Part shown: piece after piece, positions 1 through 51,301 of the stretch
Layout of the letters: each line of letters begins with the position of its first letter
Position numbering within the stretch: the stretch's first letter is position 1
Assembly (NCBI GenBank): GCA_943359335.1
Contig: CALRHC010000005.1
Location: 1 to 51,301 of the forward strand
Length of the DNA: 51,301 bases
Origin: Candidatus Yanofskyibacteriota bacterium
GTDB taxonomy: Bacteria; Patescibacteriota; Minisyncoccia; JACQLN01
Direction of reading: 5' to 3'
Made by a program: the position numbers and the translations under genes
Notes under the pieces: model-generated
Database searches by the model: none
What the model was told of the DNA's origin: nothing
Seen by the model: only the letters and a program-made list of their open reading frames with translations

Positions 1-902
1 GTTTTATCAACTACAAAAGAGATATCGCGTGTAATGGGCGGAAACTTTGAAACTTCTTTAAATTTATTACCTAGTTTTAATTGGCGTTTAACTCTTTCAT
101 CGCTAGACCAAAGCAAACGTATATCTGGTAAATCCATACTTACAATAGCTAAACGTTCTAAACCAAAACCAAAAGCCCAGCCATTATAAACATTTGAATC
201 TACGCCTAGTTTGTCTAAAACACTACCTTTAACCACGCCGCTACCCAAAATTTCTATCCACTTTCCATCGCGCTCTATTTCCATTTCTAAACTTGGATCG
301 GTATAAGGAAAAGTATCTGGATTAAAACGATATTTAACATCAGGGCCAAAAGCCGCCACAGCAATATTCGCCAAAACTTCTTGCAAATCGTCTTTCGTTA
401 TTATTTTTTGATCTTTCGGTACAAGATACCAGCCGTCTATTTGATGAAACACATTCATATGCCGGCGGTCAATTTCATCTTTGCGGTAAACTTTGCCAAA
501 AGAAAAACAACCCACAGCTTCTTTTTTTTCAATTTTTTCTTTTACTCCTTCATTATTTAGATGGTAGTACCACATTACAGTGGTTTGTGTGCGTAAAATG
601 TTTTTGTCGTCTAGATAATAAGTATCGGATTTTGAACGAGTAGGATGATCGGCAGGAAAATCAAATAAATCAAAACTTATACTAACTGGCACTATTTCTG
701 GAACCTCTATAGTATCGAATTCTTTGAAACTTGGGTTTTTTAAAATATTTTGAACAATTTCATTTATGGGGCTTCCAGACAAGCGAGAAAGATCCGGCAT
801 TTCTAAAAAACGCTTCATACGCAAACTTTCGGCATCTGCTTTTAAATCCAGTGCCTTTCTTAATGATTCTGCTTCGGGTGAGTGAATTAATATTCGTGTC
901 AT
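1..902 (-). CDS. pheS: Phenylalanyl-tRNA synthetase, catalytic subunit, mitochondrial-like layout (3' end beyond window)
   Basis: Manual translation from ATG at 902: MTRILIHSPEAESLRK..., with TFPYTDPSLEMEI, WIEILGSGVV, WAFGFGLERLA, DIRLLWSSDERV, then KFPPITRDISFVVDK (FDX-ACB start) at the window edge. Confidence 0.9.
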   Translation of the reverse strand, partial: MTRILIHSPEAESLRKALDLKADAESLRMKRFLEMPDLSRLSGSPINEIVQNILKNPSFKEFDTIEVPEIVPVSISFDLFDFPADHPTRSKSDTYYLDDKNILRTQTTVMWYYHLNNEGVKEKIEKKEAVGCFSFGKVYRKDEIDRRHMNVFHQIDGWYLVPKDQKIITKDDLQEVLANIAVAAFGPDVKYRFNPDTFPYTDPSLEMEIERDGKWIEILGSGVVKGSVLDKLGVDSNVYNGWAFGFGLERLAIVSMDLPDIRLLWSSDERVKRQLKLGNKFKEVSKFPPITRDISFVVDK

Positions 903-1291
903 TCGAGTGAATTCGTATATTGGTGTCGCATTATAAAATAATACTCTATACCTAATATCAGCAGTGAAACCGGAATAACTGTCCAAACTTTCAATAAATT
1001 AAAATGACTTAGCCATAAATAAACAACGGGCATAACGGAAATAAGAAAACCCTGCCTAAATGCCATTTTTAAAATACGTCTAAAACTATCCTCTGTTATA
1101 AACCTTTTTCTAACATAAAAACCAAGCCATGAAAATAGGCTAAAAAATAACAAGAAAATAACACCAGAAAAAAGAGATAAATTTAAACTACTAGCATTAT
1201 AAGGATTTATTAAAAAAATTATAGTAACAAGTGAAATAAGAGAAAGAAAAAAAACAGAACCTAAACCAATCTTTAAAAGCTTCAAACTCAT
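899..1291 (-). CDS. Small multi-TM membrane protein, hypothetical; stop overlaps pheS start (ATGA)
   Basis: 130-aa ORF with about 4 hydrophobic segments. Confidence 0.7.
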   Translation of the reverse strand: MSLKLLKIGLGSVFFLSLISLVTIIFLINPYNASSLNLSLFSGVIFLLFFSLFSWLGFYVRKRFITEDSFRRILKMAFRQGFLISVMPVVYLWLSHFNLLKVWTVIPVSLLILGIEYYFIMRHQYTNSLE

Positions 1292-1327
1292 ACACGAATT
1301 TTAACAACTATTCTATAGTGGAGCAAA

Positions 1328-1406
1328 CCCAGTAAGACAACTTTGACCATTGATTTTTATCGCCGAATATTTGCAATGAGGCGATAGTCAAAGTTGTTCT
1401 TCTGGG
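1328..1406. repeat. Inverted-repeat element copy A (REPIN/MITE-like)
   Basis: CCCAGTAAGACAACTTTGACCATT ... GATAGTCAAAGTTGTTCTTCTGGG; both arms match copy B at 9761-9902 in inverted orientation. Confidence 0.75.
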
Positions 1407-1589
1407 AATTAAAAAAAGAGGGCAGGTTCACCCTCCTTAAGATTTTGCGTTCCTCTTTCGGCAATTCATAACCCCGCAGCGGCTTTAAACTTCCCCTGTA
1501 GTCCTTATTCCATCCTCTATTCCCCTTGTTAAGGATTAAAGGCAGAACGCAAAAATCTATGAAAAATATTCTAGCGTAAACCACTTAAA

Positions 1590-1811
1590 TCAACAAGGTG
1601 GTTCTATACCATCTTCAATATAGAGGTCTCTGTAGGTTCTAGCATCACAAAGTCTTATAATTTCGTCTCGGTTTTTCCTGATCAATCTTTGAAAAGATTC
1701 GCCTGCTTTTTTCCAATTAGGCGGTTCATTTTCTAAAACAACATGCCTTTTTCTTTTTAGTATTACTTTTCTTACAAGAAAAAACCGCCTTCGCAAAAAT
1801 AATATTTTCAT
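1590..1811 (-). CDS. Small basic hypothetical protein
   Basis: 73-aa ORF with strong SD (AGGAGG) upstream of ATG. Confidence 0.55.
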   Translation of the reverse strand: MKILFLRRRFFLVRKVILKRKRHVVLENEPPNWKKAGESFQRLIRKNRDEIIRLCDARTYRDLYIEDGIEPPC

Positions 1812-1878
1812 TTACGTCCTCCTTTTTTAAAAGAACTCTCATTTAGTTTGATTATATTCTCTTTAGAAAAATTAAAAA

Positions 1879-1902
1879 GCCCCCGATTGTATCGGAGGCT
1901 TT
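1879..1902 (-). terminator. Rho-independent terminator of 1919..3097
   Basis: AAGCCTCCGATacaATCGGGGGCTTTTT on minus strand. Confidence 0.8.
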
Positions 1903-1918
1903 TGTAAATTAGATTAAA

Positions 1919-3097
1919 TTATTTAGCTAATGTTGATTTCTTGCCAGAAATTTTGGTTGTGTTTTGCCTTGTTGCAACAACACTGTTTGCTGTAGTAGCA
2001 CCTACCGCTTGAGCGCTTATATAATCAATCCCAACTGTCTTACCCACTTGGCAACGATTGTTAGCAGTATCTTTAGGAATATCGATTCGAACACTCAATT
2101 CTTTAGATGTTAAGGCTGGAACCAAAAAACCTTGTCCAGCTAAAACAACTTCGCCTGTTTTATTTGTTCCAAAAGCACCTTCACCTATAACTACAGAACT
2201 ATTACCATCATACAAAGTAAAACGAGTAACAGAATTAGATGTGGCCGTACCAGATAACATTAAATTAATTTTTTTAACATAAACATCTTCAAAACTGCTA
2301 GACATTTTTACTCGCAACATTTCATTATTAAACATACCACAAGATAATTCCCTACCAACTGGAGAAGAAGAATCTAAAGACACAGCTAAATCACCTGCTG
2401 TACGTAAAGTTGTAGTTGGACTTAGAGGAGATGAAATACTTACCGAAGCAGCTTTATTAGAAAATAAACCAATAGCACTATCTACATCGTTACTTGCTTT
2501 CTTAACCGTCCACTTAAAAGTGGCACCAGAAGCTGAATTTGGTTTAGAAGCCACATCGCATTTTAAACTTACAACGCTCTTTGAGTCCTTAAGCACTAAA
2601 AGACCAAGAGAACTAGAAGGATTGCCTGGGTCTGTATTATCGTTGCGCAATCTAAAAGATACGTCGGCTCCAAGCAAGGTTCCAACTTGATCGGAAATTA
2701 AAGCATTGTTCTCGGAAATAAGTTGGCAATTTCTTATATCGTCGGCGTATCCACCATTAGAGACAGTTGGCGAAAAGGTTAAATTAAAAACAGAAATATC
2801 TTCGCTAGATTTTCTGGCATCTAAAACATAGCTACCAAAAACAACACCTGTTTGAGCAGGCAATATATTTACGGATTTTTGATTAGGTAATGAAGATATA
2901 CTCAAAGCCGGCCTACCTGCTGGAGTTGTAGTTGTAACCAAAGCTCCTAAATAATTACTACCAACCGATGTTATTCCGCTTAATTGATTATTAATAACAT
3001 TACCTAGATCGGTAACACTACCATTGGTATAAGCGGCGTAACCAAGTGTAGTCATAACAGCCAAAGCCGTTAGTGTAAGGAAAAAGTTTTTGTTCAT
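1919..3097 (-). CDS. Secreted/anchored surface protein, hypothetical
   Basis: 392 aa, N-terminal hydrophobic signal/anchor, Ser/Thr-rich beta-type sequence. Confidence 0.75.
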   Translation of the reverse strand: MNKNFFLTLTALAVMTTLGYAAYTNGSVTDLGNVINNQLSGITSVGSNYLGALVTTTTPAGRPALSISSLPNQKSVNILPAQTGVVFGSYVLDARKSSEDISVFNLTFSPTVSNGGYADDIRNCQLISENNALISDQVGTLLGADVSFRLRNDNTDPGNPSSSLGLLVLKDSKSVVSLKCDVASKPNSASGATFKWTVKKASNDVDSAIGLFSNKAASVSISSPLSPTTTLRTAGDLAVSLDSSSPVGRELSCGMFNNEMLRVKMSSSFEDVYVKKINLMLSGTATSNSVTRFTLYDGNSSVVIGEGAFGTNKTGEVVLAGQGFLVPALTSKELSVRIDIPKDTANNRCQVGKTVGIDYISAQAVGATTANSVVATRQNTTKISGKKSTLAK

Positions 3098-3143
3098 TTT
3101 TATTTAATTATAAAAAATTTAATTAATTGTATTATAACACAAT

Positions 3144-3695
3144 TTATTTAAATTTAGATTTTGAAGCAGATTTCTGAGCGGGTTGTGTATAACTTCTTCT
3201 AGTAGAACCCGAATCTTTTCCTAAAGACAGTTTCTTTTGAGCATTGTGTTCAAATTCTTTTACCTTACCTAAAACTTCCTTAGCATGGCCACTGGCTTTA
3301 ACATTTTCCCAAATATGTTTTATCTTGCCGTCACGCCCAACAAAAACAGTTGTACGCATAAACCCACCAGTTTCTTTTAATACACCCAACTTCTGACCAT
3401 ATTCACCATTTACATCGGAAAGTAGCGGTAAATGAATGTTGTGTTTATTACAAAACCTAATATGTGAATCCAAATTATCGCGATTCATACCAAAAACCAA
3501 AGTATTTTGTTTTTTAAAATCTTTAATAAACCCCGAGAATTCTATACCCTCTAGTGTGCACCCAGATGTGTCATCTTTTGGGTAAAAATATAAAACAATA
3601 TTATTTTCGCCAACAAATTTAGCTAAATTAATATCTTGCCCAAGATGATTTTTACCAATAAAGTTTGGTAATTTTTGATTTACTTTAATATTCAT
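3144..3695 (-). CDS. bcp: Peroxiredoxin, BCP/thiol peroxidase family
   Basis: LYFYPKDDTSGCTLEGIEFSGF catalytic motif. Confidence 0.9.
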   Translation of the reverse strand: MNIKVNQKLPNFIGKNHLGQDINLAKFVGENNIVLYFYPKDDTSGCTLEGIEFSGFIKDFKKQNTLVFGMNRDNLDSHIRFCNKHNIHLPLLSDVNGEYGQKLGVLKETGGFMRTTVFVGRDGKIKHIWENVKASGHAKEVLGKVKEFEHNAQKKLSLGKDSGSTRRSYTQPAQKSASKSKFK

Positions 3696-3811
3696 CCCGT
3701 TAGAAGCAGATCGCGATCAATGATCTTAATCTGCAAAATTATTTGATTGATAATATTTGATAATATAAATATTCTTACTGCTAATTCATTGCGATCGCGG
3801 CTTCTAACGGG
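3696..3811. repeat. Palindromic element (CCCGTTAGAAGC...GCTTCTAACGGG)
   Basis: Perfect 12-bp terminal inverted repeats; related element at 51248-51295. Confidence 0.85.
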
Positions 3812-3816
3812 ATTCA

Positions 3817-4431
3817 TTAGTTTATATTTGCTACTTGACCATACAATTGATCAACTTTATTCCAATTTATATTTTTAAAAAATGCTTCCAAATAAGCCTT
3901 ACGGTCGGAACCATAATCTAAAAAGTAAGAGTGTTCGTAAACATCTACGTTAAGAACCACAGTACAATTCCAAACACCGCCTTGGTTTTGAGCATCGGCC
4001 GTATAAATATGCAACTTCATATCGGAAAAATCCCAACACAATATTGCCCAACCACGTGCCGCCATCGCCGAAGCTGTAAACATAGCTTTAAAGTTTTCGA
4101 AACTACCCCATTCCTTTTCTATAGCACTTAAAATTTTTGTACCGGCCGCATCACCATTACCACCCAAAATACTAAAAAACATTTGGTGCAGTATCATGCC
4201 GTTAGCCGCAAATGTTTCGCCTTCTTTTAAACCACGTAAATAAGAATATACTTGGTTTCCGGCAGTTAATTCTTCTGGGGTTATTTTAGAAAGCTTCTCC
4301 TCTACTTCGTTTCTTTTATTTACGTAACCCACGTAAAGCTTTTTTTCGTGTATTTCGTTGGTTTTAGCCGAAATTCCATTTAATTCGCCTAAATTAAATT
4401 CTGTTGGTTTATGCATATTATTTTTCGCCAA
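3817..4431 (-). CDS. sodB: Fe/Mn superoxide dismutase
   Basis: LHQMFFSILGGNG, AARGWAILCWD, LNVDVYEHSYFLDYG motifs. Confidence 0.9.
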   Translation of the reverse strand: MAKNNMHKPTEFNLGELNGISAKTNEIHEKKLYVGYVNKRNEVEEKLSKITPEELTAGNQVYSYLRGLKEGETFAANGMILHQMFFSILGGNGDAAGTKILSAIEKEWGSFENFKAMFTASAMAARGWAILCWDFSDMKLHIYTADAQNQGGVWNCTVVLNVDVYEHSYFLDYGSDRKAYLEAFFKNINWNKVDQLYGQVANIN

Positions 4432-4495
4432 TATACGAATTGACGCGAATATAGCTAATGAATTTAATTCGCCATATTAGCGCTGATTAGTTATA

Positions 4496-5659
4496 TTAGT
4501 GAATACTTTTTAATTTTTTAACTTGCTCTATGAAAACTTCTATAAAATTATTTATATCATCTTCTGTGGTAAATCTTCCCAACGTAATCCTAACAGTTCC
4601 CCAAGCTTCATCATCTGTACGGCCAATAGCTTTAATAACATGTGGCGGGGTTGGATTTTTTGCGTCACAAGCCGAACGCGTGGAAATGGCAAAACCAGCT
4701 TCGTCCATAGCCATAACCAATTCTTCCCCTTTAACTGCCGACACAGAAAAGCTGATGTTATTACTAAGCCGTTCGCGAGAGTGACCATTTAACAAGATCT
4801 CTGGTAAAGCCAGTCTAACTTCTTTAATAATCTTATCACGCCATTCCGCCAATTTATCATCTTCCTTTTCCCCTTCGGCTTGAGTTATTTTAATAGCTTT
4901 GGCAAAACCAATAATACCCGAAACATCTTGCGTGCCTGGGCGCAAACCATTTTCTTGCGAACCTCCTACCATTACAGCCGATAATTTTGTTCCGGACTTT
5001 ATATATAAAGCCGATGCACCTTTTGGGCCATATATTTTACTGGAACTAAAAGACATTAAATCTACACCTAAACTATCCATATTTATTTTTATATGCGGGA
5101 CGGCTTGAGCAGCGTCACTAAAGAATAACGGTAGCCCGTTAACCCCCTTTCTCCCCTTAATCCCATTTCCAATCTCTTTAATCGGATTGATCGTCCCAAT
5201 TTCGTTAGAAGCAAAAATAACAGATACTAAAATAGTATCCGGCCTTATAGCTTTTTTAACTTGATCAGCCGACACACTACCAAATTCGTCTACTGGTAAA
5301 TAAGTTACTTCAAAACCATACTCTTCTAAACGCTTAAATGGGTTCAAAACAGAAACATGTTCGGTTTCTGTAGTAATAACATGCATTCCATTTTGTTTAT
5401 TCGCCATCGCTACACCTAAAATTGCAATGTTGTTAGATTCCGTCGTGCTAGAAGTAAAAATAATTTCGTGGGGTTTTGCACCAACAAAACTGGCCACAGT
5501 TTTTCTGGCCTCACCCAAAGCTTTTTGCGACTCCCTACCTTCGTGATACAAACCCGAAGGATTCGCACCTCCGTGTGATAGATACTCGTCCATGACCTCT
5601 TTTACACGATTATCCAAAGGGGTAGCTGCAGCATAATCTAAATAGATTCTATGACTCAT
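4496..5659 (-). CDS. nifS: Cysteine desulfurase (NifS/IscS family)
   Basis: YLDYAAATPLD, TSSTTESNN, SFSSSKIYGPKG, STRSACDAKN. Confidence 0.93.
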   Translation of the reverse strand: MSHRIYLDYAAATPLDNRVKEVMDEYLSHGGANPSGLYHEGRESQKALGEARKTVASFVGAKPHEIIFTSSTTESNNIAILGVAMANKQNGMHVITTETEHVSVLNPFKRLEEYGFEVTYLPVDEFGSVSADQVKKAIRPDTILVSVIFASNEIGTINPIKEIGNGIKGRKGVNGLPLFFSDAAQAVPHIKINMDSLGVDLMSFSSSKIYGPKGASALYIKSGTKLSAVMVGGSQENGLRPGTQDVSGIIGFAKAIKITQAEGEKEDDKLAEWRDKIIKEVRLALPEILLNGHSRERLSNNISFSVSAVKGEELVMAMDEAGFAISTRSACDAKNPTPPHVIKAIGRTDDEAWGTVRITLGRFTTEDDINNFIEVFIEQVKKLKSIH

Positions 5660-5747
5660 TCAAGTATGATACCAACCAAAATGTTTATTCCAAAATTTAT
5701 AACAAAAAGACCGGATATTCTTTTGAATTCCGGCCTATCCACAAATA

Positions 5748-6893
5748 TCAACATACTAACTTACAGTCATAGTCTACGGGTATAAACTTTTGTTGCCTAA
5801 TGATAAATTCGGCAACTTTTTTTATATACCTAGTCTCTACGCCTTTCAAATCAAAGAGTTGGAGTATCGGGGTTGTAAAACCACTGATTTCCAAAAAAAC
5901 CAAACCTGTTATCAAACGCCTTTTTATATCCCAGATATCTTCTTCCTCTGTGTCATACGAGTGCTCCCTCTTTTTCAAAGCTTCGATGCCTATAACTCTA
6001 TGGCCTAGTAAATCTCCGGCATAATTGTGTAATCCAAAACGATAAGTTGTTAAACTTTCAAGCGTTATAGGATCTATCGCAAAACCATTAACATTATCAC
6101 CAAGACCTATCCCGACAACAAAAACACCTACTCCCCCTGGCCCAGGTTCTTCTCCGCGCGCACGCATTAAAGACAAGAAGAAAGATTTGCGAGCATTATT
6201 ATCCATTGTCCGAATCTTCTCAAAATCCTCTTTATAGGTCCCAGGTTCAATTACAATCTCTTTCTTTTCTTTTGGCTCTAAAGTTTTATCAAATTCTTCC
6301 TCTATAAGTTCCGAGGGTAACAACCTTATGCGCAAGGCTTCGGCGACGGTCATGTCATTTAAGCTAGCTGTGCCTAAAACACTTTCATCGGTCGCGTGGC
6401 TTTGATAGGCCGTATTTAATTGCTCTTGAAGGGTAACATAATCATTATTATCCGCACCCAACCAGCCTTGCACAGGTTTTGATTTTGAAACCAAATCTTT
6501 TACCAAGTCTATCAAGCCTGTATCAAAGTGATCGAAAATATAAATTCTGTCATCTCCATCAACACCTTTAAACCTATCTCCTTCCCAACCCTCTGGAATT
6601 ACCACAATAGGAAAATCGGCAGAAAAATTCTGGCGAACAACTTGAATAACCGGTGTATGCTGATCGTAATACTCCAACTGTTTAACAATAACTAAGATAA
6701 GCTGATTAAGTTCGTATAGCTCTTTTAATTTAAGAAGATCATCTCTTAAGTTATCATCATGCCTATATATTAAAACAGTACAACCACAATGTTCCCTTAA
6801 AAAGTAAGCAAGGGCATCGCGATCGGGATTATCATCTTCAAAAACACGGCGTGATTCACTTTCGACAAAAGCTATAACTGGTTTTTTTATCAC
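5748..6893 (-). CDS. Hypothetical protein with receiver-like N-terminal fold
   Basis: 381-aa ORF; N-terminal alternating beta/alpha pattern; no recognised signature in C-terminal part. Confidence 0.7.
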   Translation of the reverse strand: MIKKPVIAFVESESRRVFEDDNPDRDALAYFLREHCGCTVLIYRHDDNLRDDLLKLKELYELNQLILVIVKQLEYYDQHTPVIQVVRQNFSADFPIVVIPEGWEGDRFKGVDGDDRIYIFDHFDTGLIDLVKDLVSKSKPVQGWLGADNNDYVTLQEQLNTAYQSHATDESVLGTASLNDMTVAEALRIRLLPSELIEEEFDKTLEPKEKKEIVIEPGTYKEDFEKIRTMDNNARKSFFLSLMRARGEEPGPGGVGVFVVGIGLGDNVNGFAIDPITLESLTTYRFGLHNYAGDLLGHRVIGIEALKKREHSYDTEEEDIWDIKRRLITGLVFLEISGFTTPILQLFDLKGVETRYIKKVAEFIIRQQKFIPVDYDCKLVC

Positions 6894-6950
6894 AATAAAC
6901 CTCCTCTTTTGTTTTATTTATAAGGTACTAAATTAATCAGTAAACTAGCA

Positions 6951-7397
6951 TTATCTGTCAATAATATCAAATAAAAATACTCCCGTGGCTACCATAACAT
7001 TAAGCGATTCTTTTTTACCGCGCATAGGTATATGCCAAGTGGAATCAACGCGTTTTAGAATATTTTCCGATATACCTTTAACTTCATTACCGACGACTAC
7101 CGCTAAAGGAAACTTAGGTTTAAATTTTTTGTAATCTTGGCTTTCTTTTGATTGCTCCAAAGCCACAACTTTAATTTTATTTGATTTTAATTCTTCCACC
7201 AATTTCCATGTATTAAAATACTTCTCCCATTTAACCGAATTTTCCGCGCCTAAAGAGGTTTTAGCTACTTTGGGATTTTCTGGTGTAGGTGTATAACCTC
7301 CAATATATATTTTATTTACACCAACCGCATCGGCAGTTCTAAAAATCGCGCCTACGTTGTAGGCGCTGCGTATATTGTGAAGAATTAGATAAATCAT
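6951..7397 (-). CDS. SpoU/TrmH-family RNA methyltransferase
   Basis: NIRSAYNVGAIFRTADAVG, VVGNEVKGIS, MRGKKESLNVMVATGVFLF; internal Met chosen as start. Confidence 0.9.
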   Translation of the reverse strand: MIYLILHNIRSAYNVGAIFRTADAVGVNKIYIGGYTPTPENPKVAKTSLGAENSVKWEKYFNTWKLVEELKSNKIKVVALEQSKESQDYKKFKPKFPLAVVVGNEVKGISENILKRVDSTWHIPMRGKKESLNVMVATGVFLFDIIDR

Positions 7398-7474
7398 AAA
7401 TCGTGAAACTTGAAACTTACAACCTAAAACCTGCAAACTGTAACCTTTTGAATTTTAAGCTACGAGTTACAAGA

Positions 7475-8680
7475 CTAGTTGTGTTTAAAAAAATCTCTTT
7501 TTTCTACTCTTTTTAGTTTATTTAAAACAGATAAAGAAAAATAAAACGCCACCAAAGTTATAACCCCCGCGGCAAAAAATGGCGAACCGCTGCCGAATAA
7601 ATCGTAAAGCCCACCGCCAAAAATTGGGGCAAAAATTAAGGCAAGTCCAATTAAAGACTGTGCCACACCAAAAATTTCCCCTTGTTCTTCGCGCGAGGCA
7701 TTTTTAGAAATCAACGAATTTAACGCAGGAATAATTAAACCAATGCCTAGCGCCATAAAACCGGCCGAAACAAGAACAAACCATACATATTCAATTGTTG
7801 GCGTCATAATATAACCAATTGCTGCTAAAAAAATACCCAGAGTAACAATTTTGGATTCTCCAATACGCTTAACCATGCGCCCCACTAAAAAACCCTGAAC
7901 CAAAAGCAAAACTAAACCAATTAAAGCAAAGACTATGCCTATTTCCGCTATGGTTAAGTGAAATCTTTCTTCGGCAAAAAGAGTAGCAATGTTTTGCACA
8001 GAAGCTAATGCAAACATAGATAGAAAATACGTAAGCATTATTTTCCCCATTAAAGGATGCTTTAAAACTTCGGCCAAATTTTTAAAATGAACTTCTAAAT
8101 TTAAAATTTTCTTTTTTACTCTTAAATTTTTAGCTAGAGACTCTTTTAAGAAAAAAATAACAAATATAGAATTTAAAAATGTTAGTACGGCGGCGCCATA
8201 AGCTGGCGCACCAAAACCAAAGTGTCCAAGAAAACCCGACATGGCAGGGCCAAATATTAAACCAAGTCCTAAGGCGGCACCTATTGTGCCCATACCCTCT
8301 GTTCTTTCGTTTTTGCCTGTTACATCGGCGATATATGCTTGAGCCACTGCTACGCTAGAGCCAAAAATTCCATTTAAAATTCTGGAAGCAAAAATAAGCC
8401 AAACAGAATTTGCCCAACCAAAAAGCAAAAAGGATGCCGCAGTTCCAAGCGAGGTTACAACCAATATTGGTTTTCTACCGACTCTATCTGATAATCGCCC
8501 TAGTATGGGAGAGAAAATAAACTGCATCAAAGCATACGAAGCCGAAAGCAACGTAATTAAAGTGGCAGATAGGCCAAACCTACTGGCAATCTCTGGATAA
8601 AGCGGAAGAATGAAGCTTAACCCCAAAAAATCAACAAAAACTATGCTAAATATCACCCCTGTCTTGGTTAAAATCCTCAT
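7475..8680 (-). CDS. MFS transporter (TetA-like)
   Basis: SPILGRLSDRVGRKPIL signature, about 12 TM. Confidence 0.9.
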   Translation of the reverse strand: MRILTKTGVIFSIVFVDFLGLSFILPLYPEIASRFGLSATLITLLSASYALMQFIFSPILGRLSDRVGRKPILVVTSLGTAASFLLFGWANSVWLIFASRILNGIFGSSVAVAQAYIADVTGKNERTEGMGTIGAALGLGLIFGPAMSGFLGHFGFGAPAYGAAVLTFLNSIFVIFFLKESLAKNLRVKKKILNLEVHFKNLAEVLKHPLMGKIMLTYFLSMFALASVQNIATLFAEERFHLTIAEIGIVFALIGLVLLLVQGFLVGRMVKRIGESKIVTLGIFLAAIGYIMTPTIEYVWFVLVSAGFMALGIGLIIPALNSLISKNASREEQGEIFGVAQSLIGLALIFAPIFGGGLYDLFGSGSPFFAAGVITLVAFYFSLSVLNKLKRVEKRDFFKHN

Positions 8681-8749
8681 TCCAGTGATTATAGCAAACC
8701 CCCTACTCTAAATACGAGTAAGGGGTTATTTTACTGCAAAAACCAGAGA

Positions 8750-9046
8750 CTATTCGTTATTTATAGCAGAATCAACATCTACAGCTTCTTTGTCTAAATT
8801 AGAAACATCGGTATTGTTTAGATCGGCCTCAATATCAACAACTTCGTCGGACGAACTAACATTGTTAAGAGAAGCAGTATAAACATCTTCTTCTACAACA
8901 TTGTTTGCTGGAACTTCGGCGGTTTCTTCGTTTGTTTTTTGTGGCCAAGAATAAAAACCAATTATTGCTACCAACACAACGATACCAGTAACTATCCAAG
9001 CCCAACGATTGTTTTCGCCACCGTTCAAATTGTTTGTGTCTTCCAT
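8750..9046 (-). CDS. Membrane-anchored acidic hypothetical protein
   Basis: 98 aa, single TM. Confidence 0.6.
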   Translation of the reverse strand: MEDTNNLNGGENNRWAWIVTGIVVLVAIIGFYSWPQKTNEETAEVPANNVVEEDVYTASLNNVSSSDEVVDIEADLNNTDVSNLDKEAVDVDSAINNE

Positions 9047-9074
9047 TTTTTTATATTTTGTTAATTATGATTAA

Positions 9075-9620
9075 TTATTTTTTCTTTTCAGGAGTTCCTT
9101 TTATAGAATTTATTACATCCACCAAAGCCGCATGAGCTTCTTTTATAGCATCTTTGGTTTCGGACAAGTTTTCTCTAGCTTTTTCAAAATCAGTTTTTGG
9201 AAGTTCGGAATCTGATACAGCATTTAAAGCAGCTTTTGTTTCGGCAAGTTTTGTTTTAGCAGCTTCTATTTTTGTTTTGGCTGTAGCTAAAGATTTTGTA
9301 TAAGCTTTAACATCTTTGCCATCGGCAGAAATTTTCTCTAAACGAGTGCTTATTCTTTGAGCTAAGTTATCTAAACGATTAATTGCCGCATCGTAACGAG
9401 CAGACATTCTAGCAACATACATTTTTACAAGCTCCGCGCGAGCGACTTCTAATTTCTTTCTTACTTCGGTTTTCTTTTCACCAACTTTTGTTTCTATTTC
9501 TTTTCTTTTTTCCTGTATTCTTTCTCCGGCACTACCTGTTGAATCTTGGGCAAAAGCAAATCCTGTTAAGGAAAACATTAGGCCAAATACAACTAAAATA
9601 TAAGCTATTTTTCTTGACAT
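9075..9620 (-). CDS. Secreted coiled-coil hypothetical protein
   Basis: Signal peptide then Lys/Glu/Ala-rich helices. Confidence 0.7.
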   Translation of the reverse strand: MSRKIAYILVVFGLMFSLTGFAFAQDSTGSAGERIQEKRKEIETKVGEKKTEVRKKLEVARAELVKMYVARMSARYDAAINRLDNLAQRISTRLEKISADGKDVKAYTKSLATAKTKIEAAKTKLAETKAALNAVSDSELPKTDFEKARENLSETKDAIKEAHAALVDVINSIKGTPEKKK

Positions 9621-9760
9621 TTTTTTTAATTATTTAACTTATTAACTATCCAATCGCTTTTAATATTGCCTACATAATAGCACCACAATTTGTTTTGGCA
9701 ACAATCGGCTGTGTATTACTTTTAAAAAGGTGACAATATTCGCCTTTTTTGCGAAGATAA

Positions 9761-9902
9761 CCCTGTAGAGCAACTTTGACTATCGCCTCATTCATTAGGC
9801 CTAATTATGAGTGCAGTTAACTCTAATTTTTATTTTTGATAGTATTAAAAAACCCCTAGATATTCGGCGACTAGGTTTAATGGTCAAAGTTGTCTTACGG
9901 GG
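9761..9902. repeat. Inverted-repeat element copy B (REPIN/MITE-like)
   Basis: CCCTGTAGAGCAACTTTGACTATCGCCTCATT ... AATGGTCAAAGTTGTCTTACGGGG; flanked by possible (G)ATAA duplication. Confidence 0.75.
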
Positions 9903-9914
9903 ATAAAGGCTAAT

Positions 9915-10856
9915 ATGGAACATAAGGTTACAAAAGAATATTCCAGCGAAAGATTAGATTTCTTTTTGCATTCAAAATATCCCGATTTTTCTAGAAATTG
10001 GATTCAAAAAATAATTAAAAAGGGCAATACCTTGGTTAATGGGCATAAAGCTTCTGCTAGTAAAAAATGCAAAACCAACGATACGGTGATTTTTAACCTA
10101 GAACTACCGCCGGAAATATCGCTAGAACCCGATATCTCTCTAGGGGAAAAAATAAAAATAGTATTCGAAAACGACGACTTCCTTATTATAAACAAGTCTT
10201 CCGGTATATCTTCTCATCCATCGCACACAGAACATGATGGAACTTTAGTTAATTGGTTACTAGCAATACACCCCGATATAAAGTCTGTGGGCGACTCTTT
10301 AGAGAACGGCAACATTCGCCCTGGTATTGTTCACCGTTTAGACAAAGATACTTCTGGCGTAATGGTAATAGCAAAAAATCAAAAAACTTTTCTTTGGCTT
10401 AAAAGCCAGTTTCAAACACATCAAGTTACAAAAAGATATTTAGCCTTAGTTAATGGTTCACCAAAAACTGAAGAAGGTAAAATAGAACTAAATATTGCTA
10501 GATCCAAAACAGACCCAACTAAGAACATTGCTATAAGCACAAAAAATTCGGGCCGAACCGCGCTAACATATTGGCGAGTTGTTAAAAGATACCCAGACCA
10601 TACACTTTTGGAAGCCACCCCAAAAACAGGCAGGATGCACCAGATAAGGGTTCACCTAAAGGCCATAGGTTTACCTGTTTCCGGAGATAAAAAATACGGA
10701 GAAAAGAAGAAAGATCCAAAGCATTTAGGGAGAATGTTCCTGCACGCCGAATACCTAAGCTTTAAGCTAGAAAATGGCGAAAAGTTCTCGTTTAACACCC
10801 CCCTACCCCAAGAACTAGAGGAATGCTTGCGCAATATTCCTTTTGTGGTAAAATAG
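9915..10856 (+). CDS. RluA-family 23S rRNA pseudouridine synthase
   Basis: S4-like N-terminus, PGIVHRLDKDTSGVMVIAK, KTGRMHQIRVH. Confidence 0.93.
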   Translation: MEHKVTKEYSSERLDFFLHSKYPDFSRNWIQKIIKKGNTLVNGHKASASKKCKTNDTVIFNLELPPEISLEPDISLGEKIKIVFENDDFLIINKSSGISSHPSHTEHDGTLVNWLLAIHPDIKSVGDSLENGNIRPGIVHRLDKDTSGVMVIAKNQKTFLWLKSQFQTHQVTKRYLALVNGSPKTEEGKIELNIARSKTDPTKNIAISTKNSGRTALTYWRVVKRYPDHTLLEATPKTGRMHQIRVHLKAIGLPVSGDKKYGEKKKDPKHLGRMFLHAEYLSFKLENGEKFSFNTPLPQELEECLRNIPFVVK

Positions 10857-10863
10857 CCAAGTC

Positions 10864-11343
10864 ATGTCTACAAAACTACAAGAATTTATTAAAGCAGAAT
10901 ACGATAGCTTAAAGGAAAATGCGGCTTTAAAAGCCGGTTTTAAGGTTGGCGATACCATAAAGGTTCACCAGCTTATTAAAGAAATAACCACTACAAAAAA
11001 GAATGTTTCCAAAACGGCTAAAAAAGCCTTGGAAAAGTCTGGTGGTGGAGACAAGGGTCCAGTGGAAAGAATTCAGGTTTTTGAAGGTGTTGTTATTGCC
11101 AGAAAGCACGGCAATGAACCAGGTGGATCTTTTACTGTAAGAAAATTATCTGGTGGGATTGCAGTAGAGAAAATATACCCAATATACTCGCCTACTCTAA
11201 AGAAAATAGAAATAGTCTCTAGAACAAAGGTAAGAAAGGCTAAGCTATATCACCTAAGAGAAAGTAACCACCGATCCCCAAAAAGAATTAACATGGATTC
11301 AAGAACAAACATGGAATCTGTTTCTAAAAAGAAAGATAACTAA
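10864..11343 (+). CDS. rplS: Ribosomal protein L19 with Lys-rich internal insertion
   Basis: FKVGDTIKVHQLIKE ... VERIQVFEGVVIARK ... VRKAKLYHLRE. Confidence 0.92.
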   Translation: MSTKLQEFIKAEYDSLKENAALKAGFKVGDTIKVHQLIKEITTTKKNVSKTAKKALEKSGGGDKGPVERIQVFEGVVIARKHGNEPGGSFTVRKLSGGIAVEKIYPIYSPTLKKIEIVSRTKVRKAKLYHLRESNHRSPKRINMDSRTNMESVSKKKDN

Positions 11344-11348
11344 CAAAA

Positions 11349-11372
11349 ACATCCCGATATTTATCGGGATGT
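11349..11372 (+). terminator. Rho-independent terminator after rplS
   Basis: ACATCCCGATATTTATCGGGATGTTTTTT. Confidence 0.85.
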
Positions 11373-11421
11373 TTTTTATTTGATAATAAGCAAAGCTTTA
11401 TCTATAATACCTTTTAAATAG

Positions 11422-11504
11422 GCGCGGGTGGCGAAATGGCAGACGCACTACCTTGAGGTGGTAGCGCCCGTAAGGGCATGGAGGTTCGACTCCTCTCCCG
11501 CGCA
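11422..11504 (+). tRNA. tRNA-Leu(GAG)
   Basis: GCGCGGG/CCCGCGC acceptor, loop TTGAGGT, long variable arm. Confidence 0.92.
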
Positions 11505-11588
11505 CAGCATAAAACGATCTTTTGAAGATCGTTTTTAATTTACTTGTGTAAAAAAATAAGTTTAATCAGTGATATAATATCTATATAA

Positions 11589-12302
11589 ATGCCTCCTCAA
11601 GAACCTAAATTTAATTTACCTGCTTCTAAGCTGCCTATTCATAAACACGGCGATAGAAAAGATTTCCGCGAGAGTTTTCATTGGCGCGTTTTTAGAATAA
11701 TGGCCGAACTGGTGGAAGGTTTTCAGTTTTTGTTTGATTACAAAAAAACAGTTACTTTTTTTGGCTCTGCTCGTTTCGAAGAAACAGATCACTGGTACAA
11801 AGAGGCTCAAAAACTTGGTGGCATGCTCGCTAAAGAGGGTTTTACCATTATAACCGGCGGTGGCCCTGGAATAATGGAGGCTGGCAACCGAGGCGCTTAC
11901 GAAGCCAACGGTGAATCCGTTGGTTTAAATATTCAATTGCCAACCGAACAGCGTATCAATCCCTATGTAAAACATAGCGCTGCCTTTCATTACTTTTTTA
12001 CAAGAAAAGTAATGCTTTCCTACTCTTCTTGGGCATATGTGTTTTTCCCTGGTGGATTCGGTACACTAGACGAATTTTTTGAACTTGTAACATTGGTTCA
12101 AACTAAAAAAGTTAGCGGAGATATTCCAATCATTATTGTTGGCCGAGAATACTGGACCGGCCTTTTGGAATGGATAGATAAAACCGTATTTAAAAAACAC
12201 TTAGCTATAGATAAAGAAGACATGAATTTATACAAAATGGTGGATACCGCCGAAGAAGCTTTTGAAATTGTTAAACACTGCCCGCAGAGGGTTGAGTTTT
12301 AA
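11589..12302 (+). CDS. LOG-family (TIGR00730-type, lysine decarboxylase-like fold) protein
   Basis: GGGPGIMEAGNRGA and FPGGFGTLDE motifs. Confidence 0.92.
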   Translation: MPPQEPKFNLPASKLPIHKHGDRKDFRESFHWRVFRIMAELVEGFQFLFDYKKTVTFFGSARFEETDHWYKEAQKLGGMLAKEGFTIITGGGPGIMEAGNRGAYEANGESVGLNIQLPTEQRINPYVKHSAAFHYFFTRKVMLSYSSWAYVFFPGGFGTLDEFFELVTLVQTKKVSGDIPIIIVGREYWTGLLEWIDKTVFKKHLAIDKEDMNLYKMVDTAEEAFEIVKHCPQRVEF

Positions 12303-12305
12303 ATG

Positions 12306-12377
12306 TGGGCGATCAAGGGATCGAACCTTGGGCCTACTCGGTGTAAACGAGTCGCTCTACCACTGAGCTAATCGCCC
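12306..12377 (-). tRNA. tRNA-Val(TAC)
   Basis: GGGCGAT/ATCGCCC acceptor, loop TTTACAC. Confidence 0.92.
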
Positions 12378-12424
12378 TAAAAATACTTAGATATAATACA
12401 TTAATTAGCCTATTAAATCAAAAA

Positions 12425-12448
12425 ACCTCCGTATCCCTACGGAGGTTT
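12425..12448 (-). terminator. Rho-independent terminator
   Basis: AACCTCCGTAgggaTACGGAGGTTTTTT. Confidence 0.85.
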
Positions 12449-12470
12449 TTTGTTAGAAATAAATCTAATA

Positions 12471-13154
12471 CTATCGATCGCTCATTTCATCACGGACTTT
12501 GTCTAAAAATGAACGGGCTGCATTCTGGCCACCTAAGCCAAAAGCTAGACCACCAGCAATAGCCAACATTGCAACAAAACCTTGTAGTAAGGTAATTATG
12601 AATGTTCTTGCTACGCCTAATTGATCTAATGCGGCAAACATAGCAAATATCAAAATAGTCCACTTTGCTACGGATCCTACAAAACCAGCACTCATTAAAC
12701 CAGCTGTATCGGCAGAAGCTCTAACTAATTTCTGTAAGAAACTAGCAAAAGAAGCGCCAGCCAAAAGAATAAGCACGGCAACAATGATATTAGGGATGTA
12801 AGAAAGAACCAATTGTAAGAAACTAGTTACTTCTGTTAAACCAAGAATATCTGTGGCGGCCATCACAAAAACCAAAATCAAGAACCACTTAACTAATTCG
12901 CCTAAGAACTTTCCAGTATTTAACTTTAACCCAGCCCTTTCTAATGGCTTTCTAAAACCCAATCTTTCGAAAAGCTGATCAACATGCACTGCAGCCACAA
13001 TTTGCCAGACCACTCTGCCTACAGCAGAAGCTACTATCCAGCCAATAATTATTACTATGAGAGCAATTATTAAGCTAGGTAAAAAACCAAGCACTAATGC
13101 CCACATATTTTGTAATGAAGCTACAATCGTATCTCCCCAAGTTTGTACAAACAT
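12471..13154 (-). CDS. MscS-like / conserved TM-helix repeat membrane protein
   Basis: 227 aa, multi-TM, GGLAFGLGGQNAARSFLDKVRDE. Confidence 0.8.
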   Translation of the reverse strand: MFVQTWGDTIVASLQNMWALVLGFLPSLIIALIVIIIGWIVASAVGRVVWQIVAAVHVDQLFERLGFRKPLERAGLKLNTGKFLGELVKWFLILVFVMAATDILGLTEVTSFLQLVLSYIPNIIVAVLILLAGASFASFLQKLVRASADTAGLMSAGFVGSVAKWTILIFAMFAALDQLGVARTFIITLLQGFVAMLAIAGGLAFGLGGQNAARSFLDKVRDEMSDR

Positions 13155-13369
13155 TTATTTTTTCTTATTTATTGCGGGTTTTTATATCTCTTTTTTTAAG
13201 AGAACCTGATCCGACCTAGAATCAGGAAACCCAAACTAAAAACTAATAAATAAAACAAATCGAGAAACGACCTTTTTAATATTTAAAACTATTAAAGTTT
13301 ATATATTAATTTTACACTAACTAGAACATAAAGTTTTCCACACTGTAAACTAACTGCTATTATCTATTT

Positions 13370-14911
13370 ATGTTTAAAAACTTTGGGGCAAAAAATATAT
13401 TACCAACAATAATTTTAGCGGTTCTTTTAACTAGTTATGCGTTATTGTTAGCTCACCCTATAAACCTAGTTACCGCCGATTTAGGCAGGCATATTAAAAA
13501 TGGCGAAATTATATGGAATGGAAATTTTAATGTTTTAAAAACCAACTTTTATTCTTATACCCATTCCAACTTCCCTACCACTAACCACCATTGGTTAAGT
13601 GGGCTTGTTTTTTATGGCATATGGCATTTAGGCGGTTTTAAAGTAATTCATATATTTTTTATATTAGTTAGCCTAGCTACTCTATTTATTTTTTTCCGAA
13701 TCGCTACCATAAAATCATCACCCGCCATCGCTACTTTAGTAACATTGCCTTTAATACCTCTTCTATTAGAACGAGACGAAATAAGGCCAGAAGCTTTTAG
13801 CTATTTATTAGCTGGTATCTTCTTTTGGCTTATTTTAAAAATTAAAAATGGAAATTTAAACCCCAAATACTTATTTATTTTGCCTATTTTACAAATTATG
13901 TGGGCAAACCTACACATCTACTTTTTCTTAGGACCAGTAATAATTGGTACATTTTTAATTGAGGCCTTAATAGAAAAAAACTCCTTATTAAGAAAGAAAC
14001 TATCTCTAACTTTTTTGTTTTCCATAATAGCCACAACCATAACCCCATTTGGAATCAATAGCACGTTAGCTCCATTAACTATTTTTAAAAATTTTGGTTA
14101 TCGTTTAGTCGAAAACCAAAGCGTATGGTTTATAGAAAAAATACTACCTAATCCTAATTATCTTATATTTAAAATTATCTTTTCAGTTTTAATTTTAAGC
14201 TTAATCGCCAGAATATGGCGTTTAAAATCTTATAAAACACTAATTACCGATATTATTTTTACTTTAGGTTTTAGTATTGCAAGCTGGTTTGCCATAAGAA
14301 ATTTTGCCATATTTGGGCTTTTTGCCTTACCTTTAATTAGTGGTAATTTAGTTAGCTTGTTTAAAGTTAAAACAGTAACTGCGCACTGGCCAGAACGCGC
14401 AACACTCGCTTTATTAATATTGACTGTACTTGTTATTCTTTCGGGAGAGTTACAGACCGTTTATCCAAAAGCTCAGAAACTCGGCTTAGGCTTAGAAAAT
14501 GGAAACATTGCGGCTTTAGATTTTTTTAAAGAAAATAATCTAACCGGCCCTATTTTTAATAATTACGACATAGGCGGTTACTTAATTTTCGGTTTACCAC
14601 ACAAGGAGAAGGTTTTTACCGATAACCGCCCCGAAGCCTATCCTGCCGAATTTTTTGAAAAAACCTTAATACCAATGCAAGAGGACAAGGAAACTTGGAA
14701 TGAAAGAAAAGACCTTTATAAATTTAATGCTATAATTTTTTCGTATCGTGATTATACTCCTTGGGGTCAAACTTTTTTTGCCAGAATATTGAAAGATCCC
14801 GAATGGAAAGCTGTGTTTGCCGATAGCCGAGTTGTTATACTGTTAAAAAATAATGAGCTTAATAAAAGTACTATCGATAAATACGGACAATCGATTGAAA
14901 TTAAACGCTAG
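13370..14911 (+). CDS. GT-C-type membrane glycosyltransferase-like protein
   Basis: 513 aa, multi-TM with soluble C-terminal region (NNYDIGGYLIF..TDNRPEAYP). Confidence 0.7.
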   Translation: MFKNFGAKNILPTIILAVLLTSYALLLAHPINLVTADLGRHIKNGEIIWNGNFNVLKTNFYSYTHSNFPTTNHHWLSGLVFYGIWHLGGFKVIHIFFILVSLATLFIFFRIATIKSSPAIATLVTLPLIPLLLERDEIRPEAFSYLLAGIFFWLILKIKNGNLNPKYLFILPILQIMWANLHIYFFLGPVIIGTFLIEALIEKNSLLRKKLSLTFLFSIIATTITPFGINSTLAPLTIFKNFGYRLVENQSVWFIEKILPNPNYLIFKIIFSVLILSLIARIWRLKSYKTLITDIIFTLGFSIASWFAIRNFAIFGLFALPLISGNLVSLFKVKTVTAHWPERATLALLILTVLVILSGELQTVYPKAQKLGLGLENGNIAALDFFKENNLTGPIFNNYDIGGYLIFGLPHKEKVFTDNRPEAYPAEFFEKTLIPMQEDKETWNERKDLYKFNAIIFSYRDYTPWGQTFFARILKDPEWKAVFADSRVVILLKNNELNKSTIDKYGQSIEIKR

Positions 14912-14922
14912 AGAATAAAAAC

Positions 14923-15606
14923 ATGTCTAAAAAGTTATCTATAATAATCCCTGCCTATAACGAAGAAAAAACCATTGCTAACGTTCTAGAAAAAGTTCTA
15001 GAACAAAATTATACTGGTTGGGAAAAAGAAATAATAATTGTAAACGACGCTTCAAAAGATGCTACCGAAGAAAAAATAAAACCATTTTTAGATAAAGTTA
15101 AATATTTAAAACATAGTATTAACCAAGGCAAAGGCTCAGCAATCAAGACTGGATTAGAATCCATGACTGGCAATGCAGTGATTGTTCAAGACGCCGATTT
15201 GGAATACGACCCAGCCGACATTCAAAAACTATTGGACGAGCTCGATGATAGACGAGACTTGGCCATATATGGCTCGCGCAACCTCCACCCCGAACGCCGT
15301 GGTTATTCGCATTATGTTTTAGGTTCAAAAGTTATGGACTGGTTTGTTAATCTGTTTTTTTGGACACACTTAACCGATGTTTATACTTGCTACAAACTTT
15401 TTCCGGTAGAAATAATAAAAAAAATAAATATACAAAGCAAAGGTTTTGAACTAGAAATGGAACTAACCGTTAAAACTTTAAAAATGGGTTATAAAATTAA
15501 AGAAGTTCCTATTCACTATTACCCCCGCAAATTTAATGAAGGCAAAAAAATAAGAGCCCGCGACGGGCTCAAAGGTATCTGGGCACTATTGAAATATAGA
15601 TTTTAA
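14923..15606 (+). CDS. Glycosyltransferase family 2 (dolichol-phosphate mannosyltransferase-like)
   Basis: SIIIPAYNEEKTI, VQDADLEYDP. Confidence 0.92.
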   Translation: MSKKLSIIIPAYNEEKTIANVLEKVLEQNYTGWEKEIIIVNDASKDATEEKIKPFLDKVKYLKHSINQGKGSAIKTGLESMTGNAVIVQDADLEYDPADIQKLLDELDDRRDLAIYGSRNLHPERRGYSHYVLGSKVMDWFVNLFFWTHLTDVYTCYKLFPVEIIKKINIQSKGFELEMELTVKTLKMGYKIKEVPIHYYPRKFNEGKKIRARDGLKGIWALLKYRF

Positions 15607-16142
15607 AGATTCTGTAACTTCTTCAAAATCTCGCAAGCTTTTTTGGCACCATTGGGCGCGCGGTGAGGCATGGGTTCGGGTTCAATTTCAAAATGTTCGC
15701 ACATTTCTTTTAGTGTAAATTTACTTAAGCCTTTTAGTTTTTTATGTTTACTCCAACCCAGTGTAAATAAATCTACACGATGATAATCTAAATGATCCTC
15801 TACTCCAGTTTCTTTAAAGGCCTGCGAGATAAACGACCAATCAAAAAAAGAATTCTGCGCTACAAAAATAGCGTTTTTTGTTTTTTTAGAATAAATTTCT
15901 ATCGCTTCTTTTAATGTTACAGCGTCCAGCCAATCTAGTTTGTTATAACCCGCCACTTTTAAAGCTTTCTCGGCCGCGGTCCGCAAATGCCGAGGTTTAA
16001 CTTTAATAGACCATTCATCTTTTATTTTTAAAGTTTGTTGATCCACCAAAACCAAACCGATTTCAATAATTTCGTGAATATCGGCATCAAAGCCTGTAGT
16101 TTCTACATCGGTTATGGCCAATGGCCTTTTCAAAAATTCCAC
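15603..16142 (-). CDS. 3'-5' exonuclease, DnaQ-like
   Basis: AITDVETTGFD ExoI motif, HRAPNGAKKA ExoIII. Confidence 0.88.
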   Translation of the reverse strand: MEFLKRPLAITDVETTGFDADIHEIIEIGLVLVDQQTLKIKDEWSIKVKPRHLRTAAEKALKVAGYNKLDWLDAVTLKEAIEIYSKKTKNAIFVAQNSFFDWSFISQAFKETGVEDHLDYHRVDLFTLGWSKHKKLKGLSKFTLKEMCEHFEIEPEPMPHRAPNGAKKACEILKKLQNL

Positions 16143-16146
16143 TTGA

Positions 16147-16911
16147 TTAATATACTACAACCGCCTTGTTATCTAACAATGCCCAATCTTTTATAAATCT
16201 ACTTTTAGACATCGTTACCTTCCCATAAACTGGGTCCATTAAAATAATATATTTTGGATTTTCCGGCGTACCAATAAAACCAATTACAACCCTAGTATGT
16301 TCACCATGAACCGCTTTAATATATTTTCCTTCCCATGTAAACCAAGAAATATCTTTACCATTTCCTATAGAACCCCACACAATAACAGGATGCCCATTTT
16401 TAACTTCACTTAAAACATCGAATAATTGGGCATCTTTCATCTTTTTAGCATCACGATACTGCAAAGCCAAATCTATAATCGGCTGTTCATAAACCCCATA
16501 ACCCCAATTAGGAATTTTGCCATCTATATTGCCCACAAAACCTTTATCAGGATCGCCCCAAACATTAAATTCATTTCTAGATTCAGTAGTTTCAAATTTT
16601 AAATCGCCAATAAGTTCGGTTTCGGTTACAGAAATGTTATAAAAACTCAAAACCATTTTTAAAGCCGCAACTTCGCAAGAAAGAGCATGTTCTTGTTTAT
16701 GAAACGGCACATTTAAAATAATATCAACAGTTTTATTAGAAGAAGATAATGCTTGAGCCGAATACATTACTTGTTTTTCGACTCTAACTAATTTAAGAAA
16801 CCAATCATTTACAGAATTACTAATAACTTTAGCCGCACTCGTAAAATAAAAAATAACCGTTGTTATTAAAACGATTAACAGCGCCCAGAGTATCTTTTTT
16901 CTTTTTGACAT
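16147..16911 (-). CDS. C39-like peptidase family protein
   Basis: VPFHKQEHALSCEVAALKMVL, HPVIVWG, HTRVVIGF. Confidence 0.8.
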   Translation of the reverse strand: MSKRKKILWALLIVLITTVIFYFTSAAKVISNSVNDWFLKLVRVEKQVMYSAQALSSSNKTVDIILNVPFHKQEHALSCEVAALKMVLSFYNISVTETELIGDLKFETTESRNEFNVWGDPDKGFVGNIDGKIPNWGYGVYEQPIIDLALQYRDAKKMKDAQLFDVLSEVKNGHPVIVWGSIGNGKDISWFTWEGKYIKAVHGEHTRVVIGFIGTPENPKYIILMDPVYGKVTMSKSRFIKDWALLDNKAVVVY

Positions 16912-16963
16912 TACTTAATTATTATACCGCAAAATCAATGACTCGAGCTAAGCTAAGCTTAAG

Positions 16964-17035
16964 TGGACCCAGTGAGAATCGAACTCACGCCTGCACAATG
17001 CGAATGTGCCGTTATACCACTTAACTATGGGCCCT
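16964..17035 (-). tRNA. tRNA-Ala(CGC)
   Basis: Cloverleaf with G3:U70 alanine identity, loop TTCGCAT. Confidence 0.92.
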
Positions 17036-17083
17036 ATTGTTTACTTCTAGATGATATCTATTATAAGAGATTGGCTCAAGAGC

Positions 17084-17587
17084 TTAAGAATCACTACTCA
17101 ACGAAGACTCTTTGTCTCTAACAAAAAATATCTTGGCGGCTTTTTTGGCTGTATCGTACATAACGGGCAATTCCAAATAATCTATACCTATTGCTACCCA
17201 AGCCAACCATACAGATAAAGAGGTTTCGTGACCTATCTTAAAACGACTCACTACAAATTCATCTGTTATCCAAAACAAGTGTAACCACTGAGAATTAAGA
17301 AAAAATAAATACAAAACATTTTTAAATTTGTAACCATCTCTTCTCAATTCATTAATATAAACAAAAGAAACAATTACTAAAGCCGGTATTTCTGTGTAGT
17401 CAGCTATTATTACTAAATACTCCCAAAACGGAGTTAGATTTATTAAACTAGCGCCTGTAATACGCTCTAAAACAACATTAAATGATAACCATATTAAATG
17501 AACCAACTGCCACAAAAAAAGAAATGAGGCCATCGCCACATTTGCTTTAAGATTATTTTCGTACCAATTCCAAAAACTTTTTAACAT
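17084..17587 (-). CDS. Integral membrane protein, hypothetical
   Basis: 167 aa, multi-TM. Confidence 0.7.
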   Translation of the reverse strand: MLKSFWNWYENNLKANVAMASFLFLWQLVHLIWLSFNVVLERITGASLINLTPFWEYLVIIADYTEIPALVIVSFVYINELRRDGYKFKNVLYLFFLNSQWLHLFWITDEFVVSRFKIGHETSLSVWLAWVAIGIDYLELPVMYDTAKKAAKIFFVRDKESSLSSDS

Positions 17588-17590
17588 TTT

Positions 17591-19078
17591 TTATTTTACG
17601 TAATATTTTTCCTTTATTCCCTCGTCTTCTTTCTCCTTTTCTTCTTCCAGTTTATCTTTCCCCGCTTGGGCTAGTTTAACCAACTCTTCGCTAGATAATT
17701 TATTTAATTCTTTTATTCTTTCTATTAATTTTTCTTTTTCGTTTCTGGCGGGATCGTCTATAACCTCTTCCAATAAAGCATTAAGAATATGCCCTATTTT
17801 AGGCCCAGGCGCAACCTCAAGCACTATCATAACATCGTTACCATTAACCTTTAACATGCCCACGGTTAAGGGATCGCGCGAAACCTTGTCTATCATATAC
17901 TTTAAATGGCGTAAGCGATAAGGCTCGGCTTTTGGCACACCAGAACCTTTGCGTTCGGATTGTCTAAGTTCTAAAAGTTCTTCCATGTTTTCTGGCCCAA
18001 CTTTCCGCACCAACCTTCTAACCGATTTTTCGGTAACTTCGTCCACATTGTAATAGAACATATGGTAACGAACCAAAGTATAGACTTTTTCTATAAAATC
18101 TTTAGAAAATTTTAAACGCTCCAAAGCTTGGGTTGTCATTCTTGCCCCTACAAATTCATGCCCATGGAAACTGGCGTCTTCGCCAGTACCTTCTTTTGTG
18201 CGAGGTTTACCAATGTCGTGCAATAAACTGGCAAAGCGAACATAAATATTATAATTATATTTTGCCGCAAACCCTAAAGATTTCACCAAGTGTTCGAACA
18301 CGTTATAAATATGGTGTTTGTTTTGAGTCACGCCCACGCCTTCCTCAACTTCGGGTAAAACAATTTTTAATAAACCAAGTTCCTGCATTAAAATAATTCC
18401 TTTTTCTGGGTCGGCAGAACCAATAAGTTTAGTTAATTCGTCGCGAATTCTTTCGTGTGAAATTGCTTTTAAATTATTAGCTAAATTTTTTATGGCTAAT
18501 TTTGTAGCGGGTTCAATATCGAAACCTAATTGCGCAGCAAACCTAACCGCACGCATCATGCGCAGAGCATCTTCGTTAAAACGGTCTTCTGGTTTGCCAA
18601 CGGCTTTAATAATTTTTGATTTTATATCTTCCATTCCACCAAACGGATCTACAATATTTGTATTTTCATTCGTATCATTCGTGCTCATTCGTAAATTGGC
18701 ATCGAGTTTCAACGCAATGGCGTTGATAGTAAAATCTCTGCGCGCTAAATCATCTTCCACTTTTTGAGTGAAGATTACTTTATCGGGGTGGCGCTTATCG
18801 GTGTAAGATTCTTCTTTTCTAAACGGCGTAACTTCTACAACTTCTGTTTCGGTTTCGCTATGCCTAATCTTTACACCAACTGTTCCGAAGTCGTTTTCGT
18901 AAACGCTGTCTGTAAATATTTTTTGAATTTCTTCGGGTTTGGCGTTGGTGGTTATATCCCAATCGAAAGGTTCGCGATCCATTAAAAAATCGCGCACGCA
19001 ACCACCTACCAGATACGCTTGGTATCCAGCTTTTTCAAGTTCACTTAATATATTTTCTATGTGTTTTGGAATCTTCAT
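17591..19078 (-). CDS. cca: CCA tRNA nucleotidyltransferase/poly(A) polymerase with HD domain
   Basis: YLVGGCVRDFLMDREPFDWDITT, ARRDFTINAIAL, LLHDIGKPRT. Confidence 0.93.
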   Translation of the reverse strand: MKIPKHIENILSELEKAGYQAYLVGGCVRDFLMDREPFDWDITTNAKPEEIQKIFTDSVYENDFGTVGVKIRHSETETEVVEVTPFRKEESYTDKRHPDKVIFTQKVEDDLARRDFTINAIALKLDANLRMSTNDTNENTNIVDPFGGMEDIKSKIIKAVGKPEDRFNEDALRMMRAVRFAAQLGFDIEPATKLAIKNLANNLKAISHERIRDELTKLIGSADPEKGIILMQELGLLKIVLPEVEEGVGVTQNKHHIYNVFEHLVKSLGFAAKYNYNIYVRFASLLHDIGKPRTKEGTGEDASFHGHEFVGARMTTQALERLKFSKDFIEKVYTLVRYHMFYYNVDEVTEKSVRRLVRKVGPENMEELLELRQSERKGSGVPKAEPYRLRHLKYMIDKVSRDPLTVGMLKVNGNDVMIVLEVAPGPKIGHILNALLEEVIDDPARNEKEKLIERIKELNKLSSEELVKLAQAGKDKLEEEKEKEDEGIKEKYYVK

Positions 19079-19647
19079 TTTTCGTATTTAAAACAATTTA
19101 CTGCATGATCATTAACCATGCCAACCGCTTGCATATGCGCATAACAAATTGTAGCACCCAAGAATCTAAAACCTCTACGCTTTAAATCTTTCGCCCAAAG
19201 TTCGGCTTCTTTAATTTTAACAGGATAATCTTTTAAGGTTTTAATTTTGTGATTAACCACCTTTCCGCCGACAAAACCCCACATATATTTGCTAAACGTG
19301 CCAAATTCTTTTTTAACTTCTAAAAACTTTTGTGCATTGTTTATAGCCGCTAAAATTTTTAATTTGTTTCTAACGATTCCGGCATCCGCCATTAAACGCT
19401 TAAAATCTTTAGCATTAAACTTAGCAACTTTTACTGGGTCAAAACCGGCAAAAGCTTTTTTGTAATTTTCGCGTTTTTTTAAAATGGTTAGCCAACTTAA
19501 ACCAGCTTGCGCGCTTTCCAAAACCAAAAACTCGAATATTTTATTGTCTTTATATACCGGCACACCCCATTCTTCGTCGTGGTATTTAATATATAAAGGA
19601 TTATCACTAACCCAAGGGCATCGGGTTTTGTTTTTTGCTAGAGGCAT
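19075..19647 (-). CDS. tag: DNA-3-methyladenine glycosylase I
   Basis: RCPWVSDNPLYIKYHDEEWGVP, QAGLSWLTILKKRENYKKAF. Confidence 0.95.
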   Translation of the reverse strand: MPLAKNKTRCPWVSDNPLYIKYHDEEWGVPVYKDNKIFEFLVLESAQAGLSWLTILKKRENYKKAFAGFDPVKVAKFNAKDFKRLMADAGIVRNKLKILAAINNAQKFLEVKKEFGTFSKYMWGFVGGKVVNHKIKTLKDYPVKIKEAELWAKDLKRRGFRFLGATICYAHMQAVGMVNDHAVNCFKYEK

Positions 19648-19652
19648 TTATT

Positions 19653-19726
19653 TGGCTGCGGGACCTGGATTCGAACCAAGATACTCGCCTCCAGAGGGCG
19701 ATGTCCTACCATTAGACGATCCCGCA
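19653..19726 (-). tRNA. tRNA-Gln(CTG), CCA end encoded
   Basis: TGCGGGA/TCCCGCA acceptor, loop CTCTGGA, 3' GCCA. Confidence 0.92.
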
Positions 19727-19730
19727 ATAT

Positions 19731-19979
19731 TTATAAATTTTTCAATATACTTAACTTCTCTCTGGATCCTTTATAACTCTTTAAATATTTTTCTCTTTCT
19801 CTTGCGTTTATTCGTGTAGCAAAACTTTCGGTATAAATAATCTTAAAAGGTATTCGGCTTTTAGTTGATCTTACTTTGCCAGCGTTATGATATACCAATC
19901 TATTATTGACATCAGCAGTCATGCCAACATAGTAACCGCCATCTTTTAAACTCTTAAGAATATAAACAAAATACGTCAT
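19731..19979 (-). CDS. GIY-YIG family mini-endonuclease (UPF0213-like)
   Basis: YFVYILKSLKDGGYYVGMTADVNNRLVYHNAGKVRSTKSRIPFKIIYTESF; SD (AGGA) lies inside the upstream tRNA fragment. Confidence 0.92.
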   Translation of the reverse strand: MTYFVYILKSLKDGGYYVGMTADVNNRLVYHNAGKVRSTKSRIPFKIIYTESFATRINAREREKYLKSYKGSREKLSILKNL

Positions 19980-19980
19980 T

Positions 19981-20037
19981 TTGTCCTACCATTAGCCTGC
20001 CCGCGGACGGGCTTGTCCGGCCAGGGACGATCCCGCA
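19981..20037 (-). pseudogene. 5' fragment of tRNA-Gln split by a 31-nt GC-rich palindromic insertion
   Basis: TGCGGGATCGTC-[CCTGGCCGGACAAGCCCGTCCGCGGGCAGGC]-TAATGGTAGGACA versus intact TGCGGGATCGTCTAATGGTAGGACA. Confidence 0.88.
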
Positions 20038-20115
20038 ATAGTTTAGAAAATACCATAAAACCCAACTTATTAAAAGTGCTTTAATTTGAATGTTTTGCTA
20101 TCCTATTAGGCATAC

Positions 20116-21663
20116 ATGCAGTCAAAAGCAATCAAAACATTAGGTGTAATATTATTGCTCGCGGGAATAGCCTTGGCATTACAATTCTCTACCCCAAACA
20201 TCGCTGATCCTGATGCTTTTTACCATATGGCACATGCTAAGGTTTATGCCGAGCGTGGAATATTTTATAGCGAATTTCCTTGGGCGCAGTTTTCTATAAT
20301 CAAAGAATTAAAATCCGATATTTGGTACGGCTTTCATTTGTTTTTAATTCCATTCACCTATTTTAAAGATACCTTAGGCATAAAACTTGCGGGCGCGTTT
20401 ATTACTTTTTTAACTTTAGGCGGTTTTTATTTTGCGCTAAACAAATTAAAAATTAAGTGGCCAATTTTATGGACACTTGTTTTTGTGTTAGCAACACCCG
20501 ATGTTATATACCGCTTAACAATGACTCGGCCACATAATTTATCGCTTGCTTTAACAGCAGTTATATTTGCGTTGTTTTTGACTTCTAGTAAGCGTTGGCC
20601 GTTATTTGTTTTAGGATTTATTACTGCCTTTCTACATTCCGCTTTAAGCTGGTTACCTTTAGCCGTTGTTATTTTAACTAGCTTGGTTTTAAAACTCCGC
20701 CGCGAACCAGCCAAATTTAATTCGATTATTTATTTAGCTATAGGAATTATTAGTGGCTTACTGGCTCGACCAAATCCATTTGCAGGTTTAAAAATTGCGT
20801 ATATTCAAGTAGTGCAAATTATATTTGTTAAATGGCAGAATATTCCCCTAGCCTTTGGTCGCGAACTAAAAACTCCAAGTTTTGATTCTATTTTGGCGAA
20901 TATTTTGCCAGTTATTTTAATAGGAATTGCGGGAATTATTTTATACAAACTATCAGTTAAAAAATATCGCGCCAACGAAATTGCTAATTCCAAAAACATA
21001 TTTTTCTCGGCTCTAGTTGTTTCTGTCTTCTTTTTGTTTATAACCTTATCTGTAGCCCGCCGAAGTTACGACATCTTTACCGGTTTTACTTTAATAACCG
21101 CTTCGTCTGCCTTAACTATTTATTTAAACAAATTAACAAATATAAAACACAAAAACTTTGTTGTTTCTGGTTTAATAATAGTTATTGGCTTTGCTAGTTT
21201 AAATTCCGTGCCTTTGTTTAAAAAATATAATAAAGATGCTTGGGCCGCCGACGACATGAAAGCTTCGGCGCTCTGGTTAAAAGAAAATGCCAAAGCTGGT
21301 GAAATTGTTTTTAATACCAGCTGGGATCAATTTGGCAGTTTAATGTTTTGGAATAATCAAAACTACTACATAAATGGTATGGACCCTATTTTCCAATATG
21401 CTTTAAGCCTAGCACTGTACTGGAAAAATCATTTTATGTTAGCCGATGTGGGTTATACCAATACCTGCGGTTTGATTCGTTGTAAACAAGAAGAAATAGA
21501 AACAACGCCATCGGTTTTAATAAACGATTTTAAAGCTTCATATGTTGTACTTAAAAAAACCCGAAACCCAAAAACATATTTTTATTGGGTAAAAGATAAA
21601 ACCTTCCCTTTGGTTTTTGAAAATAGCACCGAAGCAGTTTTTAAGGTGACGCCGTTAAAATGA
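20116..21663 (+). CDS. GT-C/oligosaccharyltransferase-like membrane protein
   Basis: 515 aa, multi-TM, early luminal ADPDAFYHMAHAKVYAERG. Confidence 0.75.
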   Translation: MQSKAIKTLGVILLLAGIALALQFSTPNIADPDAFYHMAHAKVYAERGIFYSEFPWAQFSIIKELKSDIWYGFHLFLIPFTYFKDTLGIKLAGAFITFLTLGGFYFALNKLKIKWPILWTLVFVLATPDVIYRLTMTRPHNLSLALTAVIFALFLTSSKRWPLFVLGFITAFLHSALSWLPLAVVILTSLVLKLRREPAKFNSIIYLAIGIISGLLARPNPFAGLKIAYIQVVQIIFVKWQNIPLAFGRELKTPSFDSILANILPVILIGIAGIILYKLSVKKYRANEIANSKNIFFSALVVSVFFLFITLSVARRSYDIFTGFTLITASSALTIYLNKLTNIKHKNFVVSGLIIVIGFASLNSVPLFKKYNKDAWAADDMKASALWLKENAKAGEIVFNTSWDQFGSLMFWNNQNYYINGMDPIFQYALSLALYWKNHFMLADVGYTNTCGLIRCKQEEIETTPSVLINDFKASYVVLKKTRNPKTYFYWVKDKTFPLVFENSTEAVFKVTPLK

Positions 21664-21705
21664 TATAATGCCTTTATTAGAGTTTAGGATTTAGAATTTT
21701 TTAAA

Positions 21706-22401
21706 ATGCCTCATTATACTTTCGCCCTAAAAGAAAAAAAAGTTATCGCCAAAGAAACAATGTTTTTTGTCTTTGAGTTTGGCGACCAAGATTTTAAATT
21801 TCGCCCTGGACAATTTATAGATATTTCTATAGAAGATCCAAAATACAAAGACGATAAAGGCAACGTACGTGCCTTTTCTATTGCCTCCTCCCCACTGGAC
21901 GATTACTTAATGATTGCGAGTCGCCTAACCGATAGCGCCATGAAGAAAAGCTTAGCCGAGCTAGAAATTGGCAGTTTAGTGCACGTAGATGGCCCTTTAG
22001 GCTCGTTTAAGCTTCATACCGATAAATCTATACCTGTTGTTATAATAACAGGCGGAATTGGCATTACCCTCTTTAGAAGTATTGTAAAAGATGCTACCGA
22101 AAACAATTCCGAACAAAAAATTACTCTAATATATTCTAACCGCACGCCCGAAGACGCTTCTTTTATAGAAGACCTAGAAGAATGGCAAGCTTACAACAAT
22201 AATTTTAACTTTATAACCCGCTGGACAAAAGAAGATGGGCACATAGACGAAAAATTTTTAAAGCAACACATAAAAAACTTAGCAGCACCGTATTATTATG
22301 TCGCCGGCCCACCTGGAATGGTGGCGGGTACCACGCAATTATTAATTGAAATTGGTGTTAAGGAAGATAATATAAAGTTTGAAGAATTCGCAGGATACTA
22401 A
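21706..22401 (+). CDS. FAD/NAD(P)-binding oxidoreductase (ferredoxin reductase-like)
   Basis: FRPGQFIDISI, RAFSIASSP, ITGGIGITLFRS, YYVAGPPGMV. Confidence 0.9.
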   Translation: MPHYTFALKEKKVIAKETMFFVFEFGDQDFKFRPGQFIDISIEDPKYKDDKGNVRAFSIASSPLDDYLMIASRLTDSAMKKSLAELEIGSLVHVDGPLGSFKLHTDKSIPVVIITGGIGITLFRSIVKDATENNSEQKITLIYSNRTPEDASFIEDLEEWQAYNNNFNFITRWTKEDGHIDEKFLKQHIKNLAAPYYYVAGPPGMVAGTTQLLIEIGVKEDNIKFEEFAGY

Positions 22402-22404
22402 AAA

Positions 22405-22430
22405 ACATTCCGACCTTGGTCGGAATGTTT
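22405..22430. terminator. Bidirectional terminator
   Basis: ACATTCCGACCTTGGTCGGAATGTTTTGTT. Confidence 0.8.
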
Positions 22431-22435
22431 TGTTA

Positions 22436-22954
22436 TTACTCTAAGGGAACATAATACTTGGGAAGGGTTTTTACTATTCCGCTTGGCAATTTACTAGGAT
22501 ATATAAAACAATAATTCATCGCCTCGTGCCGCGAATTATACTCGAACACCATCGTGCCATAGTCCGCCACAAGTGTTTCGTATCTTTCTTTAAACTTATC
22601 GCGTCCAGAAATTTCTTTCTTTGACCATAAAAATTCTGGTCTATTTCTATTAGCAACTGCAATAGCAGTTAATCTGTTTTTATAAGTTTTTATACTTTCC
22701 TTTAAACCATAAAGATTCTCGGTCATGGTAAGAAGTTCGGAATATTCTTTAACCGAAGCCAGAGCTTCAACCTTGGGTTTAGTTTGTATTCTGCTAGGAG
22801 CAAAATACAAATGAAAAACAAAAACCAGCAACAACAAAAAAAATGCTATAACTGCGGCTATCTTTGAAAAAGCTAATCCTGCATCCTTTAATAAATCTGC
22901 CCACTCCCTAGATCTTACCGACCCAGCAGTGTTCATATTGGCCTCCCCAGCCAA
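22436..22954 (-). CDS. Single-TM hypothetical protein
   Basis: 172 aa ORF. Confidence 0.65.
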   Translation of the reverse strand: MAGEANMNTAGSVRSREWADLLKDAGLAFSKIAAVIAFFLLLLVFVFHLYFAPSRIQTKPKVEALASVKEYSELLTMTENLYGLKESIKTYKNRLTAIAVANRNRPEFLWSKKEISGRDKFKERYETLVADYGTMVFEYNSRHEAMNYCFIYPSKLPSGIVKTLPKYYVPLE

Positions 22955-22973
22955 AAAGTTAAAGAGCTAGTAG

Positions 22974-23894
22974 TTATATTTTTAGGTATCGCCTCATAGC
23001 AATCAAGCTAGAGATAACACCTAGAAATACCCCTACCAAAGTTTGAAGGAAAAATATTTGGAAAAAATTATTTCTAAAATACCCAGCAATATCTATACCC
23101 GAAAGAAAAGCCGAAATTTTTGGTGAAACAAAAACCAATATTGGGTAAAAAATTATGGTAGTTACCAAAGAAGCAGCCAATCCATGCAAAATGCCTTCAA
23201 TAATAAACGGACCTCGAATATACCAATTAGACGCACCTACCAAACGCATAACACCAATTTCTTCGCGCATAGAATAAATTTTTAAGCGAATAGTATTAAA
23301 TGTAACCAAAACCGCAATAAAACCAAGAGCCAAGGTAGCAATCAAACCCGAATTTCTTACGGTCCCTAAAATACTAGATAATTTTTCTATAACTTTCTGA
23401 TTCTGCCTATAATTAACCGTATCTACCATACTCGAAAATCTTGTGCTTTCCAAAAACGAAGCAATGGATTCATAGTTATCTATTAACTTAGCTTTAATAT
23501 TTAGCGAAGCTTCTAACGGATTATCGCCCAATTCTTCTAAAGATTTAATAATTAAAGGATTGTTTTCGTGCTCTGTTTCAAATTTAGCTAGAGCTTGCTG
23601 ACGAGAAATATATTCTACGCTTTTTACATCGGAAATTTTTTCGAGCTCCGATTTAACTTTTAAAATTTCGTTCTCGGTTGTGCTTAGTTTAAAATAAACC
23701 GAAATATCTACTTTTTGTTCTAAATCGGTAAGAATACTTCCAACCACAACAGAAAGCAAAAACAAGCTAGTTATTAAACCAAGCGTAATAACCATAACGC
23801 TAATAGTAGCTGTAGAAACCCACTTGTTTCGCCAAAAAGAATTTAAGCCTGATTTGGTAACCCTATTTAAAGTTGTAATTATTTTTTCTTTCAT
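22974..23894 (-). CDS. ftsX: Cell division protein FtsX
   Basis: Adjacent to ftsE; VEYISRQQALAKFE, MREEIGVMRLVGASNWYIRGPFIIEG. Confidence 0.93.
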   Translation of the reverse strand: MKEKIITTLNRVTKSGLNSFWRNKWVSTATISVMVITLGLITSLFLLSVVVGSILTDLEQKVDISVYFKLSTTENEILKVKSELEKISDVKSVEYISRQQALAKFETEHENNPLIIKSLEELGDNPLEASLNIKAKLIDNYESIASFLESTRFSSMVDTVNYRQNQKVIEKLSSILGTVRNSGLIATLALGFIAVLVTFNTIRLKIYSMREEIGVMRLVGASNWYIRGPFIIEGILHGLAASLVTTIIFYPILVFVSPKISAFLSGIDIAGYFRNNFFQIFFLQTLVGVFLGVISSLIAMRRYLKI

Positions 23895-23925
23895 TAATTT
23901 TGACTTTTGATTTTTAAATTTTGAT

Positions 23926-24606
23926 TTATATCAGGTATTTTCCCTTAAGATCATCTTTAACTACCTTGCCCTTTTCCATCAATATTACTCTGCGTTCCAA
24001 ATTATTAACAATACTATTGTCGTGGGTAGCTAAAATAACTGTAGCACCAAGTTCGTTTAATTTAAGCAATAAATTAACAACTTCCCAAGTGTTAATTGGA
24101 TCTAAGTTGCCGGTAGGCTCGTCGGCTACCAAAATATCTGGCCTGTGCACTAGGGCGCGGCCAATAGCTACACGCTGTCTTTCCCCACCAGAAAGCTGGT
24201 ATGGAAACTGATTAGCTTTATCTTCTAAACCAACCAGACTTAAAACCTGAGGCACGTCTTCTCTAATTTCTTCGTCATCTTTGCCAGCAACTTCCATTGC
24301 AAAAGCAATATTTTCGTAAGCCGTTTTTGTAGGTAAAAGTTTATAATCCTGAAAAACTGTTCCAATCTTTCGCCTCATATACGGCATCTCTTTATGATTT
24401 AAAGAATTTATAGATACATCTCCCACAATTATTTCGCCCATACTTGGAGCTTCTTCACCAATTAACATTCTTAATAATGTCGATTTACCTGCACCAGATG
24501 AACCTACTAACGAAACAAATTCTTTTGATTTAATAATTAAGTTTACATTTTCCAAAGCCACCATATGTGGCGGATAAATTTTGGAAACGTTTTTAAAATG
24601 AATCAT
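23926..24606 (-). CDS. ftsE: Cell division ATP-binding protein FtsE
   Basis: Walker A GSSGAGKSTLL, LSGGERQRVAIGRAL, DEPTGNLDP. Confidence 0.95.
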   Translation of the reverse strand: MIHFKNVSKIYPPHMVALENVNLIIKSKEFVSLVGSSGAGKSTLLRMLIGEEAPSMGEIIVGDVSINSLNHKEMPYMRRKIGTVFQDYKLLPTKTAYENIAFAMEVAGKDDEEIREDVPQVLSLVGLEDKANQFPYQLSGGERQRVAIGRALVHRPDILVADEPTGNLDPINTWEVVNLLLKLNELGATVILATHDNSIVNNLERRVILMEKGKVVKDDLKGKYLI

Positions 24607-25704
24607 TATTCTTTATGTTTGAGTTCTGCTTCTATAAAATCTTCTAATTCTCCGGCTAAAACTTTTTCAGCTTGAGTGGTTTCAAACCCTGTACGGTGAT
24701 CCTTAACCATTTTATACGGATTTAAAACGTATGAACGTATCTGATGCCCCCATTCTATCTTTACACTTTCACCTTTAAGTTCGTCTACTGTTTTTTTATG
24801 TTCTTCGTCTAAGCGTTGCTGAATTTTAGCATAAAGCAACTTCATTGCCTTATCTTTGTTAGTGCCCTGTGAACGTTCCGATTGCGCTGTAGAAACCAAC
24901 CCTGTAGGAATATGGGTTATTCTTATTGCCGATTCTGTTTTATTAACATATTGCCCACCTGGACCACCAGCTTTATAAGTATCTACTCTAACATCTTGGG
25001 GTCTAATTTCTATATTGCCAACGTCTTCTATTTCTGGCATTACTTCTACCAAAGCAAACGAAGTATGCCTTAAACCCTGCGATGAAAAAGGCGAAATTCT
25101 TACCAAACGATGCACTCCACTCTCGCGCCTTAAATAGCCGTAAGCATATTTGCCACGTATTTCTATTATAGCATTTTTTAAGCCGGCTTCTTGACCAGAA
25201 GTTACCGCCACAACTTGAGCTATAAAACCATTTCTTTCGCAATATTTAAGATACATCTTTAAAAGCATTTCTACCCATTCTTGTGCGTCTGTTCCACCAG
25301 CTCCAGAATATATACTTAACACCGCATTACTTTTATCGTGAGCGCCCGAAAGATAAATTAAAAACTTTTCTTTTTCTATCTTTTCTTCTAATTTTTGCAA
25401 AGATCTTTCAAATTCTTTATACAAAGAATCTCCTTCGCCTACATTTTCTAAAAGATCTACAATTTCGTTTAAATGTTTAAAATCACTTTCGTAATTATGC
25501 CATTTTTCTATAACTTGTTTAATATCGGCCAGTTCTTGGCTAACTCTTTGCGCCTTTTCTCTTTCCTGCCAAAAATTTTCAACTAGAGTTTCTTTTTCTA
25601 ATTCCCTAGCTCTCGCTTTTTTATGAACAAGGTCAAAGACAGTCCGTCAAAAGACGTAACTTATTTTTTAATTCGTTCAACCTATTTTTAAAATCGAAAA
25701 TCAT
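24606..25704 (-). CDS. prfB: Peptide chain release factor 2 with programmed +1 frameshift (slip CTT TGA C at 25638-25632)
   Basis: Frame 1 MIFDFKNRLNELKNKLRLLTDCL-UGA; +1 frame DLVHKKARARELEKETLVENFW... joins listed RF2 ORF with GGPGGQYVNK. Confidence 0.92.
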
Positions 25705-25722
25705 TAGAATAATTATACCAAA

Positions 25723-26499
25723 TTATACCCTGCGTAACATCCTAAAATTTTCCTCTATTGTATCTTTTGCTCTGTCTAGTGCTTCTTTAGGTGGTAATTT
25801 AAAATAAAACAATTTCATTAAAGGAAAAATTTCCATAGTCATAGCCCCTGTGTAATTAAACTTTTTAACAAAAGATGCAAAACCCGCCCAATCGAATGTA
25901 TCTTCTAGAAGTCCTTTGTGAAAATGTCCTTTGCGGTCGAAACCATGCACATGAATCACTTTTATATTGCTATGATTTCTTTGAAAAAACTGATACGAAT
26001 CAAAACCCTTTAAAAAGGCTTTGGCTACATCTAGTGTAAGGTTTATATGTCTAGATTTTACAAAACTTTCTAATTTTTCTGGGTGACCGCAGTAATTTGG
26101 CCAAGCTTCTAAACCACGCGGAGCCGCATTTTCAAAAGCTATATTAATTTTGCTTTCAACCTCCCTTTGCTTTATCCAATCAAAAAATTTGCTGTTAAAA
26201 TTCCTTCTTACTGTAGCTAAATGCACAACTAAATTTTCTGCGCCAAGATCTTTGGCAATAGCTATCATTTTATCCATTTGTTTTTTGCCAGTAAAAAGAA
26301 CATACCAAGGCGGTTGGTGAATATTAACAACAGGCACTTGATATTTTTGAGAAAGATTTTTAATAGCTTCAAAACCTATTTTGCAAACCTGCGGAGTTAT
26401 CACTAATTCTATACCATCGGCCTTAACATTATGCGCAAACAAAAAAACCTCTTCTAAGGGAAACGGTTCGAAAGTGTAACTGGATATTAATAGTTTCAT
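25723..26499 (-). CDS. Xylose isomerase-like TIM barrel / sugar phosphate isomerase-epimerase
   Basis: ENLVVHLATV, NIAFENAAPRG, LTLDVAKAF, IKVIHVHGFD. Confidence 0.85.
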   Translation of the reverse strand: MKLLISSYTFEPFPLEEVFLFAHNVKADGIELVITPQVCKIGFEAIKNLSQKYQVPVVNIHQPPWYVLFTGKKQMDKMIAIAKDLGAENLVVHLATVRRNFNSKFFDWIKQREVESKINIAFENAAPRGLEAWPNYCGHPEKLESFVKSRHINLTLDVAKAFLKGFDSYQFFQRNHSNIKVIHVHGFDRKGHFHKGLLEDTFDWAGFASFVKKFNYTGAMTMEIFPLMKLFYFKLPPKEALDRAKDTIEENFRMLRRV

Positions 26500-26505
26500 A
26501 GACTG

Positions 26506-26578
26506 AGCCGACCCCGGGAATTGAACCCGGAACCTACGGTTTACGATACCGTCGCTCTACCAATTGAGCTAGGTCGGC
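26506..26578 (-). tRNA. tRNA-Thr(CGT)
   Basis: GCCGACC/GGTCGGC acceptor, loop ATCGTAA. Confidence 0.92.
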
Positions 26579-26596
26579 GTTACGCTGCGGCGTTTA

Positions 26597-26641
26597 CCCG
26601 CCAAAGCTTTAGCGACGGCGGGCCAACTGAGCTACATCGGC
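26597..26641 (-). pseudogene. 5' tRNA fragment abutting a palindromic repeat
   Basis: GCCGATGTAGCTCAGTTGG followed by CCCGCCGTCGCTAAAGCTTTGGCGGG in place of the remaining tRNA. Confidence 0.82.
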
Positions 26642-26682
26642 AATATAATTGCTTTCATAAAGTAACATTTTACTGCTAGAAT

Positions 26683-27321
26683 GTGAAGATTATGTTCGAC
26701 TTAATTAGCCTTATTAAAACAGCCGGATACTTAGGTTTATTTGGTATAGTTTTTGCCGAATCTGGGCTTTTTATTGGATTCTTTTTACCGGGCGACAGCC
26801 TGCTTTTTACAGCTGGTTTTTTAGCTTCTCAAAATTTTCTAGATATTAGAATTTTAGCCCCACTAACCTTTCTAGCAGCCATTTTAGGCGACAGCTTTGG
26901 CTACGCCTTTGGAAGTAAAGTTGGCTACAAACTTTTTACCAAAGAAGATTCTTTTTTATTTCATCGGCATAATTTAGAACGTGCCAAAAAGTTTTACGAA
27001 CGCCACGGTGGCAGAGCCTTAATACTTGCTCGTTTTATGCCTGTAGTACGCACATTCGCGCCAATACTCGCTGGTGTGGGTAAAATGAAATACCATACAT
27101 TTCTTTTTTATAACGTTATTGGAGCTTTCCTCTGGGCAATAGGACTAACTAGTTTGGGTTACTACTTGGGTAGCACAATTCCAGACATAGATAAATATTT
27201 ATTACCAATAATCGGTACAATTATTTTTGTTTCTTTCTTGCCTTCTGCGATTCACATATTAAGAAACAAATCCGACCGAGAAAAAATTGCGGGGTTTATA
27301 AAGTCTAAATTTGTTAAATAA
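26683..27321 (+). CDS. DedA family membrane protein
   Basis: FAESGLFIGFFLPGDSLLFTAGFLA, GGRALILARFMPVVRTFAPILAG. Confidence 0.93.
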   Translation: MKIMFDLISLIKTAGYLGLFGIVFAESGLFIGFFLPGDSLLFTAGFLASQNFLDIRILAPLTFLAAILGDSFGYAFGSKVGYKLFTKEDSFLFHRHNLERAKKFYERHGGRALILARFMPVVRTFAPILAGVGKMKYHTFLFYNVIGAFLWAIGLTSLGYYLGSTIPDIDKYLLPIIGTIIFVSFLPSAIHILRNKSDREKIAGFIKSKFVK

Positions 27322-27333
27322 GTATAAATTAAA

Positions 27334-27356
27334 ATCCAGCACTTACGCGCTGGATT
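27334..27356 (+). terminator. Rho-independent terminator after dedA
   Basis: AATCCAGCACTTACGCGCTGGATTGTTTTTT. Confidence 0.8.
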
Positions 27357-27368
27357 GTTTTTTAGATG

Positions 27369-27659
27369 TCATGTGGCGCCATCAGTGTTGAGGCCCCAGA
27401 CTTGGGCGCCAAAAAAATTATTCCATGGAATATTATTGGCTTCTCGGAGATCGGCACCTCTGAGGTTAGAATGACAGAGATCAGCTCCCTGTAAATCAGC
27501 TTCTCGAAGGTTAACACGACTTAGGTCGGCTTCTCGGAGGTTAGCCTGACAAAGACTAGCCTGATAAAGATCAGGAATCACATCTGGATTATCCTTCCTC
27601 CAATTATTCCACTCTTCAACAGACCTGAGAAGCATCTGCACTTGTTCTGGATTCGCCAT
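27369..27659 (-). CDS. Pentapeptide repeat protein
   Basis: ANLREADLSRVNLREADLQGADLCHSNLRGADLREAN. Confidence 0.88.
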   Translation of the reverse strand: MANPEQVQMLLRSVEEWNNWRKDNPDVIPDLYQASLCQANLREADLSRVNLREADLQGADLCHSNLRGADLREANNIPWNNFFGAQVWGLNTDGAT

Positions 27660-27758
27660 CTTTAATCTCCCACTCTAAAGGTTTTTAGTGTACAATTTTC
27701 AACTGTCTTTTTATATTATAATATCTTATATATATTATTGTCAATAGACGAATTTATG

Positions 27759-27829
27759 AGCGGGTAACGGGAATCGAACCCGTATCTCGACCTTGGGAAG
27801 GTCGCGTTCTACCACTGAACCATACCCGC
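27759..27829 (-). tRNA. tRNA-Gly(CCC)
   Basis: GCGGGTA/TACCCGC acceptor, loop TTCCCAA. Confidence 0.92.
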
Positions 27830-27860
27830 CAAACTCAGTTTGGCTCCACCCTAGTTACAA

Positions 27861-28424
27861 TTATCTATCCTTTAATTCCCCTTCCTCCCATTTATACGGA
27901 GAAAACCAAACCTTAACATTGGCTTTTAATCTAGCTGATTTTAGCCAATTATCAAAATCCTTTCCCTTTTCTTGTGAAACAATCTGCAACAAAGCTTGTG
28001 GTTCTAAAATTCTTTCTTTAAATTTATCGGCATCCCATTTATAAACATTTTTTAAAACACTCGATAAATTAGTCTCGGCCTTATAATCAAAAGTAGTAGC
28101 AACTTCTTTTTGTGCTTTTTTAACTTGATCGTTTGTAGCCGAAGATTTCATTATTTCGTTAATTATTAACCCTTCCAAAGAATTTTTAAGCAATTCTTTT
28201 TCCGAACCTCTTTTAAAGAGTTCATCCATTTCCGAACCAATCAAGCCTTGGTTATATAGCCTACGCGAAACATCCGCATTTTCTTTAACGGTTCGTTGGC
28301 TTATTAAATTGCCGTTTATACTAGCTACTGGAAAATATCCATTTTGAACAAATGTATAGCTTAAAAGACCGCCCACCAAAAAAACCAATGTTAAAACCAA
28401 TACTCCAACATGATGACTCTTCAT
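27861..28424 (-). CDS. SurA N-terminal-like secreted protein
   Basis: N-terminal TM, VASINGNLISQRTVKENADVSRRLYNQ. Confidence 0.65.
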   Translation of the reverse strand: MKSHHVGVLVLTLVFLVGGLLSYTFVQNGYFPVASINGNLISQRTVKENADVSRRLYNQGLIGSEMDELFKRGSEKELLKNSLEGLIINEIMKSSATNDQVKKAQKEVATTFDYKAETNLSSVLKNVYKWDADKFKERILEPQALLQIVSQEKGKDFDNWLKSARLKANVKVWFSPYKWEEGELKDR

Positions 28425-28831
28425 TTTTTTATATTAAAATATCTTAGCCAATTTTTAAGATTAAACCAAATACTATTAGGGTCGTTAAAATTACTGCCAA
28501 CTTCTGCCTTTAAAAAATTCTCTTCGGGAAAATCGTCTTCACCCACCACCACCAAAACCGACTCGCCTTCTTTTTTTAAATTTAAGCGCGACCTAGCTTC
28601 CTTTTCTAAAACTTCGGGTTTAGAAAGACTATCTATTTCGGTTTGAAGTTTTTTTGATTCTTGTTCGTAAGAATCTGTTTTATTTTTTACTATTTTATAT
28701 TCATTGTTTATTCCGTACCATCTGTAAAATTCACGTCCCGCTAAAAATAAAGAAAACAAAAATATAGCACTTAAACCAAGCCACGCCGGCCATTTCTTTT
28801 TTAGCAATATAGTAAACTCTTCTCGCTGCAT
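28421..28831 (-). CDS. FtsB/DivIC-like septum formation initiator
   Basis: TM then coiled coil, KEARSRLNLKKEGESVLVVV. Confidence 0.8.
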   Translation of the reverse strand: MQREEFTILLKKKWPAWLGLSAIFLFSLFLAGREFYRWYGINNEYKIVKNKTDSYEQESKKLQTEIDSLSKPEVLEKEARSRLNLKKEGESVLVVVGEDDFPEENFLKAEVGSNFNDPNSIWFNLKNWLRYFNIKK

Positions 28832-28852
28832 GATAGTATAATAATATCGTAT

Positions 28853-28957
28853 ATGATCAAATCCAAGAAACTAATTAGAATCTTCTGGCTTATTGGAGCA
28901 ATATTAATAGCCATCTCTATGGTTCTTTACACCATTCTTCCTTTGTTTGTGTATTAA
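28853..28957 (+). CDS. 34-aa single-TM small protein
   Basis: MIKSKKLIRIFWLIGAILIAISMVLYTILPLFVY; no clear SD; TATAAT-like box just upstream. Confidence 0.5.
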   Translation: MIKSKKLIRIFWLIGAILIAISMVLYTILPLFVY

Positions 28958-29264
28958 AAAATGAGCCACAACCTTAGTTCTTGGTTGTGGCTCACGCGTC
29001 GAGCTTAGCCCGACATATCTTGTCGCTCTAGGCGACTTGGTTTGGTCTCGTCCTTAGGACGGACCGAAAGAACAGCTATGGAGAGAGCCTTGGCTCTTAC
29101 TCAAGGCTTGGGGGCGTGCGTCTAAGAAAACTAGAGCACACCCCTTATATCTCCATTTTCAGTGGATAACTCAGCATACAGAGCTCCCCCTCTGTTTGTT
29201 GTACTGCGTGAAATGAGCCCCCACCCTCAGTGATCTGCCTAGAACGAAGCAGCCCACCGACGAT
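28957..29264 (-). ncRNA. Structured ncRNA of unassigned family
   Basis: Own promoter TTGCAT-N17-TAGAAT, several GC-rich hairpins, closing stem CGTCG..GGGCT/AGCTCGACG, intrinsic terminator, no long ORF. Confidence 0.72.
28963..28993 (-). terminator. Terminator of the ncRNA
   Basis: GAGCCACAACCaagaactaaGGTTGTGGCTCATTTTTT on minus strand. Confidence 0.85.
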
Positions 29265-29270
29265 AAAAAC

Positions 29271-29299
29271 ATTCTAATTCAAGATAAAAAATAATGCAA
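29271..29299 (-). promoter_or_regulatory. Sigma70-type promoter for the ncRNA
   Basis: -35 TTGCAT, 17-nt spacer, -10 TAGAAT (minus strand). Confidence 0.7.
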
Positions 29300-29307
29300 G
29301 ACTCTAA

Positions 29308-29340
29308 AAACCCCCTCCGACATTGGTCGGAGGGGGTTTT
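29308..29340. terminator. Terminator of the ribosomal operon downstream of secY
   Basis: AAAACCCCCTCCGACcaatGTCGGAGGGGGTTTTT. Confidence 0.88.
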
Positions 29341-29363
29341 GAAATGATCTTGCTTACTAACAA

Positions 29364-30632
29364 TTAAAAATTATCATACTCCCGTAAGGTTAGTTGCGCG
29401 TTTATCTGGCGCATTGTTTCCAAAACAACAGAAACCACAATCAACAATGCTGTGCCACCCAAGGTTAAAGTGGTAATGCCAAAGGCTCGTTGAACAATAA
29501 GAGGTAAGATGGCTATCAAGCCCAAAAACAAAGCACCCACCAAGGTTATACGATTAACCACATTACCTATAAAGGTTGCAGTTGGTTCACCCGGCCTTAT
29601 ACCAGGAATAAAGCCTCCTTGTTTTTGAACATTTTCAGAAATAGCTTTAGGATCAAACGTAACTGCAGTATAAAAATAAGTAAACACTGTAACTAAAAAG
29701 AAGTATAAAATTCCATAAGTTAACGGTTGCTGTAAAAATGCCGCTAAACTCTTAGAAATATTAGCAAGCCAAGTAATACTAGATGTAGATAAAAATTGAG
29801 CAATCAAACCAGGAAAAAGCAAAATAGATAATGAAAAAATTATTGGAATAACTCCAGCTTGGTTAACACGTAACGGAATATGGCTAGAAAAACCACCGAA
29901 AGTTCTTCGTCCTCTAACTCTTTTAGCAAAAGATACTGGAATATTTCTTTGTCCTTCGGAGATAATTACTATTCCAGCAATAACAACAACAGCAACAGCT
30001 ATAAAAACTAAATATGTAAAAATCTGGCTAGGGTCAAAAGCAATTAAACTTTGCCCAACACTAGTAGGTAAACTAGCAACGATGCCTGCAAATATTAAAA
30101 GAGATGTTCCATTACCAATTCCTTTTTCGGTAATAAGTTCGCCTATCCAAACCAAGAACATGGTTCCTGCGGTAACTGTAGTTATTAGAGTAATTAAATC
30201 GAAAAAAGGTAAGGAAACTATCACGCCTTGGCTTCTAAAAATAGAAACTGTGGCAAGCGACTGAAGAGCAGCTAAAGGAATAGTTAATAATCTAGAAAAT
30301 TGATTAAATTTGGCTCGCCCTTCGGAACCAGATTCCATATACATTTCCCTAAGGCTTGGAAAAATCATTGTCAAAAGCTGCATAATAATAGATGCAGTAA
30401 TGTATGGCCCTAAACCCAAAAGAATTACCGAGAAATTACTTAAAGTTCCTCCAGTAAATAAACTTACTAAACCTAATAATTGGTTAGAAGAAAAAAGTTC
30501 AGCCAACCTTACTCTATCTATACCAGGCATCGGTATAGATGAAGCTAACCTAAAAATTACAAGCATGCCTAAAATAAAAAATATCTTTTTTCTAAGATCT
30601 GGGATTTTAAAAATTTGTAGAAATTTATTCAT
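29364..30632 (-). CDS. secY: Preprotein translocase SecY (start set at MNKFLQIF)
   Basis: PMPGIDRVRLAELF, FSVILLGLGPYITASIIMQLL, GGFIPGIRPG. Confidence 0.95.
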   Translation of the reverse strand: MNKFLQIFKIPDLRKKIFFILGMLVIFRLASSIPMPGIDRVRLAELFSSNQLLGLVSLFTGGTLSNFSVILLGLGPYITASIIMQLLTMIFPSLREMYMESGSEGRAKFNQFSRLLTIPLAALQSLATVSIFRSQGVIVSLPFFDLITLITTVTAGTMFLVWIGELITEKGIGNGTSLLIFAGIVASLPTSVGQSLIAFDPSQIFTYLVFIAVAVVVIAGIVIISEGQRNIPVSFAKRVRGRRTFGGFSSHIPLRVNQAGVIPIIFSLSILLFPGLIAQFLSTSSITWLANISKSLAAFLQQPLTYGILYFFLVTVFTYFYTAVTFDPKAISENVQKQGGFIPGIRPGEPTATFIGNVVNRITLVGALFLGLIAILPLIVQRAFGITTLTLGGTALLIVVSVVLETMRQINAQLTLREYDNF

Positions 30633-30650
30633 GCTAATTTTATCTATGAG

Positions 30651-30669
30651 CCCCGACGTAACGTCGGGG
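30651..30669. repeat. Perfect palindrome between rplO and secY
   Basis: CCCCGACGTAACGTCGGGG. Confidence 0.85.
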
Positions 30670-30698
30670 TGAGCGATGCGAATAGTTATAAAATTGAG

Positions 30699-30721
30699 CA
30701 CCCCAAGCTTGCCGAGGGGTG
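30699..30721. repeat. Second hairpin between rplO and secY
   Basis: CACCCCaagcttgccgaGGGGTG. Confidence 0.75.
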
Positions 30722-30732
30722 GCCAATCCGAC

Positions 30733-31176
30733 TTATTTGGCAGGTTTCCTTATTTCCCCACCCACTGCCAATATCTTGGCCGCAGCTTTTTCAGAAACAG
30801 CTAAATTCTCCAAAATTAGTTTTTTACTAATTGGTCCGCCATCTAGGATTTTTACTTTTGGTAAAACGCCCTTACCAACAACTATAATTCCTTTATCTTG
30901 CAAAGTTCTTGGATTAACTTTCTCTCCGTTATTAAATTTTTTATCTAACAAAGAAAGTTCAACTGGAATAAAGCTCTTACTAAAACTCTTAAACCTGTAT
31001 CCTCTGGATTTTGGGATTCTTCTCATTACATCGCGAATCGCCGGCCTTATTCTATGCCCAGCACGAGATTTTTGACCCTTTGTACCGCGGCCAGAAGTAG
31101 TACCGCGCTTACCGCCTCGGCCAATCCTCTTTTCATTTTTACCCTTTGTTCTTGGGCTTAGATTATGTAGATCCAT
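30733..31176 (-). CDS. rplO: Ribosomal protein L15
   Basis: MDLHNLSPRTKGKNEKRIGRGGKRGTTSGRGTKGQKSRAG. Confidence 0.95.
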   Translation of the reverse strand: MDLHNLSPRTKGKNEKRIGRGGKRGTTSGRGTKGQKSRAGHRIRPAIRDVMRRIPKSRGYRFKSFSKSFIPVELSLLDKKFNNGEKVNPRTLQDKGIIVVGKGVLPKVKILDGGPISKKLILENLAVSEKAAAKILAVGGEIRKPAK

Positions 31177-31180
31177 ATTT

Positions 31181-31747
31181 TTACTTTTTTGCTTTAACAG
31201 CAATTAATTCTAAGGCCTTTAGTGTAGCTCTAGTATTATTTATTTTATTACCAGAACGAGAAAGAATCTTACCAATAATATCTTTTAGCCCTGATAATTC
31301 GGAAACAACCCTAACAGCGCCTCCAGCATTTATACCTCTACCAGCAGGGGCTGGTTTTAAGAAAACAATAGCAGAACTATATTTAACTGTAATTGCTAAA
31401 GGAATCGTACCATTAACAATAGGCACATTTATTAAATGTTTTTTAGCTTGATGCACAGCCTTTGCAACAGATTGAGCAACATCGGATCCTTTGCCCAAAC
31501 CAAAACCTACTCTGCCTTTTTTATCTCCAATCACAACAGCGGCTCTAAATTTAAAACGTTTACCTCCTTTAACAACTCTAGTTACGCGAGCAACTTCTAA
31601 AACTTTTTCCTCGAATTCCTTGTCTCTTTTCTCCTTATTAAAAGGTGGCCTGCCACCAGGACCTCCGCGACCACGACCGCGTCCACCAAAGCCTCCGCCT
31701 GGTCTGTTATTACTATTACTATTTGAATTTGTTGGTTTTGTTTCCAT
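31181..31747 (-). CDS. rpsE: Ribosomal protein S5 with RGG-rich N-terminal extension
   Basis: [31 protein letters not shown]. Confidence 0.95.
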
Positions 31748-31749
31748 GT

Positions 31750-32112
31750 TTAAAATTTAACTCCTGATTCTCTTAGCCCATCTGCCAAAGCCTGTACACG
31801 ACCATGATATTTATATCCGCCTCTATCAAAAACTATTTTCGTAAAACCTTTTTTTATAATTTCATCACCTAAAGTTTTACCTATATTCTTAGCTCTTGTG
31901 GCGCCATTAATTTTATCCTTAACTTTTGTTCCTTTCTTAACTAAATCATTAAACTGAGCCAAAGTTTTTGAATCATCATCATCAATCAACTGAGCATAAA
32001 TATGGTTTATAGATCTAAAAACAGAAAGCCTTGGGCACTCTTTAGTTCCCTTTACTTTTGCCCTTACCCTAATGTGGCGCTTAATTCTATTTAGTCTTAT
32101 TACGTTTTTCAT
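31750..32112 (-). CDS. rplR: Ribosomal protein L18
   Basis: [41 protein letters not shown]. Confidence 0.95.
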
Positions 32113-32129
32113 GTCTTTATATAATATCT

Positions 32130-32663
32130 TTAGGCTCCAGCACTCGCTTTCTTACCGGCTTTGCGTCTAATTATTTCACCAGAATAGCGTATTCCTTTTC
32201 CCTTGTATGGTTCTGGTTTTTTAAAATTTCTTATTTTAGCAGCAACTTGTCCTACTAAAAATTTATCGAACCCACTTACAAAAATACTATTTTTTTCAAC
32301 TCTTAATGTAACGCCAACCGGAGACTCAAATTCAACAGGATGAGAAAAACCAATATTTAATATTAATTTATTGCCTTGAAGTTGAGCTTTAAAACCTACA
32401 CCTTCAATATCGAGTTTTTTTTCATAACCATTAACAACTCCGTAAATCATCCCATCTATTATAGATCTAGAGGTGCCCCACGAAGGATTAGATTCGTTTT
32501 TGGCGGTAATTGTTAATTCCTTTTCCTTAAGAGATGTAGCTATACCTCTTGGCAACCTAAAAGATAGATCGCCTTTTGGACCCTTAATCAAAACAAAACC
32601 ATCTCTTTCTTCTACAGAGACTTTTTCCGGCAAAATTATTATTTTCTTTCCTATTCTAGACAT
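32130..32663 (-). CDS. rplF: Ribosomal protein L6
   Basis: MSRIGKK, KPEPYKGKGIRY. Confidence 0.95.
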   Translation of the reverse strand: MSRIGKKIIILPEKVSVEERDGFVLIKGPKGDLSFRLPRGIATSLKEKELTITAKNESNPSWGTSRSIIDGMIYGVVNGYEKKLDIEGVGFKAQLQGNKLILNIGFSHPVEFESPVGVTLRVEKNSIFVSGFDKFLVGQVAAKIRNFKKPEPYKGKGIRYSGEIIRRKAGKKASAGA

Positions 32664-32668
32664 GGTTT

Positions 32669-33055
32669 TTAATTTATTTCACAAACAACTTCTCCGCCCA
32701 ACTTACTTCTTCTGGCTTCGACATCCACCATAATACCTTTAGAAGTTGAAATTATTTTAATGGTTCCATCTTTTTTTGGGAAAATTTCGTTATGTTTAAT
32801 ATAAATCCTTTGTCCTGGTTTAGATATTCTTCTAGCACCAGATATAGCAGGATACGATTCTACATATTTAAGTCTTAACTCCAATTTCTTACCAGAAATA
32901 TTTCTACCCTTTTTTTCAAAATCTAAAATCAAATTAGCCTTTTTTAAAACATTGGCTAATTCTTGTTTCATTTTAGAAAAAGGCATACTAACCGTTTCTT
33001 TATTAACGGCTCCAGCATTCCTTATTCTTGTTAACATGTCTGATATTGGGTCCAT
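32669..33055 (-). CDS. rpsH: Ribosomal protein S8
   Basis: MDPISDMLTRIRNAG, STSKGIMVDVEARRSKLGGEVVCEI. Confidence 0.95.
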   Translation of the reverse strand: MDPISDMLTRIRNAGAVNKETVSMPFSKMKQELANVLKKANLILDFEKKGRNISGKKLELRLKYVESYPAISGARRISKPGQRIYIKHNEIFPKKDGTIKIISTSKGIMVDVEARRSKLGGEVVCEIN

Positions 33056-33061
33056 AAATTT

Positions 33062-33247
33062 TTACCAACTTGATTTTTTAATTCCTGGTATTTCGCCTTT
33101 GTATGCTAATTCTCTAAAACAAATTCTGCACAAACCAAAATCTCTCATAAACGCTCTTTTGCGACCACATTTCCAACACCTATTAACCTGTCGGGTTGAA
33201 AACTTAGGTTTCTTTTTGGCTCTAGCAATGACTGATACTTTTGGCAT
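33062..33247 (-). CDS. rpsN: Ribosomal protein S14, zinc-binding type
   Basis: [38 protein letters not shown]. Confidence 0.95.
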
Positions 33248-33251
33248 AATT

Positions 33252-33806
33252 TTATTTCGTTTTCTTTTCAAACGGGAAACCTAATGATTTAAAAAATTCC
33301 AAACTCTTCTCTTTATTTGAATTCAAAACCTTAACTGTAAATTGAAAACCAAATGAATGTGCAGCATCTGCCGAAGTTTCAGGAAAAACCGTATGATCTT
33401 TAAGTCCAACATTCAAATTACCATGACTATCTACACAGCTTTCTTTCATGCCTCTAAAATCTCTGGTTCTTGGCAAAGCTGTTCTTACAAATTTTTCCAA
33501 GAAATCATACATTTTAGAACCATGCAAAGTTACTTTAATACCAAGGGTCATACCAAGTCTTGTTTTAAAAGAAGCGATAGCTTTCTTTGCTTCTGTAGCT
33601 ACTGGCTTTTGTCCGGTTATGCGTGAAATTTCCTCCGAAACTCTTTTAATAATGTCTTCGGGTTTAGCGCTTGCTACAACAACTCTACCCAAACCAACAT
33701 TAACCACAACCTTGGTAATTCTTGGCAAAGCCCAAATATTGGCTGCTTTTAGCCTTTCTTGTAAAACCTTGGTTTCCTTTTGAATTTTATCTTTTAATCC
33801 GATCAT
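33252..33806 (-). CDS. rplE: Ribosomal protein L5
   Basis: [22 protein letters not shown]. Confidence 0.95.
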
Positions 33807-33817
33807 GGTCTTGTAAT

Positions 33818-34123
33818 TTATAACGTTTGCTTACATTTTTTGCAAATCCTTGTCTTATTCCCAGCAGAAACAGAATAACCAATTCTGGTAGGCTTATTGC
33901 AAGAAGAACACATCATCATAATCTTCGAAACAGTAATTGGTTTTGGAATTAAAATAATTTCACCCTTTTTATCTTGCTGACGAGATTTAACATGCTTTTT
34001 AAACAAGTTTAAACCTTCCACCAAGACTTTATTGTCCTCGGGGAAAACTCTGATAACTTTTCCGGTTTTACCTTTATCCTTACCAGATACTATTTTTACT
34101 TGATCTCCTTTTTTGATCTTCAT
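33818..34123 (-). CDS. rplX: Ribosomal protein L24 with zinc-ribbon-like C-terminus
   Basis: KKGDQVKIVSGKDKGKTGKV, CSSC...CKKC. Confidence 0.95.
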   Translation of the reverse strand: MKIKKGDQVKIVSGKDKGKTGKVIRVFPEDNKVLVEGLNLFKKHVKSRQQDKKGEIILIPKPITVSKIMMMCSSCNKPTRIGYSVSAGNKTRICKKCKQTL

Positions 34124-34141
34124 GTTTTTGCCTTTATAAAT

Positions 34142-34507
34142 CTATACTACTTCTTCGGCCAAAGAAATTATCCTATCGAAACCTTTTTCCTTAAGCTCTC
34201 TTGGTATTGGACCGAAAATTCTTCCTCCCTTAGGTTCTTTATTATCAACTAAAACAACAGCATTATCGCTAAACCTAAGGTAAGTTCCATCTTTTCTTTT
34301 AAATTCTTTTCTTTGGCGAACAATAACAGCTCTTACAACTTCCTTTTTATGTACAGATTTTCTTGGTTCAGCTTCTTTTATAGATACAACAATAATATCG
34401 CCCACGTGAGCAATCTTTCTGCCTGATCCGCCCAAAACCTTAATACACTGGACCAATTTGGCTCCACTGTTATCGGCTACATTTAACATTGTACGTAACT
34501 GAATCAT
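34142..34507 (-). CDS. rplN: Ribosomal protein L14
   Basis: [32 protein letters not shown]. Confidence 0.97.
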
Positions 34508-34512
34508 ATTTT

Positions 34513-34782
34513 TTATTTAATACTTTCTTCTAAATCAGGCGCTATGCCCTTTATAACTTCCTTTAAAATCCAATTTTTATTTTTAGATATAGGCCTTGAT
34601 TCCTCAATCATAACGGTGTCTCCAATATTTAACATTTCACCCTCATAATGAGCCTGATATTTTTTTGTCGATTTAAATCTCTTTTTATATTTTGGATGTG
34701 CCTTAATAGAAGTAACAGCAACTACTACAGTTTTCTGCATTTTATTACTTACTATTTTTCCGGTTAAAATTCTTTTTGACAT
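34513..34782 (-). CDS. rpsQ: Ribosomal protein S17
   Basis: [37 protein letters not shown]. Confidence 0.95.
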
Positions 34783-34786
34783 ATTA

Positions 34787-34975
34787 TTATTTTCTTTCGT
34801 TTAATATCGTTAACAAAACCGCAACATTTCTTTTTATCTTACTAAATTCACTGACATTCTTAAGTTGAGCGCCAACTAACTTAAAATTAAGATCGCTTAA
34901 CTTAACCCTTTCTTCTTGTAGGGTTTTCGTCAATTCCTCAATATTCTTTTGTCTTAATTCTTTGGCTTTCAACAT
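34787..34975 (-). CDS. rpmC: Ribosomal protein L29
   Basis: MLKAKELRQKNIEELTKTLQEERVKLSDLNFKL and operon position. Confidence 0.93.
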   Translation of the reverse strand: MLKAKELRQKNIEELTKTLQEERVKLSDLNFKLVGAQLKNVSEFSKIKRNVAVLLTILNERK

Positions 34976-34979
34976 AAAT

Positions 34980-35384
34980 TTATCTTGAAATTATTTTTGT
35001 CATTACAGGCAATTTGTGCGCAGCTAATCTTAAGGCTTCCTCTGCTGTATCTTTTGCCAAACCATCTATTTCAAAAATAACGTGTCCTGGTTTTAATGGA
35101 AAAACAAAATGATCCACTGCTCCTTTTCCTCCACCCATACCTACTTCTGCACCTTTTTTTGTAACTGGCTTAGATGGAAAAACTCGAATCCAGACCTTGC
35201 CACCTCTTTGCATGTGATGGGTCATTGCGCGTCTAGCGGCTTCAATTTGTCTTGAAGTTAACCAGCATGTTTCGAGCGATTTCAAACCAAAACTACCAAA
35301 ATCTAGTTTGTTTCCGCGCGAAGCTACACCACGACTGCGGCCCCTATGCCATTTCCTGTGTTTTACTCTTTTAGGTAGCAACAT
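34980..35384 (-). CDS. rplP: Ribosomal protein L16
   Basis: [34 protein letters not shown]. Confidence 0.96.
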
Positions 35385-35386
35385 GT

Positions 35387-36055
35387 TTATTTGTCTTCAA
35401 ACTTATCACCTTTATACAACCAAACCTTAACTCCAATAACACCATACGTTGTATGTGCTTCCTCGTGAGCATAATCTATATCGGCTCTAAGATTTTGCAA
35501 CGGAATCTTACCTCTTGTCAACTGTTCCCTTCTTGCAATCTCGGCGCCACCTAATCTACCTTTTGCCAAAACTTTAATACCCTTAATACCGGGTTCTGCC
35601 ATAACCTTCTCTACCATCATCTTCATTGCGCGTCTAAAAGGAATTCTTTTTTCTAATTGTTCGGCAATATTCTTCCCAACTAACCTAGCAAATAATTCGG
35701 GCTTTTTAATCTCTTCTATTTCTATTTTTATTGTTGAATTTGATTTTGTCTTTATTTCGGTGTGTATTTTTGCAATAACTTTCTTTATACCCTGCTGTAA
35801 TTCGTCTAGACCCTTTCCACCACGGCCAATTATCATACCAGGTCGAGCCGATCTTATGCTTATAGAAATAGAATTTCCAGATCTAACAATATCAATACCA
35901 TCAACAGAAGCTTTAACTAATTTATTTTTTAAAAATTCTCTTATGGAAAAATCTTCACGCAAAAAAACTATGCGGTTTTTTTCACTGTACCACCTAGAGC
36001 TCCAATCTTTTTGTATACCTAGTCTAAAGGCAACTGGATTAATCTTATGACCCAT
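35387..36055 (-). CDS. rpsC: Ribosomal protein S3
   Basis: [33 protein letters not shown]. Confidence 0.96.
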
Positions 36056-36061
36056 ATTATT

Positions 36062-36577
36062 TTATATAGCTTTACGTTGAAACATTCTTTTAACAAACCC
36101 CGAACCTTTTTTCTTAGAACCCCTTCTTGTTCCTAGATCTCTCTTCTTATTAATTTCCGATGTTTTCGTACTCGATAACTTTTCGGAAGAATGTGAATGA
36201 CCCTCGTGCTCATCTGTTTCTTTTTTAACCCCATCTATTTTAATTCTTTGACCTTCCAAAACCAAGGTTACATGCGATGTCCTTCTATTTAACGGAGCAG
36301 CCCTGCCTTTAGAAGCTGGTCTAAATCTTTTAAATACTGGTCCGCCATCTACTTTAAATTCTGAAATCTTAAGACCGGAAATATCTAAAGAAAAATTATT
36401 TTCAGCATTAGCTATAGCCGATTTAATTAATTTAGTTAAAGGTTGAGCAGCCATATTTGGAAAAAATTTTAACTGCGTCATTGCATCTTCCGGATTCATT
36501 TTTTTAACAACATTAACCACCGCCCTAACTTTTCTTGGGCTTATATGTAGATAATTTAGTTTTGCAATGACTTTCAT
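36062..36577 (-). CDS. rplV: Ribosomal protein L22 with basic C-terminal extension
   Basis: LHISPRKVRAVVNVV, RFRPASKGRAAPLNRRTSHVTLVL. Confidence 0.95.
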   Translation of the reverse strand: MKVIAKLNYLHISPRKVRAVVNVVKKMNPEDAMTQLKFFPNMAAQPLTKLIKSAIANAENNFSLDISGLKISEFKVDGGPVFKRFRPASKGRAAPLNRRTSHVTLVLEGQRIKIDGVKKETDEHEGHSHSSEKLSSTKTSEINKKRDLGTRRGSKKKGSGFVKRMFQRKAI

Positions 36578-36582
36578 GTTAT

Positions 36583-36924
36583 TTATTTTTTAGCAGGCGC
36601 AGTAGCTTTTTCGGCTTGAGCTTTGGTAGTCTCAGCTACTTTTTGAGCAGCTTCTAATTCGCGTTGCATCTTACCACCATGTCTTACGAATTTTCTAGTT
36701 AATGAAAATTCTCCTAATTTATGTCCAACCATTTCTTCTCCAATCAAAACAGGGACATGAACTTTACCATTATGAACACCTATTGTGTAGCCCACCATTT
36801 CAGGAGTTATAGTCGAAGACCTTGCCCATGTTTTAATAACCTCTTTGCCACCAGGCTTTAAGGTTTTTAACTTGTTCATTAAATTTTCGTCCAAATACGG
36901 ACCCTTTCTTAAACTTCTAGACAT
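36583..36924 (-). CDS. rpsS: Ribosomal protein S19 with C-terminal extension
   Basis: [34 protein letters not shown]. Confidence 0.96.
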
Positions 36925-36925
36925 G

Positions 36926-37753
36926 TTATTTTCTTCTTGAAACTATAAATACATTTGAACGGTTCTTTCTCTTTCTTGTTTTAACACCTCTTGTACCTTT
37001 ACCCCAAGCATTCTTAGGTCTTCTTAAACCTCTCATCTGCCTACCTTCACCACCACCATATGGGTGATCCACTGGATTCATAGCAGAACCTCTAACCGTT
37101 GGTCTTGTGCCCATATGACGTGCCCGACCAGCTTTACCAATAACAACCATTTTGCTTTCTGGATTAGAAACAGAACCCAAAGAAGCTAGGCACATATCCA
37201 AAACTTTTCTTACTTCACCGGAAGGTAATTGCAAACTTATATAGTTTCCTTCTTTGGCCATAACCTTAACTGCGGTACCAGCGGACCTAGCCAATTTACC
37301 ACCTTGCCCTGGTTTTAGTTCAACATTATAAACGAAAGATCCTAAAGGAAAATCTTTTAGAGCCAAGCGATTACCAATTTTTATATCTGCAATATCATTA
37401 GATGTTTTTACAATATCGCCAACGTTGAGCCCCTGAGGAGCAATAACATAACTTCTAGCTCCGTTTGTAGAAAGAATTTTAGCAATAAATGCATTTCGGT
37501 ATGGATCATATTCTATAGTTTCAACTTTAGCGGATTCACCAATAACTGATTGTTTAAAATCAATAATACGATAACTTCTCTTAGCACCAGAGCCTTGATG
37601 GCGAACCGTGATTCTGCCTTTATTATTTCTACCAGCCCTTGCTTTTAATTTAATCGTAAGAGATTTTTCAGGATTTTTTTCCGTAATAAACTTACGGTAT
37701 TCAATACCGCTCATCTGCCTTACTGCTGGTGATGTAGGTCTATAAAATCTCAT
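36926..37753 (-). CDS. rplB: Ribosomal protein L2
   Basis: [39 protein letters not shown]. Confidence 0.97.
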
Positions 37754-37757
37754 ATTT

Positions 37758-38111
37758 TTACTTAGGCAAAATTTCTATCTTTTGTCCGGCAACTAATTTA
37801 ACCATCGCTTTTTTGAATCCAGTTCGTTCTCCTACCTTACCTCTAAATAAAACGCGCTCTGGTTTATAAACCATCATATTTACCTTTTCAACCTTAACAC
37901 CATATTTCTTTTCTACTTCTTTTTTAACTTCTGGTTTAGTAGCAAAAGATTCAACCATGAAAACATATTCTCCGCGAGATTCCAAACCTAAAGCTTTTTC
38001 AGAAATAATTGGTCTTTTTAAGACCTTTAAATTCATGGCGCTATTAACACCTTTTTCCTTGGTGTTTACAATCACATCTTTTTCTTTTTTATTTGATCCA
38101 AATAATGCCAT
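37758..38111 (-). CDS. rplW: Ribosomal protein L23
   Basis: LKRPIISEKALGLESRGEYVFMVES. Confidence 0.94.
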   Translation of the reverse strand: MALFGSNKKEKDVIVNTKEKGVNSAMNLKVLKRPIISEKALGLESRGEYVFMVESFATKPEVKKEVEKKYGVKVEKVNMMVYKPERVLFRGKVGERTGFKKAMVKLVAGQKIEILPK

Positions 38112-38112
38112 G

Positions 38113-38730
38113 TTATTTATTTAAAGCTTCAACAGCCGATTTAGTAAAAACTATTTTTTTAGCCTTAAGAACATCCAAAAAGCTTAATCCCAAAACACTA
38201 TTAACCGAAACTTCTAAATTTCGGCTAGCTTTCAAAATATTCTCATTTCTAAAAGGTAAAACAAAAAGCATGCTTCTAGCATCGCCTCCTGCGATTTTAT
38301 TAGACAATTCTTTAAATGATTTTGTTTTAGCATCGCTTAAAGAAAAATCTTCTACAACTTTTATTTGGCCACTCTTAAACTTCGAACTTAACAAGGTGTT
38401 CAAAGCTCTCTTCAACATTTGAGCATTTATTTTTTTAGAATAATTTTTGTCATTTCTTGGTCCATGAGCAACACCTCCGCCCACCCAAATAGGCGACCTC
38501 TTAGAGCCGTGTCTAGCGCGACCAGTTCCTTTTTGTCGCCAAGGTTTTTTACCTGTACCACTAACTTCGGCTCTTGTTTTGCTATGAGCCACTGGCTTTC
38601 TTTGATTAGCCAACATACTTACTCTAATTTGGTGAATCAAATCTAAATTTTGTGGCAAACCAAAAACCTTCTCGGACATATCAATATTCCCAGTTTCCAT
38701 TCCTTCCTTATTGTATAATTTGGTTTCCAT
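38113..38730 (-). CDS. rplD: Ribosomal protein L4
   Basis: GTGKKPWRQKGTGRARHGSKRSPIWVGGGVAHGP. Confidence 0.96.
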   Translation of the reverse strand: METKLYNKEGMETGNIDMSEKVFGLPQNLDLIHQIRVSMLANQRKPVAHSKTRAEVSGTGKKPWRQKGTGRARHGSKRSPIWVGGGVAHGPRNDKNYSKKINAQMLKRALNTLLSSKFKSGQIKVVEDFSLSDAKTKSFKELSNKIAGGDARSMLFVLPFRNENILKASRNLEVSVNSVLGLSFLDVLKAKKIVFTKSAVEALNK

Positions 38731-38738
38731 TTCTTTAA

Positions 38739-39347
38739 TTAAATTTTGATTTCTATTATTGTTCCGTTCTTACCAGGCAAAGCACCTTTTAAGGCAATAA
38801 TTTTTCTTTCAGCATCAATTTTAACAACTTCAATATTTTTTGTTGTGATTCTGTTTTGACCCATTCTTCCAGCCATTCTTTTTCCTTTTAAAACTCTTTG
38901 AGGAAAACGTCCACCAATAGAACCCGGCTTACGCAAAACATCACGGTGACCATGCGAAGCAGGACCTCCTTTAAAGCCGTGTCTTCTAACACCTCCTTGA
39001 AAACCGCGACCAATAGTTTTACCACTTACTTTTACATAGTCCCCTACAATAAAATTGGAAACAGCGATTTTATCACCCACGTTATATCCCGAAGTATCTG
39101 CAATTCTAAACTCTCTAATAACTCTAAAGCTACCCAAACCCTTAAAATGGCCCTTCATAGATTTGTTCACATTCTTTTCTTTTTTAGAGATAGAACCAAC
39201 CTGAACAGCTGTATAGCCATCTTTTTCTTGAGTCTTAATCTGCAAGACAACAGCATCTTCGGCGCTAACCAAAGTCACAGGGGTTATTTCACCTCTGTTA
39301 TTCAATATCTGTGTTGAACCAAGTTTTTCTCCTATTATGTATTTCAT
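38739..39347 (-). CDS. rplC: Ribosomal protein L3
   Basis: MKYIIGEKLGSTQI, GPASHGHRDVLRKPGSIG. Confidence 0.95.
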   Translation of the reverse strand: MKYIIGEKLGSTQILNNRGEITPVTLVSAEDAVVLQIKTQEKDGYTAVQVGSISKKEKNVNKSMKGHFKGLGSFRVIREFRIADTSGYNVGDKIAVSNFIVGDYVKVSGKTIGRGFQGGVRRHGFKGGPASHGHRDVLRKPGSIGGRFPQRVLKGKRMAGRMGQNRITTKNIEVVKIDAERKIIALKGALPGKNGTIIEIKI

Positions 39348-39360
39348 ATGCATTGAAAAA

Positions 39361-39380
39361 ACCGGGGTAAACCCGGCTTT
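39361..39380 (-). promoter_or_regulatory. Terminator-like hairpin between rpsJ and rplC
   Basis: AAAGCCGGGtttaCCCCGGTTTTTTC on minus strand, directly before rplC start. Confidence 0.65.
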
Positions 39381-39438
39381 TCCGGAAACCAACTAACCAA
39401 ACGTTCATCTTAACTTTTCAAAAAATATTCTACCAAGA

Positions 39439-39780
39439 TTACATCTTAATCTCAATATCCACGCCCGCCGGCAAATTCAAGTTCATCAATGCATCAATAA
39501 TCTTTGGGCTTGGATTTAAAATATCAATTAATCTTTTGTGGGATCTCATTTCAAATTGCTCTCGTGAATCTTTGTGTACAAAAGTTGATCTGTTCACTGT
39601 ATATTTATGAATTTCCGTAGGCAGTGGTACAGGACCCACAATCTCAGCGCCGTTACGCAAAGCAATATCAACTATCTGACGGCAAGAAGTGTCTATTATC
39701 TTGCTATCATAAGCTTTTATTTTAATACGTAATCTTTGTTTTACTTCTTCAACGGTTGTCTTCTTTGTTGTCGTAGCCAT
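39439..39780 (-). CDS. rpsJ: Ribosomal protein S10
   Basis: [56 protein letters not shown]. Confidence 0.96.
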
Positions 39781-39810
39781 TTTAGTAAAGTGCAACTTTC
39801 GCGTTTAATG

Positions 39811-41004
39811 TTACTTTATGATTTTAGTAACCGCACCCGCGCCTACTGTTTTACCTCCTTCTCTTATAGCAAACCTTTGCTTCTCTTCCATAGCTACTGC
39901 GGCAATCAATCTTACTGAAAGCTTAACTGTATCTCCTGGCATAACCATTTCAGTGCCTTCCGGTAAAAGAACTTCACCAGTAACATCAGTTGTTCTTATA
40001 TAAAATTGAGGTTTGTATCCTTTAAGGAAAGGGGTATGACGACCACCCTCTTCTTTTGTTAATACATAAATTTCGGCTTCAAATTCTGTGTGAGGCGTAA
40101 TAGAACCTGGTTTGGATAAAACCTGTCCACGTTCAAGATCATCTTTCTTAACACCACGAAGCAAAATACCAGCATTGTCTCCGGCTTGTCCTTCATCTAA
40201 AGATCGGTTAAACATTTCGATACCAGTAACCACTGTTTTTTGCGTTGGACGTAAACCTACAATTTCTATTTCTTCGTTTATTTTAACCTTGCCACGCTCA
40301 ATTCTACCCGTAACCACTGTGCCTCGGCCTTCAATAGAGAAAATATCTTCAATAGGCATAAGGAAAGGTTTGTCGGCCTCTCTTTTTGGCTCTGGAATAA
40401 AATCGTCCATGGCTTTTACCAATTCCAAAATTGGTTTAGCACCTTCGTCATCGGCAGTTTTAGTTTCTAAAGCTTTTAAAGCAGAACCTCTTATAACAGG
40501 AGTGGTATCACCTGGGTATTCGTACTTATTTAAAAGTTCTCTAATTTCAGCTTCTACTAAATCTACTAGTTCAGGATCATCAACTTGGTCTACTTTGTTT
40601 AAGAAGACAATAATAGCAGGAACACCTACTTGGCGAGCTAAAAGAATATGTTCTCTGGTTTGAGGCATAGGGCCATCAGCAGCAGAAACCACTAAAACCG
40701 CGCCGTCCATTTGAGCAGCACCGGTAATCATGTTTTTGATATAATCGGCGTGTCCTGGGGCATCGATATGAGCATAGTGACGCTTTTCCGATTCGTATTC
40801 AGAATGGTGCAAAGCAATAGTAATACCACGCGCCTTTTCTTCTGGAGCGTTGTCTATATCGTCTACTCTTTCCATCTTCTTTACAAAACCCTTCATATGA
40901 AGGACATGCAAAATAGCGGCGGTTAACGTGGTTTTGCCGTGGTCAACGTGTCCGATTGTGCCGACGTTAACATGCGGCTTAGTGCGTTCAAATTTGTCTG
41001 CCAT
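39811..41004 (-). CDS. tuf: Elongation factor Tu
   Basis: [40 protein letters not shown]. Confidence 0.98.
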
Positions 41005-41144
41005 GGATTTTATTAATTATTATTTAATTTTTTAAAATATTATTAAATGAAGATAAAAAGACAAGGTAAAAACTACCCTATCCAAGATGCTTGCTTATAC
41101 CAACGAAATTATTCGCAAGCCAATTGTAATATATCAGACCCTCC

Positions 41145-43322
41145 CTAGTCAATAAGCAAACCACCATCACCCCTTGCTACTATTTTTAGGGGGTAATTTA
41201 GGGTTTTTTCTATAGTATCTTGGTTTCTGGAAACAGCATCAAAAAGCCTATTAGTAAGCTCACCGCGCTTGTGATACAAACCTAACTGATTTCTTTTTGG
41301 TAAAGTCGGATCATCTAACAGAGCCTTAACAATAAACGGCATAACCATTGAATAATCTGCTTGCATGCTTTCGGTTTGTTGGCGGTAAGTTTCTGGGTTT
41401 ACCTTACCCCACGAAACGGCTTCCGAAGGAAAGCACGAAGATAAGCTACCATCTGTTACAGGAGAGGAAACAATCTGAACATCGTAATCGTAACCCCGAA
41501 TATCTTGTAGTAAAAATATCTGTGAGAGAGTTGGTTCTGGCTGTAAGCTATAATTTTTTGGTACACCTCCACCCAAAATTAAAACTCCCAAGGCTTTTGA
41601 TTCAGAATTAAACAAACCCCAATAGTGATACGCACAACTTTCAAAAACGTCGGCGTGTAAATCGTAATCAAACCAATAAGGACGGTTTGAAATCTTGTTA
41701 AGTGCCCAAAGTTTAACTGAATTTAAAAAAGCACTACCATCTGCCGGCGCACCAATGAAAACTGGGATGCCCAATTTAGAACAAGTAGATAGTAAACCAG
41801 CACGAACGCCAACTTCTTTTTCTTGAGCTTCGTAATATTTACCCAAAAGATAATTACGTTCTGTGGTTGTCATTCTTTTCTGAAATTCCGGTCTTTGCAA
41901 AATTGCACTTATCATCATATCTTGGTCAAACAAAACTTCTTCTTTAAAACCAGTATCGGCCACACGAATTATTCCAGCTTCGCGATACGCCCCATCATCA
42001 CCAAAAATATCTACTTCTTTAATAGAACGATTCCCCGCCTCGGCTTTATATAAAGCATCGTGGCCATCGTGGTAACAAATAGCATCGGTAACAGTTATGT
42101 AAGCCACCCAACCTGTTTCTAAAAGTGGAATAAGCCATGCGCGATGTTGATCAGAAACTGTTACCGGACCCGCCACTGTAACTATCAAAGGAACATTATT
42201 TAAAATAGCTTCCCGTAAAATTGTATAAACTCTTCTTAAATAAGCGCCGCCGAAAGCCGGTAAAGCATTTTCAAAAACTTCTCTTAAAGAATCCAGTTTA
42301 TCTACTGGATGTGCAATTACAGGCTTGCCCTGTAACTCATTTTGATTAATTTCTTCGTAAAAATTTTCCGAATTATCAAGCTCGAAATTTATTTCATCTT
42401 CCTGCCCTTCAGGACGAGGCTCGTCTATGACAGCTTCTTTTTCCATATTTTTTCTTGTTTTATAAGCAATTAATGAATAACAAATCTGTGCAGCGCCATA
42501 TTCGGTTAAAGTGTCACCGGCCCGTGGTGCCACTTCCACAATATCGGCACCAATAATATTTTTTGACCTAAATAATTCATCTAACAAGCCATATAAATAT
42601 TCCCAATCTAACCCTCCCTGAACAGGCGTGCCTGTGGCGGGCATATGCACAGGATCAATTCCATCTACATCGAGCGTTAAATAAACTTTATCTGTTTTAA
42701 TTGAATCAATAATTTTTTTAAACGATGGTTTTGGTCCTTTGCCCCATTCAAAAACTTTTAAATTATTTTCACGGGCAAAATTATATTCTTCTTGACAGTA
42801 TGCTCTTATACCAACATGAACGGTATCAAAACCGTTTTCAAAAGTACGGCGCATCACACAGCCGTGAGAATATTTTCCATAAGGCGTATCGTTAAAATCG
42901 GTATCGGTATCGCGCAAATCAAAATGCGCATCTATTTGTAAAACTGTTACATTTTCGGCCAGTCCCTGCCGAGCCAAAGATTGCACAGCCCCATTGGTAA
43001 TGGAATGTTCTCCACCCAAAACAATTACAAATTTTCCTTGCGAAAAATAATGTTCGTGTATGGAACGAACATATTCCACCATTTCTTCTGGCGATAAATG
43101 GTTAATATCGCCAAGATCGTGGTAGGCAATTTTAATTTCTTCGGCTGGAGATGTTTTGGTGTGGCGCTCAAAAAATTCTACTTGTGTATGCAAACAATCA
43201 ACTATGGCAATTGGTCCTTTATCGGCACCCTTGCTAAAAGATGAGGTAACATCGTAATTTGCGCCAACTAAAACCACATCGGCTTCTTCGGGATTGAAAC
43301 AATTTATAATTGAGGCAGCCAT
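41145..43322 (-). CDS. Agmatinase/arginase-family domain fused to deoxyhypusine synthase-like domain
   Basis: N-term GGEHSITNG, DAHFDLR, LTLDVDGIDP; C-term GVLILGGGVPKNYSLQ, VTDGSLSSCFPSEAVSWGKV. Confidence 0.92.
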   Translation of the reverse strand: MAASIINCFNPEEADVVLVGANYDVTSSFSKGADKGPIAIVDCLHTQVEFFERHTKTSPAEEIKIAYHDLGDINHLSPEEMVEYVRSIHEHYFSQGKFVIVLGGEHSITNGAVQSLARQGLAENVTVLQIDAHFDLRDTDTDFNDTPYGKYSHGCVMRRTFENGFDTVHVGIRAYCQEEYNFARENNLKVFEWGKGPKPSFKKIIDSIKTDKVYLTLDVDGIDPVHMPATGTPVQGGLDWEYLYGLLDELFRSKNIIGADIVEVAPRAGDTLTEYGAAQICYSLIAYKTRKNMEKEAVIDEPRPEGQEDEINFELDNSENFYEEINQNELQGKPVIAHPVDKLDSLREVFENALPAFGGAYLRRVYTILREAILNNVPLIVTVAGPVTVSDQHRAWLIPLLETGWVAYITVTDAICYHDGHDALYKAEAGNRSIKEVDIFGDDGAYREAGIIRVADTGFKEEVLFDQDMMISAILQRPEFQKRMTTTERNYLLGKYYEAQEKEVGVRAGLLSTCSKLGIPVFIGAPADGSAFLNSVKLWALNKISNRPYWFDYDLHADVFESCAYHYWGLFNSESKALGVLILGGGVPKNYSLQPEPTLSQIFLLQDIRGYDYDVQIVSSPVTDGSLSSCFPSEAVSWGKVNPETYRQQTESMQADYSMVMPFIVKALLDDPTLPKRNQLGLYHKRGELTNRLFDAVSRNQDTIEKTLNYPLKIVARGDGGLLID

Positions 43323-43341
43323 TTGTTTTCGTTAAAGAATA

Positions 43342-44523
43342 CTATAACGAAACATATTTCGATTTCAACTCCTCAAATTTATCTTCAGCAATAGATTGCC
43401 GAATCTTAGCCATCAAATTATTAAAAAAATAAATATTATGAAAAGAAGCTAAATAACCCGCACGAGGATTTTTATCTCTAAATAATTGATACAGTTCGCC
43501 TCTTGTAATTACAGTACACACAGCACAATCACAATCAGGACAAAGCAAGGTTTCGTCTCTGTGGTATTTTCCCTTTGTTAAATCTATTCTGCCATTAGAT
43601 ATATAAACATGTCCGTGCCTGCCCTCACGTGTTGGCACAACACAATCAAAGGTATCTACACCCTTAGAAACTCCCATAAAAATATCATGTACCAAACCTA
43701 TACCCAATAAATGCCTAGGTTTATCTTCTGGTAAAAACGGAACCATCCAATCTATTTCGTTAAAAGATTTTTCTTTGCCACCAAAAGAAGAACCAAACGA
43801 ACCACCCAAAGCAAAACCATCAAAATCTAAACCCGCCACAAACCTTGCGCTTTCGTTTCGCAGGTCTTCAAATAATCCACCCTGCACAATTCCATACATC
43901 TTTTGATTAGTAGTTTTTGCCTTCAAAGATTCTTCCTCCCATCTATGAGTTCTCACTAAAGCTTCTTTATTGTATTTATAATCGTGTAAGGGAGAGGTTG
44001 GTTCGTCGAAAGCCAAAATAATATCAGCACCCAATTTTTCTTGAATCCAAACAGATTTTTTTGCATCTAAAAACATCTCTCTCTTTCCACCCGTGGCGGA
44101 TTCGTCTTGGACAGAAAAAAATACTCCCTCTTCTGTAATTCTAACTAAATTTTCTTCCGGAGTATTTTCTTGTTGAAGTAATCCCTTGCCTGCCACCTTA
44201 CCGCCACCAAGTTCGCGCGCAAAACCCAAACTAAAAACTTGGAATCCACCGGAATCTGTCATTAAAGGACGCTGCCAATCCATAGATTCATGCAAACCCG
44301 GATATTTTCTTAAACCCTTATCACCCAATTTCTGCCACATATGATAAGTATTAGAAATAATAAGTTGGGTCTTTGCTCTAACTAAATCTTGGCTAGAAAG
44401 CTCCCTAACCTTGGCATGCGTGCCTACCACCACAAAACTTGGAGTTTCTATAATTCCATGAGGAGTTTCTATAATTCCTAACCTAGCTCTAGACGAAGAA
44501 TCTTTTTTTAAAACCCTAAACAT
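43342..44523 (-). CDS. tgt: Queuine tRNA-ribosyltransferase
   Basis: LMTDSGGFQVFSL, GIVQGGLFEDLR, DCVVPTREGRHG, CxC..C..H-like zinc site. Confidence 0.95.
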   Translation of the reverse strand: MFRVLKKDSSSRARLGIIETPHGIIETPSFVVVGTHAKVRELSSQDLVRAKTQLIISNTYHMWQKLGDKGLRKYPGLHESMDWQRPLMTDSGGFQVFSLGFARELGGGKVAGKGLLQQENTPEENLVRITEEGVFFSVQDESATGGKREMFLDAKKSVWIQEKLGADIILAFDEPTSPLHDYKYNKEALVRTHRWEEESLKAKTTNQKMYGIVQGGLFEDLRNESARFVAGLDFDGFALGGSFGSSFGGKEKSFNEIDWMVPFLPEDKPRHLLGIGLVHDIFMGVSKGVDTFDCVVPTREGRHGHVYISNGRIDLTKGKYHRDETLLCPDCDCAVCTVITRGELYQLFRDKNPRAGYLASFHNIYFFNNLMAKIRQSIAEDKFEELKSKYVSL

Positions 44524-44816
44524 TATTTATTTTTTGGAGGTAATTCTTGAATCTGTTTTTCCAAGAAATTCATTACTGAATCCTCACCTTCAAAATCAAG
44601 TTTAGATAATTTATATTTTGGTGTACTACCTATCAACATATGATAAAAAATATATTCTAAATAATCGGGGTGCTTTGCTCTTATATCTTCTACATAATCA
44701 ACGATAGCATCTTGAAGAACAACAAAGTTTCTTTCATAAAGTTCATCTCGCATTTTTACAGCACGAGACATTTTTTCCTCCTCCGATTCAAATTTATTTT
44801 CTAAATTATTTTCCAT
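44523..44816 (-). CDS. Hypothetical protein
   Basis: 97-aa ORF in tight array. Confidence 0.6.
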   Translation of the reverse strand: MENNLENKFESEEEKMSRAVKMRDELYERNFVVLQDAIVDYVEDIRAKHPDYLEYIFYHMLIGSTPKYKLSKLDFEGEDSVMNFLEKQIQELPPKNK

Positions 44817-44817
44817 T

Positions 44818-45162
44818 TTAATTTTCTATTAAACCAACTAGTGGATCATGCTTTAAAATTAACTTGCGTAAAACCCTAATTGCTCCGGCTTTCTTTTCGC
44901 CGTGTTTACTTTCGTATTCTGGAATTATGGAATCAAATTGTTCTTGGGGACTAGTTATAAACTTTTTTTCTATATCACTTAACTTTCCCCAAGCTTTAGC
45001 CACGGTTTCGGGTGTAACTTCTTTTGTAATTTCGTGTTCAAATTGACTAACTTCGGATTGTGGAAGCTCTAATGGATTTTCGGGTGTATTAACGAAAAGA
45101 TCTTGAAGATTATCTTCTTCTGGGTTATTAAAATTCCTCATCATTTCTGGTCCAGATGGCAT
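44818..45162 (-). CDS. Hypothetical protein (start moved downstream to avoid tRNA overlap)
   Basis: ORF 44818-45210 overlaps tRNA-Ser; internal Met MPSGPEMM used. Confidence 0.55.
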   Translation of the reverse strand: MPSGPEMMRNFNNPEEDNLQDLFVNTPENPLELPQSEVSQFEHEITKEVTPETVAKAWGKLSDIEKKFITSPQEQFDSIIPEYESKHGEKKAGAIRVLRKLILKHDPLVGLIEN

Positions 45163-45185
45163 AGTTTTTATATATTTAAATAAGG

Positions 45186-45272
45186 CGGCGGGGGTGAGAT
45201 TCGAACTCACGAGAGGCTTTCACCTCTAACAGTTTTCAAGACTGTCCTATTCAACCACTCTAGCACCCCGCC
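45186..45272 (-). tRNA. tRNA-Ser(TGA)
   Basis: GGCGGGG/CCCCGCC acceptor, loop CTTGAAA, long variable arm. Confidence 0.9.
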
Positions 45273-45339
45273 ATTTACTGAAAAATATCATAAAAGCTGG
45301 CTTTATTCAATTTAATTTGATAATTTATATACAGATAAA

Positions 45340-45420
45340 GGAGGTGTGGCCGAGCGGGTTGAGTGCTATGTTATAGCGCTTAACGGGTTTCAAAAGAAAC
45401 CCTTGGAGCCCGAGGTCACA
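45340..45420 (+). pseudogene. tRNA-Ser-like 5' fragment with degenerate remainder
   Basis: GGAGGTGTGGCCGAGCGG identical to intact tRNA-Ser at 45455; no 3' acceptor strand. Confidence 0.78.
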
Positions 45421-45454
45421 CAAATTTTTGATCGAGGCTTTGCCGAGATCGTAC

Positions 45455-45543
45455 GGAGGTGTGGCCGAGCGGCTTAAGGCAACGGTTTGCTAAACCGTCG
45501 GGGTCTAAAAAACCCCACAGAGGTTCGAATCCTCTCGCCTCCG
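45455..45543 (+). tRNA. tRNA-Ser(GCT)
   Basis: GGAGGTG/CGCCTCC acceptor, loop TTGCTAA, variable arm GGGGTctaaaaAACCCC. Confidence 0.92.
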
Positions 45544-45576
45544 CAGATTCTATATTAGTAAACTCAGAACTTTTTA

Positions 45577-46032
45577 ATGGACAAACTAACTTGGCGGGCA
45601 CTTGAATTTGAACAACCAGAAAGGCATCCTAATTGGTTTATTTCTTTGTGGATTCTGGCTTTGGCTTTAGTGGTTGTAGCCATAATTTTAAAGAGCTATC
45701 TTATGGCTGTTTTCGTAATAATATCTGCCGCTCTAATAAATATTTATGCAGTTAAAGAACCTAACGAATACGATTTTTTCCTAGACACAGAGAACCTTGC
45801 AATTGGAGAAAAAATATATAAATTAGCAGATTTTAAATCATTCTGGATTTTCGAAAGAGAGAATGGTAATGTTCTAAGCTTAGAAGGTAAAAACATAACG
45901 AATTCGCATTTAGAAGTTCCCCTTGCCGAAACAGATACAAACACAGTAAGAGATATTTTATCGCCAGCAGTTACGGAAAAAGAACACAACGAATCCATGA
46001 CTGATATTCTGGCGAGAATTTTGAAGTTTTAA
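45577..46032 (+). CDS. Hypothetical membrane protein with two N-terminal TMs
   Basis: 151-aa ORF. Confidence 0.7.
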   Translation: MDKLTWRALEFEQPERHPNWFISLWILALALVVVAIILKSYLMAVFVIISAALINIYAVKEPNEYDFFLDTENLAIGEKIYKLADFKSFWIFERENGNVLSLEGKNITNSHLEVPLAETDTNTVRDILSPAVTEKEHNESMTDILARILKF

Positions 46033-46044
46033 ATTTAATAATAA

Positions 46045-46116
46045 GCGCCCATCGTTCAACGGATAGGACACAAGCTTGCGGAGCTTGGGATTGAGGTTCG
46101 ATTCCTCATGGGCGCA
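46045..46116 (+). tRNA. tRNA-Arg(GCG)
   Basis: GCGCCCA/TGGGCGC acceptor, loop TTGCGGA, A20-containing D-loop. Confidence 0.88.
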
Positions 46117-46176
46117 CATAGCAAAAACAGATACTTCATTCATGAGGTATCTGTTTTTGAATATAAGTTTGTTAAG

Positions 46177-46314
46177 TGAGGAATCGAAAGCCGGAGCGAT
46201 ATTATGCCAGCAGGCAGAATCGCAAGGCGGGATCGCGACTTTGTTTGAGCGACGGCGAAAACAAAAGTTGTGATCGATTCCCTACCTGTCGGCAGGCAGG
46301 CTCATAGGCGCACA
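46177..46314 (+). repeat. tRNA-Arg-derived remnant: inverted T-arm copy, nested hairpins, and 3' tRNA fragment split by a palindrome
   Basis: TGAGGAATCGAA (46177) is the reverse complement of the T-arm; TCGATTCC-[CTACCTGTCGGCAGGCAGGC]-TCATAGGCGCACA (46274-46314). Confidence 0.78.
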
Positions 46315-46399
46315 GTTTAAAAAAGTATGATCCATTGCTGGATCATACTTTTTTGTTATATAGTCTACCCAAAGCACCTTAAAAAGGGAGACCTGTGAA

Positions 46400-46759
46400 A
46401 TGAGCAAACCTAATGTTGCCACCATTCAAGTTAGGATACCTAAACAAATAGAGAACGAAGTCAAAAGTTTCTGTGAGGTTAATGGAATAGAAGTTGCTTC
46501 TATTACACCAGAAATAGTAGAACAGATATTGGCCATTAAAAAAAGCATTAGAGATTTAGCTATAAAAAATAAAGTAAAGATAAGCTCGAGACGGAAAAAA
46601 GAAATTACATTAATAGCCGAATCTCAAATCGAAAGGGTAATTCGTCTCTTAACTGGAATGACAGGTTTAGCCGTCACAGGTATGAAACCCCAAGAACTAA
46701 AAAAACTTGTCCGAGAAATAGTTTTCGAAGCAATAGAGAATGTTATAGAGAGAGGATAG
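46400..46759 (+). CDS. Hypothetical protein
   Basis: 119-aa ORF, SD AAAGGGAG, terminator downstream. Confidence 0.65.
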   Translation: MSKPNVATIQVRIPKQIENEVKSFCEVNGIEVASITPEIVEQILAIKKSIRDLAIKNKVKISSRRKKEITLIAESQIERVIRLLTGMTGLAVTGMKPQELKKLVREIVFEAIENVIERG

Positions 46760-46833
46760 TTCTTCTTCTAACCCAGCCGTAAGCTGGGTTTTTATTTGCC
46801 CCAAAATATATAGCGATGTAATCTAAATACAAC

Positions 46834-51301: not shown

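Follow-up and report, generated by a model that had tools for sequence, protein, structure and literature searches.

The window analysed here, a stretch of 51,301 nucleotides corresponding to one whole contig (C5) of a Patescibacteria assembly (591,612 bases in 17 contigs, rated 100% complete), carries at its edge a PheRS gene that raises the question of whether a bacterium can rely on a single-chain enzyme of the mitochondrial type. According to a 2010 review, every known prokaryotic species has a heterotetrameric PheRS, whereas the mitochondrial PheRS, the newest branch, which arose through massive domain loss, is the only monomer with a class II core (PMC3275996). Three PheRS forms are distinguished in reviews, with the monomer being exclusively mitochondrial (PMC3275996). 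AARS Online lists PheRS-M with FARS2 (PMC11580382), and algal plastids hold a monomer-type PheRS derived from a duplicated mitochondrial gene (PMC4494062). Many PheT proteins from CPR bacteria have been reported without a B2 domain, and B2 has been found fused to some TyrRS, in a study where single-chain PheRS goes unmentioned (PMC5370408). The literature on PheRS together with Parcubacteria, Patescibacteria or CPR yielded no description of this form, in a search outside which most subscription journals lay, so that a prior description is possible.

The evidence presented below indicates, with a probability of roughly 0.9, that this gene encodes the sole PheRS of the organism, an ultra-small bacterium: a chain of ~379 residues in which a short linker joins a class II core to FDX-ACB at the C-terminus, and which would act as a non-editing monomer in charging tRNA-Phe(GAA). 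The computed basis for this reading is the domain layout, the lack of both PheT and B3/4, the retention of the catalytic motifs, the mutual exclusion with PheST and the position in the tree. A set of bacteria with this mitochondrial-type architecture as their sole PheRS would break the rule of a large, self-proofreading heterotetramer in all prokaryotes.

As the preliminary description had proposed, the catalytic core runs straight into the start of an FDX-ACB domain (Table 1). The frame begins with an ATG at position 902, is still open past base 1 after 300 residues, and reads on via VKRQLKLGNKFKEVSKFPPITRDISFVVDK to the window edge, the end of VKRQLKLGNKFKEVSKFPPITRDISFVVDK corresponding to FDX-ACB residues 1-16. 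Reading past base 1, the check suggested in that description, leads to the last bases of contig C4, where the other FDX-ACB half, cut by the contig end, lies on the minus strand (57940-58146) adjoining gyrB and supplies the remaining 72 residues of the domain. This is the sole FDX-ACB match above threshold in the genome. No overlap was found between contigs C4 and C5, and the gap between them amounts to ~18 nt, judged against L008, a 90% identical relative in which the genes for the 130-aa membrane protein, PheRS and gyrB follow each other in the same order and unbroken (82%, 90-94% and 93% identity with the window genome, respectively). The joined protein, with X at the unknown residues, matches PF01409 with an E value of 2.8e-53, and its match to PF03147 (FDX-ACB) spans the full 94 positions with an E value of 5e-21.

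Table 1. Positions of the PheRS gene, its domains and motifs and its neighbours; coordinates are those of the window unless a contig or locus is named.
Feature	Position	Strand	Remarks
Single-chain PheRS gene (~379 residues), N-terminal ~300	1..902	-	remainder at C4:57941-58156, minus strand
Class II PheRS catalytic core (PF01409)	81..773	-	182.6 bits, E 2.2e-54
Motif 2 region GKVYRKDEIDRRHMNVFHQ	441..497	-	Arg140 and FHQ invariant in 27 relatives; pairs with FARS2 GDVYRRDQIDSQHYPIFHQ
Phe-pocket motif F198-P-Y200-T201	300..311	-	FPY; FPF in bacterial PheS and FARS2
Motif 3 GWAFGFGLERL	150..182	-	Arg250 invariant; GWAFG and PDIRLxW common to FARS2
First 16 residues of FDX-ACB (PF03147)	3..50	-	further 72 residues on contig C4
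130-aa hydrophobic protein, upstream	899..1291	-	4-nt overlap with PheRS start
B2-type gene, examples outside the window	L101:1039-1464 (+); L113:2633-3040 (-)		24 other loci

Within the genus and family, the three closest genomes have the gene whole, with frames of 377-382 aa, and all four genomes of the order carry a single-chain PheRS. PF01409 followed by PF03147 in one chain was found whole in 79 of 80 relatives, the remaining one being broken by a contig end. The gene for the 130-aa hydrophobic protein is present at just 2 of the 80 related loci, and its product is probably a co-translated neighbour outside the enzyme.

Among the PDB sequences, the best match of the protein is human mitochondrial PheRS (E 6.4e-56); bacterial alpha subunits come next, with an E value of 5.4e-34 at best, and beta subunits match over FDX-ACB only. 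An AlphaFold (AF2) model of the L008 protein (pLDDT 92, pTM 0.88) contains only short helices before the core (residues 9-19, 24-34 and 45-54) and no long coiled coil, in agreement with the N-terminus described at the outset. The top Foldseek hit of this model is again human mitochondrial PheRS, over ~388 columns, with a TM score of 0.77-0.79 for the closed form and 0.58 for the open, tRNA-bound form (3TUP). The likeness to the mitochondrial enzyme that had been claimed for the window is thus borne out by sequence, by fold and, the branching order with FARS2 apart, by the tree discussed below.

Like FARS2 (PDB 3CMQ), its best PDB match by both sequence and fold, the enzyme holds a class II core and a C-terminal FDX-ACB domain in one chain, without coiled coil or B3/4, and bears GWAFG and PDIRLxW around motif 3. 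However, it is the sole PheRS of a bacterial genome, is only ~31% identical to FARS2, has FPY instead of FPF, and scores 225.4 bits with the NCBIfam model TIGR00469 (pheS_mito), under the cut-off of 258.35; moreover, many of its relatives, the window genome excepted, have a stand-alone gene of the PheT-B2 type upstream. With the bacterial PheS/PheT heterotetramer it shares a homologous catalytic core and FDX-ACB, but it lacks PheT, B3/4, B5, CLM and the N-terminal coiled coil, and stands apart in the tree. Judged by the NCBI cut-off, the enzyme is best regarded as a separate lineage of the mitochondrial type rather than as a pheS_mito equivalog.

Regarding its activity, the enzyme keeps motifs 2 and 3 of class II synthetases, and neither Arg140 nor Arg250 varies among 27 relatives. 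The roles of the Phe-pocket residues have been described (PMC3275996); FPY is present in every single chain where the pocket motif was found, while bacterial PheS and FARS2 hold FPF, and the eukaryotic cytosolic PheRS also has a tyrosine (Tyr412) at the place of the FPY tyrosine (PMC3275996). The protein, predicted to be a monomer from its architecture, would activate Phe and charge tRNA-Phe(GAA), whose gene in the window genome is normal (G000:C4:29267-29339, minus strand). The closed state of the model is relevant because the anticodon domain of human mitochondrial PheRS must swing out to bind tRNA (PMC3275996), and the FDX-ACB domain would likewise swing from its predicted closed position to the anticodon, as proposed for the human protein. 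Due to the lack of a B3/4 domain, hydrolysis of Tyr-tRNA-Phe would, as far as known, be impossible for the single chain, which leads to the prediction of proteomes made without PheRS editing and hence with more Tyr-for-Phe misincorporation. In addition, a small bacterial single-chain PheRS is now available for study.

The preliminary description had made its reading depend on the absence of pheT. No pheT was found above the cut-off in the window genome with the full pheT model, whose only matches were the two halves of the FDX-ACB encoded by the gene itself and, on contig C11, a generic OB protein of the tRNA-binding kind (21.7 bits). B3_4 gave zero matches in this genome, and the same search was positive in 14 of 14 control genomes; PF01409 gave one strong match. 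Two findings had been set beforehand as speaking against the proposal, a lack of FDX-ACB and a complete pheT, and neither was found.

This absence extends to other members of the phylum. A survey of 295 Patescibacteria genomes with a completeness of at least 80%, using B3_4 and a profile built from 27 full-length single chains, detected a single-chain PheRS in 27 of them. The profile scores are bimodal, with 389-718 bits for the main piece of the single chains (four of these 27 pieces belong to genes interrupted by a frameshift or the edge of a contig) and at most 174 bits for the PheS of PheST. None of the 27 genomes has a B3/4 domain, compared to 255 of the 268 others (Fisher p 9e-29, a value to be taken as a guide only, since the genomes are related). 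PheT is likewise absent in all 27, which argues against an assembly gap, and it never exceeded the cut-off in the 30 single-chain genomes that include their near relatives. Both forms coexist within single families (f2, f8, f37, f63 and f77), suggesting that replacement or loss of PheST probably occurred more than once. Outside Patescibacteria, the search covered the 14 control genomes and plasmid records; the latter contained PheS and SrmL only, with no single-chain PheRS, and viral contigs scanned with the single-chain alignment yielded no relative.

The neighbourhood of the gene in its relatives bears on whether the chain acts alone. In 17 of the 30 single-chain genomes, a frame of 124-184 residues lies directly upstream on the same strand and matches PheT residues ~40-152 of the pheT model at ~90-115 bits. 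The encoded protein is a B2 tRNA-binding OB fold (PF01588), scoring 94-118 bits as PheT versus 76-99 as YtpR. Of the 107 loci scanned, among which some genes are represented twice, 26 have it upstream of PheRS. The B2 motifs, including KHPxADRL, are invariant among 18 aligned neighbours. These proteins share the PF01588 OB fold and the KHPNADRLRVV motif with PheT B2, YtpR and TapR, but differ in being free proteins of 120-155 residues upstream of a single-chain PheRS, and they score below the cut-offs of YtpR and TapR. They could be free tRNA-binding helpers of the single chain, either remnants of PheT or newly recruited. An enzyme that works only with such a separate tRNA-binding subunit, and is therefore functionally two-part, could be envisaged from these neighbours. 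Nevertheless, the window genome has no B2-type neighbour, holding elsewhere only the generic OB protein on C11; the gene was not detected in 70 of the 80 named loci; and mitochondrial PheRS needs no such subunit. A two-part enzyme is consequently considered unlikely, and a monomer acting on its own remains the preferred reading.

The origin of the single chain was addressed with an unrooted maximum-likelihood tree of the catalytic core and FDX-ACB, comprising 33 single chains, human FARS2 as the only eukaryote (its sequence being taken from PDB alignments, with ~35 middle residues missing), two SrmL, and the PheS and PheT ends of nine other bacteria and 19 Patescibacteria. The split between single chains, FARS2 and SrmL on one side and all PheST on the other received a UFBoot value of 100 with both domains, 100 with the core and 93 with FDX-ACB. 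Within the former side, single chains join FARS2 in the FDX-ACB tree (UFBoot 99) and SrmL in the core tree (92). The comparison with mitochondrial PheRS proposed in the preliminary description therefore places single chains, FARS2 and SrmL together apart from PheST, but the branching order with FARS2 admits several solutions: alternative orders of FARS2, SrmL and single chains are compatible with the data (AU p 0.40-0.61), and constraint trees separating FARS2 were not rejected. The FDX-ACB of single chains is 42% identical to that of FARS2 versus 28% to that of PheT, and their core is 38% identical to FARS2 versus 34-35% to PheS.

Tentatively, at somewhat less than even odds, the single chain may represent a third bacterial PheRS, a non-editing enzyme that replaced PheST in parts of Patescibacteria, is often accompanied by a free PheT-B2-type protein, and shares the same fused ancestor with mitochondrial PheRS. 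If so, mitochondrial PheRS would derive from a bacterium in which the fused enzyme was present beforehand, instead of being fused in early eukaryotes. Bacterial relatives are available for dating the fusion behind the mitochondrial enzyme.

A local fusion, within Patescibacteria and independent of mitochondria, of their own pheS core with the 3' end of their own pheT could be envisaged from the occurrence of PheST in the same phylum and from reduced PheT proteins without B3/4 (396 aa in G172, 439 aa in G236) that resemble steps of such a reduction. However, Patescibacteria PheST is ordinary, with 51% identity to other bacterial PheS, and the single-chain core is equally far from Patescibacteria PheS (33.9%) and from other PheS (34.7%), while the single-chain FDX-ACB sides with FARS2. 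The AU test rejects a tree that places the single chains with PheST of Patescibacteria (p 0.0015), which makes a local fusion very improbable.

The two short PheT proteins, encoded at L160:4339-5526 (-) in G172 and L161:1390-2706 (+) in G236, hold B5, CLM and FDX-ACB without B3/4, and their adjoining PheS genes encode ~255 aa. Patescibacteria thereby have a second reduced, non-editing PheRS, this one with two subunits. G209, from the same genus as G172, retains B3/4.

Finally, it is most improbable that the gene encodes an accessory PheS-related ligase like SrmL ('PheS-related mystery ligase'), with a housekeeping PheRS missed in the assembly: the SrmL model NF051887 is the best-scoring NCBIfam model (246.3 bits), and SrmL, found on plasmids, has the same core plus FDX-ACB layout in one chain and lies with the single chains in the split from PheST, but the score lies under the cut-off of 300 and far from the 515-524 bits of true SrmL proteins, PheT is missing each time in the 27 genomes, and SrmL, on a very long branch, has an HPYT pocket that lost the Phe kept in the FP[FY]T of PheRS, single chains included. 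The sole PheRS of the organism is thus the reading retained for the gene. The SrmL examples come from plasmids of Azotobacter and Glutamicibacter; in Glutamicibacter, SrmL adjoins a gene for chloramphenicol efflux. In C. diphtheriae, a partial SrmL-like match lies between erm(X) and tet(65). The loci concerned are L139:5845-6960 (+), L140:5836-6945 (+) and L141 around 4001-4591 (+).

Whether tRNA-Phe, through its position 37, could serve to tell the PheRS types apart was also considered. The tRNA-Phe(GAA) of the window genome carries G37, not the usual bacterial A37, and all pattern-matched single-chain genomes have G37, no A37 match coming from a single-chain genome. Nevertheless, G37 is common among Patescibacteria whichever PheRS they have and occurs in most PheST genomes as well, and the marker was discarded. 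Two odd adjacent tRNA-like genes were also observed in the window genome at G000:C1:52638-52801 (-), locus L189: one is an 81-nt tRNA-Gly(GCC) whose D-loop is large, the other a gene with poor pairing that ARAGORN predicts as tRNA-Phe(AAA) (33.5 bits), and they may be degenerate.

Follow-up and report, generated by a model that had tools for sequence, protein, structure and literature searches.

A small GIY-YIG nuclease gene between a broken and a complete tRNA-Gln gene: a putative homing-type cassette of bacterial tRNA genes

SegB of phages T4 and T6 is described in PMC13096335, which cites Brok-Volchanskaya 2008, as a free-standing GIY-YIG homing endonuclease of tRNA gene regions. It cuts within tRNA genes and accompanies tRNAs in many phages; free-standing enzymes of the GIY-YIG type are noted there to cleave the donor allele inefficiently as a rule (PMC13096335). 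SegB drives recombination that amplifies tRNAs, and it is the nearest functional precedent for the bacterial cassette presented here, which it resembles in being a GIY-YIG, intron-less gene beside tRNA genes of many isotypes. SegB is longer and has a DNA-binding part. It is phage-encoded, whereas the bacterial cassette is chromosomal, encodes a protein of about 80 aa and occurs in many phyla; the account of SegB given there describes neither a hairpin-broken 5′ tRNA copy nor a rebuilt tRNA.

Within bacteria, the rRNA genes of CPR genomes contain non-intron GIY-YIG insertion sequences near the tops or bases of stem-loops; the authors of that work judged GIY-YIG to lie outside spread by homing, and they do not mention tRNA (PMC11270868). 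These insertions are like the cassette in that small non-intron GIY-YIG genes sit in structured RNA genes, but their target is rRNA and no gene copy is rebuilt. The minimal GIY-YIG fold of the cassette protein is shared by the UPF0213 proteins (BH0048, 1ZG2; EF2693, 1YWL) and by the nuclease domain of Slx1, a branched-DNA nuclease that works with the partner Slx4; we know of no link of either to tRNA genes. Small palindromes are linked to a nuclease gene in the REP/RAYT system, where the RAYTs are HUH (Y1) enzymes; the cassette differs in that the protein is a GIY-YIG one and not an HUH (Y1) transposase beside palindromes. Small palindromes also occur in loops of RNA genes as the double-hairpin elements of fungal mitochondria, to which, to our knowledge, no nuclease has been assigned. 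In the literature that we searched, which covered few subscription papers or preprints, no description of a bacterial tRNA cassette was found.

The window (the whole stretch of 51,301 nucleotides that was analysed) carries the unit on its minus strand, at 19653-20037. The first part is a broken copy of a tRNA-Gln gene. Its nucleotides 1-12 (TGCGGGATCGTC, 20037-20026) match the 5′ end of the intact tRNA exactly and are followed by a GC-rich D-loop insert of 30 nt (CCTGGCCGGACAAGCCCGTCCGCGGGCAGG, 20025-19996; 31 nt if the C at 19995, assignable to either side, is counted) that forms an imperfect hairpin. Nucleotides 12-25 then follow (CTAATGGTAGGACA, 19995-19982) as a 14-nt exact repeat of the intact tRNA. 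An AA separates this copy from the ATG of an 82-aa GIY-YIG ORF (19979-19731; Pfam PF01541, E 2.4e-14), and 4 nt past the stop codon lies a complete tRNA-Gln(CTG) with encoded CCA (19726-19653), called by ARAGORN and scoring 58.9 bits against Rfam RF00005. The order and spacing (tRNA-Gln 5′ fragment, 2 nt, GIY-YIG ORF, 4 nt, intact tRNA-Gln) are those claimed by a sequence-only reading of the same DNA. That reading also had the ORF bracketed by a direct repeat of the tRNA 5′ end; the 14-nt exact repeat bears this out, but the repeat is not clean, since the stretch that was elided as ".." in its 5′ fragment is the GC-rich D-loop insert. The AGGA that ends the broken copy lies at Shine-Dalgarno distance from the ATG and, judged by its position, plausibly serves the ORF in this role. 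The D-loop insert has no second match anywhere in the window. A group I intron around the ORF was considered and rejected: apart from tRNAs, nothing in the window attains an Rfam gathering score.

Integrative elements that use tRNA attachment sites are large, carry an integrase and usually restore the 3′ part of the tRNA. The cassette is like them in being inserted in a tRNA gene and leaving an intact copy, but it is about 300 bp long and encodes a GIY-YIG protein; the 385-bp unit contains no integrase, and the part of the tRNA that is duplicated is the 5′ end.

We compared the source genome (591,612 bases in 17 contigs) with four relatives of its family, so that filled and empty sites are contrasted between species, not strains. 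Orthologues of the gene at window 20116-21663, upstream of the locus, are present in all four relatives. In three of them (G001, G002 and G003) the same flank of this orthologue carries one uninterrupted tRNA-Gln(CTG); a profile search of 2.7 to 3.7 kb at these syntenic loci found no GIY-YIG gene, and no 5′ tRNA fragment was seen there. In G001 the tRNA is directly followed by the gene for the CCA-adding enzyme, and the window has the same arrangement except for a tag gene. The sequence preceding the broken copy (20038..20105, minus strand) aligns with that before the intact tRNA in the same three relatives, and hence the broken copy holds the ancestral position; this stretch is probably the promoter of the ancestral tRNA-Gln(CTG) gene, now preceding the broken copy. 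A related element at tRNA-Leu(CAA) is present in G000 and G003 (L003 and L022) and absent from G004, where tRNA-Leu(CAA) follows the same ParA gene and there is no nuclease. Thus, the empty sites whose existence the sequence-only reading had proposed as a check, lacking both nuclease gene and fragment, were found for the window's element, and an empty site was likewise found for its sister at tRNA-Leu. Separately, on contig 82 of G004 (L036) a short fragment, TTGCGGGATCA, directly precedes an intact tRNA-Gln(CTG) with no nuclease, and is possibly the remnant of a lost cassette.

The linkage of small GIY-YIG genes to tRNA genes recurs widely. With a profile built from 20 small GIY-YIG proteins, members were found in 65 of the 78 genomes of the class, with up to 13 per genome. 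Of the 132 class loci that were oriented for analysis, a tRNA on the same strand closely follows the ORF in 42, at a median distance of 5.5 nt from the stop codon; the tRNA density in the outer flanks would predict 1.4. A same-strand tRNA lies upstream in 16 loci, and an opposite-strand one was seen once. In a cross-phylum set of 105 loci (80 named relatives of the window's clade and 25 from the phylum), same-strand tRNAs lie downstream in 59 and upstream in 24 (some loci have both), again with one on the opposite strand; this fraction is not a census, because the set was selected by similarity to the window's clade. Hosts include Bacteroidota, Ignavibacteriota, Chlorobiota, Calditrichota, Nitrospirota, Planctomycetota, Elusimicrobiota, Omnitrophota and many CPR groups, and among them is a cultured strain, Maribacter caenipelagi CECT 8455 (Bacteroidota). 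Phage records yielded distant relatives only, all under 60% identity. The contact can be very close: at 14 loci nucleotides 8-10 of the tRNA double as the stop codon of the ORF. In the class survey the tRNA-Leu targets, six in all, are without exception CAA isoacceptors, and CTG makes up five of the six tRNA-Gln targets; damage to these may be better tolerated, as another tRNA may read their codons by wobble.

Broken copies recur as well. Of 100 loci with a downstream tRNA, 80 have a partial 5′ copy of that tRNA ahead of the ORF, compared with 8 of 100 when isotypes were mispaired. For tRNAs not beside a GIY-YIG gene the figures are 3/39 (far) and 7/39 (near), and some of these partial copies are relics of the same kind. 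The sequence-only reading had suggested a search for other GIY-YIG ORFs flanked by partial tRNA repeats; its outcome is favourable, partial tRNA duplications showing a strong association with other small GIY-YIG genes. Chance placement was rejected by the density, strand and mispaired controls.

In 59 of the 100 loci the partial 5′ copy is interrupted by an insert that usually forms a hairpin and falls for the most part within the D-loop region (nt 9-23), in some cases within the anticodon loop (34-37). GC content is high in the inserts (67% vs 41%), and 58 distinct ones fold far better than mononucleotide shuffles of themselves (mean z −3.05). Strong folding of the window's own insert was not supported as DNA (z 0.37, 61-nt fragment), and as RNA it folds weakly; the hairpin claim therefore rests on the whole insert set. 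Insert sequence and position track protein similarity (Mantel r 0.35, p 0.001), hairpin similarity being 0.48 in the most similar cross-family protein pairs vs 0.25. Between the window and L163, for example, the proteins are 65% identical and the inserts, at the same D-loop position, have a similarity of 0.80, whereas the tRNA bodies differ; the inserts of L058 and L246 are also related to that of the window. Copies of tRNA-Lys(TTT) at L140, L147 and L111 carry a double hairpin in the anticodon loop, right after TTTTT. At L164 and L194 (Bacteroidota) a tRNA, a terminator-like hairpin and a GIY-YIG gene form a unit repeated in tandem, and hairpins break one tRNA of each pair.

Two further broken copies lie in the window with no nuclease. 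On the minus strand, a hairpin-broken 5′ tRNA copy at 26597-26641 (GCCGATGTAGCTCAGTTGG plus a CCCGCC..GGCGGG hairpin) directly precedes an intact tRNA-Thr(CGT) (26505-26578) and is a relic or non-autonomous form. On the plus strand, a broken tRNA-Ser copy with a GGGTTTC-AAAA-GAAACCC hairpin (45340-45404) precedes an intact tRNA-Ser(GCT) (45455-45544).

At some loci the remainder of the old tRNA has been kept. In G002 (L013/L033) an old tRNA-Gln(TTG) is split into 5′ and 3′ parts, and the order is old 5′ part, inverted-repeat arm, nuclease, intact tRNA, other arm, old 3′ part, the last carrying three hairpins. Both ends of the old tRNA are also kept at L140, L018, L046, L076, L121 and L183. Since the old 3′ part lies downstream of the intact tRNA at L013, L140, L018 and L183, the cassette there consists of the nuclease gene plus a whole tRNA. 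The new tRNA-Ile at L018 differs from the old halves in its acceptor stem, so it was not simply copied from the resident gene. At L140 a long direct repeat of the old tRNA flanks the cassette. The proposal of the sequence-only reading, that a cassette entered the tRNA at about nucleotide 26 and restored it, thus suits the form in the window, which has no old 3′ part, but not these other loci, where nuclease and whole tRNA go together; the window form fits either that model or recombination within the 3′ half.

The 82-aa protein is a bare GIY-YIG catalytic domain. Its domain match, its fold and its catalytic Tyr/Tyr/Arg/Glu (Y6, Y17, R27 and E63) place it in the GIY-YIG superfamily (PF01541), and Y6, Y17, R27, H31, E63 and K67 are invariant in 30 relatives. 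The predicted structure (pLDDT 97.3) is nearest to UPF0213 BH0048 and the Slx1 nuclease domain, with I-TevI less alike, and sequence search agrees with this placement. The protein has no separate DNA-binding region of the kind that accompanies the catalytic domain in SegB-like enzymes, and it falls below the cut-off of the NCBIfam group I intron endonuclease model. Of the homing-endonuclease fold named in the sequence-only reading, the GIY-YIG domain stands, but a DNA-binding domain is lacking and the nearest structures are UPF0213 and Slx1. A structure-specific nuclease would suit tRNA loops and hairpins.

Nuclease lineages keep to their targets. In a tree of 129 class-level proteins, whose shortness leaves many forks unresolved, the tRNA label clusters (19 changes vs about 42 shuffled), and tRNA isotype takes 22 changes vs 32.8. 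In the wider, cross-phylum set, 48 of 102 proteins have the same tRNA isotype as their nearest protein from another family (mean 7.3 and maximum 18 after shuffling); the sharing pairs include members of different phyla, but a few protein pairs are nearly copies of each other.

On balance, the unit is probably, though by no means surely, a homing-type GIY-YIG cassette, free-standing and intron-less, whose targets are tRNA genes, each left with one intact copy; cutting and mobility are its presumed activities. Consistent with free-standing homing, an intron-less nuclease gene sits in its target, no Rfam intron family is present, empty sites exist between species, and one lineage holds the same kind of target in distant hosts. 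The intron-less, tRNA-targeting homing unit of the sequence-only reading thus gains from empty sites and recurrence, but has to accommodate the D-loop insert, the whole-tRNA cassettes and the bare catalytic domain. We liken the cassette to free-standing GIY-YIG homing elements by its workings and not as a member, because it lacks their DNA-binding region and because its cutting and homing are presumed.

In the homing-type reading, the nuclease would break an empty tRNA gene near the D- or anticodon loop, and the break would be repaired from a filled allele, with the tRNA halves as homology. Repair would copy in the hairpin-bearing 5′ copy, the nuclease gene and the complete tRNA; as a whole tRNA is left, invasion of an essential gene would not be lethal. 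Recombination in the 3′ half of the new tRNA would give the window form with no old 3′ part, and recombination in the old 3′ half the form of L013, L140 and L183. The hairpin may protect the old copy from being cut again, may interrupt the repeat and so keep recombination from removing the element, or may be the structure recognised by an Slx1-like nuclease. Several points argue against homing, among them the missing DNA-binding region and the contrast of filled and empty sites between species instead of strains. Over the part that they share, the intact tRNA and the broken copy often do not differ, so a sequence-specific nuclease should also cut the intact one; no protective substitution was found by eye in the intact tRNAs of the Gln, Leu and Lys loci. 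The duplication may also not need a nuclease in cis, as similar nuclease-less relics lie in the window. Poor cutting of the donor allele, noted for free-standing GIY-YIG enzymes (PMC13096335), may by analogy apply here.

Inverted-repeat arms abut the start and stop of the ORF at L002, L007, L011 and L005 and at about half of the tRNA-less GIY-YIG loci. Recurring arm motifs include ATCCCGTTAG and CCCCCACAC, and an ORF bracketed in this way often directly adjoins the start codon of one of the housekeeping genes (ruvB, ileS and mraZ, by eye).

Such arms support the main alternative, itself rather doubtful, of a hairpin-guided, transposition-like element. Here an Slx1-like nuclease would recognise its cognate hairpin or inverted repeat, tRNA genes would be targeted for the likeness of their stem-loops to it, and the small hairpins would be non-autonomous derivatives (cf. 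REP/RAYT). Arms with a score of 9 or more abut start and stop in 55% of 76 tRNA-less loci, against 6% in a mispaired-flank control, and near-identical elements occupy three sites with different flanks (L002, L007 and L011). The insert type tracks the protein lineage, the fold is nearest to that of a branched-DNA nuclease, and nuclease-less relics exist in the window, all of which speaks for the alternative. However, tRNA-linked copies are mostly without terminal inverted repeats (7% at score 9 or more), and taken alone it leaves the complete second tRNA and the isotype-specific lineages unexplained. Terminal inverted repeats were rejected as a universal boundary for the tRNA-linked copies. It is conceivable, and we put it forward tentatively, that a bare Slx1-like GIY-YIG nuclease and its cognate DNA hairpin form a mobile element of many phyla that invades tRNA loops and regularly leaves a complete tRNA, and could thereby live as a parasite of the most conserved essential genes, many small hairpins of CPR genomes being its non-autonomous offspring.

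A neutral history is unlikely. By this account a tRNA was duplicated in tandem, the spare copy degenerated as palindromic repeats inserted into it, and a GIY-YIG gene that drives nothing landed between the two. The GIY-YIG-less relics in the window and the tandem units with one decayed tRNA at L164 and L194 would fit, but order, strand and spacing are fixed, nuclease lineages are isotype-specific, and insert sequence and position are conserved with the nuclease lineage. Least of all do we favour addiction at the RNA level, in which the protein would act on tRNA or its precursors and the adjacent intact tRNA would be a resistant copy: a nuclease regularly paired with a tRNA of the same isotype in one transcription direction might suggest it, but the fold and the nearest solved relatives are those of DNA nucleases or related UPF0213 proteins, and the intact copy, which in the shared part often matches the broken one exactly, would not be immune, making this very improbable.

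If the homing-type reading is true, a common small nuclease gene of CPR bacteria would gain a role as a selfish element of tRNA genes, one able to enter essential genes since it brings along or restores the gene that it hits. The broken and duplicated tRNA genes of CPR genomes would then be accounted for, and replacement tRNAs and palindromic repeats would have a source. Homing into tRNA genes would become testable on bacterial loci, one of them in the cultured Maribacter strain, and the theme of tRNA-linked GIY-YIG genes would be extended from phages to chromosomes.

Follow-up and report, generated by a model that had tools for sequence, protein, structure and literature searches.

A probable stand-alone gene for a structured RNA in the secY/FtsB-like interval of one genus of Parcubacteria-type CPR bacteria

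The interval between secY and an FtsB-like gene in a Candidatus Yanofskyibacteriota bacterium includes a region of about 300 nt without any minus-strand open reading frame of at least 40 codons, and it raises the question of whether a separate RNA gene lies there and of which kind it would be. The window studied is a stretch of 51,301 nt from contig CALRHC010000005.1; its genome is called G000 below, and G001, G002, and G003 are the other genomes of the genus. The first-pass annotation, made from the letters alone, had proposed an independent structured non-coding RNA of unrecognized family. That proposal is supported by the same locus in four genomes, by covariation, and by the lack of an Rfam match. 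The interval very probably holds a genuine, separate structured RNA gene, and its putative status as an RNA gene rests on evolutionary evidence. The RNA spans about 29264 to 28957 on the minus strand, and its size across the genus is ~260–310 nt with the terminator counted in.

Boundaries of the transcription unit

Features of the locus are listed in Table 1. The terminator of the secY operon was found where the first-pass annotation had placed it, and a promoter-like site follows, with a transcript start predicted near 29264. All four genus genomes retain the pattern TTGCA(A/T)-N17-TAGAAT, and the hexamers occur in this arrangement only a single time each in G000 and G003. The site had been described as a clean promoter. 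Its hexamers and 17-nt spacer are present, but "clean" overstates the case: the −35 hexamer matches TTGACA at 3 of 6 positions, which is weak, and TTGCAT-N17-TAGAAT was not called by a consensus promoter scan. For this putative promoter, conservation is a better argument than fit to the consensus.

At the other end, the strong intrinsic terminator reported earlier is present. A 34-codon gene converges on it from the opposite strand and encodes a protein with one likely membrane span; it was missed by the ORF listing, which had a threshold of 40 aa. Since this gene ends at 28957, the terminator of the RNA is usable on either strand. Because the convergent gene is conserved and ends there, no gene lies downstream within the transcript of the RNA, and the terminator common to both argues for a separate transcript. 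Conservation of the small gene also means that the RNA is not the leader of the FtsB-like gene, which forms a unit of its own. The 34-codon and FtsB-like genes are divergent with start codons 21 bases apart, a gap so short that both are perhaps leaderless. Taken over the four genomes, sequence evidence points to a stand-alone ncRNA gene with its own promoter and terminator.

Elsewhere in the window, a pentapeptide-repeat-like short ORF (LCQANLREADLSRVNLREADLQGADL) lies at 27369–27659 on the minus strand, beside a tRNA-Gly gene.

Table 1. Features of the secY/FtsB-like interval in window coordinates
Feature	Position	Strand	Remarks
secY	29364–30701	−	Upstream neighbor of the RNA
Terminator of the secY operon	29306–29340	−	AAAACCCCCTCCGACCAATGTCGGAGGGGGTTTTT; upstream boundary of the RNA
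Putative promoter TTGCAT-N17-TAGAAT	29271–29299	−	−35 TTGCAT 29299–29294, −10 TAGAAT 29276–29271; 17-nt spacer constant in 4/4 genus genomes
5′ stem-loop	29227–29260	−	Variable sequence, stem-loop in 4/4
Hairpin ACAGA(G) GGGGAG (C)TCTGT	29178–29195	−	G-rich loop; stem in 3/4, GGGGA in 4/4
10-codon ORF MLSYPLKMEI	29145–29177	−	Doubtful
Long-range helix 1, TGGAG/CTCCA	29079–29155	−	29155–29151 with 29083–29079; 95% of cells paired
Hairpin GGGGTGTGC/GCACGCCCC	29111–29144	−	Helices 2 and 3; inner UCUA/UAGA helix
Extra hairpin AGCCTTG/CAAGGCT	29086–29108	−	G000 only; gap in 3 relatives
GTTCTTTCG	29065–29073	−	Invariant, mostly unpaired in 4/4; candidate working site
Hairpin H1, GGTC-CGTCC-TAA-GGACG-A-GACC	29044–29065	−	Helix 4; 6/8 pairs changed on both sides
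Hairpin H2, GTCGC-CTAGA-GCGAC	29022–29036	−	Helix 5
Hairpin H3, GTCGGGC-TAA-GCTCGAC	28998–29014	−	Helix 6; local hairpin
Intrinsic terminator	28956–28994	−	13-bp stem (28994–28962) and T6; common to the convergent gene
Convergent membrane-protein gene	28853–28957	+	34 codons, MIKSKKLIRIFWLIGAILIAISMVLYTILPLFVY; kept across the genus; 3′ boundary of the RNA

Fold, covariation and occurrence

The RNA of G000 folds with a z-score of −6.7 with the terminator and −4.3 without it, and two homologues reach −5.1 and −5.4 without theirs. Zero shuffles equalled the native RNA in these tests. The hairpins listed in the first-pass annotation are all present, the closing stem apart. That stem, CGTCG..GGGCT/AGCTCGACG, was wrong as drawn and is truly the local hairpin H3 (29014–28998). 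In the fold, UGGAG/CUCCA encloses a GGGUGUG/CACACCC hairpin that has a further helix inside it, and H1–H3, whose loops are CU(U)AR, stand as consecutive 3′ hairpins ahead of the terminator. The segment GUUCUUUC is invariant and has a mean predicted unpaired probability of 0.57–0.76; GUUCUUUCG is the longest invariant unpaired segment. A pairing of the GGGGAG loop with UUCUUUC was dropped, as it would consist mostly of G-U pairs.

Covariation was assessed in alignment A4, which holds four sequences, was built manually around the helices, has N padding at indels, and excludes the private hairpin of G000 (29108–29086). In A4, which favors structure because it was built with the helices in mind and omits that extra hairpin, 97.8% of cells are paired and two-sided changes occur in 12 of the 35 pairs of the six helices, against 4.4 in shuffles (0 of 500 shuffles reach 12). 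When partner columns are slid by 1–3, two-sided changes fall to 0–3. H1 has the changes given in Table 1 and helices 2 and 3 have four pairs changed on both sides; helix 1, whose 5′ strand lies within the 10-codon ORF, has one-sided changes only. RNAalifold returned the same helices on A4 when unguided by the annotation, and when three sequences were aligned by MAFFT without guidance it recovered H2, H3, and the terminator. Compensatory changes within a conserved structure, the mark of an ncRNA gene, are taken as shown by these alignments, with caution over the helix-guided one. Comparative folding had been named beforehand as a check that could remove the ncRNA call if covariation were lacking; covariation was found and the call stands.

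The RNA is present in all four genus genomes examined, at an identical site and in the gene order secY, RNA, FtsB-like gene. The homologues lie on contigs C10 of G002, C16 of G003, and C35 of G001, the last located through its FtsB-like neighbor, its sequence having diverged too far for a DNA search to find it. In a DNA search of 55 genomes, matches were confined to the genus. A covariance model (R1) scores the four genus copies at 104–162 bits and finds nothing beyond them at E 0.05 in 383 class genomes; a looser R1 search of 35 relatives gave chance-level fragments only. A motif scan of contigs from 84,980 species returned 16 stretches, with the model matched by two genus members only. In other families, where the next gene is readable, an adenylate-kinase-like frame comes after secY in most cases, and no RNA was recognized there. 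In the sister genus, represented by the only other genome of the family (G004), secY is cut by the contig end (G004:C51, 13698 bases) and the FtsB-like gene was not found in the assembly; absence of the RNA there is uninformative since secY is broken by an assembly gap. As far as can be seen from these searches, the RNA appears limited to one genus of Parcubacteria-type CPR bacteria.

Several candidate matches were rejected. Two Zambryskibacteria stretches from the motif scan (L058, L062) lack the structure. An IMG/VR stretch (L076, E 0.03) lies at a gene start on a phage contig and was selected by the pattern itself, and a DNA match on G003:C15 (4.3e-4) lies inside a 2253-aa coding frame.

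The G003 assembly holds two RNase P RNA matches and a 16S tail just 83% identical to that of G000 (C17, C4, C19), and this bin is probably contaminated. It also carries four copies of a palindrome, GTTCAACACTAAGTGTTGAAC, mostly intergenic (C4:29940, 177201, 196212; C15:29590), one of which has changes in its outer bases.

Known families and candidate functions

No Rfam family matches the RNA region at gathering scores. The first-pass annotation had seen no tmRNA T-arm, RNase P P4 or SRP signature by eye and had named a significant Rfam match as a refutation of its call; this check did not refute it. A permissive Rfam scan of the region gave sub-threshold matches only, mostly on terminators. 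A scan of the whole genome (591,612 bases, six parts) found tRNAs, rRNAs, RNase P, and tmRNA only. A strongly diverged 6S, SRP, RNase P, or tmRNA is conceivable in a genome with no detected 6S or SRP RNA, since an undetected one could hide here. Each candidate has evidence against it. The region has no match to the P4-core model of RNase P RNA (RF00010/RF00011), and the RNase P RNA of G000 lies on a different contig (C1:78188–78633, 145 bits). Like tmRNA (RF00023), the RNA measures about 300 nt and contains a short open frame, but it has no tRNA-like domain, neither ARAGORN nor Rfam reports a tmRNA in the region, and the real tmRNA is elsewhere (C2:30895–31253, 107 bits). SRP RNA (RF00169, RF01854) has no match in the region or the genome. 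SRP54-type GTPases (Ffh/FtsY) were not found in the genus or its sister genus (G000–G004), although secY is present, and Parcubacteria have been reported to lack SRP (PMC4508563); an SRP RNA is therefore not expected. With RNase P and tmRNA located elsewhere and no SRP proteins, the RNA is none of these three in disguise. It resembles 6S RNA (RF00013) in being a stand-alone RNA gene of housekeeping size, but it is predicted to fold as a row of hairpins and not as a rod with a central bubble; the 6S model has no match in the region or the genome, and this model detects 6S in only 5 of 14 control genomes. A diverged housekeeping RNA is extremely unlikely, and this explanation is largely refuted.

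The most likely explanation is a lineage-specific trans-acting RNA. Such an RNA would be transcribed from the conserved promoter-like site, and action in trans would be expected from the lack of any later gene in its transcript and from the terminator that it shares with the convergent gene. As a whole, the account of a genus-restricted, stand-alone gene for a folded RNA with its own promoter and action in trans is somewhat probable. An alternative in which the ribosomal-protein/secY operon has a structured 3′ end here, protecting or maturing that mRNA, in place of a separate gene is very unlikely. The RNA does always lie directly downstream of secY. In G001, where the putative promoter starts ~16 nt past the secY stop, the interval between secY and the RNA has no evident terminator, so RNA production by read-through from the ribosomal-protein operon is also possible there. 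Against an operon 3′ end stand the conserved promoter with constant spacing upstream in all four genomes and the strong terminator between secY and the RNA in G000.

How a trans-acting RNA would work is less certain. Ranked first, because GUUCUUUCG is the longest invariant unpaired segment, is a regulatory sRNA in which this single-stranded segment would be held open between rigid hairpins and could pair with purine-rich messages. This antisense mechanism is tentative. GAAAGAA-type sites show no enrichment around gene starts: 35 ortholog pairs were found (≤−7 kcal/mol), whereas shuffled seeds gave 52 on average, the gene starts used being crude. SgrS- or RNAIII-like RNAs are base-pairing, trans-encoded sRNAs, some with a small ORF. 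The RNA is like them in its stand-alone gene, intrinsic terminator, exposed conserved pyrimidine-rich segment, and possible small ORF. It differs in that no Hfq homologue was found by tblastn in G000 or G003, targets are not enriched, and it matches none of them in Rfam.

Our second choice, a role as scaffold or sponge of an RNA-binding protein, is rather unlikely. The stems covary while the loops stay alike, and H1–H3 present a recurring C-U-(U)-A-purine loop (CUAAG, CUAGA, and CUAAG in G000; CUUAGG, CUAGA, and CUUAGG in G003; CUAGU and CUAAA in G001). In all, the motif, which was chosen post hoc, fits 8 of 9 loops, and shuffling letters within loops gives an expectation of 0.6. The same loops are also seen in further intergenic hairpins of these genomes that resemble terminators, so they may be merely stable loops of the lineage, and neither G000 (p 0.17) nor G003 (p 0.79) shows an excess of CTAR. 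The CUAR loop was rejected as a specific motif for being non-specific. CsrB titrates or scaffolds CsrA, and CsrB, CsrC, RsmY, and RsmZ are protein-sponge RNAs. These RNAs resemble the present one as intergenic genes with their own promoter and terminator, 100–400 nt in length, that form a row of hairpins with similar loops. The present RNA has no recurring GGA loops, its CU(U)AR loops being found elsewhere in the genomes too. No CsrA homologue was found by tblastn in G000 or G003 and no sponge family is matched in Rfam, which speaks against a CsrB-type sponge.

The kind of RNA, a bacterial ncRNA of a small clade, is common, and the family is uncatalogued. A literature search of open-licence PMC articles found no account of lineage-specific RNA genes in CPR bacteria. 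An RNA of ~300 nt retained in a 0.59 Mb genome is likely useful to its owner, and the alignment and motif enable a search for its transcript in CPR metatranscriptomes.

The 10-codon frame and the 16S rRNA tail

The first-pass annotation had also pointed to a tiny ORF, MLSYPLKMEI, after GGGGGAG. The ORF is present; GGGGGAG is an unconvincing ribosome site. The 3′ end of the G000 16S rRNA is GGATCACTTCTTATC, without the CCUCC anti-Shine-Dalgarno (L132:9630–9700 minus strand, G000:C4), and ortholog-supported ATG starts in G000 have A/T-rich leaders (AAATAAAAT) with very little Shine-Dalgarno or GGAG signal. Initiation led by a Shine-Dalgarno sequence thus appears to be lost in G000, and with no CCUCC in 16S and little GGAG in leaders, a role as ribosome site is not credible for the GGGGAG that precedes the tiny ORF. 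The context of its ATG is atypical against the leaders of G000. Translation of the tiny ORF is unlikely.

The same evidence bears on a dual-function RNA, in which a ribosome translating the 7–10-codon ORF would open the UGGAG/CUCCA helix and operate a switch. The counterparts in the relatives are MMRCPLKMEI, MRYPLKVEG, and MRFLPLET. All four genomes retain the ATG, the frame, and the stop, and length differences inside the ORF are 0, 3, and 6 nt, multiples of three. PLK is kept in three genomes with synonymous changes (CCA/CCG, CTG/TTA/TTG, TAA/TGA), and the 5′ strand of UGGAG/CUCCA sits in the ORF. These features fit a translated frame, but G002 retains only PL of this core, a TCCA/TGGA hairpin alone would constrain these bases, and the sequences are too few (n = 4). 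Together with the ribosome-site evidence, this leaves a ribosome-operated switch improbable. A ribosome-sensing form of the trans-acting RNA, in which UGGAG would swap between a hairpin in the ORF and the downstream CUCCA when the ORF is translated, is very improbable. If true, it would place a genus-specific ribosome-sensing RNA in a bacterium that lacks SRP and apparently does not use Shine-Dalgarno initiation.

A search of the available literature found no paper on this loss of the 16S anti-Shine-Dalgarno. Its distribution across class relatives is patchy (16S tails, L205–L221): CCTCC is kept in G013, G014, G015, G017, and G010, and G005, G006, G009, G011, G016, and G018 have diverse 16S tail sequences.
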